This document shows positions 1 through 58,306 of a stretch of 58,306 bases of DNA, piece by piece. The stretch lies in assembly GCA_937931165.1 (NCBI GenBank), contig CALHCI010000052.1, positions 1 through 58,306 on the forward strand, in the 5' to 3' direction. The stretch's first letter is position 1; every line of letters starts with the position of its first letter. The stretch comes from an uncultured Granulosicoccaceae bacterium (lineage in GTDB: Bacteria; Pseudomonadota; Gammaproteobacteria; Granulosicoccales; Granulosicoccaceae). The translations under genes were made by a program, and so were the position numbers. Under the pieces are notes generated by a model. It was not told the DNA's origin. It did no database searches and worked only from the letters and a program-made list of their open reading frames with translations.

Positions 1-583
1 CGTAAACGTCAAGTACGAAGCGCTTTGTACAGCCACATACGATATTACAGCAATGCCGTACCCGACGTGCGACGCAAGTAAACTAAAATGCCGATGTTCA
101 GGCTGACTCTGCGGGTAACGCAACTGACTAAAGCTGCGGGGTTTTATCGGTCATTGTTTTGGCTTGTTATGGAGGTAAGGCAAACTGACATTAGTGAAGT
201 TATGGTTACTTGCAGATTACTTGACATGGGTTGCAGCCATGGAGACATCTTTCGCGAGCGAGGGTGTCGTAACAGTTGTTGGGTAATTATTGGCGAATGC
301 GCCTCCGGCTTATCCCTGCATAACCTGCGTTATCGTCATTCCGGGGAGGGTTATCTCGTCTGAATGTTTTTCTGCAATGCTTTTTAGGGAGGTTTGAAAT
401 TAGTACAAGCTTCGGCGAATACCCTCTCACTAGTGGGAGGGTGATGTCTTGCCTTATTTCCAGCGTCTCCCTGCGGGAGTGTAATACTCGGAGCCGCTAC
501 GAAAGCCTCGCAACTACAGTGATCGTGGTTTTTGCAACGCTTTCCGTCAAGGGTATTCCAACCCGTTTCCGGTTCCTGAGGGC
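1..583. other. Gap before serS with repeat remnants; possible gene end at 1-81
   Basis: No convincing complete gene lies here. Reading from base 1 in frame 1 gives a short open stretch ending at a TAA at 79-81 (last residues NAVPDVRRK), which could be the 3' end of a gene lying to the left, but frame 2 is also open and 27 codons cannot decide. The rest (about 230-560) contains GC-rich palindromes and degenerate copies of the element also seen at 18.96-19.11 kb. Short open frames here use codons unlike the neighbouring genes and resemble nothing I recognise. Confidence 0.4.
421..442. repeat. GC-rich palindromic repeat, copy 1
   Basis: A 22-nt imperfect palindrome with arms ACCCTCTC and GGGAGGGT around a six-base centre (ACTAGT). 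It matches 19 of 22 bases of the element at 19052-19073. In both loci the sequence AGCGTCT and a second G-rich block follow downstream, so the similarity extends beyond the palindrome. This looks like a REP-type or MITE-derived intergenic repeat that could fold as RNA or single-stranded DNA. It lies just beyond the 3' end of serS. Confidence 0.6.
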
Positions 584-1855
<1,272 letters not shown>

Positions 1856-2109
1856 TTAATTGAATTGCTCTGTCATAGTGCGATTTGTAATTATAGCAAG
1901 CCAGCGACCGACATCGGAAACAATTCAGATTCCCGGGTGGCTGTCCGGGAATGAGGGGCGTCGCGGGGAAGTGGTATTTTGAGTCAGATTATTCGATCAA
2001 TTGCGGACAATAAGTTATTTAAATTCGATAAAATTGAGCGGATAAGCTGGCCAAAATAGCGCTTTCGCAGTAGTTTATTCATTCTCGGTCAGCCCCTGGC
2101 CATCCTGCA

Positions 2110-2505
2110 TTACCTTTGTAACGCCGCACCCAGCGCGAGCCCTGCTCCTACTGCCAGCAGACACAGCAGCAGATTAAGCAACGCGTTCGCCGCTGCAGAG
2201 ACGACCTGTCCGTTTTGCCACAATGAAATGGTATCGAGAGAAAATGCCGAAAACGTGGTGAAAGCGCCCAGCATTCCGGTCTGAAAAAATAATCGGACAG
2301 AAGGCGCAGGCTGCCCTGTAGCCAACCAGTACCCGGCCAGCAACCCGAGCGCAAAAGAACCGAATACGTTAACGATGAGCGTACCGAGCGGAAACGCTAA
2401 CCCCGGAATAGCAGCTGCACTCACGACCAGGTAACGCATCACAGCACCGGTTGCCCCGCCCGCCGCCACTGCCAGCAGGTTACTCAATGCCGTTGCTCCG
2501 ACCAC
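2110..2505 (-). CDS. crcB: Fluoride ion channel CrcB/Fluc
   Basis: Small inner-membrane fluoride exporter that forms dual-topology dimers and protects the cell from fluoride. The 131 residues make four predicted membrane helices. Family motifs are present: GGATGAVMRY near the N-terminus, LGTLIVNVFGSFALG with the conserved asparagine in helix 2, and TGMLGAFTTFSAFSLDT with the paired phenylalanines and the Na-site region in helix 3. A single copy is present, so it is probably a homodimer. It is divergent from the DUF4124 gene, with a 71-base gap. I looked for a fluoride riboswitch in that gap and saw none. Confidence 0.95.
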   Translation of the reverse strand: MVGATALSNLLAVAAGGATGAVMRYLVVSAAAIPGLAFPLGTLIVNVFGSFALGLLAGYWLATGQPAPSVRLFFQTGMLGAFTTFSAFSLDTISLWQNGQVVSAAANALLNLLLCLLAVGAGLALGAALQR

Positions 2506-2576
2506 AATTCACCAGCCAATCGGCATGTTCCCTGCTTGCCACACGCTTCGGTTTACACGTGCACGGGCTCTTGTTT

Positions 2577-3305
2577 ATGAAACGGATCATTGCTTCGACT
2601 CTGCTAACAATCAGCGCGCTGACGGTTGTCAGTCACTCTCATGCCCTGGAAAACAACGCACTTTACCAGTGGACAACAAAAGATGGCACGCCAACTTACT
2701 CTCCTGAACGTCCACCAGAGGGCATTGACTACGTAGTGGTCGATGCTGACCTGAAGCCATTGGCGGTGCAGCCCGCAAAAGAACCTGTTGCCACAGCAAC
2801 AAAACCTGCTCCGGCAGCTCCTGTGGCGATACCCGCTGATGCTCTGTATCAGTGGAAAACAAAAGATGGAACACCGACCTATTCTCCTGATCCACCGCCT
2901 GCCGGTGTTGACTACACGGTGGTCGATGCCGATCTGAATCCGCTGCCGGTGCAACCCACAGCTGGTGCCAAAGCGTCGAACCGGGTAAGGGTCGATCTAT
3001 CGCAAGGTGTCAGGAAAGCCCCTCAACCCAAATGGAAACCGGTGATATACGCGCAGGACCCATCACTGAAAAACCTAAAGCGAAAGAAAAGCGCAAATGC
3101 AGGGGCATTGTCACCACCGGCAGGTGGAGACCTCAGTGTCGCAGCCTCGGCACCCGTCGTGGAGTCAGATGCCTGTTTGCTGTTAAAACGGGAAAAGCTG
3201 GTTTTGGAAAGCGCTTTTTCCAAGGCAAAGACTGATGCCCGGATGGATAAGGCGATTCTTGAACTGAAAGAGGCTTCAGAGCGCTACAAAACCGAGTGTC
3301 GCTAA
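2577..3305 (+). CDS. Exported protein with two DUF4124 repeats
   Basis: Secreted or periplasmic protein of unknown function, 242 residues. I start it at the ATG at 2577, because this gives a normal signal peptide (MKRIIASTLLTISALTVVSHSHA). The open frame continues upstream but there it runs into crcB on the other strand. Two near-identical DUF4124 units follow, each reading LYQW-TKDGTPTYSP then VDYTVVDADL-PL-VQP, separated by a Pro/Ala-rich linker. The C-terminal third is basic, then ends in a charged helix with two cysteines (DACLLLKRE and YKTECR). DUF4124 units usually begin proteobacterial envelope proteins. The tandem copy implies recent internal duplication. It converges on the next gene with 10 bases between. 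Confidence 0.75.
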   Translation: MKRIIASTLLTISALTVVSHSHALENNALYQWTTKDGTPTYSPERPPEGIDYVVVDADLKPLAVQPAKEPVATATKPAPAAPVAIPADALYQWKTKDGTPTYSPDPPPAGVDYTVVDADLNPLPVQPTAGAKASNRVRVDLSQGVRKAPQPKWKPVIYAQDPSLKNLKRKKSANAGALSPPAGGDLSVAASAPVVESDACLLLKREKLVLESAFSKAKTDARMDKAILELKEASERYKTECR

Positions 3306-3315
3306 CTATCCGTGG

Positions 3316-3822
3316 CTATTTTTCGATTGTCACGACGGTTGCCGGCCCAGCGGATTGGCCTTCAGTCCACGCAGTGCCTTCACTGGATAACTCAAAACGA
3401 TGCCCGCGCCGTAACAGATAACTCAACCATTTGAAAAGAAAGCGGTTAAGACGCCACGAATTCTCAAGATTTCTGGTAGTGCGTTGCACATGTTGCTCGC
3501 CGTGGAGCAACCCGCTCACGACTTCCGCTGTGCGGGCATCATGATAGACGCGTATTGAAAAATCCGGTTCCAGACGATCGCGATTATTACTGCCTTCGGT
3601 AAAACGGTAGGTTAAATGCAGAGTAGAGGTATACCGGCTTTGCTCAGTAATATTTAAATGCACAGGCAGGCACCCCGGAACCTCAGAAATACCAGGTGAC
3701 AACGGTCCGTTTTTAAGACCGGGGATTAACAAGCGCAGCTGCATGTAGTTTTTCTCGTACAGCTCCATCAGATTGCCAAAGCGATCTGAAGTCTTGTATT
3801 TTTGCCTAGTCGGGCAGTACAT
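3316..3822 (-). CDS. DUF1249 family protein (YqiB-like)
   Basis: Soluble protein of unknown function, 168 residues from the start chosen here, similar in outline to E. coli YqiB. The conserved beginning LMELYEKNYMQLRLLIPGL, the middle SRYTSTLHLTYRF and RVYHDARTAEVVS, and the basic NRFLFKWLSYLLRRGHRF stretch are typical of DUF1249. A longer frame begins at 3876, but the ATG at 3822 is preceded by AGGAGT at a reasonable distance and gives the usual N-terminus. In E. coli the relative lies with cpdA and nudF; that context is absent here, where the neighbours are the DUF4124 gene (convergent) and infA (divergent). Confidence 0.8.
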   Translation of the reverse strand: MYCPTRQKYKTSDRFGNLMELYEKNYMQLRLLIPGLKNGPLSPGISEVPGCLPVHLNITEQSRYTSTLHLTYRFTEGSNNRDRLEPDFSIRVYHDARTAEVVSGLLHGEQHVQRTTRNLENSWRLNRFLFKWLSYLLRRGHRFELSSEGTAWTEGQSAGPATVVTIEK

Positions 3823-4057
3823 CGATTTAGTGATACTCCTGTTTTTGCAGCAGCAGTATTGTAGGCGATCTGGCACCGTGTAATATGCTTGATTTACCAG
3901 TTCGGCATAAAAGCAGGATTACCTGATTAATTTTAATAAATTGCAACATTTTGTGTACTTCGCGCCAAAACCCTTTAAAATTGGAGGATTAAACGCCAAG
4001 TTAAAGATCGCGGGGTTGCGGTTGCAGCAACGCACTCGTTTACAAAGAAGAGATTGA

Positions 4058-4276
4058 ATGGCAAAAGAAGAAGCAATTGAAATGGAAGGCACCGTGGTTG
4101 ATACCCTTCCAAACACCATGTTCCGCGTTGAACTGGAAAACGGCCACGTAGTGACGGCCCACATATCCGGAAAAATGCGCAAGCACTATATCCGTATTCT
4201 GACTGGCGACAAGGTTACCGTCGAAATGACTCCTTACGACCTCAGCAAAGGCCGTATTACCTACCGCAGCCGCTAG
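4058..4276 (+). CDS. infA: Translation initiation factor IF-1
   Basis: Single OB-fold protein (S1 type) that sits in the A site of the 30S subunit during initiation together with IF-2 and IF-3. The 72 residues have exactly the standard length. The sequence [53 protein letters not shown] is clearly IF-1. It stands alone upstream of a strong hairpin terminator and is convergent with clpA, an arrangement common in gammaproteobacteria (often with a tRNA between; none is seen here). Confidence 0.98.
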
Positions 4277-4330
4277 TCTTCATACACCAAACCGGACGCG
4301 CTGCATCCGGAATACAAGATTTAAAACGCA

Positions 4331-4364
4331 AAAAGGCACAACCGAGTGGTTGTGCCTTTTTTTT
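4331..4364. terminator. Bidirectional terminator between infA and clpA
   Basis: A perfect 13-bp stem with a GAGT loop (AAAAGGCACAACC at 4331-4343 and its complement at 4348-4360) followed by a run of eight T on the plus strand and, read from the other side, by five T on the minus strand. It lies between the converging ends of infA and clpA and should end both transcripts. Confidence 0.93.
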
Positions 4365-4388
4365 GGCTGCGCCGCTAGTGCTTAATCG

Positions 4389-6647
4389 CTAGACAGTTTC
4401 TTCGGCATTTTCAATTTCAAATGCCAGATCTCCGAACTCATCAAGATCAACGATAACCTTTCCGCCCTTCGACAGAGTACCGAACAATATCTCGTCAGCC
4501 AGTGGCTTTTTGATATTTTCGCGTATGACCCGGCTCATCGGACGTGCGCCCATCTTTGAGTCAAAGCCATTATCTGCGAGCCAGCCTTTGGCACTTTCGG
4601 TCACATCAATATTAACGTTCTTCTCGTTGAGCTGAGCTTCCAGTTCAAACAGGAACTTATCAACGACATTGAGAATGATATTCTTGTCCAGCGGGCTGAA
4701 CTGAATAATGCTATCGATACGATTTCTGAACTCAGGCGTGAAGAACTTGTTGATCGCTTCCATACCGTCGCTGGTGTGATCCTGAGTGGTAAAGCCCAGG
4801 CTCGGACGACTGATTGACTCGGCACCGGCGTTGGTGGTCATCACAAGTATCACATTTCTGAAATCAGCTTTGCGACCGTTGTTATCAGTCAACGTACCGT
4901 GATCCATGACCTGCAACAGCAGGTTAAAAACATCAGGATGCGCTTTTTCAATTTCGTCGAGCAGTAGTACACAGTGAGGGTTCTGAATAACCGCATCAGT
5001 TAACAAACCGCCCTGATCGTAGCCAACATAACCTGGAGGTGCACCGATCAAACGGGAAACAGTATGACGCTCCATGTACTCCGACATATCAAATCGCAGC
5101 GACTCAATACCGAGTACTTTCGCAAGTTGCTTGGTCACTTCGGTTTTACCGACACCAGTGGGCCCGGCAAACAGAAAGCTACCGATCGGTCGGTCTTCAG
5201 GTCCAAGACCTGAGCGGGACATTTTAATTGCCGCTGAAAGCTGCTCAATGGCAAGATCCTGACCGAACACCAACATGCTGAGGTCGCGACCCAGATTCTT
5301 GAGTTTCTCCATATCAGTGGAGGAAACGCTTTTCTCAGGGATACGCGCAATCTTGGCAACAATCGACTCGATTTCCTTTACACCGATTGTCTTTTTCTGA
5401 CTGTTTTGCAGACGACGGCTGGCACCGGCTTCATCGATGATATCGATGGCCTTGTCCGGCAGGAAACGATCATTGACGTAGCGATCTGAAAGCTCGGCAG
5501 CGGCCTTAAGCGCGTTGCTGGAGTATTTCACATCGTGAAAGCTTTCGAAGTTGCCTTTCAGCCCCTTGAGGATTTCTACGGTTTCGGAAACCGTCGGCTC
5601 AACAACATCTACCTTCTGAAAGCGACGTGAAAGCGCACGGTCTTTCTCAAAGATGCCACGATATTCCTGGTATGTCGTCGAACCGATACATTTAAGTTCA
5701 CCGGTAGCAAGCATTGGCTTAATCAGGTTTGAAGCATCCATAACACCACCTGACGCCGCACCGGCACCGATAATAGTGTGGATCTCATCGATAAACAGGA
5801 TCGCACCTTCATCTTTCTGCAGTTGTCCAAGCACGGCTTTCAAACGCTTTTCAAAGTCACCGCGATACTTGGTACCGGCAACCAGCGCACCGAGATCCAG
5901 TGAGTAGATGGTGCTTTCAAGCAGTACTTCGGGCATTTCACCGGCAACAATTTTCAGCGCCAGGCCTTCTGCAATGGCAGTTTTACCCACACCGGCTTCA
6001 CCCACCAGCAGCGGGTTGTTCTTTCTGCGACGACACAAAATCTGTGCGGAACGCTCAATTTCTTTTTCACGACCGATCAGAGGATCGATTTTGCCTTCTT
6101 TGGCACGTTGATTCAGGTTAGTGGCGTATTTATCGAGCGGTGATGCTTCGGCCTCACCCTCTTCCATACCACCTTCACTGCCAAGGTCTTCAAGTTCGCC
6201 TTTGTCTTCGTCAGGTATTTTTGAAATACCGTGAGAAATGTAGTTAACGACATCCAGCCTGGTAACGTTTTGCTTGTTAAGCAAATAAACCGTGTGTGAA
6301 TCCTGCTCTCCAAAAATGGCCACCAGCACGTTAGCACCGGTCACTTCTTTCTTGCCAGATGACTGTACATGGAATACAGCGCGTTGCAGCACACGTTGGA
6401 AACCCAGTGTCGGTTGAGTCTCACGATTGTCAGAATCATCCAGAAGAGGGGTGTTTTCATCGATGAATTCGACCAGCTCAGTGCGCAGGGATTCAAGCTC
6501 ACCTCCGCACGATCGCAGCACCTGTGCCGCCGTCGGATTATCCAGAAGCGCTAACAGCAGATGCTCTACCGTCATGAATTCGTAGCGCTTTTCACGCGCT
6601 TCCTTGAACGCGTTATTCAACGTGAACTCGAGTTCTTTGCTCAACAT
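4389..6647 (-). CDS. clpA: ATP-dependent Clp protease ATP-binding subunit ClpA
   Basis: Double-ring AAA+ unfoldase that feeds proteins to ClpP; with ClpS it degrades N-end rule substrates. At 752 residues it has normal length. Clp N-domain at about 1-140, acidic linker about 148-170, first AAA+ module with Walker A GEAGVGKT at 216-223 and Walker [10 protein letters not shown], second module with [10 protein letters not shown] and [16 protein letters not shown], then the C-terminal small domain (GARPMSRVI). The ClpP-docking loop reads SLGFTTQD where E. coli has an IGL loop, a conservative change. It lies 46 bases downstream of clpS on the same strand, so the two are probably co-transcribed. 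clpP is not in the window. Confidence 0.97.
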
Positions 6648-6693
6648 CTCACGGGTCTCTCTATATAATTATTTATTGTTTTTCTCGCCACGG

Positions 6694-7011
6694 TTACGCC
6701 TCCTCCATATCACACATTAACGGATGCTGGTTGTCACGTGAAAACTGGTTCACATGGACAACTTTTGTTTCCGCCAGCTCACGGGTAAACACCCCGCAAA
6801 CTCCCTTCCCCCGGCTGTGGACATGTAGCATGACTTGAGTTGCCTTCTCCCGATCCATGGAAAAAAAGCTTTCAAGCACCAGAACAACGAACTCCATCGG
6901 TGTGTAATCGTCGTTAAGAAGCACAACTTTATACATAGGTGGCTTCTTAAGCTTTGGTTTAGCGACTTCAACCGCTGTTCCGGAGTCTTCAATAATCTCT
7001 TTGTCTGACAT
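6694..7011 (-). CDS. clpS: ClpA adaptor ClpS
   Basis: Small adaptor that binds N-degron residues (Leu, Phe, Tyr, Trp) and delivers the proteins to ClpA. The 105 residues include a variable acidic tail and the core [17 protein letters not shown], where the NDD asparagine and aspartates line the binding pocket, then [22 protein letters not shown] with the pocket histidine. The start gives [11 protein letters not shown]. It is upstream of clpA, the standard order. Confidence 0.96.
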
Positions 7012-7055
7012 AACCTACAGTAGTTCTTTCGACACGATGGTTTACATCTGAATAG

Positions 7056-7082
7056 GCTGTGCAAACCAGGGTTTTGCACAGC
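7056..7082. promoter_or_regulatory. Perfect 10-bp inverted repeat upstream of clpS
   Basis: GCTGTGCAAA at 7056-7065 and TTTGCACAGC at 7073-7082 with a 7-base centre. It lies 45 bases upstream of the clpS start, in the 192-base gap after fadE. On the plus strand CTTTTCC follows, but no plus-strand gene precedes it. On the minus strand no T-run follows. An operator or a 5'-leader hairpin of clpS fits better than a terminator. A TATACT hexamer stands farther upstream (about 7100), without a good -35. Confidence 0.45.
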
Positions 7083-7203
7083 TTTTCCAGTTTACGCCAG
7101 TATACTATTGATTCACATGACCTTGATGGCTCGGACCCAAAGCCACACCGACAAATAAATTATGGCGACTGTGACCTGCGTTTCAATATGACCGACCGAT
7201 TAC

Positions 7204-9675
7204 TCAGCTTGCGCGCGCATATCCAGCTTCGGAATGAGGCCCCTGCGTTGCCGATTGTTGAAAATCGTTAGGAAAATCATCAACCATGATCACTTTGTGC
7301 GTGGCCTGCGCTGACGCGACCAGCAGTTCTGCTTGCTGTTGAGTCAACTCACCCGTCGATACCAGTTGATCTAACCAGGTTGAGTAGTCAGCATCGTAGG
7401 GCTTTCGCAAACCCTTGTCTTTGAGCATGGCTTCAATCGGATCAGCCTCTATGGCGAGCTTCATCGCCACTTCGAGGCAACCGGTGACATCCTGCGGGTC
7501 ATCACTGATATAAAGCGCATCAGTCAGGCGATCGCGCGTCTCACCCGGTTTTAACAACAGTTTAGCGACGCGACGGCCCAGTTTGTCATTGGGCGTGCGG
7601 AACCGGCGTCCCAGCGGAAACATCACCCCACGCAGCACCATGCCAACCCATTTGTTCGGGAAGTTGCGCAGAATCTGATCCAGCGCGACCTGGGTTTCAT
7701 AGATACAGTACTTTGCACCCCACTCGACCAATGGCAGATCTGCTTCCGGCCGGCCGTCGTCCTCGTAGCGTTTGAGTACCGCAGAACACATATACATATA
7801 GATAAGTCCGTCGGCGAAACGCCCGGAGAGCTTTTCTTTACGTTTTAGCGCACCGCCAAGAAACAGCAGTGTGAAGTCAGCCAGAAACGAATATCCGGCA
7901 CTCATTCTTGCCAGCCGGCGAAAGTACTTTGCTGTTGGCCCACCGACTGGTGTCGATGCAAAGCGCCCGCGTGTAAGACCGTGAAACATTGCCTGCGCGC
8001 CGCTGCTGACGGCATAGGCAATATGCCCGATCAGTGCTTTATCAAACTTTTCCAGCGCCTGATCTTCATCTTCAATGGATGCCGCCTCAATCTCTTCGAC
8101 CAGATGCGGGTGACACCGCATGGCGCCCTGCCCGAACACAATCATGCTGCGGGTGAGAATATTCGCACCTTCAACGGTAATACCTACCGGCACGCCCTCA
8201 TAGGCGCGCGCAAGGTAGTTACTGGGGCCCATGCAAATGCCTTTGCCGCCATGAATGTCCATCGCATCATTCATCACCTCACGCATATTGTGGGTATTGA
8301 AGTATTTGAGAATGCCACTGACGACAGATGGTCGCTCACCCTGATCGAGGGCTGCACAGGTAAGCCTGCGGCCGGAATCCATCAGATAGGTCAACCCGCC
8401 GATACGTGCCAGTGCTTCTTCAACGCCTTCGAATTTACCAATCGGGATATTAAATTGCTTGCGTACCCGCGCGTAGGCACCGGTGTAGCGGGTTGCTGCC
8501 ATACCAGCTGCCGCACCGGAAGAAGGCAGAGAAATGCCGCGTCCGGTAGACAGTGATTCCATCAGCATGCGCCAGCCCTGCCCGATGTTCTGCTGGCCAC
8601 CGATTATCCACTCCATTGGAACAAACACATCGGTACCGCTATTTGGACCATTCATGAATGCCTGATTCAGCGGAAAGTGACGGCGACCGATGTTCACCCC
8701 GGGTGTATTCGAAGGTATCAGTGCGCAGGTAATTCCAAGGTCTTCCTCGTCTCCGAGCAGATGATCGGGATCGTAGGCTTTAAATGCCAGACCGACAATT
8801 GTCGCAATCGGCCCGAGTGTAATGTAACGCTTTTCCCAGTTGACTCTGAGCCCAAGCGTTTCCTTACCTTCATGCATCTGCTTACACACAATACCGAAGT
8901 CCGGCAGGCTTGCCGCGTCAGACCCGGCACTGGGACCAGTCAGTGCAAAACAAGGGATCTCTTCACCAACCGCAAGACGCGGAAGATAGTAATTTCTCTG
9001 TTCATCGGTGCCGTAGTGCAGCAGCAATTCGGCAGGACCAAGAGAATTCGGTACCATCACAGTTGATCCGGCGGTCACGCTGCGGGCCGAAATCCGCGTC
9101 ACAACGGCTGAGTGGCCGTAAGCGGTGAACCCCAGACCGCCGTATTCTTCAGGGATCACCATGCCGAAAAATTTGTTCTTTTTAATGAACTCCCAGATAC
9201 GAGGCGGCAGATCATTGTGCTCGTAGGTGATTTCCCAATCGTCGAGCATGGCACACAGTTCGTTGGTCGGGCCGTCAAGAAAAGCCTGTTCTTTTTCGGT
9301 AAGCGTAGCTGGTGGTGTGTCCATCAGCTTTTTCCAATCCGGGTTGCCGCGGAACAGCTCCGACTCCCACCACACCGTACCGGCCTCAATCGCATCACGC
9401 TCGGTTTGCGACATCGGTGGCAACACTGCGCGCACGTATCGCAGCAGCGGTACTGACAAAAACCTCTGACGCAGCGATGGAATATTCATTACCGCGCCCA
9501 CGGCTATCAGGCCAAGCCACAACAATCCGCCGAAAAACCCGCCAACCACGCCGATCAGTGTCAGCGCCACCATCGCAAGCGCAAAGATTCCGGTTATAGC
9601 GGCAATGTTGCTGGCGAAGTTTGCCAACAAAAATATGCTGACCAGAACGATCACTATGCTGAGTAATAAAGTCAT
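7204..9675 (-). CDS. fadE: Long-form acyl-CoA dehydrogenase FadE
   Basis: FAD-dependent acyl-CoA dehydrogenase that makes the first double bond in fatty acid beta-oxidation, passing electrons to ETF. At 823 residues it matches the long FadE class (about 815 in E. coli) and not the 380-residue ACADs. Residues 1-65 hold two or three hydrophobic helices, so it is membrane-attached. The ACAD core shows PEEYGGLGFTAYGHS, CFALTGPSAGSDAAS (FAD/substrate loop), EWIIGGQQNIGQGWRMLMESLSTGRGISLP and DIHGGKGICMGPSNYLARAYEGVPVGITVEGANILTRSMIVFGQGA. The C-terminal 250 residues are the domain specific to FadE. No other beta-oxidation gene adjoins it, though an acyl-type SDR and CoA-transferase occur further right. 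Confidence 0.94.
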   Translation of the reverse strand: MTLLLSIVIVLVSIFLLANFASNIAAITGIFALAMVALTLIGVVGGFFGGLLWLGLIAVGAVMNIPSLRQRFLSVPLLRYVRAVLPPMSQTERDAIEAGTVWWESELFRGNPDWKKLMDTPPATLTEKEQAFLDGPTNELCAMLDDWEITYEHNDLPPRIWEFIKKNKFFGMVIPEEYGGLGFTAYGHSAVVTRISARSVTAGSTVMVPNSLGPAELLLHYGTDEQRNYYLPRLAVGEEIPCFALTGPSAGSDAASLPDFGIVCKQMHEGKETLGLRVNWEKRYITLGPIATIVGLAFKAYDPDHLLGDEEDLGITCALIPSNTPGVNIGRRHFPLNQAFMNGPNSGTDVFVPMEWIIGGQQNIGQGWRMLMESLSTGRGISLPSSGAAAGMAATRYTGAYARVRKQFNIPIGKFEGVEEALARIGGLTYLMDSGRRLTCAALDQGERPSVVSGILKYFNTHNMREVMNDAMDIHGGKGICMGPSNYLARAYEGVPVGITVEGANILTRSMIVFGQGAMRCHPHLVEEIEAASIEDEDQALEKFDKALIGHIAYAVSSGAQAMFHGLTRGRFASTPVGGPTAKYFRRLARMSAGYSFLADFTLLFLGGALKRKEKLSGRFADGLIYMYMCSAVLKRYEDDGRPEADLPLVEWGAKYCIYETQVALDQILRNFPNKWVGMVLRGVMFPLGRRFRTPNDKLGRRVAKLLLKPGETRDRLTDALYISDDPQDVTGCLEVAMKLAIEADPIEAMLKDKGLRKPYDADYSTWLDQLVSTGELTQQQAELLVASAQATHKVIMVDDFPNDFQQSATQGPHSEAGYARAS

Positions 9676-9850
9676 ATTATTTCCTGATTACGCCGTATTT
9701 TCCGGCGTTAAAAAGTATTTTTCTCTTTAATTCTTAAGTATATAAGCTTTTCGCGAAATCGAAATTGATTCCGGAAATTGAATCCGGCACCGGCATCGCT
9801 CACAATGCCCCACTGCGGTCTGAACCCTGCCCGCAAGCCATTCGCACACT

Positions 9851-10405
9851 TTGGACACCGCAGTGCAAGACGAATTCAAAAAAATTATTGAACAAATAGG
9901 CGAAGACCCATCGCGTGAGGGATTGGTTAAAACACCCGATCGCGCAGCCAAGGCGCTGACCTTTCTTACCCAAGGTTACGCACAAACGCTGGAAAAGATC
10001 GTTAACAATGCGGTTTTCGAATCCGACAGCGATGAAATGGTCATCGTCAAAGATATCGAACTCTACTCTATGTGTGAGCACCACATGCTGCCGTTTATCG
10101 GGAAATGTCATGTCGCCTACCTGCCAAAAGGCAGGGTGATCGGTTTGTCGAAGGTTGCCCGAATCGTCGATATGTACGCCCGCAGGCTGCAAATACAGGA
10201 AAACCTGACCAAACAGATCGCCGATGCAGTGCAGCAGGTCACCGGCGGCCAGGGCGTTGCCGTAGTTGTCGAATCAAAACATTTATGCATGATGATGCGC
10301 GGCGTCGAAAAACAAAACTCAACCATGACTACTTCCGTCATGCTTGGTCGGTTCAAATTGGATATCAATACGCGCAACGAATTTCTAAGTCTGCTGCGAA
10401 CTTAG
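9851..10405 (+). CDS. folE: GTP cyclohydrolase I
   Basis: Converts GTP to 7,8-dihydroneopterin triphosphate, the entry to folate (and preQ-type) synthesis; it acts as a decamer in the cytoplasm. Zinc ligands are visible: C75 and H78 in [10 protein letters not shown] and C146 in [11 protein letters not shown]. The sequence [18 protein letters not shown] and the ending [11 protein letters not shown] are typical. The start is uncertain: TTG at 9851 gives 184 residues; a GTG four codons later is equally possible, and there is no clear ribosome site for either. It is followed after 109 bases by the tungstate transporter operon, which may or may not be read from the folE promoter. Confidence 0.95.
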
Positions 10406-10514
10406 GCGGCTGTTCATCCTCGGACAACCACCTTGGTGGCTGAGCTTCACACATCGGTTGTATTCAACTGCATAAATAGGCAAAATTTCCAGATACACCC
10501 ATGCCTCGGAAATT

Positions 10515-11210
10515 ATGCAAGATTTTCGGCAGTCCTTCAGCCACGCAGCGCAACTGATAGCAGATCTCGATCCAACACTGATCGAAATCGTTCTGCTGTC
10601 CCTCAAGGTCAGTCTGACCGCGACTTTGCTGGCCTGTGTTATCGGCATGCCGCTTGGCGCACTGCTGGCCACACGAAGGTTTTTCGGCAAATGGCTGGTC
10701 AGTGTGGTGTTGAACACCCTCATGGGCATGCCGCCAGTGGTGCTCGGTCTGCTGTTTTACATGGTGCTCTCCGCGTCCGGCCCACTTGGCTGGTTGCAGT
10801 TGTTGTATACGCCCGGGGCCATGATCATTGTGCAGACCTTTCTGGTACTACCCATTGTTACCGCTCTGACCAAACAGATTATCGAAGATGCCTGGTCTGA
10901 GTATCAGCCACTGCTGCAATCGCTGAGGGTAGGCAAATGGGGTTCTGCGCAAACGTTGCTCTGGGATATGCGCACCAGCCTGCTCACCGTCGCGCTTGCC
11001 GGTTTTGCCCGCGCAATTTCGGAGGTGGGTGCGGTGATTGTCGTCGGTGGTAACATCAACCACCTGACCCGGGTCATGACTACCGCTATTGCGCTGGAAA
11101 CGTCAAAGGGCGAGCTGGCACTGGCACTGGCGCTGGGGATGATCCTGCTGCTGATAGCACTAACGGTGAATGCGCTGGTATTCAGCACCAGACAACGGGT
11201 GACCGTGTGA
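10515..11210 (+). CDS. tupB: Tungstate ABC transporter, permease
   Basis: Inner-membrane permease of the TupABC high-affinity tungstate importer, 231 residues with five to six membrane helices. It has the binding-protein-dependent transport EAA-type loop (SLRVGKWGSAQTLLWDMRTSLLTVALAGFARAISEVGAVIVVGGNI), which contacts the ATPase. The stop overlaps the tupC start by 4 bases, so the genes are translationally coupled. The upstream gap contains CCACC-TT-GGTGG at 10428-10439, which could be part of a regulatory site. The assignment to tungstate and not molybdate rests on similarity of the whole set to TupABC. Confidence 0.85.
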   Translation: MQDFRQSFSHAAQLIADLDPTLIEIVLLSLKVSLTATLLACVIGMPLGALLATRRFFGKWLVSVVLNTLMGMPPVVLGLLFYMVLSASGPLGWLQLLYTPGAMIIVQTFLVLPIVTALTKQIIEDAWSEYQPLLQSLRVGKWGSAQTLLWDMRTSLLTVALAGFARAISEVGAVIVVGGNINHLTRVMTTAIALETSKGELALALALGMILLLIALTVNALVFSTRQRVTV

Positions 11211-11953
11211 ACGACGCACGCCAAAATCCGTTGCTGCCGCTTGAGCTTAAGTCGGTCGCGCTTACCATCGGCGGCCGTCCGTTGTTGTCCGGTCTTAATC
11301 TTAAAGTCACAACACCCGGTGTCACGACAATTCTCGGGCACAACGGCGCAGGAAAAAGTCTGCTGCTGCGGCTGCTGCACGGGCTTGGCACCGCCGACAC
11401 CGGCACGATTACCTGGGGTCGGCAAAGTGTCGCAGCTACGGCTGTTAAAGCGCGACAAGCCATGGTGTTCCAACAACCGATTTTGTTAAGGCGCAGCGTC
11501 GCTGCCAACCTCGACTACGTGCTGCAACTGCCGCATGCCAGACCAATCCTCAGCCGCAAACAATTACTCAATCTAGCCAGCCTCTCAGCGGTTGCCAGTC
11601 AACCGGCCAGAACGCTATCGGGTGGCGAGCAGCAACGACTTGCATTCGTGAGGGCACTGGCCACCGGACCTGACATCATGTTTCTTGATGAACCGACCGC
11701 AAACCTCGATCCTGACGCAACACAGTGGATTGAAGATCTGATTAAAAACGCGAGGGCAAAGTCGATTAAAATTTTCCTCGTCACCCACGATATTGGTCAG
11801 GCACGCCGGTTGTCACAGGATGTGATTTTCTTAAACAAAGGCCGCATCGAAGAACACACAGATGCTGCCAGTTTTTTTCACCGTCCAAAATCCGCATACA
11901 GCCAACAGTTTGTTAACGGCGTTCTTCCCGCTTCACCACAGTCCGCACAATGA
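11207..11953 (+). CDS. tupC: Tungstate ABC transporter, ATP-binding subunit
   Basis: ATPase that powers the TupB channel; 248 residues, normal size. Walker A GHNGAGKSLLLRLL lies at about residues 45-58, the Q-loop VFQQPILLR follows, then the ABC signature LSGGEQQRLAFVRAL, Walker B IMFLDEPTANLDP and the H-loop LVTHD. It lacks the C-terminal MOP domain that marks ModC, which fits a Tup-type ATPase. Start GTG at 11207 overlaps tupB, and its end overlaps the tupA ATG, giving a tight B-C-A operon. Confidence 0.87.
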   Translation: MNDARQNPLLPLELKSVALTIGGRPLLSGLNLKVTTPGVTTILGHNGAGKSLLLRLLHGLGTADTGTITWGRQSVAATAVKARQAMVFQQPILLRRSVAANLDYVLQLPHARPILSRKQLLNLASLSAVASQPARTLSGGEQQRLAFVRALATGPDIMFLDEPTANLDPDATQWIEDLIKNARAKSIKIFLVTHDIGQARRLSQDVIFLNKGRIEEHTDAASFFHRPKSAYSQQFVNGVLPASPQSAQ

Positions 11954-12798
11954 AAACCATCAATTCAACAACGCCAATGTCTTCTCTCGTCAAATTTACT
12001 CTTGTGCAGGTGTTGATGCTCTGCACTTTGTTAAACCCTGCCGTAGCGGATAACGCTGTGTTAGTGCAGTCGACCACTTCCACAGCAAACTCGGGTTTGT
12101 ATGACTATTTACTACCGATATTCGAGAAAAAGCATGACACAAGGGTCCACGTGGTTGCTGTCGGTACCGGTCAGGCGATTCGCAATGCCGGTAACTGTGA
12201 TGCCGATGTGCTGCTGGTTCACGCGAAAAGCGCTGAAGAAAAATTTGTTAACGACGGATTCGGCATCAGCAGACAAGATTTGATGTACAACGATTTTGTG
12301 ATTGTCGGTCCGTCATCAGATCCGGCGGGTGTTGCCAACGCAGAATCAGCCTCAGAAGCACTCACCGCCATCACTGCCAAACAGGCGATATTTGCATCAC
12401 GCGGAGATAACTCAGGCACTCATAAAAAAGAGCTGCAGCTATGGCAACAGGCCAATATTGATGTTGAGCCCCTGAGTGGCAAATGGTATCGCGAGACCGG
12501 CTCAGGCATGGGCGCAACGTTAAACATCACGATAGGCATGGGCGCCTATACACTGACCGACCGGGCGACCTGGATCAGTTTTAACAACAAGCAAAAGCAC
12601 CGGGTATTACTGGAAGGTGACGACGCGCTGTTTAATCAGTACGGGATTATTCTGGTAAATCCGGAAAAATGCCCGAACGTCAACGCTGCACTGGCGCAGC
12701 AATTCATCGACTGGATGACCGGGAGTGAAGGACAGCAACTGATCGCCGACTATCAACTTCAGGGTAAACAGCTTTTCTACCCTAACGCGAATCATTAG
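11950..12798 (+). CDS. tupA: Tungstate-binding periplasmic protein
   Basis: Periplasmic oxyanion-binding protein, 282 residues. A signal peptide is seen at about 1-34 (VKFTLVQVLMLCTLLNPAVA). The mature start VLVQSTTSTANSGLYDYLLPIFEKK contains the TTS oxyanion loop characteristic of TupA. ADVLLVHAKSAEEKFVNDG and SRGDNSGTHKKELQLW are further TupA blocks, and ETGSGMGATLNI lies near the second binding loop. Placing the binding protein last is less common than the tupA-tupB-tupC order. It converges on the next gene with 8 bases between. Substrate preference (tungstate over molybdate) is inferred from family. Confidence 0.88.
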   Translation: MKTINSTTPMSSLVKFTLVQVLMLCTLLNPAVADNAVLVQSTTSTANSGLYDYLLPIFEKKHDTRVHVVAVGTGQAIRNAGNCDADVLLVHAKSAEEKFVNDGFGISRQDLMYNDFVIVGPSSDPAGVANAESASEALTAITAKQAIFASRGDNSGTHKKELQLWQQANIDVEPLSGKWYRETGSGMGATLNITIGMGAYTLTDRATWISFNNKQKHRVLLEGDDALFNQYGIILVNPEKCPNVNAALAQQFIDWMTGSEGQQLIADYQLQGKQLFYPNANH

Positions 12799-12806
12799 CA
12801 ATACCG

Positions 12807-13664
12807 TCAGACGTTCAAACAAACCGCGAAGGTATCAGCCAAACGATAGCCATTCATTGAAGCCAGCTTTTTCTTAAACGCCGGTGACCTGCAAAAAGAA
12901 ATAAAATGCTGCATTGGCGGTTCAAACCAGAACCGTCTGTCCACCAACAGATCTAGCGATTCTTCAATCAGGGGCAGAAAGTTAAGCCGATGCTGCATGG
13001 CCAGCGCCTCTAGTCCAAGCGTACATTGTGCGGTTCCATCGGCCACCGCTATCACCGCATCGTGTTCGCTTCTCGCGGTGATTGAAAAGTTAAGGGTCTG
13101 ACTGTCTATTTGCGCTTCTTCAAGTAAAGACTCGAGCACAATCTGGCTGCCGGCACCTGACTGCCTGCCAGCTATCGACAAGGTTTTGAGCGATGTGATG
13201 TCAGTCACCTCAGCGCTCGAGAAGACCAGACCACGTTGTCTTTTTATCCACGACACCAGTACGCAGTTCCCACCGGCATGCTGCTCACCCACGTAGTCGA
13301 TATTCCAGCGTTTGTTAGAAGCATTGAAAATATGCAATGCAGCTACGGTTGCATCACCGGCTCGCAATCGCTCAGAACCATCAATACTGCCATCAAACAA
13401 CGTGGCAATGCCGCACTGAGATTCTCTTATTGCCCACTCGAGCAGAGGATCGTGGGAGCCACTAATTAACACAGCATTGGTCTCCGCCACCGAACCTGCA
13501 GAGTGCTGACGCAACCAACGGTTAATTGCGGCTCGCGAAAACAGCAACTTGCCGGTCGCACGGGTACAAGGGATAGACTGCTCTGCAGCCATGTCGTAAA
13601 CCTTGCGTTCTTTTAAACGCAACAGTTCCGCAACTTCTTTGGTGGTCAGATACTCGCTAGTCAT
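12807..13664 (-). CDS. HTH regulator with PBP-like ligand domain, likely oxyanion sensor
   Basis: Transcription factor of 285 residues. Residues 1-52 are a MerR/excisionase-type HTH (YLTTKEVAELLRLKERKVYDMAAEQSIPCTRATGKLLFSRAAINRWL). Residues about 60-280 match the periplasmic-binding-protein-like domain (PBP_like, PF12727 type) often found in molybdate or tungstate regulators: ISGSHDPLLEWAIRE, GDATVAALHIFN, QSGAGSQIVLESLLEEA, SEHDAVIAVADGTAQCTLGLEALA. There is no signal peptide, so the domain senses a cytoplasmic ligand. Convergence with tupA makes tungstate or molybdate the most likely ligand and the tup operon a likely target. The ligand is an inference from context. Confidence 0.8.
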   Translation of the reverse strand: MTSEYLTTKEVAELLRLKERKVYDMAAEQSIPCTRATGKLLFSRAAINRWLRQHSAGSVAETNAVLISGSHDPLLEWAIRESQCGIATLFDGSIDGSERLRAGDATVAALHIFNASNKRWNIDYVGEQHAGGNCVLVSWIKRQRGLVFSSAEVTDITSLKTLSIAGRQSGAGSQIVLESLLEEAQIDSQTLNFSITARSEHDAVIAVADGTAQCTLGLEALAMQHRLNFLPLIEESLDLLVDRRFWFEPPMQHFISFCRSPAFKKKLASMNGYRLADTFAVCLNV

Positions 13665-13751
13665 TCAGCTGGTCGGCATTGCCGGGGCGGGTGTTGGATA
13701 TCGTGCACAAAAAAACTATGACAGACAATCTAGTCAGCGGAAAGACACTGT

Positions 13752-14762
13752 TCATGCAGCCGGCCTTCGGGAGGCCGCATCGACGCGCCGCAAGGCCTCT
13801 TTTACCACCTCTGCTCCTGCCCCGGGTCGCCAGGCGTTTTCGCTCAGATATCGCCGCCAGATTCGCCCACCCGGCTGCCCCTGAAACAACCCCAGAATAT
13901 GCCGTGTCATTCTGCCCAGCCGGGTACCGGCAGCAATCTCCTTTTCGATGTGGGGAATATAGCGCTCGATGATGTCAAAACGGGTGATACTGGTGGGTTT
14001 GTCGCCGTAGTAAAGTTCATCGACTTCGCTCAGCAGCCACGGGTTTTTATAAGCCTGCCGGCCAATCATGACGCCGTCGAGCGGCAACGGGCATTCATGC
14101 TTTAGAGTCCGGGCTTGCTGGTGCGTTTGCAAACCACCGTTAAGCACAAATGCCAAATCAGGATTCTCCTGCTTAATTCGCTGAACAAAGTCGTATTTGA
14201 GCGGTGGAATATCACGGTTTTCCTTCGGGCTTAATCCATCCAGCCATGCTTTTCGCGCGTGCACGATAAACAATTCACAACCGCCACGCTGCACGGTACT
14301 AATGAATTCGGCAAACGGTTCGTAGGCATCGTTTCGATCAATACCTATCCGGCACTTTACGGTAACCGGAATATCGACCGCTTCTTTCATTGCCGAGACA
14401 CAACTGGCAACCAGTTCGGGCTCAGCCATCAGACAGGCACCAAAACGCCCGCTCTGCACCCGGTCACTCGGACAACCGACGTTCAAATTTATTTCGGCAT
14501 ATCCGTACTGTTGCCCTATGCGGGCACATGCTGCAAGGTCTGCCGGATCACTGCCACCGAGTTGCAACACCACCGGTGACTCTATTGAATCAAAACCCAA
14601 CAGGTAATCTCTGTCACCGTGCAGAATTGCATTACAAGTCACCATTTCACTATATAGCAAGGCTTTTGCAGACATACAGCGATGAAACACCCGACAGAAC
14701 CGGTCGGTCATTTCCATCATCGGCGCTACCGAGAACGCATGGGTATCGATGTTTACAGCCAT
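13752..14762 (-). CDS. dusA: tRNA-dihydrouridine(20/20a) synthase
   Basis: FMN enzyme that reduces uridines 20 and 20a in the tRNA D-loop with NADPH; 336 residues, normal length. The TIM-barrel start FSVAPMMEMTDRFCRVFHRC, the active-site cysteine C97 in LNVGCPSDRVQSGRFGACLM, HARKAWLDGLSPKENRDIPPL (DusA-specific), LNGGLQTHQQA and GVMIGRQAYKNPWLL are all present. dusA is a well known integration target for mobile elements, but I see no integrase or duplicated gene end nearby, so the site looks unoccupied. Confidence 0.96.
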   Translation of the reverse strand: MAVNIDTHAFSVAPMMEMTDRFCRVFHRCMSAKALLYSEMVTCNAILHGDRDYLLGFDSIESPVVLQLGGSDPADLAACARIGQQYGYAEINLNVGCPSDRVQSGRFGACLMAEPELVASCVSAMKEAVDIPVTVKCRIGIDRNDAYEPFAEFISTVQRGGCELFIVHARKAWLDGLSPKENRDIPPLKYDFVQRIKQENPDLAFVLNGGLQTHQQARTLKHECPLPLDGVMIGRQAYKNPWLLSEVDELYYGDKPTSITRFDIIERYIPHIEKEIAAGTRLGRMTRHILGLFQGQPGGRIWRRYLSENAWRPGAGAEVVKEALRRVDAASRRPAA

Positions 14763-15132
14763 CGGGTAGTACTACTGATTTTTTTACAGGATCGTGGCAT
14801 TTAAGTTAACGATTGAACCGAAAGAGTAATGGTATACTTCGCAACGTATAATAATGTTACATCGCAACTGGCAGTTAGTGAAAAACAGTCGCGAGTCCCA
14901 ACATTATACGCCAAGGGAAATTGGCAGCCATAAGTCAATAACCTGCCCCATCACTTACGACGTCCATTGCAGGGTGCTGCCAAAGTGCTCCCAAAGCGCT
15001 CATAGGTACAACTACTCCATCGTAGCCGATCAGATCGGTTTCGAGCACACCTGCAGTAGAGTCGTCGGCCACGAATCAGCGAATTATCGCTGAACATTTT
15101 GTATACCTTTCAAGCAAAGGGGATTTGAAAAT
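14763..15132. other. 370-base intergenic region between dusA and the DUF937 gene
   Basis: No gene seen. It holds a TATACT and a TATAAT hexamer close together near 14833-14852, possible -10 elements without clear -35 partners. CGTATAAT and its complement ATTATACG recur about 55 bases apart, forming a loose inverted repeat. An AAGGGGA ribosome site stands just before the ATG at 15133. A 79-codon open frame inside it has no recognisable features and is probably chance. Confidence 0.4.
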
Positions 15133-16302
15133 ATGTCATTTAATTTAGTAGACCTGGTAAAAGGTCAATTAGGCGGTCCGGCACTTGGTCAGCTCGGGTC
15201 ACTTCTGGGTGAAGACAGCAACAAGACCGAAGCGGCTCTTGGTGCGGCTATTCCGGGCCTGCTGAGCGGCCTGACCAGTTCTGCCAATGCAGACGGCGGC
15301 GGTTCGTTGTTCAACGCAGTTAAAGATGCCGACGACAGCTTGCTCGATAACATTGGCGGCATGCTGACTGGTAACAACAGCAGCAACATGATGAATCAGG
15401 GCAGCAATCTACTTGGCTCACTGCTCGGCAATGGTGCCATGGGCGGATTGGCCAGTGCGGTATCCGGTCTCACCGGTATTGGCGGTAAGTCGTCATCTGG
15501 CCTGATGGGTATCCTCGCACCAATCATCATGGGTATCATCAAACGCAAACTGTTTGGTGGCAGTGGCTTCAGCCAGAACGCCGGTGGTCTGATGAGCCTG
15601 CTCAACGGTCAGAAAGATAACGTACAGGCAGCAATGCCGGCCGGATTTTCTGATCAGTTGCAGTCTTCGGGCTTCATGGATCAAATGGCGAACTTTGGCA
15701 GCGGTGCCGCTAACGCAGCCGGCAATGCAGCCAACGCTGCGGGCGATGCCGTTTCAGGTGCCGCGAATACCGTCGGTAACGCTGCCGGAAATGCTGCCGA
15801 TGCCGCGGGCAACGCTGCTTCTTCCGGTGGTGGCTTCCTGAAGAAGTTTCTGCCAATTGCCATCCTGGTCGCGCTTGCACTGCTGGCCTGGAACTTCATT
15901 AAGGGTAAATCAGCCCCTGACATGGACGGTGCTGTCAGCACTGCCGTCGAAGGTGCCAAAGATGCCATGCCATCAATTGATGTTGACGGCACTGATGTCG
16001 GCGCAGAGTTCGGTAACATTTTCAGCAGCGCCACAAGCACTGTTGAAGGCATCACTGACGTAGACAGCGCCAAGGCGGCAATCCCGGCCTTCAACGACAT
16101 CACAGGCAAAGTCGACGGTTTGAGTGGCATGTGGGACAAAGTGCCTGAAGCCGGTCGTGGCCAGCTCGGCGGCATGATTACCGACAACATCGGCAAGCTG
16201 ACTCCGGCGCTGGACAAAGTTCAGGAAATCCCGGGTGTTGGTGATGTACTCGGTCCGGTCACCGGCCCGTTGCTTGAAAAGCTGATGGCTTTCACCAAAT
16301 GA
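15133..16302 (+). CDS. DUF937 family membrane protein with alanine-rich repeat
   Basis: Protein of unknown function, 389 residues. Residues about 1-175 are a DUF937 domain (FNLVDLVKGQLGGPALGQLGSLLGE, LGAAIPGLLSGLTSSAN, SGLMGILAPIIMGIIKRKLF). Residues about 190-235 are a repeat-like alanine/glycine/asparagine stretch built on NAAGNAA and NAAGDAV units. A single membrane helix follows at about 240-257 (FLPIAILVALALLAWNFI), then a C-terminal region of about 130 residues with low charge. A clear AAGGGGA ribosome site precedes the ATG. DUF937 proteins often carry an OmpA-like C-terminus; this one does not, having instead a region ending in GVGDVLGPVTGPLLEKLM. It is monocistronic, ending at a strong terminator. 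Confidence 0.8.
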   Translation: MSFNLVDLVKGQLGGPALGQLGSLLGEDSNKTEAALGAAIPGLLSGLTSSANADGGGSLFNAVKDADDSLLDNIGGMLTGNNSSNMMNQGSNLLGSLLGNGAMGGLASAVSGLTGIGGKSSSGLMGILAPIIMGIIKRKLFGGSGFSQNAGGLMSLLNGQKDNVQAAMPAGFSDQLQSSGFMDQMANFGSGAANAAGNAANAAGDAVSGAANTVGNAAGNAADAAGNAASSGGGFLKKFLPIAILVALALLAWNFIKGKSAPDMDGAVSTAVEGAKDAMPSIDVDGTDVGAEFGNIFSSATSTVEGITDVDSAKAAIPAFNDITGKVDGLSGMWDKVPEAGRGQLGGMITDNIGKLTPALDKVQEIPGVGDVLGPVTGPLLEKLMAFTK

Positions 16303-16325
16303 TGTAAATTGTCTGCATAGACAAT

Positions 16326-16355
16326 AAAAAACGGGGCTTCGGTCCCGTTTTTTTT
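16326..16355 (+). terminator. Rho-independent terminator after the DUF937 gene
   Basis: ACGGGGC, a UUCG-type loop, then GTCCCGT followed by eight further T; one G-T pair lies near the loop. It is 25 bases beyond the DUF937 stop and separates it from coaA. Confidence 0.9.
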
Positions 16356-16461
16356 ATCTCTTCATCCGACTACACTAGTACTTTCAGTTTCTTCTACACC
16401 TTAGTCTCTGTTCAAGACTCATCTGACGTGGATGTTGCAGCGTCCAAATCCGTGAAACCCT

Positions 16462-17394
16462 ATGGGCTACTCCACCTACCGAAAATTCAGTATCGAACAG
16501 TGGTCCGAGCTCAAGGACACACAGAATGTCCCGCTGACCGAAGCCGAACTTCAGGAACTGCGTGGCATCAATGAAAAGGCTTCAATTGACGAAGTCAAAA
16601 ACGTCTACCTGCCACTCTCGAGATTGCTGAGCTTCTATGTTGCCTCGGCACAAACCCTGAACCAGCAAACAGCAGATTTCCTCAGAGACGACACCCCAAA
16701 AGTGCCGTTTATTATCGGTGTGGCAGGAAGTGTGGCGGTAGGCAAGAGCACCTCTTCACGAATACTGCAGACCCTGCTGGCACGCTGGCCCGGACATCCG
16801 CGTGTTGATTTAATCAACACTGACGGTTTTCTGCTACCGACCGCAGAACTCGAAAAACGCAAAATCATGCATCGCAAAGGATTCCCTGAAAGTTACGACA
16901 GGCAATCCCTCATTACCTTTCTTTCAGATATCAAAAGTGGCAGAAGAAACGTCGTTGCACCTGTGTATTCACACTTGCGCTATGACATCGTGCCGGACAA
17001 ATACACGACGGTAGATCAACCGGACGTACTGATTGTCGAAGGACTAAACGTACTACAGGCCAGTGCAACAGCACCTGGTGAACCCAAAGTATTTGTCTCT
17101 GACTATTTTGATTTCTCGATCTACGTTGACGCCAATGAAGAAGTCATTAAGCAATGGTACGTTTCGCGGTTTCTGACGTTTCGCAGCAGCGTGTTTAAAC
17201 AAAAAGATGCGTATTTTTCACACTACGCCAATCTCAATGAACAAGAGGCGATCAACACTGCGTCTGACATCTGGGATACTATTAACCTGGTTAATCTCAG
17301 AGAAAACATATCGCCCACCCGCCAGCGCGCCGACCTGATTCTGCACAAGAACGCAGATCATGCTATCGACAGTGTTGAACTCAGAAAGCTCTGA
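16462..17394 (+). CDS. coaA: Pantothenate kinase, type I
   Basis: Phosphorylates pantothenate with ATP, the first and regulated step of coenzyme A synthesis. At 310 residues it matches bacterial type I PanK. The P-loop GSVAVGKS is at 89-96. [29 protein letters not shown] is the substrate-binding region, with RYDIVPDKY and [10 protein letters not shown] following. FDFSIYVDA and the ending [23 protein letters not shown] are typical. It starts with ATG ([10 protein letters not shown]) and converges on a decayed gene only 4 bases beyond its stop. Confidence 0.96.
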
Positions 17395-17398
17395 CCCT

Positions 17399-17874
17399 TC
17401 AACTGACAGCAACACCACCTGAAGCGACCATTGCGTCATTGCCCTGCACAACTGCCGCCAGCGATACCAGATCAGTATCTGTCGACCTGCAGTCGCCGAA
17501 CCATCCGCCGGCAAGTACCCGTGTGCTTCATGGCTGGGTGCCGCCAGAATTTGCCACTGAGTCACCGTCGCAGACATTACCTGCTTGGATGTAGTATCAG
17601 GGAATGTGATTTACACAACTGGTTGAGATGGAGAATACTGTCTCCGGCAGGCAATAATACCAGGCTGGAAAGCCTCAATGCGCAGCACTTCAGCAGTGGT
17701 ATTGCGCAGTATGACATTGACTCCGGGAATGGTTTTGCCGGCAAGTATGCCGATTTGCAGGTCTGCAGAATCCGATAGCGCCATCAGTACAGCGCCGTGC
17801 GCCGCCGGAGAGGAACCCACCACGCCGATGGCAGCCATAAATTTCAGTGTTTTTCGCTTCTGCTGATCAATCAT
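17399..17874 (-). pseudogene. Decayed small exported-protein gene (stop codon and frameshift)
   Basis: Reading from ATG at 17874 gives a basic N-terminus and export-like helix (KRKTLKFMAAIGVVGSSPAAHG) and then IPGVNVILRNTTAEVLRIEAFQPGII before a TAA at 17611-17613. The same frame then stays open with plausible protein sequence (ITFPDTTSKQVMSATVTQWQ, EAHGYLPADGSATA). Near 17480-17500 the sense moves to another frame (STDTDLVSLAAVVQGNDAM) and ends at TGA 17399-17401, just beside coaA. Together this looks like one gene of about 155 codons broken twice. Sequencing error is possible. The stop is TAA, so selenocysteine is excluded. Function unknown. Confidence 0.55.
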
Positions 17875-17982
17875 TTAATTAAACTCTGCTTTGTTTTCAG
17901 TAACATAGCGTATGCTATTTGAATTATCCGTGAACCCTTGCCATTTCAAAGCGCCGATTTTGCATTGTAAATACCCGCTTAA

Positions 17983-17998
17983 TTGTATATAAATACAG
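17983..17998. promoter_or_regulatory. LexA box upstream of lexA
   Basis: TTGTATATAAATACAG at 17983-17998 differs from the gammaproteobacterial SOS box CTGT-N8-ACAG only in its first base, and its AT-rich alternating centre is typical. It ends 21 bases before the lexA ATG, so LexA bound here should repress its own gene until DNA damage triggers cleavage. Confidence 0.82.
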
Positions 17999-18019
17999 TA
18001 ACCAACGACTGGAACCCGC

Positions 18020-18721
18020 ATGCCCAAAAAACAATCAAAGAAATCTGCTGCCACGGAAAAACGCTTTCTCACCAAACGGCAGGAAGAGATTCTGGAATTT
18101 ATCTGCCAGGGAATTCGCGACTACGGTATGCCGCCAACGCGCGCGGAAATTTCAGCCGAGTTCGAATTCAGCTCGGCAAACGCCGCTGAGTCGCACCTGC
18201 GTGCACTCGAGCAGAAAGGCATGATTGAAGTGCTTTCCGGAACTTCACGCGGCATCGTCATTCTGCCGGAAGCGGCAGACTATGTTGAAGATTGCCGCAT
18301 CCTTACGACCGAAGGCGAGGCTATCCCTCTGCCGGTAGTGGGCAGCGTCGCCGCCGGTGAACCTATTCTTGCGGTTAACAACATTGAAGATCACTATTTG
18401 ATAGACCCCGATCTTTTTGATCCGCGTGCCGACTACCTGCTTAGAGTTAAAGGCATGAGCATGTGCGACATCGGCATTCTCGATGGTGATCTGCTTGCTG
18501 TACACAGCACAAAGGAAGCGCGCAATAAACAAATTGTGGTTGCACGTATCGACGACGAAGTCACCGTTAAGCGGTTTCACCGTGCACGCAATAAAGTAAC
18601 ACTGTTTCCGGAAAACGATGACTTTGACCCGATAGAAGTCGATCTCAAAACACAGGACTTTGCTATCGAAGGTGTCTATGTCGGCGTGCTTCGTTATGAC
18701 ACAACGCGCAAGCGTCGGTAA
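18020..18721 (+). CDS. lexA: SOS repressor LexA
   Basis: Represses SOS genes and cleaves itself when RecA filaments form on damaged DNA. Residues about 14-80 form the winged HTH ([49 protein letters not shown]). The cleavage site is A112-G113 (VAAGEP), and the catalytic pair is S147 ([14 protein letters not shown]) and K184 (DEVTVKRF). At 233 residues it is longer than E. coli LexA (202), with a lysine-rich N-terminal extension of about a dozen residues and an arginine-rich tail. A LexA box lies in its promoter. imuA and imuB follow after a 505-base gap. Confidence 0.96.
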
Positions 18722-19226
18722 CCGGGCGCACTAAAATAACCGTTATGCTCAGACAACCACTCGGAAAAAACACCACAGGAAAGCACAACTGAAAATCTAC
18801 GGGGATAACAAAAACATAAACCCCGTTCACTTAATATACAACCAGGCCATGCAGAAGCATAAATCTGCATGCTAAGAGATGAAAACAACCTATTGCCTTA
18901 CAGGCAACCCGATAAAACGCCCCCACCCCCTTACCTGCTTCCACCATAGAATAACCGGCAGCGCTGCCCGGCCCCCAACATCAGAGGCTGTCGTAAAAAA
19001 CGCGATCACCACCCCCTCCCGCCTGGAGACTGTCGCAAAACGCACGAACACACCCTCTCGCTCGCGGGAGGGTCAGCGTCTAAGCGCCGGGGAGGGTCCC
19101 ACCGCAACGAGTACTCGTTTGCAAGCTAAGTTACACATGACCGAAATGCTTTTGCGACACCCAACCTCACTCAGTACAAAAGGTGAATAAAGAACAATAA
19201 ATAAAACACACCGATAAACAAATCCC
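18722..19226. other. 505-base gap between lexA and imuA with repeats
   Basis: No gene seen. It contains CATGCAGA at 18848-18855 with its complement TCTGCATG at 18864-18871 (8-base spacer), a weak CGGGG/CCCCG hairpin around 18798-18830, and the repeat cluster at 18965-19110. By eye no CTG-N10-CAG LexA box is present, so imuAB is either read through from lexA or has another control. An in-frame chance reading exists after 18879 but is proline/threonine-rich and unrecognisable. Confidence 0.5.
18965..19110. repeat. GC-rich palindromic repeat cluster, copy 2
   Basis: Two related direct units begin CTGTCGTAAAAAACGCGATC and CTGTCGCAAAACGCACGAAC, each followed by a C-rich block. The second leads into the 22-nt palindrome at 19052-19073 (arms ACCCTCTC and GGGAGGGT, centre GCTCGC), which matches the copy at 421-442 in 19 of 22 bases. 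A further CGGGGAGGG block follows. Parts of the unit occur in reverse orientation at about 250-275 and 515-560. No coding capacity is seen, so this is probably a small non-autonomous repeat family. Confidence 0.6.
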
Positions 19227-20009
19227 ATGACTCTGGAAGCACTGCTTAAGCACCCGGCCCTCTGGCAAGGTCGACAGCAGCATACCGACAAAGAGACCCT
19301 TTCCACCGGATATCCGCAACTGGATGCGGTACTGCCAGCCAGCGGCTGGCCACTTGGCGCACTGACCGAAATCATGGTTAGCAGCGAAGGCATTGGCGAG
19401 TTCTCTTTATTAATGCCCTCACTGCATACCCTGACCCGGCAGCAACAGTGGATTGCTCTGGTCGCCCCGCCCTACATCCCCTATGCACCGGCATTAATTG
19501 CCGCCGGTATTTCACTCGACCGGATACTGGTTGTCGACTCTGCTTCTGCAAATCACTCCGGCAATAGCAACAATGGATCAGCTAACCACAAAGCCAGGCA
19601 GCAGGATGATTTCTGGGCAGCTGAACAGCTATTGCGCAGCGGTATTTTTTCGGCAGTCATTCTATGGACAACACGCACCAGCAATGACCGGCAGCAACGC
19701 CGACTACAACTGGCCGCAGAACAAGGCAAGGCCTGGGCAGTCTGCTACCGCCCCGAACAAGTTGCTAACAGCGCATCACCTGCAGGCTTGCGTATGACAT
19801 TACGTCATCACCAACAACATCTGCAGATAGATATCATTAAAAATCGTGGTGGTAAGTGTCATACCCTGACACTGCCAAAAGACAATCAACACAAACCCGG
19901 ACAAAACAAACCAGAAAAAAATAGACAAGCACAGCAACAAGACAACGCCACTGATACGCAGGTTACCTCGATTACAACGAAGCACCGGCCAGTGCAGCAA
20001 AAGCGATGA
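19227..20009 (+). CDS. imuA: Translesion synthesis accessory protein ImuA
   Basis: RecA/SulA-related protein that works with ImuB (and usually DnaE2) in damage-induced mutagenesis. The 260 residues include LSTGYPQLDAVLPASGWPLGALTEIMVSSEGIGEFSLLMPSL (degenerate RecA-like nucleotide-binding region), WIALVAPPYIPYAPALIAAGISLDRILVVD, and AEQLLRSGIFSAVILWT, the usual ImuA order. A low-complexity Asn/Ser insertion at about 110-125 and a hydrophilic Gln/Lys-rich tail are unusual. The stop overlaps the imuB start by 4 bases. Confidence 0.87.
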   Translation: MTLEALLKHPALWQGRQQHTDKETLSTGYPQLDAVLPASGWPLGALTEIMVSSEGIGEFSLLMPSLHTLTRQQQWIALVAPPYIPYAPALIAAGISLDRILVVDSASANHSGNSNNGSANHKARQQDDFWAAEQLLRSGIFSAVILWTTRTSNDRQQRRLQLAAEQGKAWAVCYRPEQVANSASPAGLRMTLRHHQQHLQIDIIKNRGGKCHTLTLPKDNQHKPGQNKPEKNRQAQQQDNATDTQVTSITTKHRPVQQKR

Positions 20010-21445
20010 CCACAGCAAACACAGAGCAGTTATGGGCAAGTCTTTATCTACCCGATCTATTGCTGGATGACATTAGCAGTGACACCGCTCTGGCAGTAAT
20101 AGAGCGATGCAACAACCGCCAGCAGATCAGAAGCTGCAACCAACCGGCCCGACAATCCGGTATCCATCCGTCAATGGCGTTAAACAGTGCCTATGCATTG
20201 TTACCCGACCTTGCTGTCGTCGAATACGATGAGCAACACGAGTACCACTTATTAACCCGCATTGGTGAATGGGCCATGCAGTTTTCATCGATTGTTTCTG
20301 TGCATAAACCCAATCACATCCTGATTGAAATTGCCGGAAGCAAAAAGTTGTTCGAAGGCTTTTCAACCCTGGTACACCTGATAGAAGACGGGCTTGTCAA
20401 ACTCGGCTATAACGGACAGATTGGCATTGCGCCGACACCGCTCGCAGCGAACCTGCTGGCTCGTGCCAATATCCGCTTAGGCATTACTGACAAGCAAAGA
20501 CTGAAAACCGTAATAAGCCAGCTACCGGTCAGCTTGCTGGAATTACCCCCTGCTACTGTCGAAGGATTGAACCGCTCTGGCATGCATCAGATTGGCAGTG
20601 TAGTTAACGTATCGCCGGCATCATTGACGCGCCGGTTTGGATGCGCCTGTGTTGATTACTTTGACCGGCTTCTGGGCAGACACCCGGATCCGCGCACCCC
20701 GTTAAGACTTAGCGATATATTTGAACGCGAATTTCATTTAACGCTCGAAGTACAGGATGTCAACGCACTGCAGTTTGCGACTCAGAGAATGATCGGTGAA
20801 CTGGTCGCCTTTCTTATTGCACAAGACAAAGGCATCAATACGTTTCAGTTTTCACTGCGTCATGAAAAACATCCGGACACTGTCCTGCAACTACGCTTCT
20901 TACACGCGACAAGTCAGGCACGTCACCTGCACCGGGTGCTGACTGAACGACTCTCACAAACAGAACTGGTGGCACCGGTTTGCGGCCTGCACCTTGTTGC
21001 AGACACCTTCAGCGATGTTGATCGTGATGCGGCAGACTTTTTTGTAAAAAGCCGTCAGCAACAGAAAAGCCTTGGCGAAATTGTCGACAAACTCTGCTCA
21101 CGGCTCGGTAAAGATTCACTCTACACACTCGCAGCAGTCGATGATCACCGCCCCGAAAAAGCCTGGAAAAAATCCTTTATCGATCTGCCTGCAGAGCCTC
21201 ACAGCGAGTGGCCTTCACGACCATTGTGGCTATTGAAGCAGCCGGTACCAATGCAATCCGGTCGTTATCAACAGATTACTCTCGACAGTGACGCCGAAAG
21301 AATAGAGACCGGCTGGTGGGAAGAGTCAGATGTACGCAGAGACTACTTTCTGATTCAGGACAACAACGGAACCCGTTACTGGGCATTCAGAAACCGCAAT
21401 CAAAGCGACAACAGCGCGGTATATATTCATGGCGTTTTTGCCTGA
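20006..21445 (+). CDS. imuB: Y-family polymerase-like protein ImuB
   Basis: Catalytically inactive Y-family polymerase homologue that acts as the hub between the beta clamp, ImuA and DnaE2. The 479 residues begin LWASLYLPDLLLDDI, where true Y-family polymerases have the metal-binding DxD-type start; the acidic catalytic residues are missing, as expected for ImuB. IGIAPTPLAANLLA, the helix-hairpin-helix region LNRSGMHQIGSVVNVSPASLTRRFG and the little-finger-like part follow, and the C-terminal RPLWLLKQPVPM block is typical of ImuB. It is translationally coupled to imuA. dnaE2 is not downstream: a lipoprotein gene follows instead. Confidence 0.88.
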   Translation: MTTANTEQLWASLYLPDLLLDDISSDTALAVIERCNNRQQIRSCNQPARQSGIHPSMALNSAYALLPDLAVVEYDEQHEYHLLTRIGEWAMQFSSIVSVHKPNHILIEIAGSKKLFEGFSTLVHLIEDGLVKLGYNGQIGIAPTPLAANLLARANIRLGITDKQRLKTVISQLPVSLLELPPATVEGLNRSGMHQIGSVVNVSPASLTRRFGCACVDYFDRLLGRHPDPRTPLRLSDIFEREFHLTLEVQDVNALQFATQRMIGELVAFLIAQDKGINTFQFSLRHEKHPDTVLQLRFLHATSQARHLHRVLTERLSQTELVAPVCGLHLVADTFSDVDRDAADFFVKSRQQQKSLGEIVDKLCSRLGKDSLYTLAAVDDHRPEKAWKKSFIDLPAEPHSEWPSRPLWLLKQPVPMQSGRYQQITLDSDAERIETGWWEESDVRRDYFLIQDNNGTRYWAFRNRNQSDNSAVYIHGVFA

Positions 21446-21642
21446 CAAAAAAAAACTCATGTCGTACCAGTTCACAAAAAGACTGCCACGCCACCCGCAA
21501 CGCACAAATACGGCACCATACGACCGTGTTTCGTAGCAACAGCCGGCAAACGCGTTAAAGAATAGCCAAAGCGCTTCCGATAGACCGTAGATACTATTTA
21601 ACCAAACGCTTGCCCGAAATACGGCATATATCACGGTGATCC

Positions 21643-22602
21643 ATGAGCAAACAAACTAATCCCGGTCTGCGTAATGCACTGATTCTCGGATTCGCTTTCT
21701 CGCTGGCCGGATGCGACTCGGCAGTGCTCACAGGCTCGGGAGGACCGGAAATCGGCGCTGCCCTGGCCGCCCCCGGACTACTGCTCGACGGCGACTTTGA
21801 AGTTGGCGCAACTTCATGGGAAAGCTGCAGCACCGCTGGAGGCAGCGAACTCGTTAACGATGCGAGTGAAGGCGCTATGGCACTGCAGGTTAGAAATGGT
21901 GCCTGTCGCTACCAGAACGTCAACGCCGAGGCCGGTGTAAGCTATACGCTCACCTGTGATGCGAAGAAAGTTGCTGACGGATGGTCAAGCGTTACGCTTG
22001 CTTTCCTTGATCAGAACTTCCGTCCACTGGACACACAGGAAGTTGAAGTCGAGTCTACCGGTTACTCAGACATAGAAATCACCATGACGGCACCTGCTTT
22101 CACCAGCAAGGCCGAAGTATTGTTTTTCAGCGATGACACAATGACTATCGACAACTGTGAGCTTTCGGAAGTGACCGTCGATCTGCCAGTCGTTGAACTG
22201 CAAAACGGCACTTTTAACGACGCGCTTAATGGCTGGTCACAGTGTGCCGGTGTCGATGCGATTGCGAACAGCGGCGTTACCACACTGGCCGGTGGCGCTT
22301 GCATAAACCAGACGATAGATGTGGCCGCAGCGGTTGCGGCAAGCCCCGCAAACCAGCCACTGACACTTTCGCTGCAGTGCGATCAGATCAACAAAAGCGG
22401 TGATGAGTTCGCGACAACAATTATCGCGTTTCTCGATGAAAACAACGCACCACTTGCAAGCGGTGAACAGGCAATCAACGCCACTACCACCGCCACAGCA
22501 GTCCGACTTTCTGCACCGGCTGAAACGACTACAGCAGAAGTCATGCTTTACAGTGATGCCCAGACCACCATCGGGCAGTGTGCACTGGTCACCATTAACT
22601 AA
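21643..22602 (+). CDS. Lipoprotein with two carbohydrate-binding-like repeats
   Basis: Outer-membrane or periplasmic lipoprotein of 319 residues. The lipobox LAGC places the acylated cysteine at residue 24. Two homologous halves follow: about 48-178 (LLLDGDFEVGATSWESCS through VLFFSDDTMTIDNCELSEV) and about 183-318 (LQNGTFNDALNGWSQCAG through VMLYSDAQTTIGQCALVTI). The pattern N/D-GxFE-WxxC, a central beta-rich stretch and a final I-D/G-xC resembles galactose-binding or CBM4/9-like jelly rolls. The paired cysteines in each half suggest disulfides. The exact ligand is unknown. It stands alone between imuB and the EamA gene, on the plus strand. Confidence 0.7.
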   Translation: MSKQTNPGLRNALILGFAFSLAGCDSAVLTGSGGPEIGAALAAPGLLLDGDFEVGATSWESCSTAGGSELVNDASEGAMALQVRNGACRYQNVNAEAGVSYTLTCDAKKVADGWSSVTLAFLDQNFRPLDTQEVEVESTGYSDIEITMTAPAFTSKAEVLFFSDDTMTIDNCELSEVTVDLPVVELQNGTFNDALNGWSQCAGVDAIANSGVTTLAGGACINQTIDVAAAVAASPANQPLTLSLQCDQINKSGDEFATTIIAFLDENNAPLASGEQAINATTTATAVRLSAPAETTTAEVMLYSDAQTTIGQCALVTIN

Positions 22603-22636
22603 GCTGATAACAAGCTAAAAGAAGTGCCTTAGCACT

Positions 22637-23539
22637 TCAATCAGTCTGCACGGCCGGCGTATTCTGCCGGCCAAGCCTTGCCTCGCGGTGCGCAATATAG
22701 CTGGCCGCCGCCACAATAATTACCCCGCCAAACACGACGTAACCATCTACCGGTTCGGCAAACAGCAAAAAGCCGGCAATCGTGGCCCAGATCAATTGCA
22801 AAAACGAGATCGGCTGCAGCGCACTGAGCGGTGCATAACTAAACGCCAGAGTCATTGTGTAGTGGCCGAGCGTTGCCAGTACAGCGGTCAGACCAAGCAA
22901 TACCAGATCACCGAAACCGGGTTTGACCCACATCACCAGTGCCGGCGGCAACAAGGTTATGGTGCACACCGCTGACAACACCGCCACGATAGCAATGGGT
23001 TCGTTATTTGAGGTGAGCTTTTTGGTCAGTAGCATCGAAATCGCAAACAGCGGTGCTGTGGCCAGCTGCGCAAGCTGGCCAATAGAAATTTCCTGTATGC
23101 CGGGCCGTATAATAATCAGCACCCCGATAAACCCGGCCACCACCGCGATCAGTCGTCGTGCATGCAGCGTTTCCCCCAAAAATATTGCCGCTGCAACCGT
23201 CACTACCACAGGGGTGAGATAGCCAAGAGCCGTGACTTCCGCAATCGGTATCCGCGCCATCGCATAAAACCACAAAATAACACCGAATCCGTGCGCAACC
23301 CCTCTGATACCCATGATCCACGGATCTTTTATGGTGAGTTCACCGTTGAACAATCGGATAAAAGCCGGCAGCAACAGCAAGGTTCCCATCACGTAGCGCA
23401 AAAAAGCTGCTTGTGCAGCCGGCAGATCAGTACCGACATACCGGACGGTTACGGTCACCCCGAGAAAGCACAGACCGGTCACGAACATCCAGAAAATGCC
23501 ACGACCAGTGGGCGCAAACGGTTGTTTTTGTATTGCCAA
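22637..23539 (-). CDS. EamA/DMT-family transporter
   Basis: Inner-membrane drug/metabolite transporter superfamily protein, 300 residues with ten predicted helices in two EamA halves. The first half contains YVGTDLPAAQAAFLRYVMGTLLLLP and AEVTALGYLTPVVVTVAAAIFLGETLHARRLIAVVAGFIGVLIIIRPG; the second half has AVLATLGHYTMTLAFSYAPLSALQPISFLQLIWATIAGFLLFAEPVDGYVVFGGVIIVAAASYIAHRE. The substrate cannot be told from sequence. It converges on the lipoprotein gene and diverges from the GH12 gene. Confidence 0.88.
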   Translation of the reverse strand: MAIQKQPFAPTGRGIFWMFVTGLCFLGVTVTVRYVGTDLPAAQAAFLRYVMGTLLLLPAFIRLFNGELTIKDPWIMGIRGVAHGFGVILWFYAMARIPIAEVTALGYLTPVVVTVAAAIFLGETLHARRLIAVVAGFIGVLIIIRPGIQEISIGQLAQLATAPLFAISMLLTKKLTSNNEPIAIVAVLSAVCTITLLPPALVMWVKPGFGDLVLLGLTAVLATLGHYTMTLAFSYAPLSALQPISFLQLIWATIAGFLLFAEPVDGYVVFGGVIIVAAASYIAHREARLGRQNTPAVQTD

Positions 23540-23616
23540 TATTCAGCCAGCCACAGTAATAACTATTGAGTGTCAACAACGGCAGTTGGCGATTGCTGAA
23601 TTAATGTTTCGATCAA

Positions 23617-23631
23617 TTTACATCATGTAAA
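23617..23631. promoter_or_regulatory. Palindrome TTTACAT-c-ATGTAAA between divergent genes
   Basis: A perfect 7-bp inverted repeat around one central base, in the 253-base gap between the EamA gene (minus) and the GH12 lipoprotein gene (plus). Its size and symmetry suit a dimeric repressor such as a GntR or TetR type. No regulator gene adjoins. Confidence 0.4.
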
Positions 23632-23792
23632 CTATACGATTGCGCAATTAACACGATTAATGACGAGCTGTTAATTGTCGCTTGTAGGCAGTCAAATTAC
23701 ACGAAGTTTTAAATTCACCCACTAAAGCGCGCGGAACAAAAGGCGTAAACTCCTGCCCAAGTTCTAAATACCCGCTAACAGGTTCATTTAAC

Positions 23793-25214
23793 ATGCAAAA
23801 ACTCATACCGCTGGCTATCGCGGCGACTCTGCTCGCCGGCTGTGATAGCGAGGGAATCAATCGTGTTGATATGTCAGGACTACAGTCTGACGGCAGTTCA
23901 TCCGGCACTGATGCTAATGCCGGTCAAACCGGAAGCGAAGGTTCAGGTACAACAGACGGTTCTGGTAGCACAGACAGTGGCAGCACCGGCAGTGGCAGCA
24001 CAGACAGTAGCAGCAACAACGGCTCCACCCAGAATGACGGGGCGGACACCACCGGTGACACAGTCAATCAATTTGGCGGCAGTGGTTCGAGCGACGGCGG
24101 CACCAGCGACAGCGTCAATCAGTTCGGCGGCAGCGGTTCAAGTGATGGTGGCGATGACGGCGGCAATGGCGATGTCGGCACATTAGACGACGGCTCAAAT
24201 AATACCGGTGATGCCAGCGGCGCTGATGCCTCACTGAATCTTTCCGAGCCTACAACGGGCACCACTTTCGTCAGCACCATGAGCCCAATCCGTTCGGAGC
24301 AGAATTCATACAGCATTACCCCGAGTACGGATGAAAACGGCAACGTTGTTATGAATGGCAACTGCCCTGTGGTTCAGTTTCATCCTAACCTCAAATTTGG
24401 TGACTTCCTGCTGGCGACCAACGCGTGGAACTTCTGTGCCTCGTCACTACCGGACTGGACACAAACTATTTCGGTTAACGATGTCTCCGGCAACGTCGTA
24501 CCGCGCTGGGACTACGACTGGGGCAATGAAAGCGACGTTCGCGGCGCGGTCTGGCTGGTGAAGTCATACCCGGAAATCATCTACGGTGTGAAATCTCCAG
24601 GTGAATACTCAGGGCCGACTCTGGCAGAAACACCTGCGGCAACCGGCATGCCGGTTCGAGTCGATGAACTGCCATTCTATAAAATAGACTATGCGTTCTC
24701 GAGCGAAGAATACCCGACACGCAGTAAAGATTTTAACGGCCAGACCCTCAACGGTGAACGCAACGTTGCCGTAGAATCTTTCTTTCATGAGCTCGGCGGC
24801 AACTGTGATGTGTCTACCCTGGTTCGCAATGGCACCACCAGTAACCAGCGCTTTGAAATCATGCTATGGCTCGACAGAGGTGCCGAACGTCTTCCTGCAG
24901 CACCTGGTGACTACGTTACATCGGTTTCCCTCGATGGCAAATCCTATGATGTTTACACCAAGCCTTCAGACCTGGAATACATTGCTTTCGTTGCGCAAAA
25001 CCCGCAGTCATCCGGCGAAATCAACTGGAACACTTTTATTGAATGGACACGTACTTACTCGCATCGCGTTAACGAAGCGTTTGGTCGCGGCTCTAACACA
25101 GTCCAGCTTCAGGACAGCTGGTGCATGGCCAACATACTGGTTGGTACCGAAATCTGGTGGGGTAACGGTTACTTTCAGGCAGACAACTGGACTATCCACC
25201 GTACCGTTCAGTAA
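23793..25214 (+). CDS. Lipoprotein glycoside hydrolase family 12 (beta-1,4-glucanase type)
   Basis: Surface or periplasmic enzyme of 473 residues expected to cut beta-1,4-glucans or xyloglucan. A lipobox (LLAGC, acylated C17) anchors it. Residues about 30-145 are a Ser/Gly/Asp/Thr-rich linker with the unit VNQFGGSGSSDGG twice. The catalytic domain follows from about 185. The GH12 signatures are RFEIMLWL, with nucleophile E355, and GTEIWWGNGYFQADNWTI, with acid/base E453; DGKSYDVYT and EYIAFVAQNPQSSGEINWNTFIEW match the family. GH12 is less common in gammaproteobacteria than in fungi and actinobacteria. A terminator follows the gene. Confidence 0.85.
   Translation: MQKLIPLAIAATLLAGCDSEGINRVDMSGLQSDGSSSGTDANAGQTGSEGSGTTDGSGSTDSGSTGSGSTDSSSNNGSTQNDGADTTGDTVNQFGGSGSSDGGTSDSVNQFGGSGSSDGGDDGGNGDVGTLDDGSNNTGDASGADASLNLSEPTTGTTFVSTMSPIRSEQNSYSITPSTDENGNVVMNGNCPVVQFHPNLKFGDFLLATNAWNFCASSLPDWTQTISVNDVSGNVVPRWDYDWGNESDVRGAVWLVKSYPEIIYGVKSPGEYSGPTLAETPAATGMPVRVDELPFYKIDYAFSSEEYPTRSKDFNGQTLNGERNVAVESFFHELGGNCDVSTLVRNGTTSNQRFEIMLWLDRGAERLPAAPGDYVTSVSLDGKSYDVYTKPSDLEYIAFVAQNPQSSGEINWNTFIEWTRTYSHRVNEAFGRGSNTVQLQDSWCMANILVGTEIWWGNGYFQADNWTIHRTVQ
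24061..24156 (+). repeat. In-frame linker repeat in the GH12 gene
   Basis: Two coding copies of about 39 bases, each specifying VNQFGGSGSSDGG, separated by codons for TSDS, within a longer AGC/GGC-rich low-complexity tract (about 23890-24200). The copies differ at several third positions, so the duplication is not very recent. Length change here would alter the linker but not the catalytic domain. Confidence 0.7.
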
Positions 25215-25244
25215 CAGCTAAGCAATTCAAAAACCGATGACACT

Positions 25245-25270
25245 AAAGCCGGCCTGCGCCGGCTTTTTTT
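25245..25270 (+). terminator. Rho-independent terminator after the GH12 gene
   Basis: AAAGCCGGC at 25245-25253 pairs with GCCGGCTTT at 25258-25266 around a CTGC loop and continues into a T-run. It lies 31 bases beyond the stop of the GH12 gene and only 13 bases before the next ATG. Confidence 0.93.
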
Positions 25271-25282
25271 ATAGGAGAAATA

Positions 25283-25822
25283 ATGGCTCGCCTGCAAACC
25301 CGCGACGAAAATGCTTTGCAACAGGACACTCTGGATCTGCTCAACCCGACGCGAATCAACGATAAGATCGCCGATGTATACCTGCAGTTTGCCAACAGCG
25401 AACACGCACTGCATGCCTACATGAAAATGGAGGAGAGTCTGCGCAAAAGTCCACTTTCAGAACTTGAGGTTGAAGCAATCAAATTGCTCGTCAGTGAAAT
25501 TACCCAGTGTGACTTCTGTCTGGCAACACATACCATGAAATCGCGAAAAGCAGGACTGCAGAAAGAACAACAAATTGCAGTACGCAGCGGCACCGAAACC
25601 GGTGTTGCCAGACTCGACACTATAGTCAAAATTGTAAAGCACTTTTTTAATCACAAAGGCCCGCTGGACGATGCACTGATCGCAGAGGCACGCGCGCAAC
25701 AACTGACCGACGAAGCGCTGATCGATATCGCAATGGCAGTCAGTACCATTTTCTTTACTAATATTACCAATCACATTAACCACACCGAATCATCGCTACC
25801 GGCACCGCCAAAACTCAGTTAA
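25283..25822 (+). CDS. AhpD-like carboxymuconolactone decarboxylase family protein
   Basis: Small soluble protein of 179 residues in the CMD/AhpD superfamily. The redox motif C76-D-F-C79-L-A-T-H83 matches the CxxC...H active site of alkylhydroperoxidase-like members, so a peroxidase or thiol-redox role is likely. It begins after a good AGGAG site (ATAGGAGAAATAATG) placed right at the end of the GH12 terminator, so its own promoter must lie in or before that terminator, or it depends on read-through. No partner reductase is nearby. Confidence 0.82.
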   Translation: MARLQTRDENALQQDTLDLLNPTRINDKIADVYLQFANSEHALHAYMKMEESLRKSPLSELEVEAIKLLVSEITQCDFCLATHTMKSRKAGLQKEQQIAVRSGTETGVARLDTIVKIVKHFFNHKGPLDDALIAEARAQQLTDEALIDIAMAVSTIFFTNITNHINHTESSLPAPPKLS

Positions 25823-25891
25823 GTCAGCGTTTCACTGTCCTCTGCCTGACCGCACTGGTACACTTATCGTTTTCAACCATGGACCCGCGTT

Positions 25892-26248
25892 GTGGCATTT
25901 GAAGTCGACGGCAAACTACATAAAATCTTCGAAACTGAGCAAAAAACCGACAAGTTTCGAGCTCGGGAATTTGTACTGGAAGTGGTCGATGGCCAGTATC
26001 CTCAGATGGTGAAATTCCAGCTGACTCAGGACAAATGTGAGCTTCTTGATGCGCACAGTGAAGGCGATGAGCTTAAGGTTCACTTTGATTTGCGCGGCAG
26101 GGAATGGAACGGCAAGTACTTCACTAACCTGCAGGCTTGGCGTGTTGAGTCCGGCAGCGAAGCACGCTCAGCGCCGCCAGCTGAAGCAGCATCCGAAAAC
26201 AGCCCGCCTCCCGGCAATGAGGGAGATTACGACGAAATTCCGTTCTGA
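25892..26248 (+). CDS. DUF3127 protein with SSB-like C-terminal tip
   Basis: Protein of 118 residues. Residues 1-92 match DUF3127, an OB-fold-like family best known in Bacteroidetes (FEVDGKLHKIFETEQKTDKFRAREFVLEVVDGQYPQMVKFQLTQDKCELL, then EGDELKVHFDLRGREWNGKYFTNLQAWRV). The last residues, GDYDEIPF after a Pro/Ala/Ser linker, copy the acidic tip of single-stranded DNA-binding protein (DDDIPF), which recruits many repair enzymes. I infer a nucleic-acid-binding role with SSB-partner contacts. GTG start. It is followed by a hairpin and converges on the two-component genes. Confidence 0.8.
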   Translation: MAFEVDGKLHKIFETEQKTDKFRAREFVLEVVDGQYPQMVKFQLTQDKCELLDAHSEGDELKVHFDLRGREWNGKYFTNLQAWRVESGSEARSAPPAEAASENSPPPGNEGDYDEIPF

Positions 26249-26272
26249 ACTAAAAAAGCTTTAGCAGTGCGG

Positions 26273-26303
26273 CATAAAAAAACCCGGACATTTCTCCGGG
26301 TTT
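26273..26303 (-). terminator. Terminator of the ABC-TAXI-kinase operon
   Basis: AAACCCGGA at 26280-26288 and TCCGGGTTT at 26295-26303 form a 9-bp stem. On the minus strand the hairpin is followed by seven T, so it should end the long minus-strand operon downstream of the response regulator. On the plus strand the T-run is only three bases, but it may also slow the DUF3127 transcript. Confidence 0.88.
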
Positions 26304-26378
26304 AACGTAAGAATTATCTATCAACCGAAATAACAGCCAAAAATATCCGCTTACGGCTTTGCGCCAATGCCCGGGCGA

Positions 26379-27008
26379 TCAGGGCTGATAAATCCCGCAG
26401 ATTTTTGCCATCTGCACCAGCTCTGCCAGTGATCGGGCCTGCATTTTCGCCATCACCCGCGCACGATGATCATCCACAGTCCGGTGACTGATCTCGAGTT
26501 CTCTGGCAATTACCTTATTTGAAGTATCTGCGGCACCGGCGACCAGGCGAGTCATCACGTCTTTTTCACGCGGCGTCAGTTGCTCAAAACATTCATTGAT
26601 GTGGGCGGACTGCAACGCTGATTCGTGTAACTCCGTCGCCGCTCCGAGCGCACTGTCGATCCGTTCAACCAGCATTTCTACAGGATAGGGTTTTTCCAGA
26701 AAATCAACCGCACCTGATTTCATCGCCCGCACAGACATTGGGATATCGCCATGACCGGTGATAAAAATAATCGGCAGGGGAATATTTTTTTCGGCCAAAA
26801 TTTCCTGCAACTCCAGCCCGTTAATACCAGGCATTCGAACATCCAGCACCAGACATCCCGGTGCGGCGTGCTGATAGGAGCCGAGAAAATCCTCAGCACT
26901 GGCATAGGTTCTGACACTGTAGCCACGCTGCTCAAGCGAGCGCGTCAGTGCTTTGCGTACGGCTTCATCGTCATCGACAATGTAAACAGCCTTTTCATCC
27001 AATTCCAT
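26379..27008 (-). CDS. FixJ-type response regulator
   Basis: Two-component DNA-binding regulator of 209 residues. Receiver domain at about 1-125 with acidic pocket VDDDE, phosphorylation site D56 (CLVLDVRMPG), T84 and K106 (FLEKPY). LuxR-type HTH at about 140-205 (LTPREKDVMTRLVAGAADTSNKVIARELEISHRTVDDHRARVMAKMQARSLAELVQMA). The overall pattern is that of FixJ/TtrR. It is the last gene of the operon, 14 bases after the histidine kinase, which is its evident partner. Its targets are unknown; the operon promoter is a candidate. Confidence 0.93.
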   Translation of the reverse strand: MELDEKAVYIVDDDEAVRKALTRSLEQRGYSVRTYASAEDFLGSYQHAAPGCLVLDVRMPGINGLELQEILAEKNIPLPIIFITGHGDIPMSVRAMKSGAVDFLEKPYPVEMLVERIDSALGAATELHESALQSAHINECFEQLTPREKDVMTRLVAGAADTSNKVIARELEISHRTVDDHRARVMAKMQARSLAELVQMAKICGIYQP

Positions 27009-27022
27009 TCTTGTAGCTCTAT

Positions 27023-29215
27023 CTAATTGGCATTAATTGGTAAGCTGAACATGAATGTTGTCATACCTGCGGAAGCATTATCCAGCCACAAACGACCTCC
27101 GTGCGCTTCCACAATTGACCGGCTGATTGACAACCCCATCCCCATTCCATCAGTCTTGGTGGTCTTAAACGACTTAAACAGGTTACGTTCGACTTCCGGC
27201 GTAACGCCAGGCCCTGTATCCCTGACAGCGATATAAATCCAGTCGCCCGCTTCCCGCGCTGTCGTTATTGTTAGCTCCCGAAGCGAAGATTCGTGGTAAC
27301 GAATAGCCTCCACGCCATTTCTCTCCAGGTTAACAAGAACCTGCTGAATCTGTACCGCGTCAATCATTACCGCAGGCAAGTCAGGTGCTAATTCCAGCCT
27401 GACTTCAACATTGTGTTCTCGCGCCTCAGGCTTGGTTAGCCGATTCGTTTCCCTGACCAGATTGTTGATGTCGACACTGGCTGTTCGCGGCGTATCTTTA
27501 CGCATCATCTGGCGCATGCTATGGATTATGCCACCTGCACGCTGCGATTGCTCGTAGATATCCTGCAACGTCTCTTCTACGTCACTGTCGGACTGGCCGC
27601 TCAGATTGGATAACAGCGAATCGCAGTTGTGGCTAATGGCCGTCAAAGGCTGGTTGATTTCGTGTGCCAGCACACTCGCCATCTCACCAGCTGTATTCAA
27701 TCGGGCAACATGCGCCAGATCGGCTCGGAGTTTGCGGTCACGGTCTTCCAGTTTGCGCTTAGATGTGATGTCTTCATAAACCAGCACCGCATATCGCTGG
27801 GCATTAGAATAAAAAATGGTCAGGTTGATTTCCATCCAGCAGATCTCATCGGGCGTCTGACACGGGAATTCATAGTGAAAGCTGTCATTTTCGCCGTCGA
27901 GCACTGCCTGGATATAACGCTCAACAGAAGCAATGGCCCTGCGTTCTTCTGCCGGACGCGCCCTGAAAGCGGTCATGAAATTGTGCCCTACACCACCGCC
28001 CGCCACGCCATGCACAGACAACTCCCGCCACGCTTTGTTGGCGGCTTTAATCGTTGCATGTTGATCCAGAATGGCAATGTTGGGCGCCATTGCATCAAGG
28101 GAAGTACGCAGAAACTGTTCTGAGTCTCGCAACGCGTCTTCCGCCTGCTCTCGCCCCTGCCTTTGCGCCGCCAGCAACTCCCGGTAAACGGACTTAAGTT
28201 CCTCTTCAATGTTCTTGCGTTCGGTGATGTCCCGCCCGATCCCTCTAAAGCCGAGAAATTCCTGCTGCTCACCAAACAACGGTTTACCACTCATGGCAAT
28301 CACACGCCGCTGGCCATCATGCGTTTCCCATTCGGACTCGTACTCCGTGAATTCTCTTTGGTCGAGCAGGTTTTCAACCGGCCAGTGAACGCTGGTAGCA
28401 CGCTCGTCACTGGCCAGCAGCACAGACATTTCATCCGCGGGAGCTAACGCCTGCTTGTTATCGTTTACGGTTAGATCCCGGTTTGAAAGTACGTTGAGCT
28501 TAAGGTTGCGAGTCATCTCCCAGAACCAGTCGGCACCGATATCTGCAAAGTCGGCAATACGCTGTGCGTGCGCCTGCTGATCCATACGCAACTGGGTTTG
28601 CAAATTTCGCTGACGGATAAGCAATGCTGCAAACCCTAACGCAAGCAGCGCATAAAACCCCAGTAACGAAATTAGCGAGCCTCGAAACCGGTTAAGATTA
28701 TCTGATTGATCGGCAATGAGTTCCGTTGCGACCTGATCGGTTTCAGCGCCAATCCGTCGCAGTGTCGGGTACCGGTCATTCAGACGTTGTGCTGCCAGAG
28801 AAAGCCGCACCGGCATCTCCACTTGCTGGCCGGCAACGCCTTCCTCGATCCATTGAGTAACATCTTCCATCACCGGTTTGACGTAAGCGTGCGCAGTGGC
28901 CGCACCATCCAGCCGTTCAAAAGAGTATTGAAAGCGCATTTTATCCAGCTGTTGCCGCGCGGAATTCAGCGCAAGCCGCAAATTATCCTCACTGTCAGCC
29001 GTGCCGTTGCGCTCACGTTCGATGGCTAACACAACACCTTCGTACTCATGCATCAGGTTTGAGACATCGTGTTGTTGCTGCAAAACTTCTTCAGCAAGTG
29101 CTTCACGGATCTGGGTTGTAGCACGATTAACAAACAGTACCAGCGCCACACCCATAGCAAGCACCATCAAAAAAATGACAATGGTCCACCACTTTTGATT
29201 GCCGGCCCCGGTCAT
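27023..29215 (-). CDS. PAS-domain sensor histidine kinase
   Basis: Membrane kinase of 730 residues. Membrane helix at 9-29, an all-helical periplasmic domain at about 31-178, second helix at about 180-200, PAS domain at about 218-332 (ending FLGFRGIGRDITERK), a second PAS at about 365-485, then a FixL-like DHp domain with phospho-acceptor H518 (EMASVLAHEINQPLTAISH). The ATPase domain shows an N-box (VLVNLERNGVEAI), G1 (DTGPGV) and G2 (GMGMGLSISRSIVEAHGG). In the N-box the usual NA pair is NG. The start overlaps the TAXI gene stop as ATGA, so the two are translationally coupled and probably act together. Confidence 0.93.
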   Translation of the reverse strand: MTGAGNQKWWTIVIFLMVLAMGVALVLFVNRATTQIREALAEEVLQQQHDVSNLMHEYEGVVLAIERERNGTADSEDNLRLALNSARQQLDKMRFQYSFERLDGAATAHAYVKPVMEDVTQWIEEGVAGQQVEMPVRLSLAAQRLNDRYPTLRRIGAETDQVATELIADQSDNLNRFRGSLISLLGFYALLALGFAALLIRQRNLQTQLRMDQQAHAQRIADFADIGADWFWEMTRNLKLNVLSNRDLTVNDNKQALAPADEMSVLLASDERATSVHWPVENLLDQREFTEYESEWETHDGQRRVIAMSGKPLFGEQQEFLGFRGIGRDITERKNIEEELKSVYRELLAAQRQGREQAEDALRDSEQFLRTSLDAMAPNIAILDQHATIKAANKAWRELSVHGVAGGGVGHNFMTAFRARPAEERRAIASVERYIQAVLDGENDSFHYEFPCQTPDEICWMEINLTIFYSNAQRYAVLVYEDITSKRKLEDRDRKLRADLAHVARLNTAGEMASVLAHEINQPLTAISHNCDSLLSNLSGQSDSDVEETLQDIYEQSQRAGGIIHSMRQMMRKDTPRTASVDINNLVRETNRLTKPEAREHNVEVRLELAPDLPAVMIDAVQIQQVLVNLERNGVEAIRYHESSLRELTITTAREAGDWIYIAVRDTGPGVTPEVERNLFKSFKTTKTDGMGMGLSISRSIVEAHGGRLWLDNASAGMTTFMFSLPINAN

Positions 29216-30231
29216 CTGCGGTTCTGCCTGTCCAGATACGGGTGTGAGCGCTCGGTGTAGTATCTTTCCGCTCCAGGGTGCAGCGGTACAGTCAGACCTG
29301 CCAGTGCTGACGCAAAAGCAACCTCATTGCCCTTGGGATGATTTTCGCTGAGCTGCTGCAAAGTCCTGTCATCCCAGAGTGTTTTTGTAATACGATAAAC
29401 CAGCTCACTGTCCAGATCGGCATCAACCACAAGTTGTGCCGGCACAGCAAGTGTCGTTACTGCATCAGCGTTGCCATAGGTGTTTCCGGGAATTTCATCA
29501 ATAGTAAGAAACGGAAAGTCTTTCAGTAACTGGCTTTCAAGTGAAATTTCAAGCGGCAGTAACTTACCCACACCCTCTTCAATCAATTCAGATACGCCAT
29601 TCACCGGGTATCCTGCCACCACAAAAAAAGCGTCCAGTGCGCCGCGGCGAAAGCGGTCTATCGCATCAATTGGCTTCAGATAAACCAGTTTGATTTCTTC
29701 TTCAGCCAACCCTTGCGATCGCAACACCTGCTGAACATTGAGCTGGGTGCCGGAACCGATTTCATCGGTCGATACCCGTTTACCAATAAGATCAGTAAGA
29801 CTTTCTACACCGCTGTCCGAACGAACAACAAAGTGCAGGCTTTCGAGGTAAAGCGTCGCCACTGTGCGCAGGTTTTCAATCGGGCCACTGCTTTCAAACT
29901 CCGCAGTGCCGGAATAAGCCCAGTGCACCACATCGGCCTGTGCCAGTGCGGATTCCAGCAGGCCGCCACCAATATCACGCACATTAGATGCAGACCCGTT
30001 AGAACGCTGTGCGAGCGCCAGCACCTCACAATGTTCAGAAATCTCCTGCGCGATTATTGATCCGATAGGAAAGTAGGAACCGCTGCTGCCACCAGTACCA
30101 ATCCGCAAGACAGACGGGTTTTGATCATCATTTGCAGCGACCGGCGTTATTGCCAGTAACGCGAGGGCTGACAAGATAAAGCATTTTATGCCGCGCCTGA
30201 TGGCGATTGCCACGCTGTCAACACACCTCAT
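29212..30231 (-). CDS. TAXI-family solute-binding protein, likely sensor partner
   Basis: Exported binding protein of 339 residues with a signal peptide at about 1-33 (CFILSALALLAITPVAAN). TAXI hallmarks are RIGTGGSSGSYFPIGSIIAQEI, RSNGSASNVRDIGGGLLESALAQADVVHWAYSG, TLYLESLHFVVRSDSGVESLTDLIGKRVSTDEIGSGTQLN and FFVVAGYPVNGVSEL. No TRAP membrane subunit is present here: its start overlaps the ABC ATPase stop (ATGA) and its stop overlaps the kinase start (ATGA). I infer that it binds a small organic acid or similar ligand and presents it to the helical periplasmic domain of the kinase. Feeding a distant TRAP permease is an alternative. Confidence 0.88.
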   Translation of the reverse strand: MRCVDSVAIAIRRGIKCFILSALALLAITPVAANDDQNPSVLRIGTGGSSGSYFPIGSIIAQEISEHCEVLALAQRSNGSASNVRDIGGGLLESALAQADVVHWAYSGTAEFESSGPIENLRTVATLYLESLHFVVRSDSGVESLTDLIGKRVSTDEIGSGTQLNVQQVLRSQGLAEEEIKLVYLKPIDAIDRFRRGALDAFFVVAGYPVNGVSELIEEGVGKLLPLEISLESQLLKDFPFLTIDEIPGNTYGNADAVTTLAVPAQLVVDADLDSELVYRITKTLWDDRTLQQLSENHPKGNEVAFASALAGLTVPLHPGAERYYTERSHPYLDRQNRR

Positions 30232-31823
30232 GGGTTATCTGCTCCGGGTAGAACCGGCACCGAATCAAGAAGATTATTAGTGTACGCATGTTGTGGGTTT
30301 GAAAACACATCTTCGGTATCTCCCTGTTCGACAATGCGACCATCTTTCATCACCAGCACCCGATCTGTCACAGACCTTACCACGGTCAGATCGTGCGAGA
30401 TAAACAGATACGACAGATCAAATTGTGCAGAGAGTGCTGCCAGTAAATCGAGTATCTGTGCGCGAATTGAAACGTCGAGTGCAGAGACAGGTTCGTCGAG
30501 CACAATTAATCCGGGCTTGATAATCAACGCTCTGGCAATCGCAATGCGCTGGCGCTGTCCGCCGGAAAATTCGTGGATGTACTTATCGGCATCGCTCGCT
30601 GCCAGCCCGACACTCTCAAGTACCTCTGTCACGGCCATGTCATAGTCTGCGCCGGCAGGTGGCGAGTCGAGTAAATAAAAGGGTTCCCCGACCAGTCGCT
30701 TCACCTTGTGTCGTGGGTTAAAAGAACCATAAGGATCCTGAAACACCACCTGCACCTGCCGCCGCAGAGATGCCGGCATTTGCATATCTGCAAGCACTTG
30801 CTCGCCGTTGATTGTGATACTGCCTTCCTGCAATTTTTCGAGCCCCAGAATCGCGCGCGCCAACGTGGATTTACCGCACCCGCTTTCACCAACAAGCCCG
30901 ACATTTTCACCGCGATGAATCACAAAACTGACTTGATCAACTGCACGAAAGCTGTCCGGCCGACTAAACAGCCCGGAACGCGGCAACCGGTAGTCACGAC
31001 TGACAGCGTTCACGTCAAGCAATACCTCAGGCAGCATGTGTTTCACACTACGCTCCGGCACATGACCAGACGCCTCATACAACGCTTTGGTATACGGATG
31101 CCTGAGCGCTTTAAATATTGTGCCGGTCTCACCACTGTCTACCACTGTGCCATGACGCAGTATCACCATATGGTCTGCAATATCAGCAACCACACCGAGG
31201 TCATGTGTGATTAACAGCAGTGCCATGTTGTGTTCTGAGGTCAGACGTTTAAGCAACGCAAGAATCTGCGCCTGTGTCGTTACATCAAGCGCTGTCGTTG
31301 GCTCGTCTGCAATCAGTAAGCGGGGACGCAACGCAATAGCCATCGCAATCACCACACGTTGTCGCTGCCCGCCGGAAAGCTCATGCGGATAACGCGACAG
31401 TGGAAATTCACTATTGGGCAGCTCTACATGCTCAAGAGTTTGTGCTGCGATTTCAAGCGCGGCTTTACGCCCGACCTGTTGATGAATGAAAACCGTTTCG
31501 GCAACCTGTTCACCGATCGTTTGCACCGGGTTCAGAGCCGTCATTGGTTCCTGAAACACCATGCCGATATCGTCACCGCGCAAACTACACATCTGTGCCT
31601 CGGTTTTATCCAATAACTCTTCACCATCAAACAAAATACTGCCGGTAGCTTTAGACCCCTTTGGCAGTAGTTGCATAACCGACAATGCACTCAGTGATTT
31701 ACCCGAACCACTTTCACCGATAATACCGAGGGTTTGACCGGCATCGACCTGAAAGTCGATATCGTGCAGTACAGGATTGTCATAGATCGACAACTGCAGG
31801 TTTTCTACCTTAAGCAAAGTCAT
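30228..31823 (-). CDS. Fused double ATPase of peptide-type ABC importer
   Basis: One 531-residue chain with two nucleotide-binding domains, equivalent to DppD and DppF (or GsiA/YejF). NBD1: Walker A GESGSGKS, signature LSGGQRQRVVIAMA, Walker B LLIADEPTTALDV. NBD2: Walker A GESGCGKST, signature FSGGQRQRIAIARA, Walker B LIVLDEPVSALDV. The oligopeptide-type C-terminal parts follow each domain (HPYTKALYEAS and HAYTNNLLDS). It starts within the end of the upstream permease gene (ATGA) and its end overlaps the TAXI gene start. It drives uptake through the two permeases just upstream. Confidence 0.94.
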   Translation of the reverse strand: MTLLKVENLQLSIYDNPVLHDIDFQVDAGQTLGIIGESGSGKSLSALSVMQLLPKGSKATGSILFDGEELLDKTEAQMCSLRGDDIGMVFQEPMTALNPVQTIGEQVAETVFIHQQVGRKAALEIAAQTLEHVELPNSEFPLSRYPHELSGGQRQRVVIAMAIALRPRLLIADEPTTALDVTTQAQILALLKRLTSEHNMALLLITHDLGVVADIADHMVILRHGTVVDSGETGTIFKALRHPYTKALYEASGHVPERSVKHMLPEVLLDVNAVSRDYRLPRSGLFSRPDSFRAVDQVSFVIHRGENVGLVGESGCGKSTLARAILGLEKLQEGSITINGEQVLADMQMPASLRRQVQVVFQDPYGSFNPRHKVKRLVGEPFYLLDSPPAGADYDMAVTEVLESVGLAASDADKYIHEFSGGQRQRIAIARALIIKPGLIVLDEPVSALDVSIRAQILDLLAALSAQFDLSYLFISHDLTVVRSVTDRVLVMKDGRIVEQGDTEDVFSNPQHAYTNNLLDSVPVLPGADNP

Positions 31824-32650
31824 CTTGACTCGCGCCGCAGTCGCGGATCAAACAAATCACGCAATCCGTCACCAAACAAATTCAGACCGAGAACGGTCAG
31901 CAGGATGGCAAACCCGGGAAACAATGCCAGGTGCGGTGCAAATGAAATCATTGTCTGACTTTCTGCGAGCATACGCCCCCAGCTGGGTACCGGAGGCTGA
32001 GCCCCAAGCCCGACATACGACAATCCGGCTTCCGCCAGTATCCCTAATGAAAACTGAATGGTGCCCTGCACGATCAGCAGGTTTAAGATGTTTGGCAGAA
32101 TATGTTCAAGTGAGATACGAAAGGATTTTTTACCCGCCGTTCTTGCTGCAAGAATATAGTCACGTGTCCATAAACTTAATGCGGCGCCTCGCGTCAGCCT
32201 CGCAAAAACCGGAATATTAAATATTCCAATCGCAATGATGGCATTTACCGCGCCGGGGCCAAACACGGCAGTGATCATGATAGCGATTAACAGCGCCGGA
32301 AAAGCAAACACCAGATCATTGGAACGCATGATCAACTCATCCAGCAAGCTGTGTCGCCACGCAGCCGCTGTTAACCCCAGGGGCACACCAATAAGCAACC
32401 CGATACCCACTGCAACAATCGCCACGGCTATTGATGTTCTGGCTCCCACCATAATCATCGAAAAAATATCGCGGCCAAAATGATCAGTGCCAAACCAGTA
32501 TTCTGCGTTTGGTTTTTTTAGCTTATTGGCAATATCGAGCTGTGTTACATCATAGGGCGTCCAGAAAAAAGACACGATAGCGGCAATCAGAAACACCAGC
32601 GCAAGCACCGAACCAATAACCAGGTTGCGACGAAAGATTCCCGACTCCAT
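31820..32650 (-). CDS. Peptide-type ABC importer permease (DppC-like)
   Basis: Inner-membrane permease of 276 residues with six helices; N-terminal OppC-type region (NLVIGSVLALVFLIAAIVSFFWTPYDVTQLDI, WFGTDHFGRDIFSMIMVGARTSI) and the EAA-like loop AARTAGKKSFRISLEHILPNILNLLIVQGTIQFSLGILAEAGLSYVGLGAQPPVPSWGRML. It lies 18 bases after the first permease and overlaps the ATPase start. It pairs with that permease to form the channel. Confidence 0.93.
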   Translation of the reverse strand: MESGIFRRNLVIGSVLALVFLIAAIVSFFWTPYDVTQLDIANKLKKPNAEYWFGTDHFGRDIFSMIMVGARTSIAVAIVAVGIGLLIGVPLGLTAAAWRHSLLDELIMRSNDLVFAFPALLIAIMITAVFGPGAVNAIIAIGIFNIPVFARLTRGAALSLWTRDYILAARTAGKKSFRISLEHILPNILNLLIVQGTIQFSLGILAEAGLSYVGLGAQPPVPSWGRMLAESQTMISFAPHLALFPGFAILLTVLGLNLFGDGLRDLFDPRLRRESR

Positions 32651-32668
32651 GTTTATTTGCAGTCCAAG

Positions 32669-33613
32669 TCAGCGTGCTCGAAGCCGCGGATCGACAACGG
32701 CATAGGCTACATCGACCAGAAACGTCACCAGCACTACCGCAAACACCAGCAACATCACCACGCTTTCTACCACAATCAGATCACGCTGTGAGATGGCCTG
32801 AAATATCAGACGCCCCAGACCCGGCAGAAAGAAAACGTTTTCAATAATGATGGCACCAGCCAGTAGAAACGAAAACTGCAAACCGATAATGGTCAGTACC
32901 GGAATAAGCGCATTTCTAAGCGCGTGGCGCCAGAGGGTTTGTCTGGTAGTGAGCCCTTTGGCACGGGCTGTCCGGATGAAGTCTTCACCGAGTGTGTCAA
33001 GCAATGATGAACGCATGACCCGCGCAAGTATTGAAGCCTGCGGTAAGGCAAGTGCAACAGCCGGTAGTGTTAACGCTTTTAAGCCGGCCAACAGCCCCTG
33101 ATCCCAACCGGGAAAGCCACCGGCTGAAAACCATCTGAGTTGTATTGAAAAAAACAACACCAGCAACATCGCAAACCAGAAGTTGGGTATTGCAACGCCA
33201 AGTTGTGTCGCCCCCATAATGCTGACATCAGCAACTGAACCACGCCTGGTCGCCGCAATAATACCTGCGGGAAAAGCGATCAATGTCGACAACAGCAACG
33301 CGTAGATAGCGAGTGGTCCTGATATACCGATGCGTTCGGTAATCATTTCACTGACAGGCGTGCGATACGTGTAAGAAGTGCCAAAGTCACCACTGAGCAT
33401 ACCGCTAACCCAGTTAACATAACGCGTCACCTTAGACGCGTTTAAACCGAGTTCATCACGCAAGGCCTGAACGGTATCGGGCGCTGCGTTGAGGCCGAGC
33501 ATGTAACTGGCAGGGTCTCCCGGCACCACCTCTATGGCAACAAAAATAACGACACTCGCTACCACGAGTGTCGCTATCAGAGACAGCAGGCGCTTGAGTA
33601 CGTAACGAATCAA
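32669..33613 (-). CDS. Peptide-type ABC importer permease (DppB-like)
   Basis: Inner-membrane permease of 314 residues with six helices. The start MIRYVLKRLLSLIATLVVASVVIFVAIEVVPGDPASYMLG is typical of DppB/OppB. The coupling loop reads DFIRTARAKGLTTRQTLWRHALRNALIPVLTIIGLQFSFLLAGAIIIENVFFLPGLGRLI, followed by VVDPRLRAR. It lies 44 bases downstream of the binding-protein gene, with a hairpin in that gap. Confidence 0.94.
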   Translation of the reverse strand: MIRYVLKRLLSLIATLVVASVVIFVAIEVVPGDPASYMLGLNAAPDTVQALRDELGLNASKVTRYVNWVSGMLSGDFGTSYTYRTPVSEMITERIGISGPLAIYALLLSTLIAFPAGIIAATRRGSVADVSIMGATQLGVAIPNFWFAMLLVLFFSIQLRWFSAGGFPGWDQGLLAGLKALTLPAVALALPQASILARVMRSSLLDTLGEDFIRTARAKGLTTRQTLWRHALRNALIPVLTIIGLQFSFLLAGAIIIENVFFLPGLGRLIFQAISQRDLIVVESVVMLLVFAVVLVTFLVDVAYAVVDPRLRAR

Positions 33614-33622
33614 ACGGGATTG

Positions 33623-33644
33623 CTGTTAATAGTCTGGTTAACAG
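33623..33644 (-). promoter_or_regulatory. Intercistronic hairpin after the ABC binding-protein gene
   Basis: CTGTTAA at 33623-33629 and TTAACAG at 33638-33644 form a 7-bp stem with an 8-base loop between the binding-protein stop and the first permease start. No T-run follows on the minus strand. Such hairpins often protect the 3' end of the binding-protein mRNA and raise its level over the membrane subunits. Confidence 0.5.
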
Positions 33645-33657
33645 ACAAACTGTGCTG

Positions 33658-35127
33658 TTACTTCCAGTAGACCGCGGTCAGGTCGTTTGCCTGCGTCGGT
33701 GAGTTTTCCCAGAGCCCGACAATATCTGCATTGGCAACGCCGGTTTTAGCGAGCTGAAACAGATAGCCATTCACATAATCATCACTGATGATCTGCTGCG
33801 CTTTCTGCAAAGACTCGGTACGGGCGTCAGGGTCAGTAATGCCTTCAAGGTCTGCAATTAACGATTGCAGTTCCGGGTTGTCATATTGAAAGTAGTAATC
33901 CGGCTTTGCATAAATACCAATGTCCATCGGCTCGGTGTGTGAAACGATGGTCAGACCAAAGTCTTTACCGCGGAACACCTGCTCAAGCCACTGCGCCCAC
34001 TCAAGGTTACTAATTTCAGTGGTAATACCCACTTCTCTCAGTTGAGCTGCGATGATCTCACCGCCGCGTCTTGCATAAGACGGCGGTGGCAGTTTAAGCG
34101 TTGTACTGAAACCGTCGGCAAAGCCTGCTTCTTTCAGCAGCGCTTTTGCTTTTTCCGGGTCATACATCGAGTTTGCAGTCAGATCGACGTAAGCCGGATT
34201 ATGCGGCGCAAAGTGCGTTCCGATTGGTGTGCCATAGCCGAACATGGCGCCGTCAATAATAGATTTGCGATCAATCGCATGAGCCAGTGCCTGACGAACC
34301 AGCTTGTTGTCGAACGGCGGTTGTTTGTTGTTGGTGGATAAAATTGTCTCACCTTCGGTAGACCCTACCACCACCTGAAATCCCGGATCAGCTTCAAACT
34401 GTGGCAGATTTTCAGGCGCAGGAAAAACCGGAAACGCATCGACATCACCAGCCATTAGCGCTGCGAATGCCGCTGTTGGTTCAGAGATAAACTTAAATGT
34501 CGCCTTGTCGAGTTTGGCAGGTTCACCCCAGTAATCAGGATTGCGAGTGATTTCAATGCGATCACCCTGCACCCACTTTGAAAACACAAACGGACCGGTG
34601 CCAACAGGTTCTGTTTTCGCTTTGTCAAAGCTGTCCGGGGATAACATGATGGCATCACCCCATGCCAGATTAAACAGCAATGCACCGTTTGGCTGCGACA
34701 ACGTAATAACCACGGTTTGCGGGTCAGTGACTTCCACTGACGCTATGCCTGCAAAAAGCTGCTTCTGGGCATTGGTGGAAGTTTCGGCGCGCGCTCTGTC
34801 CAGAGAGAACTTAACGTCCTGTGCATCGAAATCGCTGCCGTCATGAAATTTCACACCAGCGTTCAGAGTGAAGGTATAAACCAGACCGTCGTCAGAAATT
34901 TCCCATGATTTTGCCAGTGCCGGTTGCACGCTGCCATCGGATGCAAACCGGGTGAGTCCTTCAAAAACGTTGGCATAGACCACTTCATCGATTGCAGCAG
35001 CAGCCCCGCCCGTCGGGTCCAGGTTAGGTGGCTCCAGTTGCATGCCAAGGACTAAATCGGTTTTTGCAGCGTGGGTGACAGATGCCGCAGCCAGCAGCAG
35101 GGGTACAATTAGTTTACGAAGGCTCAT
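33658..35127 (-). CDS. Peptide/nickel-type ABC binding protein (SBP_bac_5)
   Basis: Periplasmic binding protein of 489 residues. Signal peptide at about 1-20 (LIVPLLLAAASVTHA). Family blocks include LGMQLEPPNLDPTGGAAAAIDEVVYANVFEGLTR, LAKSWEISDDGLVYTFTLNAGVKFHDGSDFDAQDVKFSLDRA, VGTGPFVFSKWVQGDRIEITRNPDYWG, LVRQALAHAIDRKSII and DPEKAKALLKEAGF. Cluster 5 proteins bind peptides, opines, glutathione, nickel complexes or sugars, and the exact ligand is not evident. It is the first gene of the operon running down to 26379 and lies behind an inverted repeat in its promoter region. Confidence 0.93.
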   Translation of the reverse strand: MSLRKLIVPLLLAAASVTHAAKTDLVLGMQLEPPNLDPTGGAAAAIDEVVYANVFEGLTRFASDGSVQPALAKSWEISDDGLVYTFTLNAGVKFHDGSDFDAQDVKFSLDRARAETSTNAQKQLFAGIASVEVTDPQTVVITLSQPNGALLFNLAWGDAIMLSPDSFDKAKTEPVGTGPFVFSKWVQGDRIEITRNPDYWGEPAKLDKATFKFISEPTAAFAALMAGDVDAFPVFPAPENLPQFEADPGFQVVVGSTEGETILSTNNKQPPFDNKLVRQALAHAIDRKSIIDGAMFGYGTPIGTHFAPHNPAYVDLTANSMYDPEKAKALLKEAGFADGFSTTLKLPPPSYARRGGEIIAAQLREVGITTEISNLEWAQWLEQVFRGKDFGLTIVSHTEPMDIGIYAKPDYYFQYDNPELQSLIADLEGITDPDARTESLQKAQQIISDDYVNGYLFQLAKTGVANADIVGLWENSPTQANDLTAVYWK

Positions 35128-35155
35128 GGCCTACCTCTCTGTTGATGAGATTCCC

Positions 35156-35176
35156 GTACAATTTACCACATTGTAC
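35156..35176. promoter_or_regulatory. Inverted repeat GTACAAT-N7-ATTGTAC in ABC operon promoter
   Basis: A perfect 7-bp inverted repeat with 7-base spacer, 28 bases upstream of the binding-protein start in the 111-base gap after the nitroreductase gene. On the minus strand one arm contains TACAAT, a good -10 hexamer, so a bound regulator would meet RNA polymerase directly. A TTGACA further upstream may belong to another promoter. The FixJ-like regulator at the operon end is one candidate binder. Confidence 0.5.
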
Positions 35177-35238
35177 CGCCCGAGACTCACCCGCAGGTAT
35201 CAATCAATGTCAATTAACCGCTTGATACAGCGGCAGAA

Positions 35239-35949
35239 TCAGCGGCAAAAATCGACAAATTCGGTGACATCGGCGCGTTCCGTTTCGAGCGTGTTTTCCA
35301 CTGCAGAAAAATCTGCATATCCAATCGACATACCGCAGACGACAACTTCCTCATCCTGCAGCGGCAGCGCACTGCGAATCGCCCGATGGTATCCACAGAA
35401 CGCTGCCTGCGGACAAGTGTGCAGGCCGGCCTCACGCGCCAGCAACATGACATTTTGCAGAAACATGCCGTAGTCCAGCCAGCTGCCGGTATTGAGATCA
35501 CGATGGATCGTAAAAACCGCGCCGACGGGTGCGCTGAAAAACTCAAAATTGCGCCGGTGCTGCGCTTTCATTTTTTCTTTGTCACCCTTTTCAATGCCAA
35601 GCAACGTGTACAGATCCCACCCGACCTTGCGGCGGCGCGCCAGATAGGGTTCAAAAAACTTATCCGGATAATAGGGTTCTTCGGCATCGTAGGGTTCATC
35701 AGCATCATACGCTTTAAGCACGGCACCACTCACCGCGGCCAGTGAATCACCAGTTAGCACACGTACTCGCCATGGCTGCATGTTAGTACCACTCGGGGCG
35801 CGAGCTGCCTTGGTAAAAATGTCTTCAATGGTTTTATCGTCGACCGGCTGATCAGTAAAAGCGCGCAACGATCGGCGGGTAATCACTGCATCACTGACAT
35901 TCGTTGAAGCGTTGGTGAGGTCGGACTGGGTCAAGGTATTCTCCTTCAA
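35239..35949 (-). CDS. Nitroreductase-family flavoprotein
   Basis: FMN-dependent NAD(P)H oxidoreductase of 236 residues. ITRRSLRAFTDQPVDDKTIEDIFTKAARAPSGTNMQPWRVRVLTG is the classic FMN-phosphate-binding start, and SWLDYGMFLQNVMLLAREAGLHTCPQAAF plus VVCGMSIGYAD form the second flavin region. An acidic insertion DADEPYDAEEPYYPDKF at about residues 82-98 is noticeable. The true substrate is unknown: quinones, nitroaromatics or enones are all possible. It precedes the ABC operon on the same strand but is separated by a likely promoter. Confidence 0.9.
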   Translation of the reverse strand: MKENTLTQSDLTNASTNVSDAVITRRSLRAFTDQPVDDKTIEDIFTKAARAPSGTNMQPWRVRVLTGDSLAAVSGAVLKAYDADEPYDAEEPYYPDKFFEPYLARRRKVGWDLYTLLGIEKGDKEKMKAQHRRNFEFFSAPVGAVFTIHRDLNTGSWLDYGMFLQNVMLLAREAGLHTCPQAAFCGYHRAIRSALPLQDEEVVVCGMSIGYADFSAVENTLETERADVTEFVDFCR

Positions 35950-36006
35950 TTCGGGCCTGCACCCGTTGTGATCTTTAATAGCTACCTATTCAGTAGTAGC
36001 GTGTTG

Positions 36007-36489
36007 CTAGCGACGACCGCCAGGCTTGCGCACAACCAGTGTTCCGGCCATTTTATCGTGCCACCCCTGATGCTTTTTATCCCATAAAACACACAACAAT
36101 CCGTAGCCTAGCGGCACCGTTGCGACATAGTAGCCCAGGTAACGCAACGCCCACTGCTTCATCGTCGGCACATCACCTGTATCTGCATCGACAATTTCAC
36201 TGTCGATGAAAAGCTTACCGGGTGTTGAGGCGATTTTAAGCCAGAATACAATCACAATCACCGCCGGCACGACAATCGACAGCACCGTGTAGAGTGTACC
36301 GGGGCGATGGTTTGGATCGGTACCGAATATCAACGGACCATACAGCGCGTACATCGGTGGCAGGAAAATCGCCATCGTCAACAGCCCGTCGATCAACGCC
36401 GCCAATAAACGAGGCCAGAAACCGATGGTTTGAAAGTCGGATATACCGACAGGCTGTTTGACATTTTGATGAGAGGACTTGTTAACCAC
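36007..36489 (-). CDS. RDD-family membrane protein
   Basis: Small inner-membrane protein of 160 residues with three helices. The RDD signature appears as GFWPRLLAALIDGLL, and the end reads KHQGWHDKMAGTLVVRK, both typical. Function of the family is poorly known; some members are Na+/H+ antiporters. GTG start placed directly after the SDR stop codon, with GGGAG serving as ribosome site inside the SDR end, so it is co-translated with that gene. Confidence 0.9.
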   Translation of the reverse strand: MVNKSSHQNVKQPVGISDFQTIGFWPRLLAALIDGLLTMAIFLPPMYALYGPLIFGTDPNHRPGTLYTVLSIVVPAVIVIVFWLKIASTPGKLFIDSEIVDADTGDVPTMKQWALRYLGYYVATVPLGYGLLCVLWDKKHQGWHDKMAGTLVVRKPGGRR

Positions 36490-37392
36490 TTACTCCCGCT
36501 GTTTAGCCATACTGACAATTTTTTCTATGTGCTCGTTTCCTGCCATTATTTCGCTGCCATCAGTGATGTCATCGATGCTTTCGAACTGGGCCGCAATCTG
36601 CTCAGGTGTGCGCTCATCTTCGGGAATATAAACACCCGGGGCCTCAATCAGTTTTGCGACGGTATAGCAGCCCGCACCAGCCAGCAGAATCTTGCGGTCG
36701 GGCGCTTGCTCACTGGCCAGAAATAACACAGCCGGTGATACATATTCCGGTGCCAGCGCATCGAATACCTCTTTTGGCATGATGTCTTCGGTCATCCGGG
36801 TTGCGGCAGACGGCGCCAGACAATTTACCCGGATATTATATTTCTGCCCCTCGATACACAGCACGTTCATCAACCCCACAACACCAAACTTGGCAGCACC
36901 GTAGTTGGCCTGACCAAAGTTACCGTAGATACCGGAGGTAGATGTTGTCATCACTATCCGACCGTAGCCCTGCTCACGCATGGCAGGCCACACGGCACGA
37001 CTGCAGTAGGCACTGCCGTTTAAATGCACATCGACCACTGACCGCCAATCGGACATGTCCATTTTGGCAAATGATTTATCGCGTAGAATGCCGGCATTGT
37101 TCACCAGTACATCAACCCTGCCCCACTGCGCCAGTGCTGCAGCCACCATTTCTTCAACCTGCTTTTCATCAGTCACGTTGGCAGTACTGGCGATTGCCTC
37201 ACCACCAAGTGCAATGATTTCATCAGCCACCTGCTGTGCCACAGAACTGCTGCCACTGCCATCGCGATCACCACCGAGATCATTGACCACAACTTTCGCA
37301 CCCCGGCCTGCCAATTGCAGCGCGTGAGAACGCCCCAGGCCCGTACCACCACCGGTGACAATGGCGACTTGTCCTTCATACGATATTTTCAT
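36490..37392 (-). CDS. Short-chain dehydrogenase, (3R)-hydroxyacyl-CoA dehydrogenase type
   Basis: NAD(P)-dependent SDR of 300 residues from the chosen start. The ATG at 37392 follows AGGAA at good spacing; a longer frame begins at 37416. Rossmann motif TGGGTGLG at 13-20, VVVNDLGGDRDGSG, VDVLVNNAG, and the catalytic set with STSGIYGNFGQANYGAAK (Ser, Tyr, Lys). The long NDLGGDRDGSGSS insert and SAATRMTEDIMP resemble the dehydrogenase part of peroxisomal multifunctional enzyme type 2, which supports an acyl-CoA substrate. Co-transcribed with the RDD gene. Confidence 0.88.
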   Translation of the reverse strand: MKISYEGQVAIVTGGGTGLGRSHALQLAGRGAKVVVNDLGGDRDGSGSSSVAQQVADEIIALGGEAIASTANVTDEKQVEEMVAAALAQWGRVDVLVNNAGILRDKSFAKMDMSDWRSVVDVHLNGSAYCSRAVWPAMREQGYGRIVMTTSTSGIYGNFGQANYGAAKFGVVGLMNVLCIEGQKYNIRVNCLAPSAATRMTEDIMPKEVFDALAPEYVSPAVLFLASEQAPDRKILLAGAGCYTVAKLIEAPGVYIPEDERTPEQIAAQFESIDDITDGSEIMAGNEHIEKIVSMAKQRE

Positions 37393-37903
37393 AATTTCCT
37401 GCATAGTTAGCGGCAAACTACTGACAGTGTAAACAACTAAAAACCCTGCCCCTGCATAACGCCAGTCGTTACATTGTATGACATCAGGGGATTGGAATTG
37501 CGCAGTATTCAGTCCATATTTACCCCCATATTAACAACAGCTACCACGCATCCAATTACCATGATGAATCGCGCAAAAGTACATCACGATGTAACCTGGT
37601 CTAGCCGACGAGACGCTGACAGTATTCCGTGGCATCAGAACGAATCACAGCCAGTGCGCCGGGGTCGCCTGACGACTTTGCATGCATTGGAACTTATCAG
37701 GTTGCGTTATGAAGCTGGAAAAAGACAAGCTGATACCCGTGCAGACACACCGCATTATCTCCCCGAGCACGCTGAACGCAATAATCACGAGCAACAAGCA
37801 GCATAAGGTCTGTCAGCCAGTAACTGGCTGGTGACCAGACTGCAGCAGCTTCCGGCACGCCGGTCCGCTATACTGCACCGCGAAATTTGCGCGCGGGATA
37901 CCA
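37393..37903. other. 511-base intergenic region between SDR and ogt
   Basis: No supported gene. A 110-codon frame at 37474-37806 is rich in His, Arg and Thr with no recognisable domain and is probably chance. A strong hairpin, CAGCCAGT-A-ACTGGCTG at 37814-37830, lies 74 bases before the ogt start; flanking GTCTG and CAGAC may extend it. It has no T-run, so it may be a leader structure or operator for ogt. Confidence 0.4.
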
Positions 37904-38407
37904 GTGAGTTCAGACACAACCTTCTTTCATCTGCACCCGTCTCCGATCGGAGAACTGGTACTGGCAGGTACTGACGAAGCACTAACCTACATCGGATTTC
38001 CGGACGGCCGTCGCAAAGCGTCGGTCAAATCCCACTGGCAATCCTGTCACCGCAATTTTAAAGAAGCCTGCCGTCAGCTGGACCTTTACTTCAGTGGCAA
38101 GCTCACTCACTTCGACATACCACTCGCCCCAATCGGCACGCCTTTTCAACAGCGCGTGTGGCAGGCGCTGCTCGAAATCCCCTACGGCGAGACCACGTCC
38201 TACGGGGCGGTTGCGCGAAAAATTCATCAACCAGCGGCGTCGCGTGCCGTCGGCAACGCCAATGGCAGCAACCCCATTCCCATTATAATTCCGTGTCACC
38301 GCGTTATCGGGCGCGACGGCACGCTGATCGGTTTTGGTGGTGGTTTACCGACCAAGCGTTTCCTGCTGCAACTCGAAGACCGCGAGCAACTGAGTTTCGG
38401 GTTTTAA
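37904..38407 (+). CDS. ogt: Methylated-DNA-protein-cysteine methyltransferase
   Basis: Suicide enzyme that takes alkyl groups from O6-alkylguanine or O4-alkylthymine in DNA onto its own cysteine. The 167 residues have the normal Ogt/MGMT length. The active site is C131 in IIIPCHRVIGRDG. The DNA-binding region TPFQQRVWQALLEIPYGETTSYGAVARKI and AVGNANGSNPIP are typical. GTG start. No Ada regulatory domain is attached. It ends 3 bases before the converging CoA-transferase gene. Confidence 0.94.
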   Translation: MSSDTTFFHLHPSPIGELVLAGTDEALTYIGFPDGRRKASVKSHWQSCHRNFKEACRQLDLYFSGKLTHFDIPLAPIGTPFQQRVWQALLEIPYGETTSYGAVARKIHQPAASRAVGNANGSNPIPIIIPCHRVIGRDGTLIGFGGGLPTKRFLLQLEDREQLSFGF

Positions 38408-38410
38408 ACG

Positions 38411-39613
38411 CTAGCCGACTATTCCATCGCGTCGCCAGCCTGAAATATCTTCTGCGCTACAACCGAGATCACGCAATATTTCATCGGTATGCTGCCCGCG
38501 TGGCGGTGCATGGTGACTCACCGAAGGTCCGCCATGTTCGTAATTAAAAGCCGCCACCGGCGATTTTAAATTGCTGTCGGCATCGGAATAGCCCTTGGGT
38601 TGCTGCAACACCCGGCGCGATGCTACCTGCGGATGCTGCAATGCCTCGTCCAGTTGCCGCACTCTGGCTGCGGGCACTCCTGCCTCATTGAGTAAGTCCT
38701 CCCAGTGTTGGGCACCACGGGTTTTAAGCACCTCTGCCATGACCACTCGATCTGCCTCGAGCCTTGCAGAGATTGCCCGAGAGTCCAGCACTGACACTTC
38801 AGCGGCGATGTCTTCACAGCCAAGCGCACGCCATAAGTCGGTATGTTGTCTGGCAGTGAAAGCGCCAATCATGATTTGTCCGTTGTCGGTATCAAAACAG
38901 GCATAACCGGGATGGGTAATGCTTGAGTTACCCGGTGCGACAGGGGCTGCACCGGTGATCTGTGTATCGACCGCGCTGGTAGACATTAGCATGATGGCAG
39001 CGTCGAGCATGGCCACATCAATGTGTTGTCCACGACCGGTCCGCGTGCGTTGAAATAATGCAGAAGCCACTGCAAAAGCGGCCTGTGCACCCGTGCCGTA
39101 ATCAAGTACCGGAGGGCCCACTCTGACCGGACCGGTAACATCACTGCCGGTATGTGCCATTAACCCGGAAAACGCCTGAATCACATTATCGTAAGCGGGA
39201 TGGTGTGCTTTGGGGCCAGTGTGCCCGAAGCCGGACATTGAACAATAAATAAGACCCGGGTTAATCTCTTTAAGTGATGCGTAGTCGAAGCCCAGCTTCT
39301 CCATCACACCACCTCGAAAATTCTCAACCAGTACATCTGCACTGGCAACCAGTTGCTCCAGCACTACACGGCCTTGCGGATGATGAATATCGAGCAACAG
39401 GTTTTTCTTGTTTGCCCCCTGCGCCAGAAAGTGACTGCCACGTAACTCATCATTCAATGCCGCACTCGCCCCTTCACTACGCATCATATCGGGCTGCGCC
39501 GGAGACTCAATTTTGATTACCTCAGCCCCCATCACCGCCAATTGATAGGTACAGAACGGGCCTGCCAGCACATGGGTAAAGTCCAGGCAGCGGATACCTT
39601 CAAATGCCTGCAT
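38411..39613 (-). CDS. Class III CoA-transferase (CaiB/BaiF family)
   Basis: Transfers CoA between carboxylic acids through a protein-bound anhydride. About 400 residues from the ATG at 39613, chosen because GGAG lies nine bases upstream; a frame beginning at 39628 is also open. LDFTHVLAGPFCTYQLAVMGAEVIKIESP is the typical beginning, AYDNVIQAFSGLMAHTG contains the expected catalytic aspartate, and RGQHIDVAMLDAAIMLMS and the C-terminal LRDLGCSAEDI are also normal. The acid substrate is not evident. It may act with the SDR and FadE in acyl-CoA catabolism, but they are not in one operon. Confidence 0.91.
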   Translation of the reverse strand: MQAFEGIRCLDFTHVLAGPFCTYQLAVMGAEVIKIESPAQPDMMRSEGASAALNDELRGSHFLAQGANKKNLLLDIHHPQGRVVLEQLVASADVLVENFRGGVMEKLGFDYASLKEINPGLIYCSMSGFGHTGPKAHHPAYDNVIQAFSGLMAHTGSDVTGPVRVGPPVLDYGTGAQAAFAVASALFQRTRTGRGQHIDVAMLDAAIMLMSTSAVDTQITGAAPVAPGNSSITHPGYACFDTDNGQIMIGAFTARQHTDLWRALGCEDIAAEVSVLDSRAISARLEADRVVMAEVLKTRGAQHWEDLLNEAGVPAARVRQLDEALQHPQVASRRVLQQPKGYSDADSNLKSPVAAFNYEHGGPSVSHHAPPRGQHTDEILRDLGCSAEDISGWRRDGIVG

Positions 39614-39721
39614 GGTACGGATCTCCATTACAACGATTAACCTGCGTCAGATATTACTCTCTGTAGTAAAGGTGATGCCACTGCTACAATCACGCTGTTC
39701 CCCTACACGACATGTAACTAT

Positions 39722-40327
39722 ATGACCACGCTTCACCTCGTAAGGCACGGCCAATCCCTGTGGAACGCTGAAATTCGTATTCAGGGCACCTCTGATCCGG
39801 AACTCTCGGCACTCGGTGTAGAGCAGGCACGCGAGGTGGGTAAAAAGCTGCCGGCATTTGATCGGGTGTATTCGAGCGATTTGCTGCGCACACGCCAGAC
39901 AGCGGAGCATATCCTCAACGGTAAAACAGATCACGTCGACTACAGAGCCTCTCTTCGCGAAATTCATCTGGGTCCTTGGGAAGGTATGCTACTGACAGAC
40001 GCCACCGAACAATATCCGGTTGAAACCGATCAGTTTAGAAACTCACCGGAACAATTCGCACTTGAAGGCGCAGAAACTTTTCATGCACTGCAGTCCCGGG
40101 CTCACAAAGCGATCAATGATATTGTTGCCGAGTGCAATGGCGAAGATATCCACGTGCTGGTGGTCAGCCACGGCGCTTTTTTAAAATCCCTGCTGATCGA
40201 CTACGCCGGCCTGACGTTAAACGATATGTGGAAAAACCCGCATATCGACAACTGCGGCCACAGTATTGTTGAATATAAAACCGACAAACCGGTCATTGTG
40301 AAGTTTGCCGATCAAACCGAGTGGTAG
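39722..40327 (+). CDS. Histidine phosphatase family protein
   Basis: Phosphoglycerate-mutase-like phosphatase of 201 residues. The RHG motif with catalytic H9 (HLVRHGQSLWN) begins the protein, YSSDLLRTRQTAEHIL has the second phosphate-binding arginine, LREIHLGPWEGML the acidic residue, and VVSHGAFLKSLL the second histidine. Substrates in this family range from phosphoglycerate to nucleotide phosphates and cobalamin precursors, so the role is open. It is a single gene divergent from the CoA-transferase. Confidence 0.92.
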   Translation: MTTLHLVRHGQSLWNAEIRIQGTSDPELSALGVEQAREVGKKLPAFDRVYSSDLLRTRQTAEHILNGKTDHVDYRASLREIHLGPWEGMLLTDATEQYPVETDQFRNSPEQFALEGAETFHALQSRAHKAINDIVAECNGEDIHVLVVSHGAFLKSLLIDYAGLTLNDMWKNPHIDNCGHSIVEYKTDKPVIVKFADQTEW

Positions 40328-40423
40328 GAAAGCGCTAAAACAACACCGCAGGATTTGTTAACCCGTCCTGTGCTTCAATAGCCACTCACACAGTCCTACT
40401 CATATCACACAGAGGAAACTGAG

Positions 40424-40870
40424 ATGAGCGACAAGACTTTTGAAGGCACCGGCACCTGCATGTGCGGCAAAGTCACTTACCAGGCGACACTGAAAGCCGG
40501 CGCCGGTGCATGCCACTGTGGCATGTGCAGACAATGGAGCGGCGGTCCGTTTATGGCCGTGCACGCAACAGGCAATGTGACTTTCAAGGGTGAGCAGTAC
40601 ATCAGCAGGTATCCTTCTTCACAATGGGCTGAACGTGCATTCTGTAAAAACTGCGGTGCAAATCTGTTTTATTTCCTGCTGCCCCGCCCAGGCCTGCCCG
40701 ACGGAGAATACATGTTGTCTGCCGGCTCCGTGACCGAACAAAAGCAGCTTAACTTTGACAATGAAGTCTTCATAGAGCAGGCGCCGGGCTGGTATCAGTT
40801 TGCTGATGAAGCGTCCCGCACCCGCCTTACCGAAGCCGATATCATGGCCATGTATGGCGAAGGAAACTAG
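40424..40870 (+). CDS. GFA/CENP-V family zinc protein
   Basis: Protein of 148 residues with the glutathione-dependent formaldehyde-activating (Gfa-like) fold. Zinc ligands are supplied by CMCGKV, ACHCGMCRQWSGG and FCKNCGANLF. Family members are mostly of unknown function, and a direct role in formaldehyde removal is not established for such small homologues. A good ribosome site (AGAGGAAACTGAGATG) is present. The AraC-type regulator begins 17 bases downstream, so the two likely form an operon. Confidence 0.9.
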   Translation: MSDKTFEGTGTCMCGKVTYQATLKAGAGACHCGMCRQWSGGPFMAVHATGNVTFKGEQYISRYPSSQWAERAFCKNCGANLFYFLLPRPGLPDGEYMLSAGSVTEQKQLNFDNEVFIEQAPGWYQFADEASRTRLTEADIMAMYGEGN

Positions 40871-40887
40871 CATTTTCAGCCACAGCC

Positions 40888-41745
40888 ATGTCGTCGCACA
40901 GCACCCCCTGGGACAGATACCGCAACCGTATTGAAGACGTTATCGCCTTTATCCATGCCAACCTGTCAGAGCCACTTACCGCAGACGTCCTTGCCGAGGT
41001 AGCGCATCTTTCACCCTATCACTGGCACCGGATCTACCGCGCTATCACCGGTGAATCTGCCGCCGCCACTGTTAAAAGATCCCGCATGCACAAAGCTGCG
41101 GGAGAATTGGTGCGGACGAATCAATCAATTGCAGAGATCGGCGCGAGCGTCGGATTCCCTGAAGTCCATTCGTTTACCCGCACATTCAAAACCTACTATG
41201 GAACGACACCGGGGGCGTTTAGAAACTCACGGCCTCCACTGGAAAGTTCCAGCGGTGTCCCGCCGGATGGCGATACATCACTGCATCCGGTCGACATTAT
41301 TAATAAACCGAATATGCGACTTGCCGGCTTATGGCACCGCGGCGACTATATGGCAATTGGCCAGACATTCGAAAGCGTGATGGCGCAGTGTGCGATGAGT
41401 GAAATTCTGCCACACGACCCGGTGACACTCGGCGTGTACATGGCGGACCCGGATATCAACGACACTACCACGCTAGAGAGTTTTGCCGGTGTACTGATCA
41501 CAGAATCGACGCCAGTACCTGAGCAACTATCAACACTCACGATACCTGGTGGTCGTTTCGCGATGATGACGCATCACGGTGCGTATGCACTGCTGAATCA
41601 CAGCTACCAGTGGCTGTACGGGTGCTGGCTGCCACAGTCGGGTATGGCGGTCAGAGATGTCCCTTGTTTTGAAATCTATCTGAATTCACCGGTCAACACG
41701 CAAGTGGCAGAGCTTCGTACCGGAATATGCCTCGGCGTCGAATAG
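40888..41745 (+). CDS. AraC-family regulator with GyrI-like domain
   Basis: Regulator of 285 residues. The HTH_18 double helix-turn-helix is N-terminal (residues about 8-110: IEDVIAFIHANLSEPLTADVLAEVAHLSPYHWHRIYRAITGES, SIAEIGASVGFPEVHSFTRTFKTYYGTTPGAFR). The C-terminal 150 residues are a GyrI-like (AraC effector-binding) domain (VDIINKPNMRLAGLWHRGDYMAIGQTFESVM, LTIPGGRFAMMTHHGAY, CFEIYLNSP), which binds small hydrophobic molecules. This is the Rob/SoxS-linked multidrug-type architecture. It could control itself with the GFA gene and the hydroxylase gene downstream. Confidence 0.92.
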   Translation: MSSHSTPWDRYRNRIEDVIAFIHANLSEPLTADVLAEVAHLSPYHWHRIYRAITGESAAATVKRSRMHKAAGELVRTNQSIAEIGASVGFPEVHSFTRTFKTYYGTTPGAFRNSRPPLESSSGVPPDGDTSLHPVDIINKPNMRLAGLWHRGDYMAIGQTFESVMAQCAMSEILPHDPVTLGVYMADPDINDTTTLESFAGVLITESTPVPEQLSTLTIPGGRFAMMTHHGAYALLNHSYQWLYGCWLPQSGMAVRDVPCFEIYLNSPVNTQVAELRTGICLGVE

Positions 41746-41868
41746 GCGGCAACACCGTCATAGTCAGGATTAGTAATCAAATCAGTTAATTTGCAGTACA
41801 CTCCAAAGCTAACTTTTTCAGGCCCCCGGGTTATTGCAGGGCCTGCCTCCGTCGGACGCCTTCAGATC

Positions 41869-42885
41869 ATGACCACGGCAGACACTCAAGACAGTAAAAA
41901 ACAACTGGCAGGGAAATCCCGTGAGTGGAACTATCACCCGGAACTCCCTATTTCAATGTCGCCGGTGTTTGACCTTCCGCCTAAACCAAAAGCTGCTGTC
42001 GCATGGCTCGGCGGTACCTGGCTAAGACTAACACCGCCGGTAAATCATATGTTGTTCGCTGTGGTGTCCTATTTTTTTCTGTGGCCGGCAATGATCGATA
42101 TGCAACAACTACAGTGGCAATGGATGCTGCAGATTTTTGCTATCCATCTCGCATCGGTGTTAATGCTCGCCGGTGCCATGCACACTTACCTGTATATTTT
42201 TGCTGGTCAGCAAATGCGCTTGAAGTTCGACGTACGGCCCATGCAGAAAAGTGCCCGCTTTACTTTCGGTTATCAGGTGTGGGACAACATGTTCTGGACC
42301 CTTGCTTCCGGGGTACCTATCTGGTCAGCCTGGACAATACTGTACTTTTATCTTGCAGCAAACGACCGAGCACCGGTTATTGATGCAATCGGTGACTCAC
42401 CGGCATGGTTTATCGTGATGTTTTTTATTATACGGTTCTGGCAATCACTGCATTTTTATCTGATACATCGACTGATCCACCTGCCCTGGCTGTTCAAAAA
42501 GATCCACCACCTGCACCATCGCAACGTTACTGTTGGACCGTGGTCAGGTTTGTCCATGCATCCGGCCGAACATCTGCTGTATTACTCAGGTATTCTCATA
42601 CACATTGTGTTGCCGTCACACCCGCTGCATGTGATCTTTCATATGTTTGCGCTCAACCTCGGGGCGATATTTACTCACACGGGTTTTCACAAACTGATTA
42701 TTAAAAACCGCGAAACCATCAACGCCGGTTCATTTCACCATCAGTTGCACCATCGGTTTTTCGAGTGTAACTACGGTTCTGAAGAAATACCGATCGACCG
42801 CTGGTTTCACAGTTTTCACGATGGAACCAACGCTGCAAACAAACGAATTCGTGAACGAAAAAAGTTGATCTTTGCCCGCAAGTAA
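41869..42885 (+). CDS. Sterol desaturase/fatty acid hydroxylase superfamily protein
   Basis: Integral membrane di-iron enzyme of about 338 residues; I take the ATG at 41869 (MTTADTQDSKK) because the frame upstream (to 41791) does not look coding. Histidine boxes: HFYLIHRLIH, KKIHHLHH, SMHPAEHLLYY, and INAGSFHHQLHHRFFECNYG. Four or more membrane helices surround them. Members hydroxylate or desaturate sterols, carotenoids or lipid acyl chains; no bacterial sterol genes are seen here, so a lipid-modifying role is more likely. Confidence 0.9.
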   Translation: MTTADTQDSKKQLAGKSREWNYHPELPISMSPVFDLPPKPKAAVAWLGGTWLRLTPPVNHMLFAVVSYFFLWPAMIDMQQLQWQWMLQIFAIHLASVLMLAGAMHTYLYIFAGQQMRLKFDVRPMQKSARFTFGYQVWDNMFWTLASGVPIWSAWTILYFYLAANDRAPVIDAIGDSPAWFIVMFFIIRFWQSLHFYLIHRLIHLPWLFKKIHHLHHRNVTVGPWSGLSMHPAEHLLYYSGILIHIVLPSHPLHVIFHMFALNLGAIFTHTGFHKLIIKNRETINAGSFHHQLHHRFFECNYGSEEIPIDRWFHSFHDGTNAANKRIRERKKLIFARK

Positions 42886-43000
42886 CACTGCGATTCTTCA
42901 CCTATAACGCACAATAACCGGCTTCACTAACTTCGTAGCTCATTACCCCCGGTTAAATGGCTGAACAATATTAGAAACGCTCAGCAACCCGGCGCGACAT

Positions 43001-43768
43001 CTACAAACCGGTAAAAAACTGCCACAGTAAAATAAGGGCGAGCGCGGCCAGCAGGTAACGCAGCCACTGCTTGTAGCGCTGCTGCGAAATACGCTTGCTG
43101 AGTCGCTGTCCGTACAACAAAGCGCCATAGGCAGCAATGGCTAACGGAATAGTTTTCAGCAGCAGCGTCATGCTCATCAGCCCGACCACAAAAAACACCA
43201 CCATTTGACACAGCTTTCCAATCAGGAAGCACAGATTCATCGCAGCGACCATTTCGCCGCGCTGTACGCCGACCGACAAAAAATAAATGATCAGTATGGC
43301 CACCATCACGTTAGTGGTACCGGCTGAAAATCCAGCCAATAACCCCATCACCACCAGTACTGCAAATGGATAACTGACAAACCAGTGTCTGGGTAACCGG
43401 CCGTGATACTGTGTCCACAGAAAGACCAGTATCAACAACGCCAGTAACAAACGAAAAGGCGAAGCGTCTACGACAGAAAGTACGTAGGCACCTGCCAATG
43501 CCCCCAGCAAAGAGGCACCGGCCAGCGGCCAGTACTTGCTCACTATCCGCGTAAATCCGCTTTGATTGTAGATGCTCGCAACATTGACTACCGCTGTTGG
43601 CAGCAGGGTTATTAATATGGCGAGTTTAACATCGAGAAAGACTGCAATGATGGGCGTCGCCACCATCGGAAAGCCAAGCCCCAGCGCGCCGTGCACAAGG
43701 CCGGAAAATACCATTACCGGCAGTACCCACAGTAGAACCTGCCACGTTACATCAATGGTTTCCGGCAC
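43001..43768 (-). CDS. TSUP-family (TauE/SafE) membrane transporter
   Basis: Inner-membrane protein of 255 residues with about eight helices. The family repeat appears as FSGLVHGALGLGFPMVATPIIAVFLDVKLAILITLLPTAVVN and FAVLVVMGLLAGFSAGTTNVMVAILIIYFLSVG. TSUP proteins carry sulfite, sulfoacetate, thiosulfate or other small anions, and export is common. It lies 30 bases downstream of the aminotransferase gene on the same strand, so the two are probably co-transcribed; the substrate may be a product of that enzyme, which is only a guess. Confidence 0.87.
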   Translation of the reverse strand: MPETIDVTWQVLLWVLPVMVFSGLVHGALGLGFPMVATPIIAVFLDVKLAILITLLPTAVVNVASIYNQSGFTRIVSKYWPLAGASLLGALAGAYVLSVVDASPFRLLLALLILVFLWTQYHGRLPRHWFVSYPFAVLVVMGLLAGFSAGTTNVMVAILIIYFLSVGVQRGEMVAAMNLCFLIGKLCQMVVFFVVGLMSMTLLLKTIPLAIAAYGALLYGQRLSKRISQQRYKQWLRYLLAALALILLWQFFTGL

Positions 43769-43798
43769 TGACAGATCCCTTCATTTGGTGATCAGAAA

Positions 43799-45049
43799 CT
43801 AACTGTGCTTCTCTTTGTACTCTGCTGATGCCAGTTTAATGCAACACGTCACCAGTGCCATTGCCTGTTGCACTTCTTCCAAAGGCGGACGGGTGGGTGC
43901 GAGACGGATGTTGCAATTGTTCGGATCGACACCGTCGGGATAAGTTGCACCGGTTGGCGTAAGTGCCAGCCCGGCTTCCTTAGCCAGCTCAACAACGCGG
44001 TCTGCAACCGGCAAGCGGGTATCGAGGCTGACAAAATACCCGCCTTGCGGATTGGTCCACGTAGCAAGATTTAGATTGCCTAGATCGTCGTTTAGCACCT
44101 GCTGTACACAATCGAACTTGGGCTTAAGGATTTTAGCGTGATCCCGCATCAGGCCTTTGAGCCCATCGGGGTATTCACGCAAAAACAAAACATGTCGCCA
44201 TTGTTCTGCTTTATTTGGCCCGATAGTTTGGGTGTTTAATGCAGCAGACCAATAATCGATATTTGCAAGGCTCATCCCTGCCAGGGCAAGTCCGCCACTG
44301 GCAAACGTTACCTTGGAAGTAGAACCAAACAACAGCACTCGATCTTGTGTGCCGTGTTTTTTGGCAGTCTCAAGCAGGTTTGGAAGTTCCGGCCATTCAT
44401 TCTGCAGATGATGCACAGCGTAGGCATCGTCGGCAAAAATAGTAAAATCAGCAGCTGCTGCCTTAAAACTCACCAGCCGTTCAGCAGTTTCCTGCGACAG
44501 ACTATCGCCGGTCGGGTTGCTGTAAGTCGGCACAAAGTAAATCCCTTTGACTGACGCATCATTTGCGGCAAGCTTTTCAACCGCATCCATATCCGGGCCA
44601 TGATGATCAATACCAACGGTTAGTAATTCAAAACCAAGCGCCTTTGCAAGCGTAAAGTGCCGGTCATAACCGGGTGCAGTGACAATCAACTTGGGCGATT
44701 GCCCTGCCCATGGTGCATCACTTCCGAGAACACCTCGAATCAATGCCCACGAAAATATCCGCGCCATAAAGTCCAGACTGGAATTATTGCCAATAATGAT
44801 TTCATCAGGCCCGACCCGCAGCTGCTCACAGAACACCTGTCGCGCTTCGCGAAGGCCCAATACGCCACCCGGATAGTTGCGAATGTCGACGTTGTTGTCA
44901 GTTCGGTAGTTACTGTCGTCAACCGAAGAAAGAATGGGCAGGCTCAGGTCAAAGTTCGCATCAGCCGGCTGGCCGCGCTCCATATTCAGTGACAGGCCCT
45001 GAAGTTTAAATTGTTCGTACTGTTCGAGAAGTGCGGCTAGGTTGCTCAT
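43799..45049 (-). CDS. Aspartate-type class I aminotransferase (AspT-like)
   Basis: PLP enzyme of 416 residues resembling the class Ic aspartate aminotransferases (AspT, PF12897 type) more than standard AspC. Blocks: LSLNMERGQPADANFDLS, DIRNYPGGVLGLREARQVF, IIIGNNSSLDFMARIF, YFVPTYSNPTGDSLSQETAERL, IFADDAYAVHHL (PLP aspartate and tyrosine), LLFGSTSKVTFASGGLALA (PLP lysine), and NPQGGYFVSLDT. It transfers amino groups between an amino acid and 2-oxoglutarate or oxaloacetate. Paired with the TSUP gene. Confidence 0.88.
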   Translation of the reverse strand: MSNLAALLEQYEQFKLQGLSLNMERGQPADANFDLSLPILSSVDDSNYRTDNNVDIRNYPGGVLGLREARQVFCEQLRVGPDEIIIGNNSSLDFMARIFSWALIRGVLGSDAPWAGQSPKLIVTAPGYDRHFTLAKALGFELLTVGIDHHGPDMDAVEKLAANDASVKGIYFVPTYSNPTGDSLSQETAERLVSFKAAAADFTIFADDAYAVHHLQNEWPELPNLLETAKKHGTQDRVLLFGSTSKVTFASGGLALAGMSLANIDYWSAALNTQTIGPNKAEQWRHVLFLREYPDGLKGLMRDHAKILKPKFDCVQQVLNDDLGNLNLATWTNPQGGYFVSLDTRLPVADRVVELAKEAGLALTPTGATYPDGVDPNNCNIRLAPTRPPLEEVQQAMALVTCCIKLASAEYKEKHS

Positions 45050-45114
45050 GGGGTGGTAGTGGGGTTGCGGGTCGAATCGCTAAATATAACAGCAATAACG
45101 CCCCGCCACGCACG

Positions 45115-46227
45115 TCAATTGAGCATTCGAATTAAATAGTCGTGGAATTGACTGACACAGCCTTCGAGGTTTTCAGGGGCAAGCACCCCGCCCTCATAGA
45201 AAGATGAACGCAATCCATTTTGCAGGCTTTTCAGGATTTCGTGATCCTCAAAATTGATTTGCTGCCACTTTTCAATACGTTGCTGCTTTTCACTGGTGGT
45301 GAGATTGTCTTCATAAACCGAAATCCCCCACCTCACCTGCACCTGGCTGACACCTGCCGGCTGTAGTGAAAGATAGACCAGCGTATCCGGAGATACCGAC
45401 GCCACCAATGCCGGGTATATGCAAAAAAGTCTTGATTGCCTTTTTTCACTTTCGCTTAATGTAGGGGCGTGATTTTTACGAGCCGGCGCTGCCCTGGAAT
45501 AGTTGGCAACGTAACTGGTATACGCATCTCCATTGGCCAGCGTGTCGCACAGATTGGTCGGTGTCAGCGGCCGAAGGGATTCCGGGTGCACCACTGACAG
45601 GTGGTAGCCATCCATAAAATTCTCGGTCAGTGATTTCCAGTTGCATTCCCATACTTCCTCAAAGGTAGCAATATGATGCATGTTGCCCATCTGATAATTT
45701 CCGGTAACCGTCTCAAGACCGGACAGCGACACGTTAAGCGGTTCCGCATGGTCGTTAAATGTGGCAAATATAAAACCACCCCAGCACTCAGATCGCACCA
45801 CCGGCAACCCGCACTTTTTAAGCTGCGCCTTTTTTGGCATTAACGGCGCACTTTTCAACTGACCGGCAAGATCATAAGTCCAGGCATGGTAAGGGCAGAC
45901 AAAACGATCGGCATTACCGCTTCCACGTGCCACCGGCATTGCCCGATGCCGACACACATTGGCATAAACAGTCACTGTCTCGGGGTCTGACCTCACGATC
46001 AGCAATGGTTCACTTAACAACTGATAGGTGAAGTAGTCCCCTGTCCCGGGTATTTCATCTGCTCGCCCCAGACACAACCAGCCACGACGAAATACCCGTT
46101 CCAGCTCCAGTGCGTGCAATTCGTTATCTGTGTAGCAGACCGATGGCAGGGACTGGTTTTTTCCGAGGCATTGAGCCCGAATGGCATCAACAGCTTTAGA
46201 GACGCTGAAATTATTAGTATCGTCCAT
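45115..46227 (-). CDS. Rieske non-heme iron oxygenase, alpha subunit
   Basis: Oxygenase component of 370 residues from the chosen ATG at 46227 (MDDTNNFSVS), which follows a GGAG at the end of the GST gene. The longer frame to 46311 would overlap the GST gene by 80 bases. The Rieske cluster is C92-R-H94 and C111-P-Y-H114. The catalytic iron site is in NWKSLTENFMDGYHLSVVHPES. The architecture is that of choline/carnitine- or aromatic-ring-type hydroxylases such as GbcA and CntA. No reductase gene is adjacent. It is 4 bases downstream of the GST gene. Confidence 0.91.
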   Translation of the reverse strand: MDDTNNFSVSKAVDAIRAQCLGKNQSLPSVCYTDNELHALELERVFRRGWLCLGRADEIPGTGDYFTYQLLSEPLLIVRSDPETVTVYANVCRHRAMPVARGSGNADRFVCPYHAWTYDLAGQLKSAPLMPKKAQLKKCGLPVVRSECWGGFIFATFNDHAEPLNVSLSGLETVTGNYQMGNMHHIATFEEVWECNWKSLTENFMDGYHLSVVHPESLRPLTPTNLCDTLANGDAYTSYVANYSRAAPARKNHAPTLSESEKRQSRLFCIYPALVASVSPDTLVYLSLQPAGVSQVQVRWGISVYEDNLTTSEKQQRIEKWQQINFEDHEILKSLQNGLRSSFYEGGVLAPENLEGCVSQFHDYLIRMLN

Positions 46228-46231
46228 GGCG

Positions 46232-46834
46232 TTACTCCATGTCGATGTAACCGGGCTGAGCAGCGATGGTGTTGAGCCATCGCCTGATACCCGGATATGC
46301 GTCAAGATCAAGCCTGGCTTCCTGTGCTACATGCGTATACGCATACAGACTGATATCAGCCAGGGTGTATCGATTTGCTACCAGAAACTCATGTTCGCCA
46401 AGACGCTTCTCCATGACATCAAGCGCACGATAGCTACCCGCTTCTTTGGCATCGAATTCAGCCTGGCGCGCCTCTGGTAAACCTAGAAATCGATTAATAA
46501 AGCGTCTAACCGCAATAGTTGGCTCATGGCTGTACTGTTCAAAGAACTGCCATTCCAAAACACGAGTGCGCAGCAGGTTGTCAGCAGGCAACAATTCGCT
46601 GTCGTTGGCAAAGTAATGCAGTATGGCGTTTGACTGAGTCAGCACGGTACCATCATCCAGCACTACCACCGGAATCTGACCAGCCGGATTTTTCAGAAGG
46701 AAATCTGCGGTTCTGGTTTCACCGCGAGTGACCAGCACTTCACGCCACTCGTGCGCAATACCCAGTTGCGAAAACAACAGCGCTATCTTGTAGCAGTTTC
46801 CTGAAAGAATATCTCCATAGACGACAACCGGCAC
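46232..46834 (-). CDS. Glutathione S-transferase family protein
   Basis: Protein of 200 residues with a thioredoxin-like N-terminal domain (VVYGDILSGNCYKIALLFSQLGIAHEW, FLLKNPAGQIPVVVLDDGTVLTQSNAILHYFA, with the conserved cis-Pro and QSNAI) and an all-helical C-terminal domain (FLVANRYTLADISLYAYTHVAQEARLDLDAYPGIRRWLNTIAAQPGYIDM). GTG start. It is the first gene of a two-gene unit with the Rieske oxygenase, which suggests that an electrophilic oxidation product is conjugated or isomerised with glutathione. Confidence 0.9.
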   Translation of the reverse strand: MPVVVYGDILSGNCYKIALLFSQLGIAHEWREVLVTRGETRTADFLLKNPAGQIPVVVLDDGTVLTQSNAILHYFANDSELLPADNLLRTRVLEWQFFEQYSHEPTIAVRRFINRFLGLPEARQAEFDAKEAGSYRALDVMEKRLGEHEFLVANRYTLADISLYAYTHVAQEARLDLDAYPGIRRWLNTIAAQPGYIDME

Positions 46835-47205
46835 GGCACACCCTCATGTTGCTGATTCAGGATGCTGCTTTGCCTGGCGATAATTCCCGGCCAACAGCAG
46901 CGATCACAGTAAAACCACCCGGTACAACGTTTAGCTGCCGCTATAGCGTTGTACGACAGTTATGCCTTTCTGCCAGTGCCATGCAAACCCACGGCACCAA
47001 CGATAGCCATCGCTCGCATCATATTAACGAAAGCCTTGTATACACAAACGCAAGTCGTACCACAAAACGCCACAGATTATTGCATCAGCGCCAAAGCACA
47101 GCAGATTGCCGACGATTCAATACGCGATTGAATACCTTTAGCACAATGGTCCCGGCAGACAACCCGTTGCGCTCGAAAACACGGCAGCACTGATATCGTG
47201 TCCTG
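46835..47205. other. 371-base intergenic region with an inverted repeat upstream of GST
   Basis: No supported gene; open frames here have no recognisable content. GTACAACG at 46922-46929 and CGTTGTAC at 46947-46954 form a perfect 8-bp inverted repeat with a 17-base spacer, 88 bases upstream of the GST start. The arms resemble those upstream of the ABC operon (35156), but the spacing differs. It may be a regulator site for the GST-oxygenase unit. The MipA gene ends at the other side and could be read into this region. Confidence 0.42.
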
Positions 47206-48162
47206 TTAATCGCCCAGCACAGTGATCGTGGCTTTGCTGCGCTTGATCTCCCAGCTGACGCCGCCAAACACGGTGAAGTTATTGTCTCGTTCAAACAACG
47301 GGCTTTGCCGGTTTTTGGCGCCGTTATGTAACGCAGTGCCAACACTGAGATAAGCACTCCAGCGTTTGTTGATTTCGCGACTGAACCCGAACCTTAAACC
47401 CGCACCTACAAAGCCGGCTCCCGCATCAAAAGCAGGTCGTTCAGGTAGCACAAATGCATCATCAACCTGATAGAAATAGTCATGCAGCTTCTCACTTGCC
47501 CACGCCGCGCTCAGCGATACTGACACCGAAGCCTTACCATCAGCCAGTCCGGAATGACGGTATCGCAGTTGCGTACCGAGCACCGTACCGCGTGACTCTA
47601 CAGACTCAAAATCTGTAGATATTGCTGCACGCAATGCAGTAGACCAGCTCATACGGCGGCGCTGACCCGAGTCGTATTTTTGGTCAAACAGGCGGTAGTC
47701 GATCTTGGGACCAAACTCGAGCAGATAATCGAGGTCGGGCATGCCCAAACGCAGCGGTGCATCTTCGGAGTTAGCATTGAGTGATGCTGCAAGTGATATG
47801 TCGACGGTGAAGCGGCTGTTCTCGAGTGCTATCAGCTTTGCACCGCCGTCCTGCAGCCGTACTTTGTCTCCGCGATAAACAAACCACGGCACCAGAAACT
47901 GTCTCTCACTGGTCGACGCAGAAGACGGATAAGCAGGCACCCGTAATGCAGCGGCAGCCAGGCCAAACTCCCACTGGGGTAATTCTTCACCAGCGGATTC
48001 AGGCTCAGCACTGTTGTCCGGTGCGTCAGCATCACTGCGAGCCGGGCTCTCTGCCGGGTTGGCTGCAAGGTTGGCTGCCTCTGTTTGGGCAACAACCTGT
48101 GTGCTGCAAAACATCAGTGCGTATAGCGCTGCACGGCAAAGCCACAGTGAAGATTTATTCAA
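47206..48162 (-). CDS. MipA/OmpV family outer-membrane protein
   Basis: Outer-membrane beta-barrel scaffold or porin-like protein. I take the TTG at 48162 (reads MNKSSLWLCRAALYALMFCSTQVVAQ, a good signal peptide with a GGGGTG before it), giving 318 residues; an ATG at 48216 would add 18 residues that spoil the signal. After an acidic Ala/Ser-rich stretch the MipA pattern follows: PQWEFGLAAAALRVPAYPSSASTSERQFLVPWFVYRGDKVRLQDGG, LRLGMPDLDYLLEFGPKIDYRL, and AGFVGAGLRFGFSREINKRWSAYLSVGTALHNGAKNRQSPLF. MipA binds murein synthases in E. coli; OmpV-type relatives have other roles. Confidence 0.86.
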   Translation of the reverse strand: MNKSSLWLCRAALYALMFCSTQVVAQTEAANLAANPAESPARSDADAPDNSAEPESAGEELPQWEFGLAAAALRVPAYPSSASTSERQFLVPWFVYRGDKVRLQDGGAKLIALENSRFTVDISLAASLNANSEDAPLRLGMPDLDYLLEFGPKIDYRLFDQKYDSGQRRRMSWSTALRAAISTDFESVESRGTVLGTQLRYRHSGLADGKASVSVSLSAAWASEKLHDYFYQVDDAFVLPERPAFDAGAGFVGAGLRFGFSREINKRWSAYLSVGTALHNGAKNRQSPLFERDNNFTVFGGVSWEIKRSKATITVLGD

Positions 48163-48191
48163 AAAACACCCCGTTGCACAAAGAAGGCCCG

Positions 48192-48207
48192 GGTACTGGC
48201 CAGTACC
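48192..48207. promoter_or_regulatory. 16-bp perfect palindrome between divergent mipA-like and VIT/vWA genes
   Basis: GGTACTGG at 48192-48199 is followed at once by CCAGTACC at 48200-48207, a perfect palindrome without spacer. It lies upstream of the TTG start preferred for the MipA-like gene and about 110 bases upstream of the divergent VIT/vWA gene. It may be the operator of one or both. Confidence 0.45.
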
Positions 48208-48315
48208 GGCTGCCATTATTCGTCATTTTTCAATGGATTCTATCAGAACCCTGTCAGTTGCTCGCCACGTTGCGCCTCTTTAATACACGCTAACGAATTA
48301 ACGCGGATCTTCATT

Positions 48316-50442
48316 ATGAAAAATCATCTTGCCTCAGCAACTACGCTCTGCCTGTTGTTAACCTGCTTGTTTGCGCACCACAGCGCGCTGGCACAGCACT
48401 TCAATGACAACGAAGTATTTAGCGGCATCTTGTTCTTCGACAGTGAAGCCGCGCCGTTAGTTTCAACTGAAGCAACAATAAATGTAGCGGGTATGTTAAC
48501 GCGCACACGACTCACCCAGACATTTGAAAACAACACCACCCAATGGCAGGAAGCCATTTATGCTTTTCCCCTGCCAGATGACGCCAGTGTTGATCTGCTG
48601 GAAATGAAGATTGGTGATCGCACGATTAATGGCACGATTAAACCTAAAAAGCAGGCTGCGCAGGAATATGAAACCGCGAAAAGACAAGGTAAGCGCGCCA
48701 GCCTGATCAAACAACAGCGAAAGAACCTTTTTACCACAAACGTCTCCAATATAGCCCCGGGGGAATCGATCGTTATCACCATTGGTTTTCAATCATCAGT
48801 GCACTACGATGAAGGCGTCTTCAGCCTGAACTTTCCACTGACTATTACACCACGCTACCTACCCGGGCAACGTTTGCACAGCAACGCGCCTACGGAAGAG
48901 ACGCTGACCACTAATGCAACCGGCTGGGCCGGCATGCAGGCAATTTCACCGCCAATGACAACTGCGGTCAATGCTGCACAGACACGCATTGCGGTAGTCA
49001 TTAACGCTGGCATTCCCCTCCAGACCATCGACAGTGATACGCACTCGATTATCACCACACAAGACAACAACGTATGGCGCATCGAACTTGCCGATACCAC
49101 CGTTCCGATGGATCGAGACTTTACACTGACCTGGACCCCACCACTGGGTCAAAGCCCGCACGCTGCAGTGTTCAGTGAGACCAGAACTGCATTGCCGGCA
49201 GCTCTGCATAACCGGTCCCCGGATCAATCCGGCACAGAATCTTTCGCATCTATTATGCTACTGCCACCACAGGATTTGTTTAAAGCGTCACGGCTACCAA
49301 GGGAAGTGATATTTGTCATAGATACCTCGGGTTCTATGCAAGGTAATTCTATTCGGCAGGCACGTAAGGCATTGTCATTCGGTATAAAAAGACTATCGCC
49401 GGAAGACACGTTCAACGTGATCGAATTTGACAACACTGCTAACGCGCTGTTTGCAATAGCCCGGCAGGCCACCGCTTTGAATAAAAGCACTGCCTTTGAC
49501 TGGGTTGACGGACTCTATGCAGACGGTGGCACAGAGATCGCCGAGGCTATGAAGCTTGCGTTAAAACACGATAACCAGTTCAACACCCGGCGTATACGTC
49601 AGATTGTGTTTGTTACCGACGGCAGTGTCGGCAACGAGGACGAAATATTCCGTTACATCAATCAGCATCTTGGACATAGTCGGCTTTTTACTGTGGGAAT
49701 CGGCTCAGCCCCCAACATCTGGTTTATGCGAAAAGCTGCAGAGACCGGCCGCGGCAGTTATACCCTGATCAGTCACCTGCACGATGTACAAGACAAGATG
49801 CTGCAACTGTTCAGCAAGCTGGAAAGACCGGTACTCACCGATATAAAAATCAGTTTTAACGGTGTCGCAGAACCCGAACGATACCCGGCAACCATTCCGG
49901 ATTTATATGCTGGAGAACCGGTACTGGCTGACGCAAGATGGCAAGGCGCTATTGGTAAGGGAGAAATTACGATCAGCGGTACCCATGCAGGTCAGGCGTG
50001 GAGCCGCCAGTTACAACTGTTGCCCCGGAAAACAGACCAGACAACCACAGGGCAGCAACTTGCTAAACGCTTTGCCTATAGAAAAATAGAATCACTCGAA
50101 GACAGCTTACTGTTTGACAATCAACCGGATAAGATCGAACAGCAAATCACTGACATCGCACTGACCTATGGCATTGTGTCTAACTACACCAGCCTGATTG
50201 CCATTGAAGATAAGATAAGCCGTGATCCGTCTTTGCACGGCCTGAACGCTGCTGAAATTCCTTCAGCAATGCCAGCCGGGAATACCATGGCGTTTCCAAA
50301 AGGGAGCCTGGGTATTGCGTGGCGCTGGATGCTTGCGTTGTTGTTTTCTGTACTGGCGGTATTGTTCGGACTTGCCACTCTGTATCAGGTGCGCAGTCAT
50401 GGTCATTCACCAGATCAATTCAACAATCAGGTTTACACATGA
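48316..50442 (+). CDS. VIT/vWA marine proteobacterial sortase target protein
   Basis: Exported protein of 708 residues and evident partner of the class GN sortase encoded next. Signal peptide at about 1-26 (LCLLLTCLFAHHSALA). VIT domain at about 35-165 (VAGMLTRTRLTQTFENNTTQWQEAIYAFPLPDDASVDLLEMKIGDR). vWA domain from about 330, with MIDAS residues in VIFVIDTSGSMQGNSI and the later TDGSVGNEDEIF. A membrane helix at about 668-692 and a short basic tail end the protein. The sorting motif position reads AFPKGSLG instead of the usual LPxTA-like sequence. Its stop overlaps the sortase start (ATGA). Confidence 0.9.
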   Translation: MKNHLASATTLCLLLTCLFAHHSALAQHFNDNEVFSGILFFDSEAAPLVSTEATINVAGMLTRTRLTQTFENNTTQWQEAIYAFPLPDDASVDLLEMKIGDRTINGTIKPKKQAAQEYETAKRQGKRASLIKQQRKNLFTTNVSNIAPGESIVITIGFQSSVHYDEGVFSLNFPLTITPRYLPGQRLHSNAPTEETLTTNATGWAGMQAISPPMTTAVNAAQTRIAVVINAGIPLQTIDSDTHSIITTQDNNVWRIELADTTVPMDRDFTLTWTPPLGQSPHAAVFSETRTALPAALHNRSPDQSGTESFASIMLLPPQDLFKASRLPREVIFVIDTSGSMQGNSIRQARKALSFGIKRLSPEDTFNVIEFDNTANALFAIARQATALNKSTAFDWVDGLYADGGTEIAEAMKLALKHDNQFNTRRIRQIVFVTDGSVGNEDEIFRYINQHLGHSRLFTVGIGSAPNIWFMRKAAETGRGSYTLISHLHDVQDKMLQLFSKLERPVLTDIKISFNGVAEPERYPATIPDLYAGEPVLADARWQGAIGKGEITISGTHAGQAWSRQLQLLPRKTDQTTTGQQLAKRFAYRKIESLEDSLLFDNQPDKIEQQITDIALTYGIVSNYTSLIAIEDKISRDPSLHGLNAAEIPSAMPAGNTMAFPKGSLGIAWRWMLALLFSVLAVLFGLATLYQVRSHGHSPDQFNNQVYT

Positions 50443-51014
50443 GTAAATCGAGACTGTGGATTTTAGGCGGCCTGATAATGATGGCCATTGCCGCTGCCGC
50501 AGACGCAAGTTACTTAATGGCGAAGGCAACTCTCGCACAACATCTGATCGCTCGTGCCTGGGATAAGTCGCTTAACAATTACGGTGAGCCCTATAAGCCA
50601 TGGCCATGGGCCGACACGGTAGTCGTCGCGAGATTGTCAGTTGCTGCAGCTGACCTCGATACCTGGGTACTCGACGGCAGCAGCGGAACTTCTCTGGCCT
50701 TTGGTCCCGGTATGGTATCGGGCTCTGCCGCACCCGGAGAAACAGGGCTGACAGTAATCGGTGCCCATCGCGATACCCACTTCAACAATCTGGAAGCAAT
50801 CGCGGTTAACGACATTATTCGACTGCAGGACACCGGCAAACGCTGGCACGAATACCGGGTCAGCCACATTGATATTGCAGATAGCCGTACCGACAAAATT
50901 GTCGCAGACCACACTGAGTCCAGACTGCTGCTTATTACATGCTATCCGTTTAATGCAATCCTGCCCGATGGTCCACTGCGTTACGTCGTCGAAGCACAGA
51001 GAATCAGCTCGTGA
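50439..51014 (+). CDS. Class GN (marine proteobacterial) sortase
   Basis: Membrane-anchored transpeptidase of 191 residues that probably processes the VIT/vWA protein just upstream. I start at ATG 50439 (MSKSRLWILGGLIMMAIAAAADASYLM, an N-terminal membrane anchor); the frame is open farther upstream inside the preceding gene. The catalytic triad is seen as histidine in TVIGAHRDTHFNNLE, cysteine in LLLITCYPF and arginine in GPLRYVVEA. The dedicated kinase/regulator and OmpA-like partner that accompany some GN sortases are not adjacent. Confidence 0.92.
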   Translation: MSKSRLWILGGLIMMAIAAAADASYLMAKATLAQHLIARAWDKSLNNYGEPYKPWPWADTVVVARLSVAAADLDTWVLDGSSGTSLAFGPGMVSGSAAPGETGLTVIGAHRDTHFNNLEAIAVNDIIRLQDTGKRWHEYRVSHIDIADSRTDKIVADHTESRLLLITCYPFNAILPDGPLRYVVEAQRISS

Positions 51015-51110
51015 ACAACCACACAGAATTTTTCAGTCTGTTTTTACGCGGTGAACTTTGTGGCTGGATCAGGTCCTATAATCATTGAAATTATTCTGAG
51101 CTGACTGTCG

Positions 51111-51824
51111 ATGACTTTTTTCTGGGCCTGGCTTGCCGGTGTACTCACCCTTATCAACCCCTGCGTGCTGCCATTGCTGCCGGTAATTATTGCCGGTGCG
51201 TTTCAGGGTAATCGTCATGGCCCGATCTACATGGCGCTCGGTCTGACCGTGTCTTTTACAGTGGTTGGTGTGTTGGTCACCGCCTTTGGTCACCTGATTG
51301 GCTTGTCGGAAAGCGCCATTAACACCACTGCAGCAGTGATGATGGTGTTGTTTGGCATTATTCTGCTGGTACCCAAAGCACAGGAAAAGCTCGCCACAGC
51401 CGCAGCGCCGCTGGCGTCCGGTGCAAACAGTCGTATGGATGCGGTTCAGTCCAAAGGCGGCTTCGGCCAGTTTCTGATTGGCATGTTACTCGGCGCCGTC
51501 TGGTCGCCGTGCGTCGGACCTACACTCGGCGGGGCGATAGGTCTTGCTGCATCCGGTGAAGGACTGCTTGAGGCAACCCTGATCATGCTGAGCTTCGGTG
51601 TCGGCGTGTCTACGATATTGCTGTTGCTCTCTTATGGCTCTCGTGAACTGTTGAACCGCCGTCGCGACCGGCTGATGAAATGGATGCCCTGGGCAAAACC
51701 GATCATGGGCGTGGCGCTGATACTGGTGGGCGTTGCAATACTTCTGCAATGGAACAAGGCAATCGATATCTGGCTGCTGGATGTCATGCCGGTGTGGTTG
51801 CAGGATCTTTCGGTGAAATTTTAA
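51111..51824 (+). CDS. CcdA/DsbD-type membrane thiol transporter
   Basis: Inner-membrane protein of 237 residues with six helices that moves reducing equivalents from cytoplasmic thioredoxin to periplasmic thiols, as in cytochrome c maturation. The paired membrane cysteines are in LTLINPCVLPLLPVIIAGAF (helix 1) and GAVWSPCVGPTLGGAIGLA (helix 4). It lacks the extra periplasmic domains of full DsbD. No thioredoxin-like or ccm gene adjoins. It is 96 bases after the sortase gene on the same strand; a weak ACAGA/TCTGT hairpin with T-run (about 51024-51044) lies between. Confidence 0.9.
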   Translation: MTFFWAWLAGVLTLINPCVLPLLPVIIAGAFQGNRHGPIYMALGLTVSFTVVGVLVTAFGHLIGLSESAINTTAAVMMVLFGIILLVPKAQEKLATAAAPLASGANSRMDAVQSKGGFGQFLIGMLLGAVWSPCVGPTLGGAIGLAASGEGLLEATLIMLSFGVGVSTILLLLSYGSRELLNRRRDRLMKWMPWAKPIMGVALILVGVAILLQWNKAIDIWLLDVMPVWLQDLSVKF

Positions 51825-52197
51825 AAGGAATTTCTCCTGGAACGCTTCGCCACAATACCAACCATTTTATTCAATACAGAACAAAGACTTAAACAAAAAC
51901 ACGGACATTAAATGCCGTGTTTCAGAGTTTCCATTGCTACCTATAACCGGCAGTTTTTCAATTGGTCACTTCAGATCACTGGCATGCCATGGAATAATGC
52001 GCGCAACTTTAGCTAACGCAAGGTGGCATATCGCCACACGCTAAACACTCAGTTTAGACAATAGTTTGACGCCTTCGTCTCGACACCACCCTTTCGACCG
52101 GCGGTTTGTGAATACCCATTTCGCAATTGGTTCAAATGTTGTTACCTACTAGACATCCGAACCAGACATACGTCCCCAAATCCTGACAGGCACAACA
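51825..52197. other. 373-base intergenic region between ccdA and the desaturase gene
   Basis: No gene seen. AAACACGG at 51897-51904 and CCGTGTTT at 51915-51922 form a hairpin (inner CAT/ATG pairs extend it with one bulged A) that may end the ccdA transcript, though only a short T-run follows. A TGGC-ATATC-GCCA small palindrome lies near 52023-52035. The desaturase promoter is presumably here, but no clear -35/-10 pair stands out. Confidence 0.45.
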
Positions 52198-53226
52198 TTG
52201 ACTACCAATTCAAAGAAGTGGTCCGCTAAGCTTGCCCCGTATAAAAAAGCAGACAACGGCCGCGCACTTATAGAATCTATCGCGACTATCGTACCGCTGG
52301 TGCTATTGTGGATCGGCATGTGGAAACTGCTGCAAATCGGTTCAGTTCTGTCACTGACTGGCATGCTGTTACTGCTACTGCCGGCATCCGGGCTGATGGT
52401 CAGACTCTTCATTTTGCAGCATGACTGTGGCCACGGCTCTATGTTCAGCTCTAAAAAAGCCAACGACTGGTTTGGCCGATTGCTGGGGGTTTTCACTTTC
52501 ACCCCTTATGACTACTGGCGCCGTTTACATGCCGGTCATCATGCCACCAGCGGTGATCTCGACCGACGCGGCATGGGTGACATAGACACGCTAACCGTTA
52601 GCGAATACAAAACGATGTCCGCTGGTAAAAAAGTACTGTATCGGCTGTACCGGAATCCGTTTGTCATGTTTGGCCTCGGCCCTGCTTACATGTTTTTATT
52701 GCGCCACCGAATACCCGTTGGTGCGATGAAAGAAGGATTGGCCGGATGGATCAGCACGCTGGCAACTAACGCTGGCATTCTGTTGATCTCGGCTATTGTG
52801 ATCAAGTTTGCCGGGCTGTCAGCATTCCTGTTTATTCAAATTCCTATTGTGGTGCTGGGCGCCTCAATCGGTGTATGGCTGTTTTATGTTCAGCACCAGT
52901 ATGAAGCAACCTACTGGGATGTACGCCCTGACTGGACACATGAGCACGCCGCGTTGCACGGCAGTTCATTTTACGATCTGCCAAAACCGATTATGTGGCT
53001 CACCGGCAATATTGGCATTCACCACGTACACCATTTGTCGAGCCGAATCCCTTTCTATACGTTGCCAAAAGTCATGAAGGCCTACCCGGAACTGAAAGAG
53101 ATCGGTCGCCTGAAGTTTCGCGAAAGCCTGCGCTGTGTAAAGCTTGCACTGTGGGACGAAAACTCAAAGCAAATGATTTCATTTAGAGATGCAAGGCACT
53201 TAACACCTGCAACCACTGCCGCCTGA
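52198..53226 (+). CDS. Membrane fatty acid desaturase
   Basis: Di-iron acyl-lipid desaturase of 342 residues with four or more membrane helices. The three histidine boxes are H75-DCGHGS, H111-AGHH, and HHVHH at about 273-277 (GNIGIHHVHHL). The sequence LFILQHDCGHGSMFSSKKANDWFGRLLGVFTFTPYDYWRRLHAGHHATSGDLDRRG is typical of bacterial DesA-like proteins. It introduces cis double bonds to adjust membrane fluidity. The start appears to be TTG at 52198 with ACAGG upstream. Tandem repeats and a hairpin follow it. Confidence 0.91.
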   Translation: MTTNSKKWSAKLAPYKKADNGRALIESIATIVPLVLLWIGMWKLLQIGSVLSLTGMLLLLLPASGLMVRLFILQHDCGHGSMFSSKKANDWFGRLLGVFTFTPYDYWRRLHAGHHATSGDLDRRGMGDIDTLTVSEYKTMSAGKKVLYRLYRNPFVMFGLGPAYMFLLRHRIPVGAMKEGLAGWISTLATNAGILLISAIVIKFAGLSAFLFIQIPIVVLGASIGVWLFYVQHQYEATYWDVRPDWTHEHAALHGSSFYDLPKPIMWLTGNIGIHHVHHLSSRIPFYTLPKVMKAYPELKEIGRLKFRESLRCVKLALWDENSKQMISFRDARHLTPATTAA

Positions 53227-53240
53227 CTGCAGTAGTACCA

Positions 53241-53294
53241 GGCGACTAACTGATCAATTGCAACTAACTGAAAAAATGCACCTAACTGAATAAA
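53241..53294. repeat. Three tandem 18-bp units downstream of the desaturase gene
   Basis: Units at 53241-53258, 53259-53276 and 53277-53294 follow the pattern NGCNACTAACTGAAnAAA: the first reads GGCGACTAACTGATCAAT, the second TGCAACTAACTGAAAAAA, the third TGCACCTAACTGAATAAA. They lie 14 bases beyond the desaturase stop. Stop codons occur in each unit (TAA, TGA), so they do not encode a repeat protein. Confidence 0.75.
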
Positions 53295-53299
53295 CGCAC

Positions 53300-53324
53300 A
53301 GGGCTACCGTTTGCCGGTAGCTCT
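53300..53324. terminator. Hairpin between converging desaturase and L,D-transpeptidase genes
   Basis: GCTACCG at 53303-53309 pairs with CGGTAGC at 53315-53321, and three outer pairs (one G-T) extend the stem to 10 bp around a TTTGC loop. It lies between convergent genes, where a terminator is expected, but no good T-run follows on either strand, so it may work with Rho or only as a 3'-end stabiliser. Confidence 0.4.
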
Positions 53325-53352
53325 GAACGATTAAAAGTGCATTCACAGGTTT

Positions 53353-53964
53353 TCATGGTGTTTTCGTTACAAATCCACTGAAGGTATTCGTCAACTCTGC
53401 ATACAACGCTTTGACCCACAGTGGTTTTCCACACGTATCCAGATCTGTCCTGCGAGGGTCGTGTGGGGAGATCGCAACCGATATATTGGCCATGCCGGTA
53501 TCGGATGCTAAAACAAACAACTCTTCAATTGCACTGTCCCCAATCGCCAGACACCCCGCTGATTCTGCACCGCCATGAATGTATATATCGCTTCCGGGGT
53601 TGGATCGATGTTCTGAGCCTGCCCACTTCAAATCAAACGCATTGGGATAATCAATGCGCAGCGATAAATAAAACCGGCTTTCAGGGTTTAGTGCGGTAAT
53701 CGCATAGATCCCCTCAGGCACCTGCCCGTCACCTTCCGTAAGCTTTGGCCCTGCAACACCGCTTGCGGCCAGGATCGGGAAGTCCTTTACAAACACAGGG
53801 GAAACGTTATCCCCCACCCATAACTCTATGACGCGCTCGCTTTTCAACGCAAGCAACCACACGGCTTGCGGTGGATAACAACCGCCTTTGGCAGTCAACA
53901 GTGCGCTGAGCCTTTCGCGCACGGGCGCCAGTCGCTTTAGTACAGCCATACGGCTTTCAGACAT
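53353..53964 (-). CDS. YkuD-type L,D-transpeptidase-like protein without signal peptide
   Basis: Protein of 203 residues with the L,D-transpeptidase catalytic motif H130-GGAESAGC138 followed by LAIGDSAIEELF, as in the YafK-like branch. GQVPEGIYAITALNPESRFYLSLRIDYPNAFD is the usual preceding block. Such enzymes cross-link peptidoglycan or attach proteins to it, outside the membrane, but this N-terminus (MSESRMAVLKRLAPVRERLSALLTAKGG) is charged and has no signal peptide or membrane helix. The start overlaps the sulfatase stop by one base (TAATG), implying coupled translation. Confidence 0.82.
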   Translation of the reverse strand: MSESRMAVLKRLAPVRERLSALLTAKGGCYPPQAVWLLALKSERVIELWVGDNVSPVFVKDFPILAASGVAGPKLTEGDGQVPEGIYAITALNPESRFYLSLRIDYPNAFDLKWAGSEHRSNPGSDIYIHGGAESAGCLAIGDSAIEELFVLASDTGMANISVAISPHDPRRTDLDTCGKPLWVKALYAELTNTFSGFVTKTP

Positions 53965-55481
53965 TATTCCCCGCGCGGAAAGCGTTGGTTTTCTTCGAGT
54001 GTATTGAGATCCATATGATTACGCATGTACCGCTCAGAAGCTTTTTGCAGCGGCTGATAATCCCATGGATAGTATTCTCCACTGCGCAGCGCTTCGTATA
54101 CAACCCATCGACGCGCCTGCGACTCCCGCACCTGAGCATCAAACGCCTGCAGGTCCCATTGTTGATCCGCCTGGTGTCGAAACCCTTCAAGCACTGACTG
54201 ATAATTCACATCATCTGCAAGATTAGTTTTCTCCTGCGGGTCAGTCTCGAGATTAAACAACTGATCAGGATCGAGCAGGCAGCGGTTATATTTCCATTCA
54301 CCTGATCGCAAACACACCAGCGGTGCATAAGAACCTTCTGCGGCATATTCCATGGCGACCGGACTTTCGCGTTTACCACCAGCGCCAAGCGGCACCAGAC
54401 TTTCACCGGTGGTCCATGGCTTGACTTCATCCATAGACACGCCGGCAATATCAGCAAGCGTTGGGGTTACATCAATGGTAGACACCGGTGTTGTCACCAA
54501 CCCGGGTAGCATACCGGGCGCACTGATCATCAGCGGCACTCGTGCAGAGCCTTCATAAAAACTCATTTTAAACCACAGGCCTTTTTCACCCAGCATATCG
54601 CCATGATCAGAGACAAACAGAATAACGGTGTTATCTGCCTGGCGTGTATCTTCAAGCACTTTAAGTATCTGACCGAATTTTTCATCGAGGTAGGAAATGT
54701 TGGCAAAGTAAGCCTGCCTTGAACGACGAATATTTTCCTCGGTAATGTTAAAAGCGGTGTAGTCGTTAGCCAGCATGATGCGTTGCGAGTGCGCGTCGTA
54801 GTCGTCAAACGCATAAGCCGCTTCAGTTGGTTGCAACGCATCGCAGTTTTCATACAACTCCATATATTGACGTCGCGCAACATACGGATCATGAGGGTGC
54901 GTAAAACTCACCGTTAATGACCACGGTCGTTCGTCCAGACCACGTGACAACTGATAGAGTTTTTGCACAGCAAAATTCGCCACCTCATCGTCATACTCCA
55001 TCTGGTTCGAGATCTCTGCTGTGCCGGCACCGGTCACGGACCCCAGATTGTGGTACCACCATTGAATCCGCTCTCCGGGTTTGCGGTAGTCAGGCGTCCA
55101 ACCGAAGTCTGCCGGGTAGATATCGGTGGTCAGCCGATCTTCAAATCCGTGCATCTGATCAGGGCCGACAAAGTGCATTTTTCCAGAAAGACAGGTGTAG
55201 TAACCAGCGCGCCTCAAGTGATGTGCGTAGGTGGGAATATCGGAAGAGAACTCTGCCGCGTTGTCGTAGACCCGCGTTCTGGAAGGTAGCTGGCCGGACA
55301 TAAAACTGGCACGCCCCGGTGCACACAAAGGTGACGCCGTGTACGTGTTCTGAAATCGGGTCGACCGTTCCGCCAGTGCTTTCAGATTTGGCGCGTGCAG
55401 CCAGTCAGCCGGGCCATCCGGAAAAAACGTACCGTTTAGCTGATCTACCATCAAAATCAGAATATTGGGTTTGGCGCTCAT
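53964..55481 (-). CDS. betC: Choline-sulfatase-like sulfatase
   Basis: Type I sulfatase of 505 residues. The formylglycine motif is C53-A-P-G-R57 in TASPLCAPGRASFMSGQLPSRTRVYDNAAEFSSDIPTYAHHL, very like choline-sulfatase. The metal-binding start NILILMVDQLNGTFFPD and FVSDHGDMLGEKGLWFKMSFYEGSARVPLMIS are typical. The C-terminal region (VVYEALRSGEYYPWDYQPLQKASERYMRNHMDLNTLE) matches the extension of BetC. It would release choline and sulfate from choline-O-sulfate. No signal peptide is seen, so it is cytoplasmic. No betA/betB genes are adjacent, so the substrate is inferred. Confidence 0.87.
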   Translation of the reverse strand: MSAKPNILILMVDQLNGTFFPDGPADWLHAPNLKALAERSTRFQNTYTASPLCAPGRASFMSGQLPSRTRVYDNAAEFSSDIPTYAHHLRRAGYYTCLSGKMHFVGPDQMHGFEDRLTTDIYPADFGWTPDYRKPGERIQWWYHNLGSVTGAGTAEISNQMEYDDEVANFAVQKLYQLSRGLDERPWSLTVSFTHPHDPYVARRQYMELYENCDALQPTEAAYAFDDYDAHSQRIMLANDYTAFNITEENIRRSRQAYFANISYLDEKFGQILKVLEDTRQADNTVILFVSDHGDMLGEKGLWFKMSFYEGSARVPLMISAPGMLPGLVTTPVSTIDVTPTLADIAGVSMDEVKPWTTGESLVPLGAGGKRESPVAMEYAAEGSYAPLVCLRSGEWKYNRCLLDPDQLFNLETDPQEKTNLADDVNYQSVLEGFRHQADQQWDLQAFDAQVRESQARRWVVYEALRSGEYYPWDYQPLQKASERYMRNHMDLNTLEENQRFPRGE

Positions 55482-55524
55482 AGGGTTTGTTCTCTACAGG
55501 TAGTCTCTTTAGGCAGCGGCTTAA

Positions 55525-55550
55525 GCAAACAGCTCAGGCAAACAGCTCAG
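55525..55550. repeat. Two tandem 13-bp units upstream of the TAXI-TRAP operon
   Basis: GCAAACAGCTCAG occurs twice without gap (55525-55537 and 55538-55550), followed by a partial third start (GCAAC). It lies in the 258-base gap between the divergent sulfatase and TAXI genes, nearer the sulfatase, and could be a repeated regulator site or a simple slippage product. Confidence 0.6.
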
Positions 55551-55739
55551 GCAACGGCACTCAACAATCAGGTGCCTTGCACAAGGCAGTGTCTCAGGTT
55601 GGTTGACGCACCAGTTTCGCTTTCGCGCCCTTGGCTTATAGTGCCATCACTACAAAAACGACAGCCAGACGCGCCTCGTCTCGACTAATCAGGCCAAATA
55701 GCGGAAACTAGTACCACTAATAGTAGGAGGACAGTCCAA

Positions 55740-56789
55740 ATGAAACCATTGAAAAAACTACTGACACTGGCAATTGCAGGGACACTGACCTGTGCTGTCA
55801 ATGCCGCAGAAAACCTCACCGCAGAGACTGCTTCCCCGGGTGGATCTATTCACCTGTCAATGGCACATCTGGCCGAAGCTGCCTCTGAAGCAGGCATCGC
55901 CAACATTCAGGTCGCCGATGGGCAAACCCTGACCAATTCTATTCAGAACGTTGCCGAAGGCAAGACCGATATTGCCGGCACACCATACATTCTGCCGTTT
56001 CTGTTATCCAAGGGCCGCGGTCCTTACTCGAAGCTGGGCGAGGAAAAAGGCGCAGAACTGGCTGGGAATCTTCGCGCGCTGTACCCGGTTACGCTGGGCA
56101 TCTTTGCGATGTATGCCTATGACTCAAAAGGCCTTGGCGGCTGGGACGATCTCGAAGGCAGAACCATCTACAACGGCCCGCCACGCGGCGCTGCATTAAC
56201 CAATGCACGATCAATTATTCAGCTTGCTACCGGCCTTAAAGAGGGTGAAGGCTACAAGGGCGTGCAGGTCAATTGGGGACAAGCGGTTAAAACCATCACT
56301 GACGGTTCCGCCGATGCGGTTGTGCTGCCTATTCTGTTTCCGGACAGTCGCATCACACAGGCCCTTGCCTCAGGCAACATGACTGTCTGGTCAACGCCAA
56401 AAGACAAATGGGAGTCAGAAGGGTTTCAAAAATACCTGAAGGCACCAGGCAGCGCACCGTTCACGCTGGACGCTTCAAAAGCGACACTTGGTGAAAGCGG
56501 CGTGACACTGGTCACTGAAGACGGCACCTTCCGTGGTTTAGCAACCATCGGCGGAGACATCGTCAACAAGGACATGCCTTTTGAACTCGCCAAGGCACTC
56601 ACCAAAGCACACATAGACACCCTCGATCAACTCAAGGCCAAGGCACCTTTCGCCCGTTATGCAGGTTACGGTGAAGTCGATGTGGTTCGTTCCGGCATGT
56701 GTGGTGCCAACCCGCTTAAGTATCACGCCGGTGCGGTCGCCGCGTGGGAAGAAGCAGGCTACACCATTGAAGACTGTGCCAAGCCCTGA
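55740..56789 (+). CDS. TAXI-family TRAP solute-binding protein
   Basis: Periplasmic binding protein of 349 residues with signal peptide at 1-22 (LTLAIAGTLTCAVNAAE). TAXI features include TASPGGSIHLSMAHLAEAASEAGIANIQVADGQTLTNSIQNVAEGKTDIAGTPYILPFLLSKGRGPY, and GWDDLEGRTIYNGPPRGAALTNARSIIQLATGLKEGEGYKGV. A strong AGGAGGA ribosome site stands before the ATG. The permease gene follows after a terminator-like hairpin, so this is a complete TAXI-TRAP importer. The substrate is unknown; members take up glutamate, 2-oxo acids and other organic acids. It is divergent from the sulfatase gene. Confidence 0.91.
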   Translation: MKPLKKLLTLAIAGTLTCAVNAAENLTAETASPGGSIHLSMAHLAEAASEAGIANIQVADGQTLTNSIQNVAEGKTDIAGTPYILPFLLSKGRGPYSKLGEEKGAELAGNLRALYPVTLGIFAMYAYDSKGLGGWDDLEGRTIYNGPPRGAALTNARSIIQLATGLKEGEGYKGVQVNWGQAVKTITDGSADAVVLPILFPDSRITQALASGNMTVWSTPKDKWESEGFQKYLKAPGSAPFTLDASKATLGESGVTLVTEDGTFRGLATIGGDIVNKDMPFELAKALTKAHIDTLDQLKAKAPFARYAGYGEVDVVRSGMCGANPLKYHAGAVAAWEEAGYTIEDCAKP

Positions 56790-56858
56790 TCACGCATCAG
56801 AAAACCGGGTAGATATAACCGGTTAGTTAATATCGTTTAATCAACAGCATTAAACATG

Positions 56859-56894
56859 AGGTCGCCCGAAACACTACAGGGCGACCTTTTTTTT
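56859..56894 (+). terminator. Terminator between TAXI binding protein and TRAP permease
   Basis: AGGTCGCCC at 56859-56867 pairs with GGGCGACCT at 56879-56887 around an 11-base loop and is followed by a T-run of eight counting the paired T. Its place inside the transport unit suggests partial termination, so that the binding protein is made in excess over the permease. Confidence 0.9.
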
Positions 56895-56951
56895 GCCAGT
56901 TTCTGATTAGGCGGTCTATTGTTTAGCACTCTGATCACTGACGGACGAACC

Positions 56952-58306
56952 ATGTCAGAAGAACCAATCAACCCGCCCGCACGCTCCGACACCGGTCAAC
57001 GCATTGTCTACTGGCTTGCCCTGGCGCTGGTGATTGTCGGGTTGCTGAACGCTATGCCGGGTATACCCGGTGTCGATAAGGCATTCGAAGGGTTCCTTGG
57101 CTTCAAAGATTTCACCATTCGCAAGTATCCGTACGAGATCTTCTACCCGATCACTTTTGCCGTGATGATGATTATTGTCGCACTGAAGCATTCGCTGTGG
57201 CGACAACTGACAGACAGCTCGGGCTTTCTCAGAGGGCTGGGATTAGCGCTCGACTTTGCACTGGTATTTGCGGCAATCGCAATATCACTGACTTACATGA
57301 TAGAGATTGAAGCAGTTTGCCTGGTTGACCAAATTACCGGCGAACGCGCCGAACTTATTGCCAAAAGCCTTGCCGAAGAGCGTGCTTTTGCAGAAGACTT
57401 CGGGTTACCGGTTCCCGACTCGGTTGATGATCCGCAATGCATCAATACAACCGGTGCATGGTTAGCGGCCATTATCTTTGCTTCAGTCATTATCTTTCTT
57501 GCCTACAACGTTAAAGTCTGGGGTCTGCCACTGGTACTGGTTGCGATTGCTGTAGCGGTATATACCGTAGCCACTGTTATGGTCTGGTACTTCCATGGCC
57601 CGGACGATATCAACAAATACCTGATGACCAAACTCGGCGGAGAACCCCGATTGCTGTCTGATGGCAGGCCGCGTCTGCACGATGCGCTGGTGAACAACTC
57701 TTCCGGCCTGCTCGGCAGGTTTATGGATATTATTCTTAATACCGTGTTTCCCTACATTGTACTGGGTGGTTTGTTTGGCGCTTCTGCGGGCGGACGATCA
57801 CTGATCAAACTGGCATTTCTATGGACACGTAAACTTCGCGGCGGCCCGGCGCACGCTGCTATTGTGTCGTCCGCATTGTTCGGCACCATCTCCGGAGGCC
57901 CGGTGGTTAACGTGCTGTCGACTGGCGTGCTGACTATCCCCATGATGATCAAACGCGGCTTTTCCAAAGTATTTGCAGGAGGCATGGAAGCAGCCGCCTC
58001 TTCCGGCGGTTCTATCATGCCGCCCGTCATGGGCGTTGCCGCCTTTGTACTCGCAGCCCTTACTGCCGTGCCTTACCGTGAAGTGATTATTGCCGCAGCC
58101 ATTCCAGCCGTTGCGTACTTTTTTTGTATGTTCTTATCAGCGATTTTTCAGTCTCGTAAACAAGGCATAGAAGCCATTGGCGAAGTCACCGAAGACATGA
58201 TCCTGTCACGCGCAGATAAACTTAATCTGGTGATGATTTTTGGTCCAATACTTCTAATACTTTTTTTACTGCTGACACCAAAAGAAGCAATTGGCTGCGG
58301 GTTCTT
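56952..58306 (+). CDS. TRAP transporter fused permease (DctQ/DctM type), cut by window end
   Basis: Starts at ATG 56952 (MSEEPINPPARSDTGQRIVYWLALALVIVGLLNAMPG) and stays open for at least 451 codons to the window edge, so the C-terminus is missing. Four helices form the small Q-like part, including YPITFAVMMIIVALKH and GLALDFALVFAAIAISLTYMIE; the large M-like part follows, with VFPYIVLGGLFGASAGGRSLIKLAF, AAIVSSALFGTISGGPVVNVLSTGVLTIPMMIKRGF and GGMEAAASSGGSIMPPVMGVAAFVLA. The latter is the signature of TAXI-linked fused TRAP permeases that run on sodium or proton gradients. It works with the binding protein upstream. Confidence 0.93.
   Translation, partial: MSEEPINPPARSDTGQRIVYWLALALVIVGLLNAMPGIPGVDKAFEGFLGFKDFTIRKYPYEIFYPITFAVMMIIVALKHSLWRQLTDSSGFLRGLGLALDFALVFAAIAISLTYMIEIEAVCLVDQITGERAELIAKSLAEERAFAEDFGLPVPDSVDDPQCINTTGAWLAAIIFASVIIFLAYNVKVWGLPLVLVAIAVAVYTVATVMVWYFHGPDDINKYLMTKLGGEPRLLSDGRPRLHDALVNNSSGLLGRFMDIILNTVFPYIVLGGLFGASAGGRSLIKLAFLWTRKLRGGPAHAAIVSSALFGTISGGPVVNVLSTGVLTIPMMIKRGFSKVFAGGMEAAASSGGSIMPPVMGVAAFVLAALTAVPYREVIIAAAIPAVAYFFCMFLSAIFQSRKQGIEAIGEVTEDMILSRADKLNLVMIFGPILLILFLLLTPKEAIGCGF

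Follow-up and report, generated by a model that had tools for sequence, protein, structure and literature searches.

In an uncultured Granulosicoccaceae bacterium, a TAXI-family binding protein is most likely the ligand-sensing subunit of the histidine kinase encoded directly downstream of it, and the trio formed by these two proteins and a FixJ-type response regulator would then adjust the peptide-type ABC importer encoded upstream. We draw this conclusion because the three genes form a fixed core in relatives, because the TAXI protein belongs to a clade apart from other TAXI proteins, and because TRAP permeases found beside the core carry a second TAXI protein of their own. The pairing of TAXI protein and kinase is well supported by comparison of the sequences, and from the same material we infer the contact between them, the ligand and the target gene. 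In the proposed mechanism, the TAXI protein loaded with its ligand, probably a small glutamate-type amino or organic acid, would dock on the kinase's periplasmic helices and thereby change kinase activity. The regulator would act at the promoter ahead of the gene for the ABC solute-binding protein (SBP), so that importer and sensor would rise together. The DNA analysed, referred to below as the window, is 58,306 nucleotides long and belongs to a genome (G000) with a completeness of 94.89%.

Organization of the minus-strand gene run

Seven genes run on the minus strand from position 35127 to 26379, each with the ends given in an earlier, sequence-only reading. The first one (33658..35127) encodes the transport binding protein of the importer, an SBP of the SBP_bac_5 family (PF00496, E 4.5e-97). 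It is followed by the genes for permease B of the OppB/DppB type, which has a TTG start codon (32669..33613; PF00528 and PF19300), permease C of the OppC/DppC type (31820..32650; PF00528), and a fused two-domain ATPase similar to YejF and GsiA (30228..31823; two ABC_tran domains and oligo_HPY). The product of the fifth gene (29212..30231), the proposed ligand-sensing subunit, scored 281.5 bits with TIGR02122 (cut-off 84.35) and 234.4 bits with PF16868 (cut-off 27), which places it in the TAXI family, and its N-terminus resembles a signal peptide as judged by eye. The kinase gene (27023..29215) encodes a predicted four-helix periplasmic sensor, one or more PAS regions, a HisKA domain with His518 and an HATPase_c domain; the family search returned PAS_4, HisKA and HATPase_c. 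The last gene (26379..27008) encodes a FixJ/TtrR-like regulator with a Response_reg receiver domain (Asp56) and a GerE HTH domain. The FixL/FixJ equivalog cut-offs of NCBIfam were not reached (237 versus 850 and 234 versus 255 bits). TorS and LuxQ are hybrid kinases with a fused receiver; unlike in these proteins, no receiver domain was detected within the kinase at E 0.001.

The three ATGA overlaps described earlier were found at 31823-31820 (permease C and ATPase), 30231-30228 and 29215-29212, and the remaining gaps between the genes measure 44, 18 and 14 bp. The terminator-like element 3′ of the regulator gene (26273..26303, minus strand) was likewise present, with a stem at 26303-26280 and a T-run behind it. 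As the same scanner found 13 such sites in the window and on average 12.4 in shuffled sequences, the support for this terminator comes from its position and not from the match itself. On the other side of the run, minus-strand genes for a nitroreductase, an RDD protein and an SDR protein extend the series beyond the SBP gene in the 5′ direction, which leaves the start of the operon unfixed. The nitroreductase gene (35239-35949, minus strand) is the immediate 5′ neighbour of the SBP gene, a position that it retains in several relatives, including G001, a genome without the ABC genes. A 15-pair hairpin with a T-run is located at 33578-33545 (minus strand) within codons 12-23 of the permease B gene. 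All of its pairs are kept in the relative L068 (15/15, with three two-sided compensatory changes), and the hairpin is shorter or missing in six other folded relatives. It could damp transcription or translation past the SBP gene.

The families identified in the operon do not include a DctM or DctQM permease, and no member of the GltS symporter family was detected in the ten genes scanned. The earlier statement that no TRAP permease is present thus holds for the operon and not for the window, which contains a TAXI-like gene (55740-56789, plus strand) followed by a DctM-type TRAP permease gene that starts at 56919 and runs off the window (pair 55740-58304). A choline-sulfatase-like gene (53964-55481) lies near this pair.

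The TAXI-kinase-regulator core and the sensor domain

Relatives were searched with the kinase sensor alone (N-terminal residues 1-231), which kept the TAXI linkage out of the search design. Among 57 relatives, 19 matches were obtained, 14 strong ones (E 8.6e-52 or lower) and five weak ones, and all 14 strong matches directly adjoin genes for a TAXI protein and a FixJ-type regulator. A scan of named genome contigs, which relied on two peptide patterns only, yielded 17 loci, 13 of them in genomes already covered by the first search, with the TAXI gene directly 5′ and the regulator gene directly 3′ in 17/17. Together with the window, this order was found in 18/18 loci, which supports the earlier suggestion that the TAXI protein is the partner of the kinase's helical sensor domain. 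A binding-protein gene thus directly adjoins the kinase and regulator genes in every locus, which is the arrangement of SBP-dependent three-component systems. The H-box histidine (alignment column HEI or HEL) and the receiver aspartate are also kept in 18/18 aligned kinases and regulators. The opposite picture, a kinase with a different partner and TAXI genes always beside TRAP permeases, was not found when synteny was checked. Where the sequence-only reading spoke of one operon, the seven-gene run proved exact, and the best-supported unit is the TAXI-kinase-regulator core rather than the whole operon.

Of the 17 named relatives with the core, 16 bear the label Granulosicoccaceae and one the label Chromatiales, so that membership of the window in the former family is very likely. 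When 369 genomes of the class were searched with the sensor alignment A1, two gave matches, namely the genome of the window and one with a weak GGDEF-EAL match. Together with the contig scan, this suggests, short of proof, that a single family holds the sensor. Among 89 sensor kinases in public protein clusters, 26 matched one of 120 listed TAXI clusters in the size of the longest contig, compared to 0.28 expected from offsets; five of these 26 pairs are loci already counted above. Correlation of tree distances gave nothing beyond shared descent, and a plasmid search with the kinase returned only partial matches below 60% identity, none of which covered 80% of the kinase.

The kinase sensor domain (residues 30-182; 28670..29128, minus strand) matched no Pfam family above the cut-off (best E 0.013). 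AF2 models of the sensor consist of four helices (pLDDT 83.9 and 85.7), and the helices predicted for the N-terminal part of the kinase span residues 3-69, 75-93, 104-124 and 134-229. Based on these helices and on hydrophobic stretches identified by eye, the kinase is predicted to have its sensor in the periplasm, flanked by two membrane helices. A conserved loop of the kinase reads MRFQYSFERLDGA in the window. A sequence search of the PDB with the sensor profile gave three chance-level matches only (best E 0.018), and the matches of a fold search with two sensor models were all generic four-helix bundles with scores under the tool's threshold for helical models. The sensor domains of LytS (LytSN, from XylFII-LytSN), QseE, TorS, Tar and NarQ are among the structural neighbours, with scores that helical bundles can reach by chance; LytSN, QseE and TorS were not prominent among the matches of the fold search.

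A homologous sensor is present on GGDEF-EAL proteins (HHalign 99.5%, E 1.5e-22). These account for the five weak matches among the 57 relatives, where a TAXI-like gene lies directly 5′ in three cases, a contig edge in one and no such gene in one. In the three cases (L049:7031-10812, L050:7236-10644 and L051:7257-10909) the GGDEF-EAL gene follows the TAXI-like gene directly, and these TAXI-like partners have lost most of the glutamate-pocket residues discussed below. In other genomes, longer TAXI-like proteins of about 440-460 amino acids are encoded beside GGDEF-EAL genes (L117:1395-4438 and L121:5068-9781), and the GGDEF-EAL protein of L121 bears an ammonium transporter domain. The NspS-MbaA system of Vibrio is said to combine a binding protein with a GGDEF-EAL receptor, as in the GGDEF-EAL relatives of the window sensor, with a polyamine signal and no TAXI protein.

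The TAXI clade and the transporters beside the core

In a tree, the 18 sensing TAXI proteins were separated from 17 other TAXI proteins with a branch support of 100/99.6. This tree omits 10 of the 27 comparison rows (seven long-branch or remote ones and three GGDEF partners); with all 45 rows, the branch of the sensing proteins had an SH-aLRT support of 94. Fourteen of the 17 comparison proteins are encoded beside TRAP genes, two have none within 1.5 kb and one lies at a contig edge. Residues Y53, S80, Q98, E130 and G161 are kept in 18/18 sensing TAXI proteins and correspond to Y45, S75, Q93, E125 and G156, which are described as glutamate-pocket residues of VcGluP (PMC11574862). These five key positions agree in 119-120 of 120 TAXI homologues among the matches listed, and the other pocket positions (44, 46, 123, 157, 200 and 201) are mostly unlike VcGluP in the sensing proteins. 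In a comparison without two remote rows, nine positions were shared by 17 or all 18 of the sensing proteins and lacking in the seven TAXI proteins nearest to this group, of which six are encoded beside TRAP genes. R76, D86, S131, Y184, D189, I191 and G220, conserved in the sensing proteins and absent from the seven nearest others, hold in 94-113 of the 120 homologues among the matches listed.

The fetched loci contain 55 further TAXI genes, whose neighbours we also inspected (57 rows holding two repeats, with L100 and L115 representing one place). A TRAP gene was found beside 32 of them, a TRAP gene plus a kinase gene beside five, a GGDEF gene beside four and none of these beside 12, and two were undecided. 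None of the 53 decided genes lies beside a kinase gene without a TRAP gene, the fetched loci being a sample of the places where TAXI genes occur. Six loci that are duplicates, the loci L068-L084 and the 13 sensing TAXI genes from L031-L043 do not enter this control. As its kinase profile derives from the kinases of this study, remote kinases may escape it. In the window's own genome, one run (L029:6527-12341) comprises genes for a kinase with a weak dCache match, a regulator, a TAXI protein and a TRAP permease.

The genome of the window has 17 DctM permease matches. Four TAXI-linked DctM permeases and three other large ones (>600 amino acids) each have an adjoining binding-protein gene, four for TAXI and three for DctP proteins, and seven further DctM permeases are of smaller, unfused size. 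According to a review, TAXI-TRAP systems are always found with fused permeases (PMC5812351). Since all TAXI-linked and large DctM permeases have partners, there is no obvious orphan permease of the size served by TAXI proteins for the TAXI protein of the operon. A stray TAXI-type TRAP permease as its partner was considered and rejected, because the three large DctM permeases without a TAXI gene (C35, C110 and C31) each lie beside a DctP gene. TAXI proteins, described in the sequence-only reading as normally serving TRAP permeases, are not bound to these, as shown by the published TAXI-GltS (PMC12344293).

Across the 18 loci, the core has the ABC importer as neighbour in nine cases, a second TAXI gene in four (with a TRAP permease seen in three), and neither transporter in five. 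The ABC genes lie upstream of the core in the window, L068, L070, L071, L072, L073, L077, L080 and L081; L070 is cut inside the ATPase gene by the contig end, and the remainder of the operon ends likewise on L131, another contig of that genome. A second TAXI gene lies downstream of the core in L078, L083 and L084, where a TRAP permease gene follows, and in L082, where the contig ends. Each of the three TRAP permeases has its own second TAXI protein, 27-28% identical to the first one, so the first TAXI protein is not needed for the permease. By gene content, the binding proteins beside the kinases and those of the transporters are therefore distinct, the ABC importer having its own SBP_bac_5 protein and the TRAP loci a second TAXI protein; the former would serve sensing and the latter transport. 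Neither transporter was present in L069, L074, L075, L076 and L079, where "neither" means that BLAST gave no homologue of this ABC importer or of two TRAP permeases. The contig of L075 stops 565 bp past the regulator gene, and an unrelated ABC gene lies about 5 kb away in L074 and L076.

A tree built from the TAXI proteins, kinases and regulators unites the nine ABC loci with L069 in one clade (support 99/97). Most simply, this means that linkage to the ABC genes was gained once and that the ABC genes were lost once. L069 is the locus of G001, in which the core lies at the same site, the ABC genes are gone and the nitroreductase gene directly precedes the TAXI gene. No SBP orthologue at E 1e-100 was found in this genome, which is about 80% complete. 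At this threshold or better, 29 of the 36 family genomes searched have SBP orthologues; the SBP gene of G008, truncated where its contig ends, is missed by this count. The importer occurs in 19 of 22 family genomes lacking the core. In two genomes of the same genus that lack the TAXI core, the ABC ATPase gene is immediately followed by a GGDEF-EAL gene whose product has an unrelated N-terminus (L127:13407-15845 and L129:13426-15747). None of the GGDEF-EAL proteins encoded near the ABC genes in L127, L129, L132, L133 and L137 matched the sensor of the kinase.

The sequence-only reading had assigned control of the uptake system to the kinase. In its favor, the ATPase and TAXI genes are co-directional and at most 69 bp apart in 9/9 ABC loci, which suggests a single transcript in all nine. 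Against it, the core also occurs beside a second TAXI/TRAP system or neither transporter, G001 has no ABC genes, and the importer is present without the core in the 19 genomes mentioned above. Control of the ABC operon by the kinase is plausible, with partial support. A candidate operator with the half-sites TGTATCA and TGATACC is located upstream of the SBP gene (35196..35229, minus strand). TGATACA occurred in five of seven SBP upstream regions (three of 370 bp, the others of 250 bp), in one of four regions ahead of second TAXI genes and in none of nine TAXI upstream regions. It was a borderline motif of the promoter k-mer search, as the maximum in shuffled sequences reached five in 5 of 200 sets, and TGTATCA/TGATACA as an operator ahead of the SBP gene is suggestive only. 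With respect to the substrate, SBP_bac_5 proteins are described as mostly peptide binders (PMC9602780). Among 13 importer loci fetched and searched with Pfam, aldehyde dehydrogenase genes were found near the importer in three relatives outside the genus (L133, L134 and L137), S58 peptidase genes in L133 and L134 and an M20 peptidase gene in L134; genes of these three kinds were not seen beside the importer in the window. The family of the importer and the peptidase genes beside some orthologues point to uptake of peptide-like compounds, presumably via its own binding protein.

As to the role of the TAXI protein, the four-helix domain might bind a small ligand directly, as do Tar, Tsr and NarQ, all of them among its structural neighbours, and the TAXI protein might be a co-regulated transport subunit for an unlinked TRAP or other permease. 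The number of other DctM permeases in the genome and the ability of TAXI proteins to serve non-TRAP permeases such as GltS (PMC12344293) would fit such a role. We nevertheless regard it as improbable, because the TAXI-linked and other large permeases of that genome have their own binding-protein genes and the remaining seven are smaller and unfused, the sensing TAXI proteins form a separate clade with conserved residues of their own, the TAXI gene stays by the kinase gene in the five loci with neither transporter, and the homologous GGDEF-EAL sensor also occurs beside a TAXI-like gene in 3/5. A second binding protein of the ABC importer for another substrate, with the kinase sensing something else, would agree with the ATGA overlap between the ATPase and TAXI genes and with their close, co-directional arrangement in 9/9 ABC loci. 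That proposal has very little probability: the TAXI gene keeps to the kinase gene in the 9/18 loci without an adjoining ABC importer, among them that of G001 with no SBP orthologue passing E 1e-100, and 19/22 core-less genomes have the importer without the core. It was dropped on the evidence of G001 and the loci without ABC genes.

A different question is whether the trio acts on the importer at all. It could be a TAXI-sensing switch that acts mainly on targets at other sites of the genome, with the ABC importer as a mere neighbour, since both kinds of transporter are missing beside the core in 5/18 loci, G001 retained the core at the site where ABC genes are found in its relatives, and the operator evidence is weak. 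Most simply, however, the core joined the ABC operon in one ancestral event and was kept tightly spaced in 9/10 loci of the clade, and we consider a switch directed elsewhere rather unlikely. We thus favor a TAXI protein that senses for the kinase and a trio that would adjust the importer. On a wider scale, the data would allow a TAXI sensory lineage, i.e., a cassette of TAXI protein and four-helix sensor with two outputs (kinase plus FixJ-type regulator, or GGDEF-EAL enzymes of c-di-GMP metabolism), which moved between ABC and TRAP operons. We rate this as possible, at somewhat less than an even chance.

Relation to known systems and significance

It is established that a binding protein, a kinase and a regulator can form a three-component system, and in Clostridium, Geobacillus and Cua systems one binding protein senses and another serves uptake (PMC10384115). 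The assertion that no described system has the present layout therefore does not hold: in the account given there, CuaD-CuaSR/CuaABC and the XylFII-LytS xylose system of Clostridium beijerinckii follow the same logic, in which a sensing binding protein, a kinase and a regulator are accompanied by an importer that has a binding protein to itself (PMC10384115). In XylFII-LytS, a dedicated sensing binding protein acts on a helical kinase sensor and a second one is used for uptake (PMC10384115; PDB 5xsj). It is a sugar-binding protein there and a TAXI protein here, and LytSN is among the structural neighbours of the window kinase sensor with a score that is not decisive. XylFII-LytS reportedly belongs to a different bacterial phylum and to a different kinase/regulator family. 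The CuaD-CuaSR/CuaABC system of Ruminiclostridium cellulolyticum, which was described as a three-component system, likewise has a second binding protein for sensing, a kinase, a regulator and an ABC importer with its own SBP, and differs in its signal cellobiose, its regulator with an AraC-type HTH and the direct binding shown there, which for the window system is a proposal (PMC10384115). In the BctC-BctE system of Bordetella, the binding protein of a secondary (non-ABC) transporter signals to a kinase controlling uptake; BctC belongs to the TctC family and functions in both transport and signalling, whereas the TAXI protein of the window appears dedicated (PMC5812351, PMC9602780). The TAXI-TRAP system VcGluP and TAXI-GltS share the TAXI family and the glutamate-type pocket residues with the window protein; there the TAXI protein feeds a permease, and here its fixed partner is a kinase (PMC11574862, PMC12344293). 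In one survey, 13 of 22 binding-protein families act on receptors (PMC9602780). A literature search, covering listings and selected passages, found no published TAXI protein signalling to a kinase. Provisionally, the new elements are a TAXI protein in a kinase-sensing role, an unnamed four-helix sensor domain, and the swapping of ABC and TRAP transporters beside the core.

If the proposed role of the TAXI protein is correct, a widespread and poorly understood binding-protein family would join bacterial sensing, and the unnamed sensor domain would gain a partner and a likely ligand class. The same detector beside an ABC importer, a TRAP system or neither would form a natural series on the coupling and uncoupling of sensing and uptake. 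Should the sensory lineage also be real, one detector could be rewired to different uptake systems.
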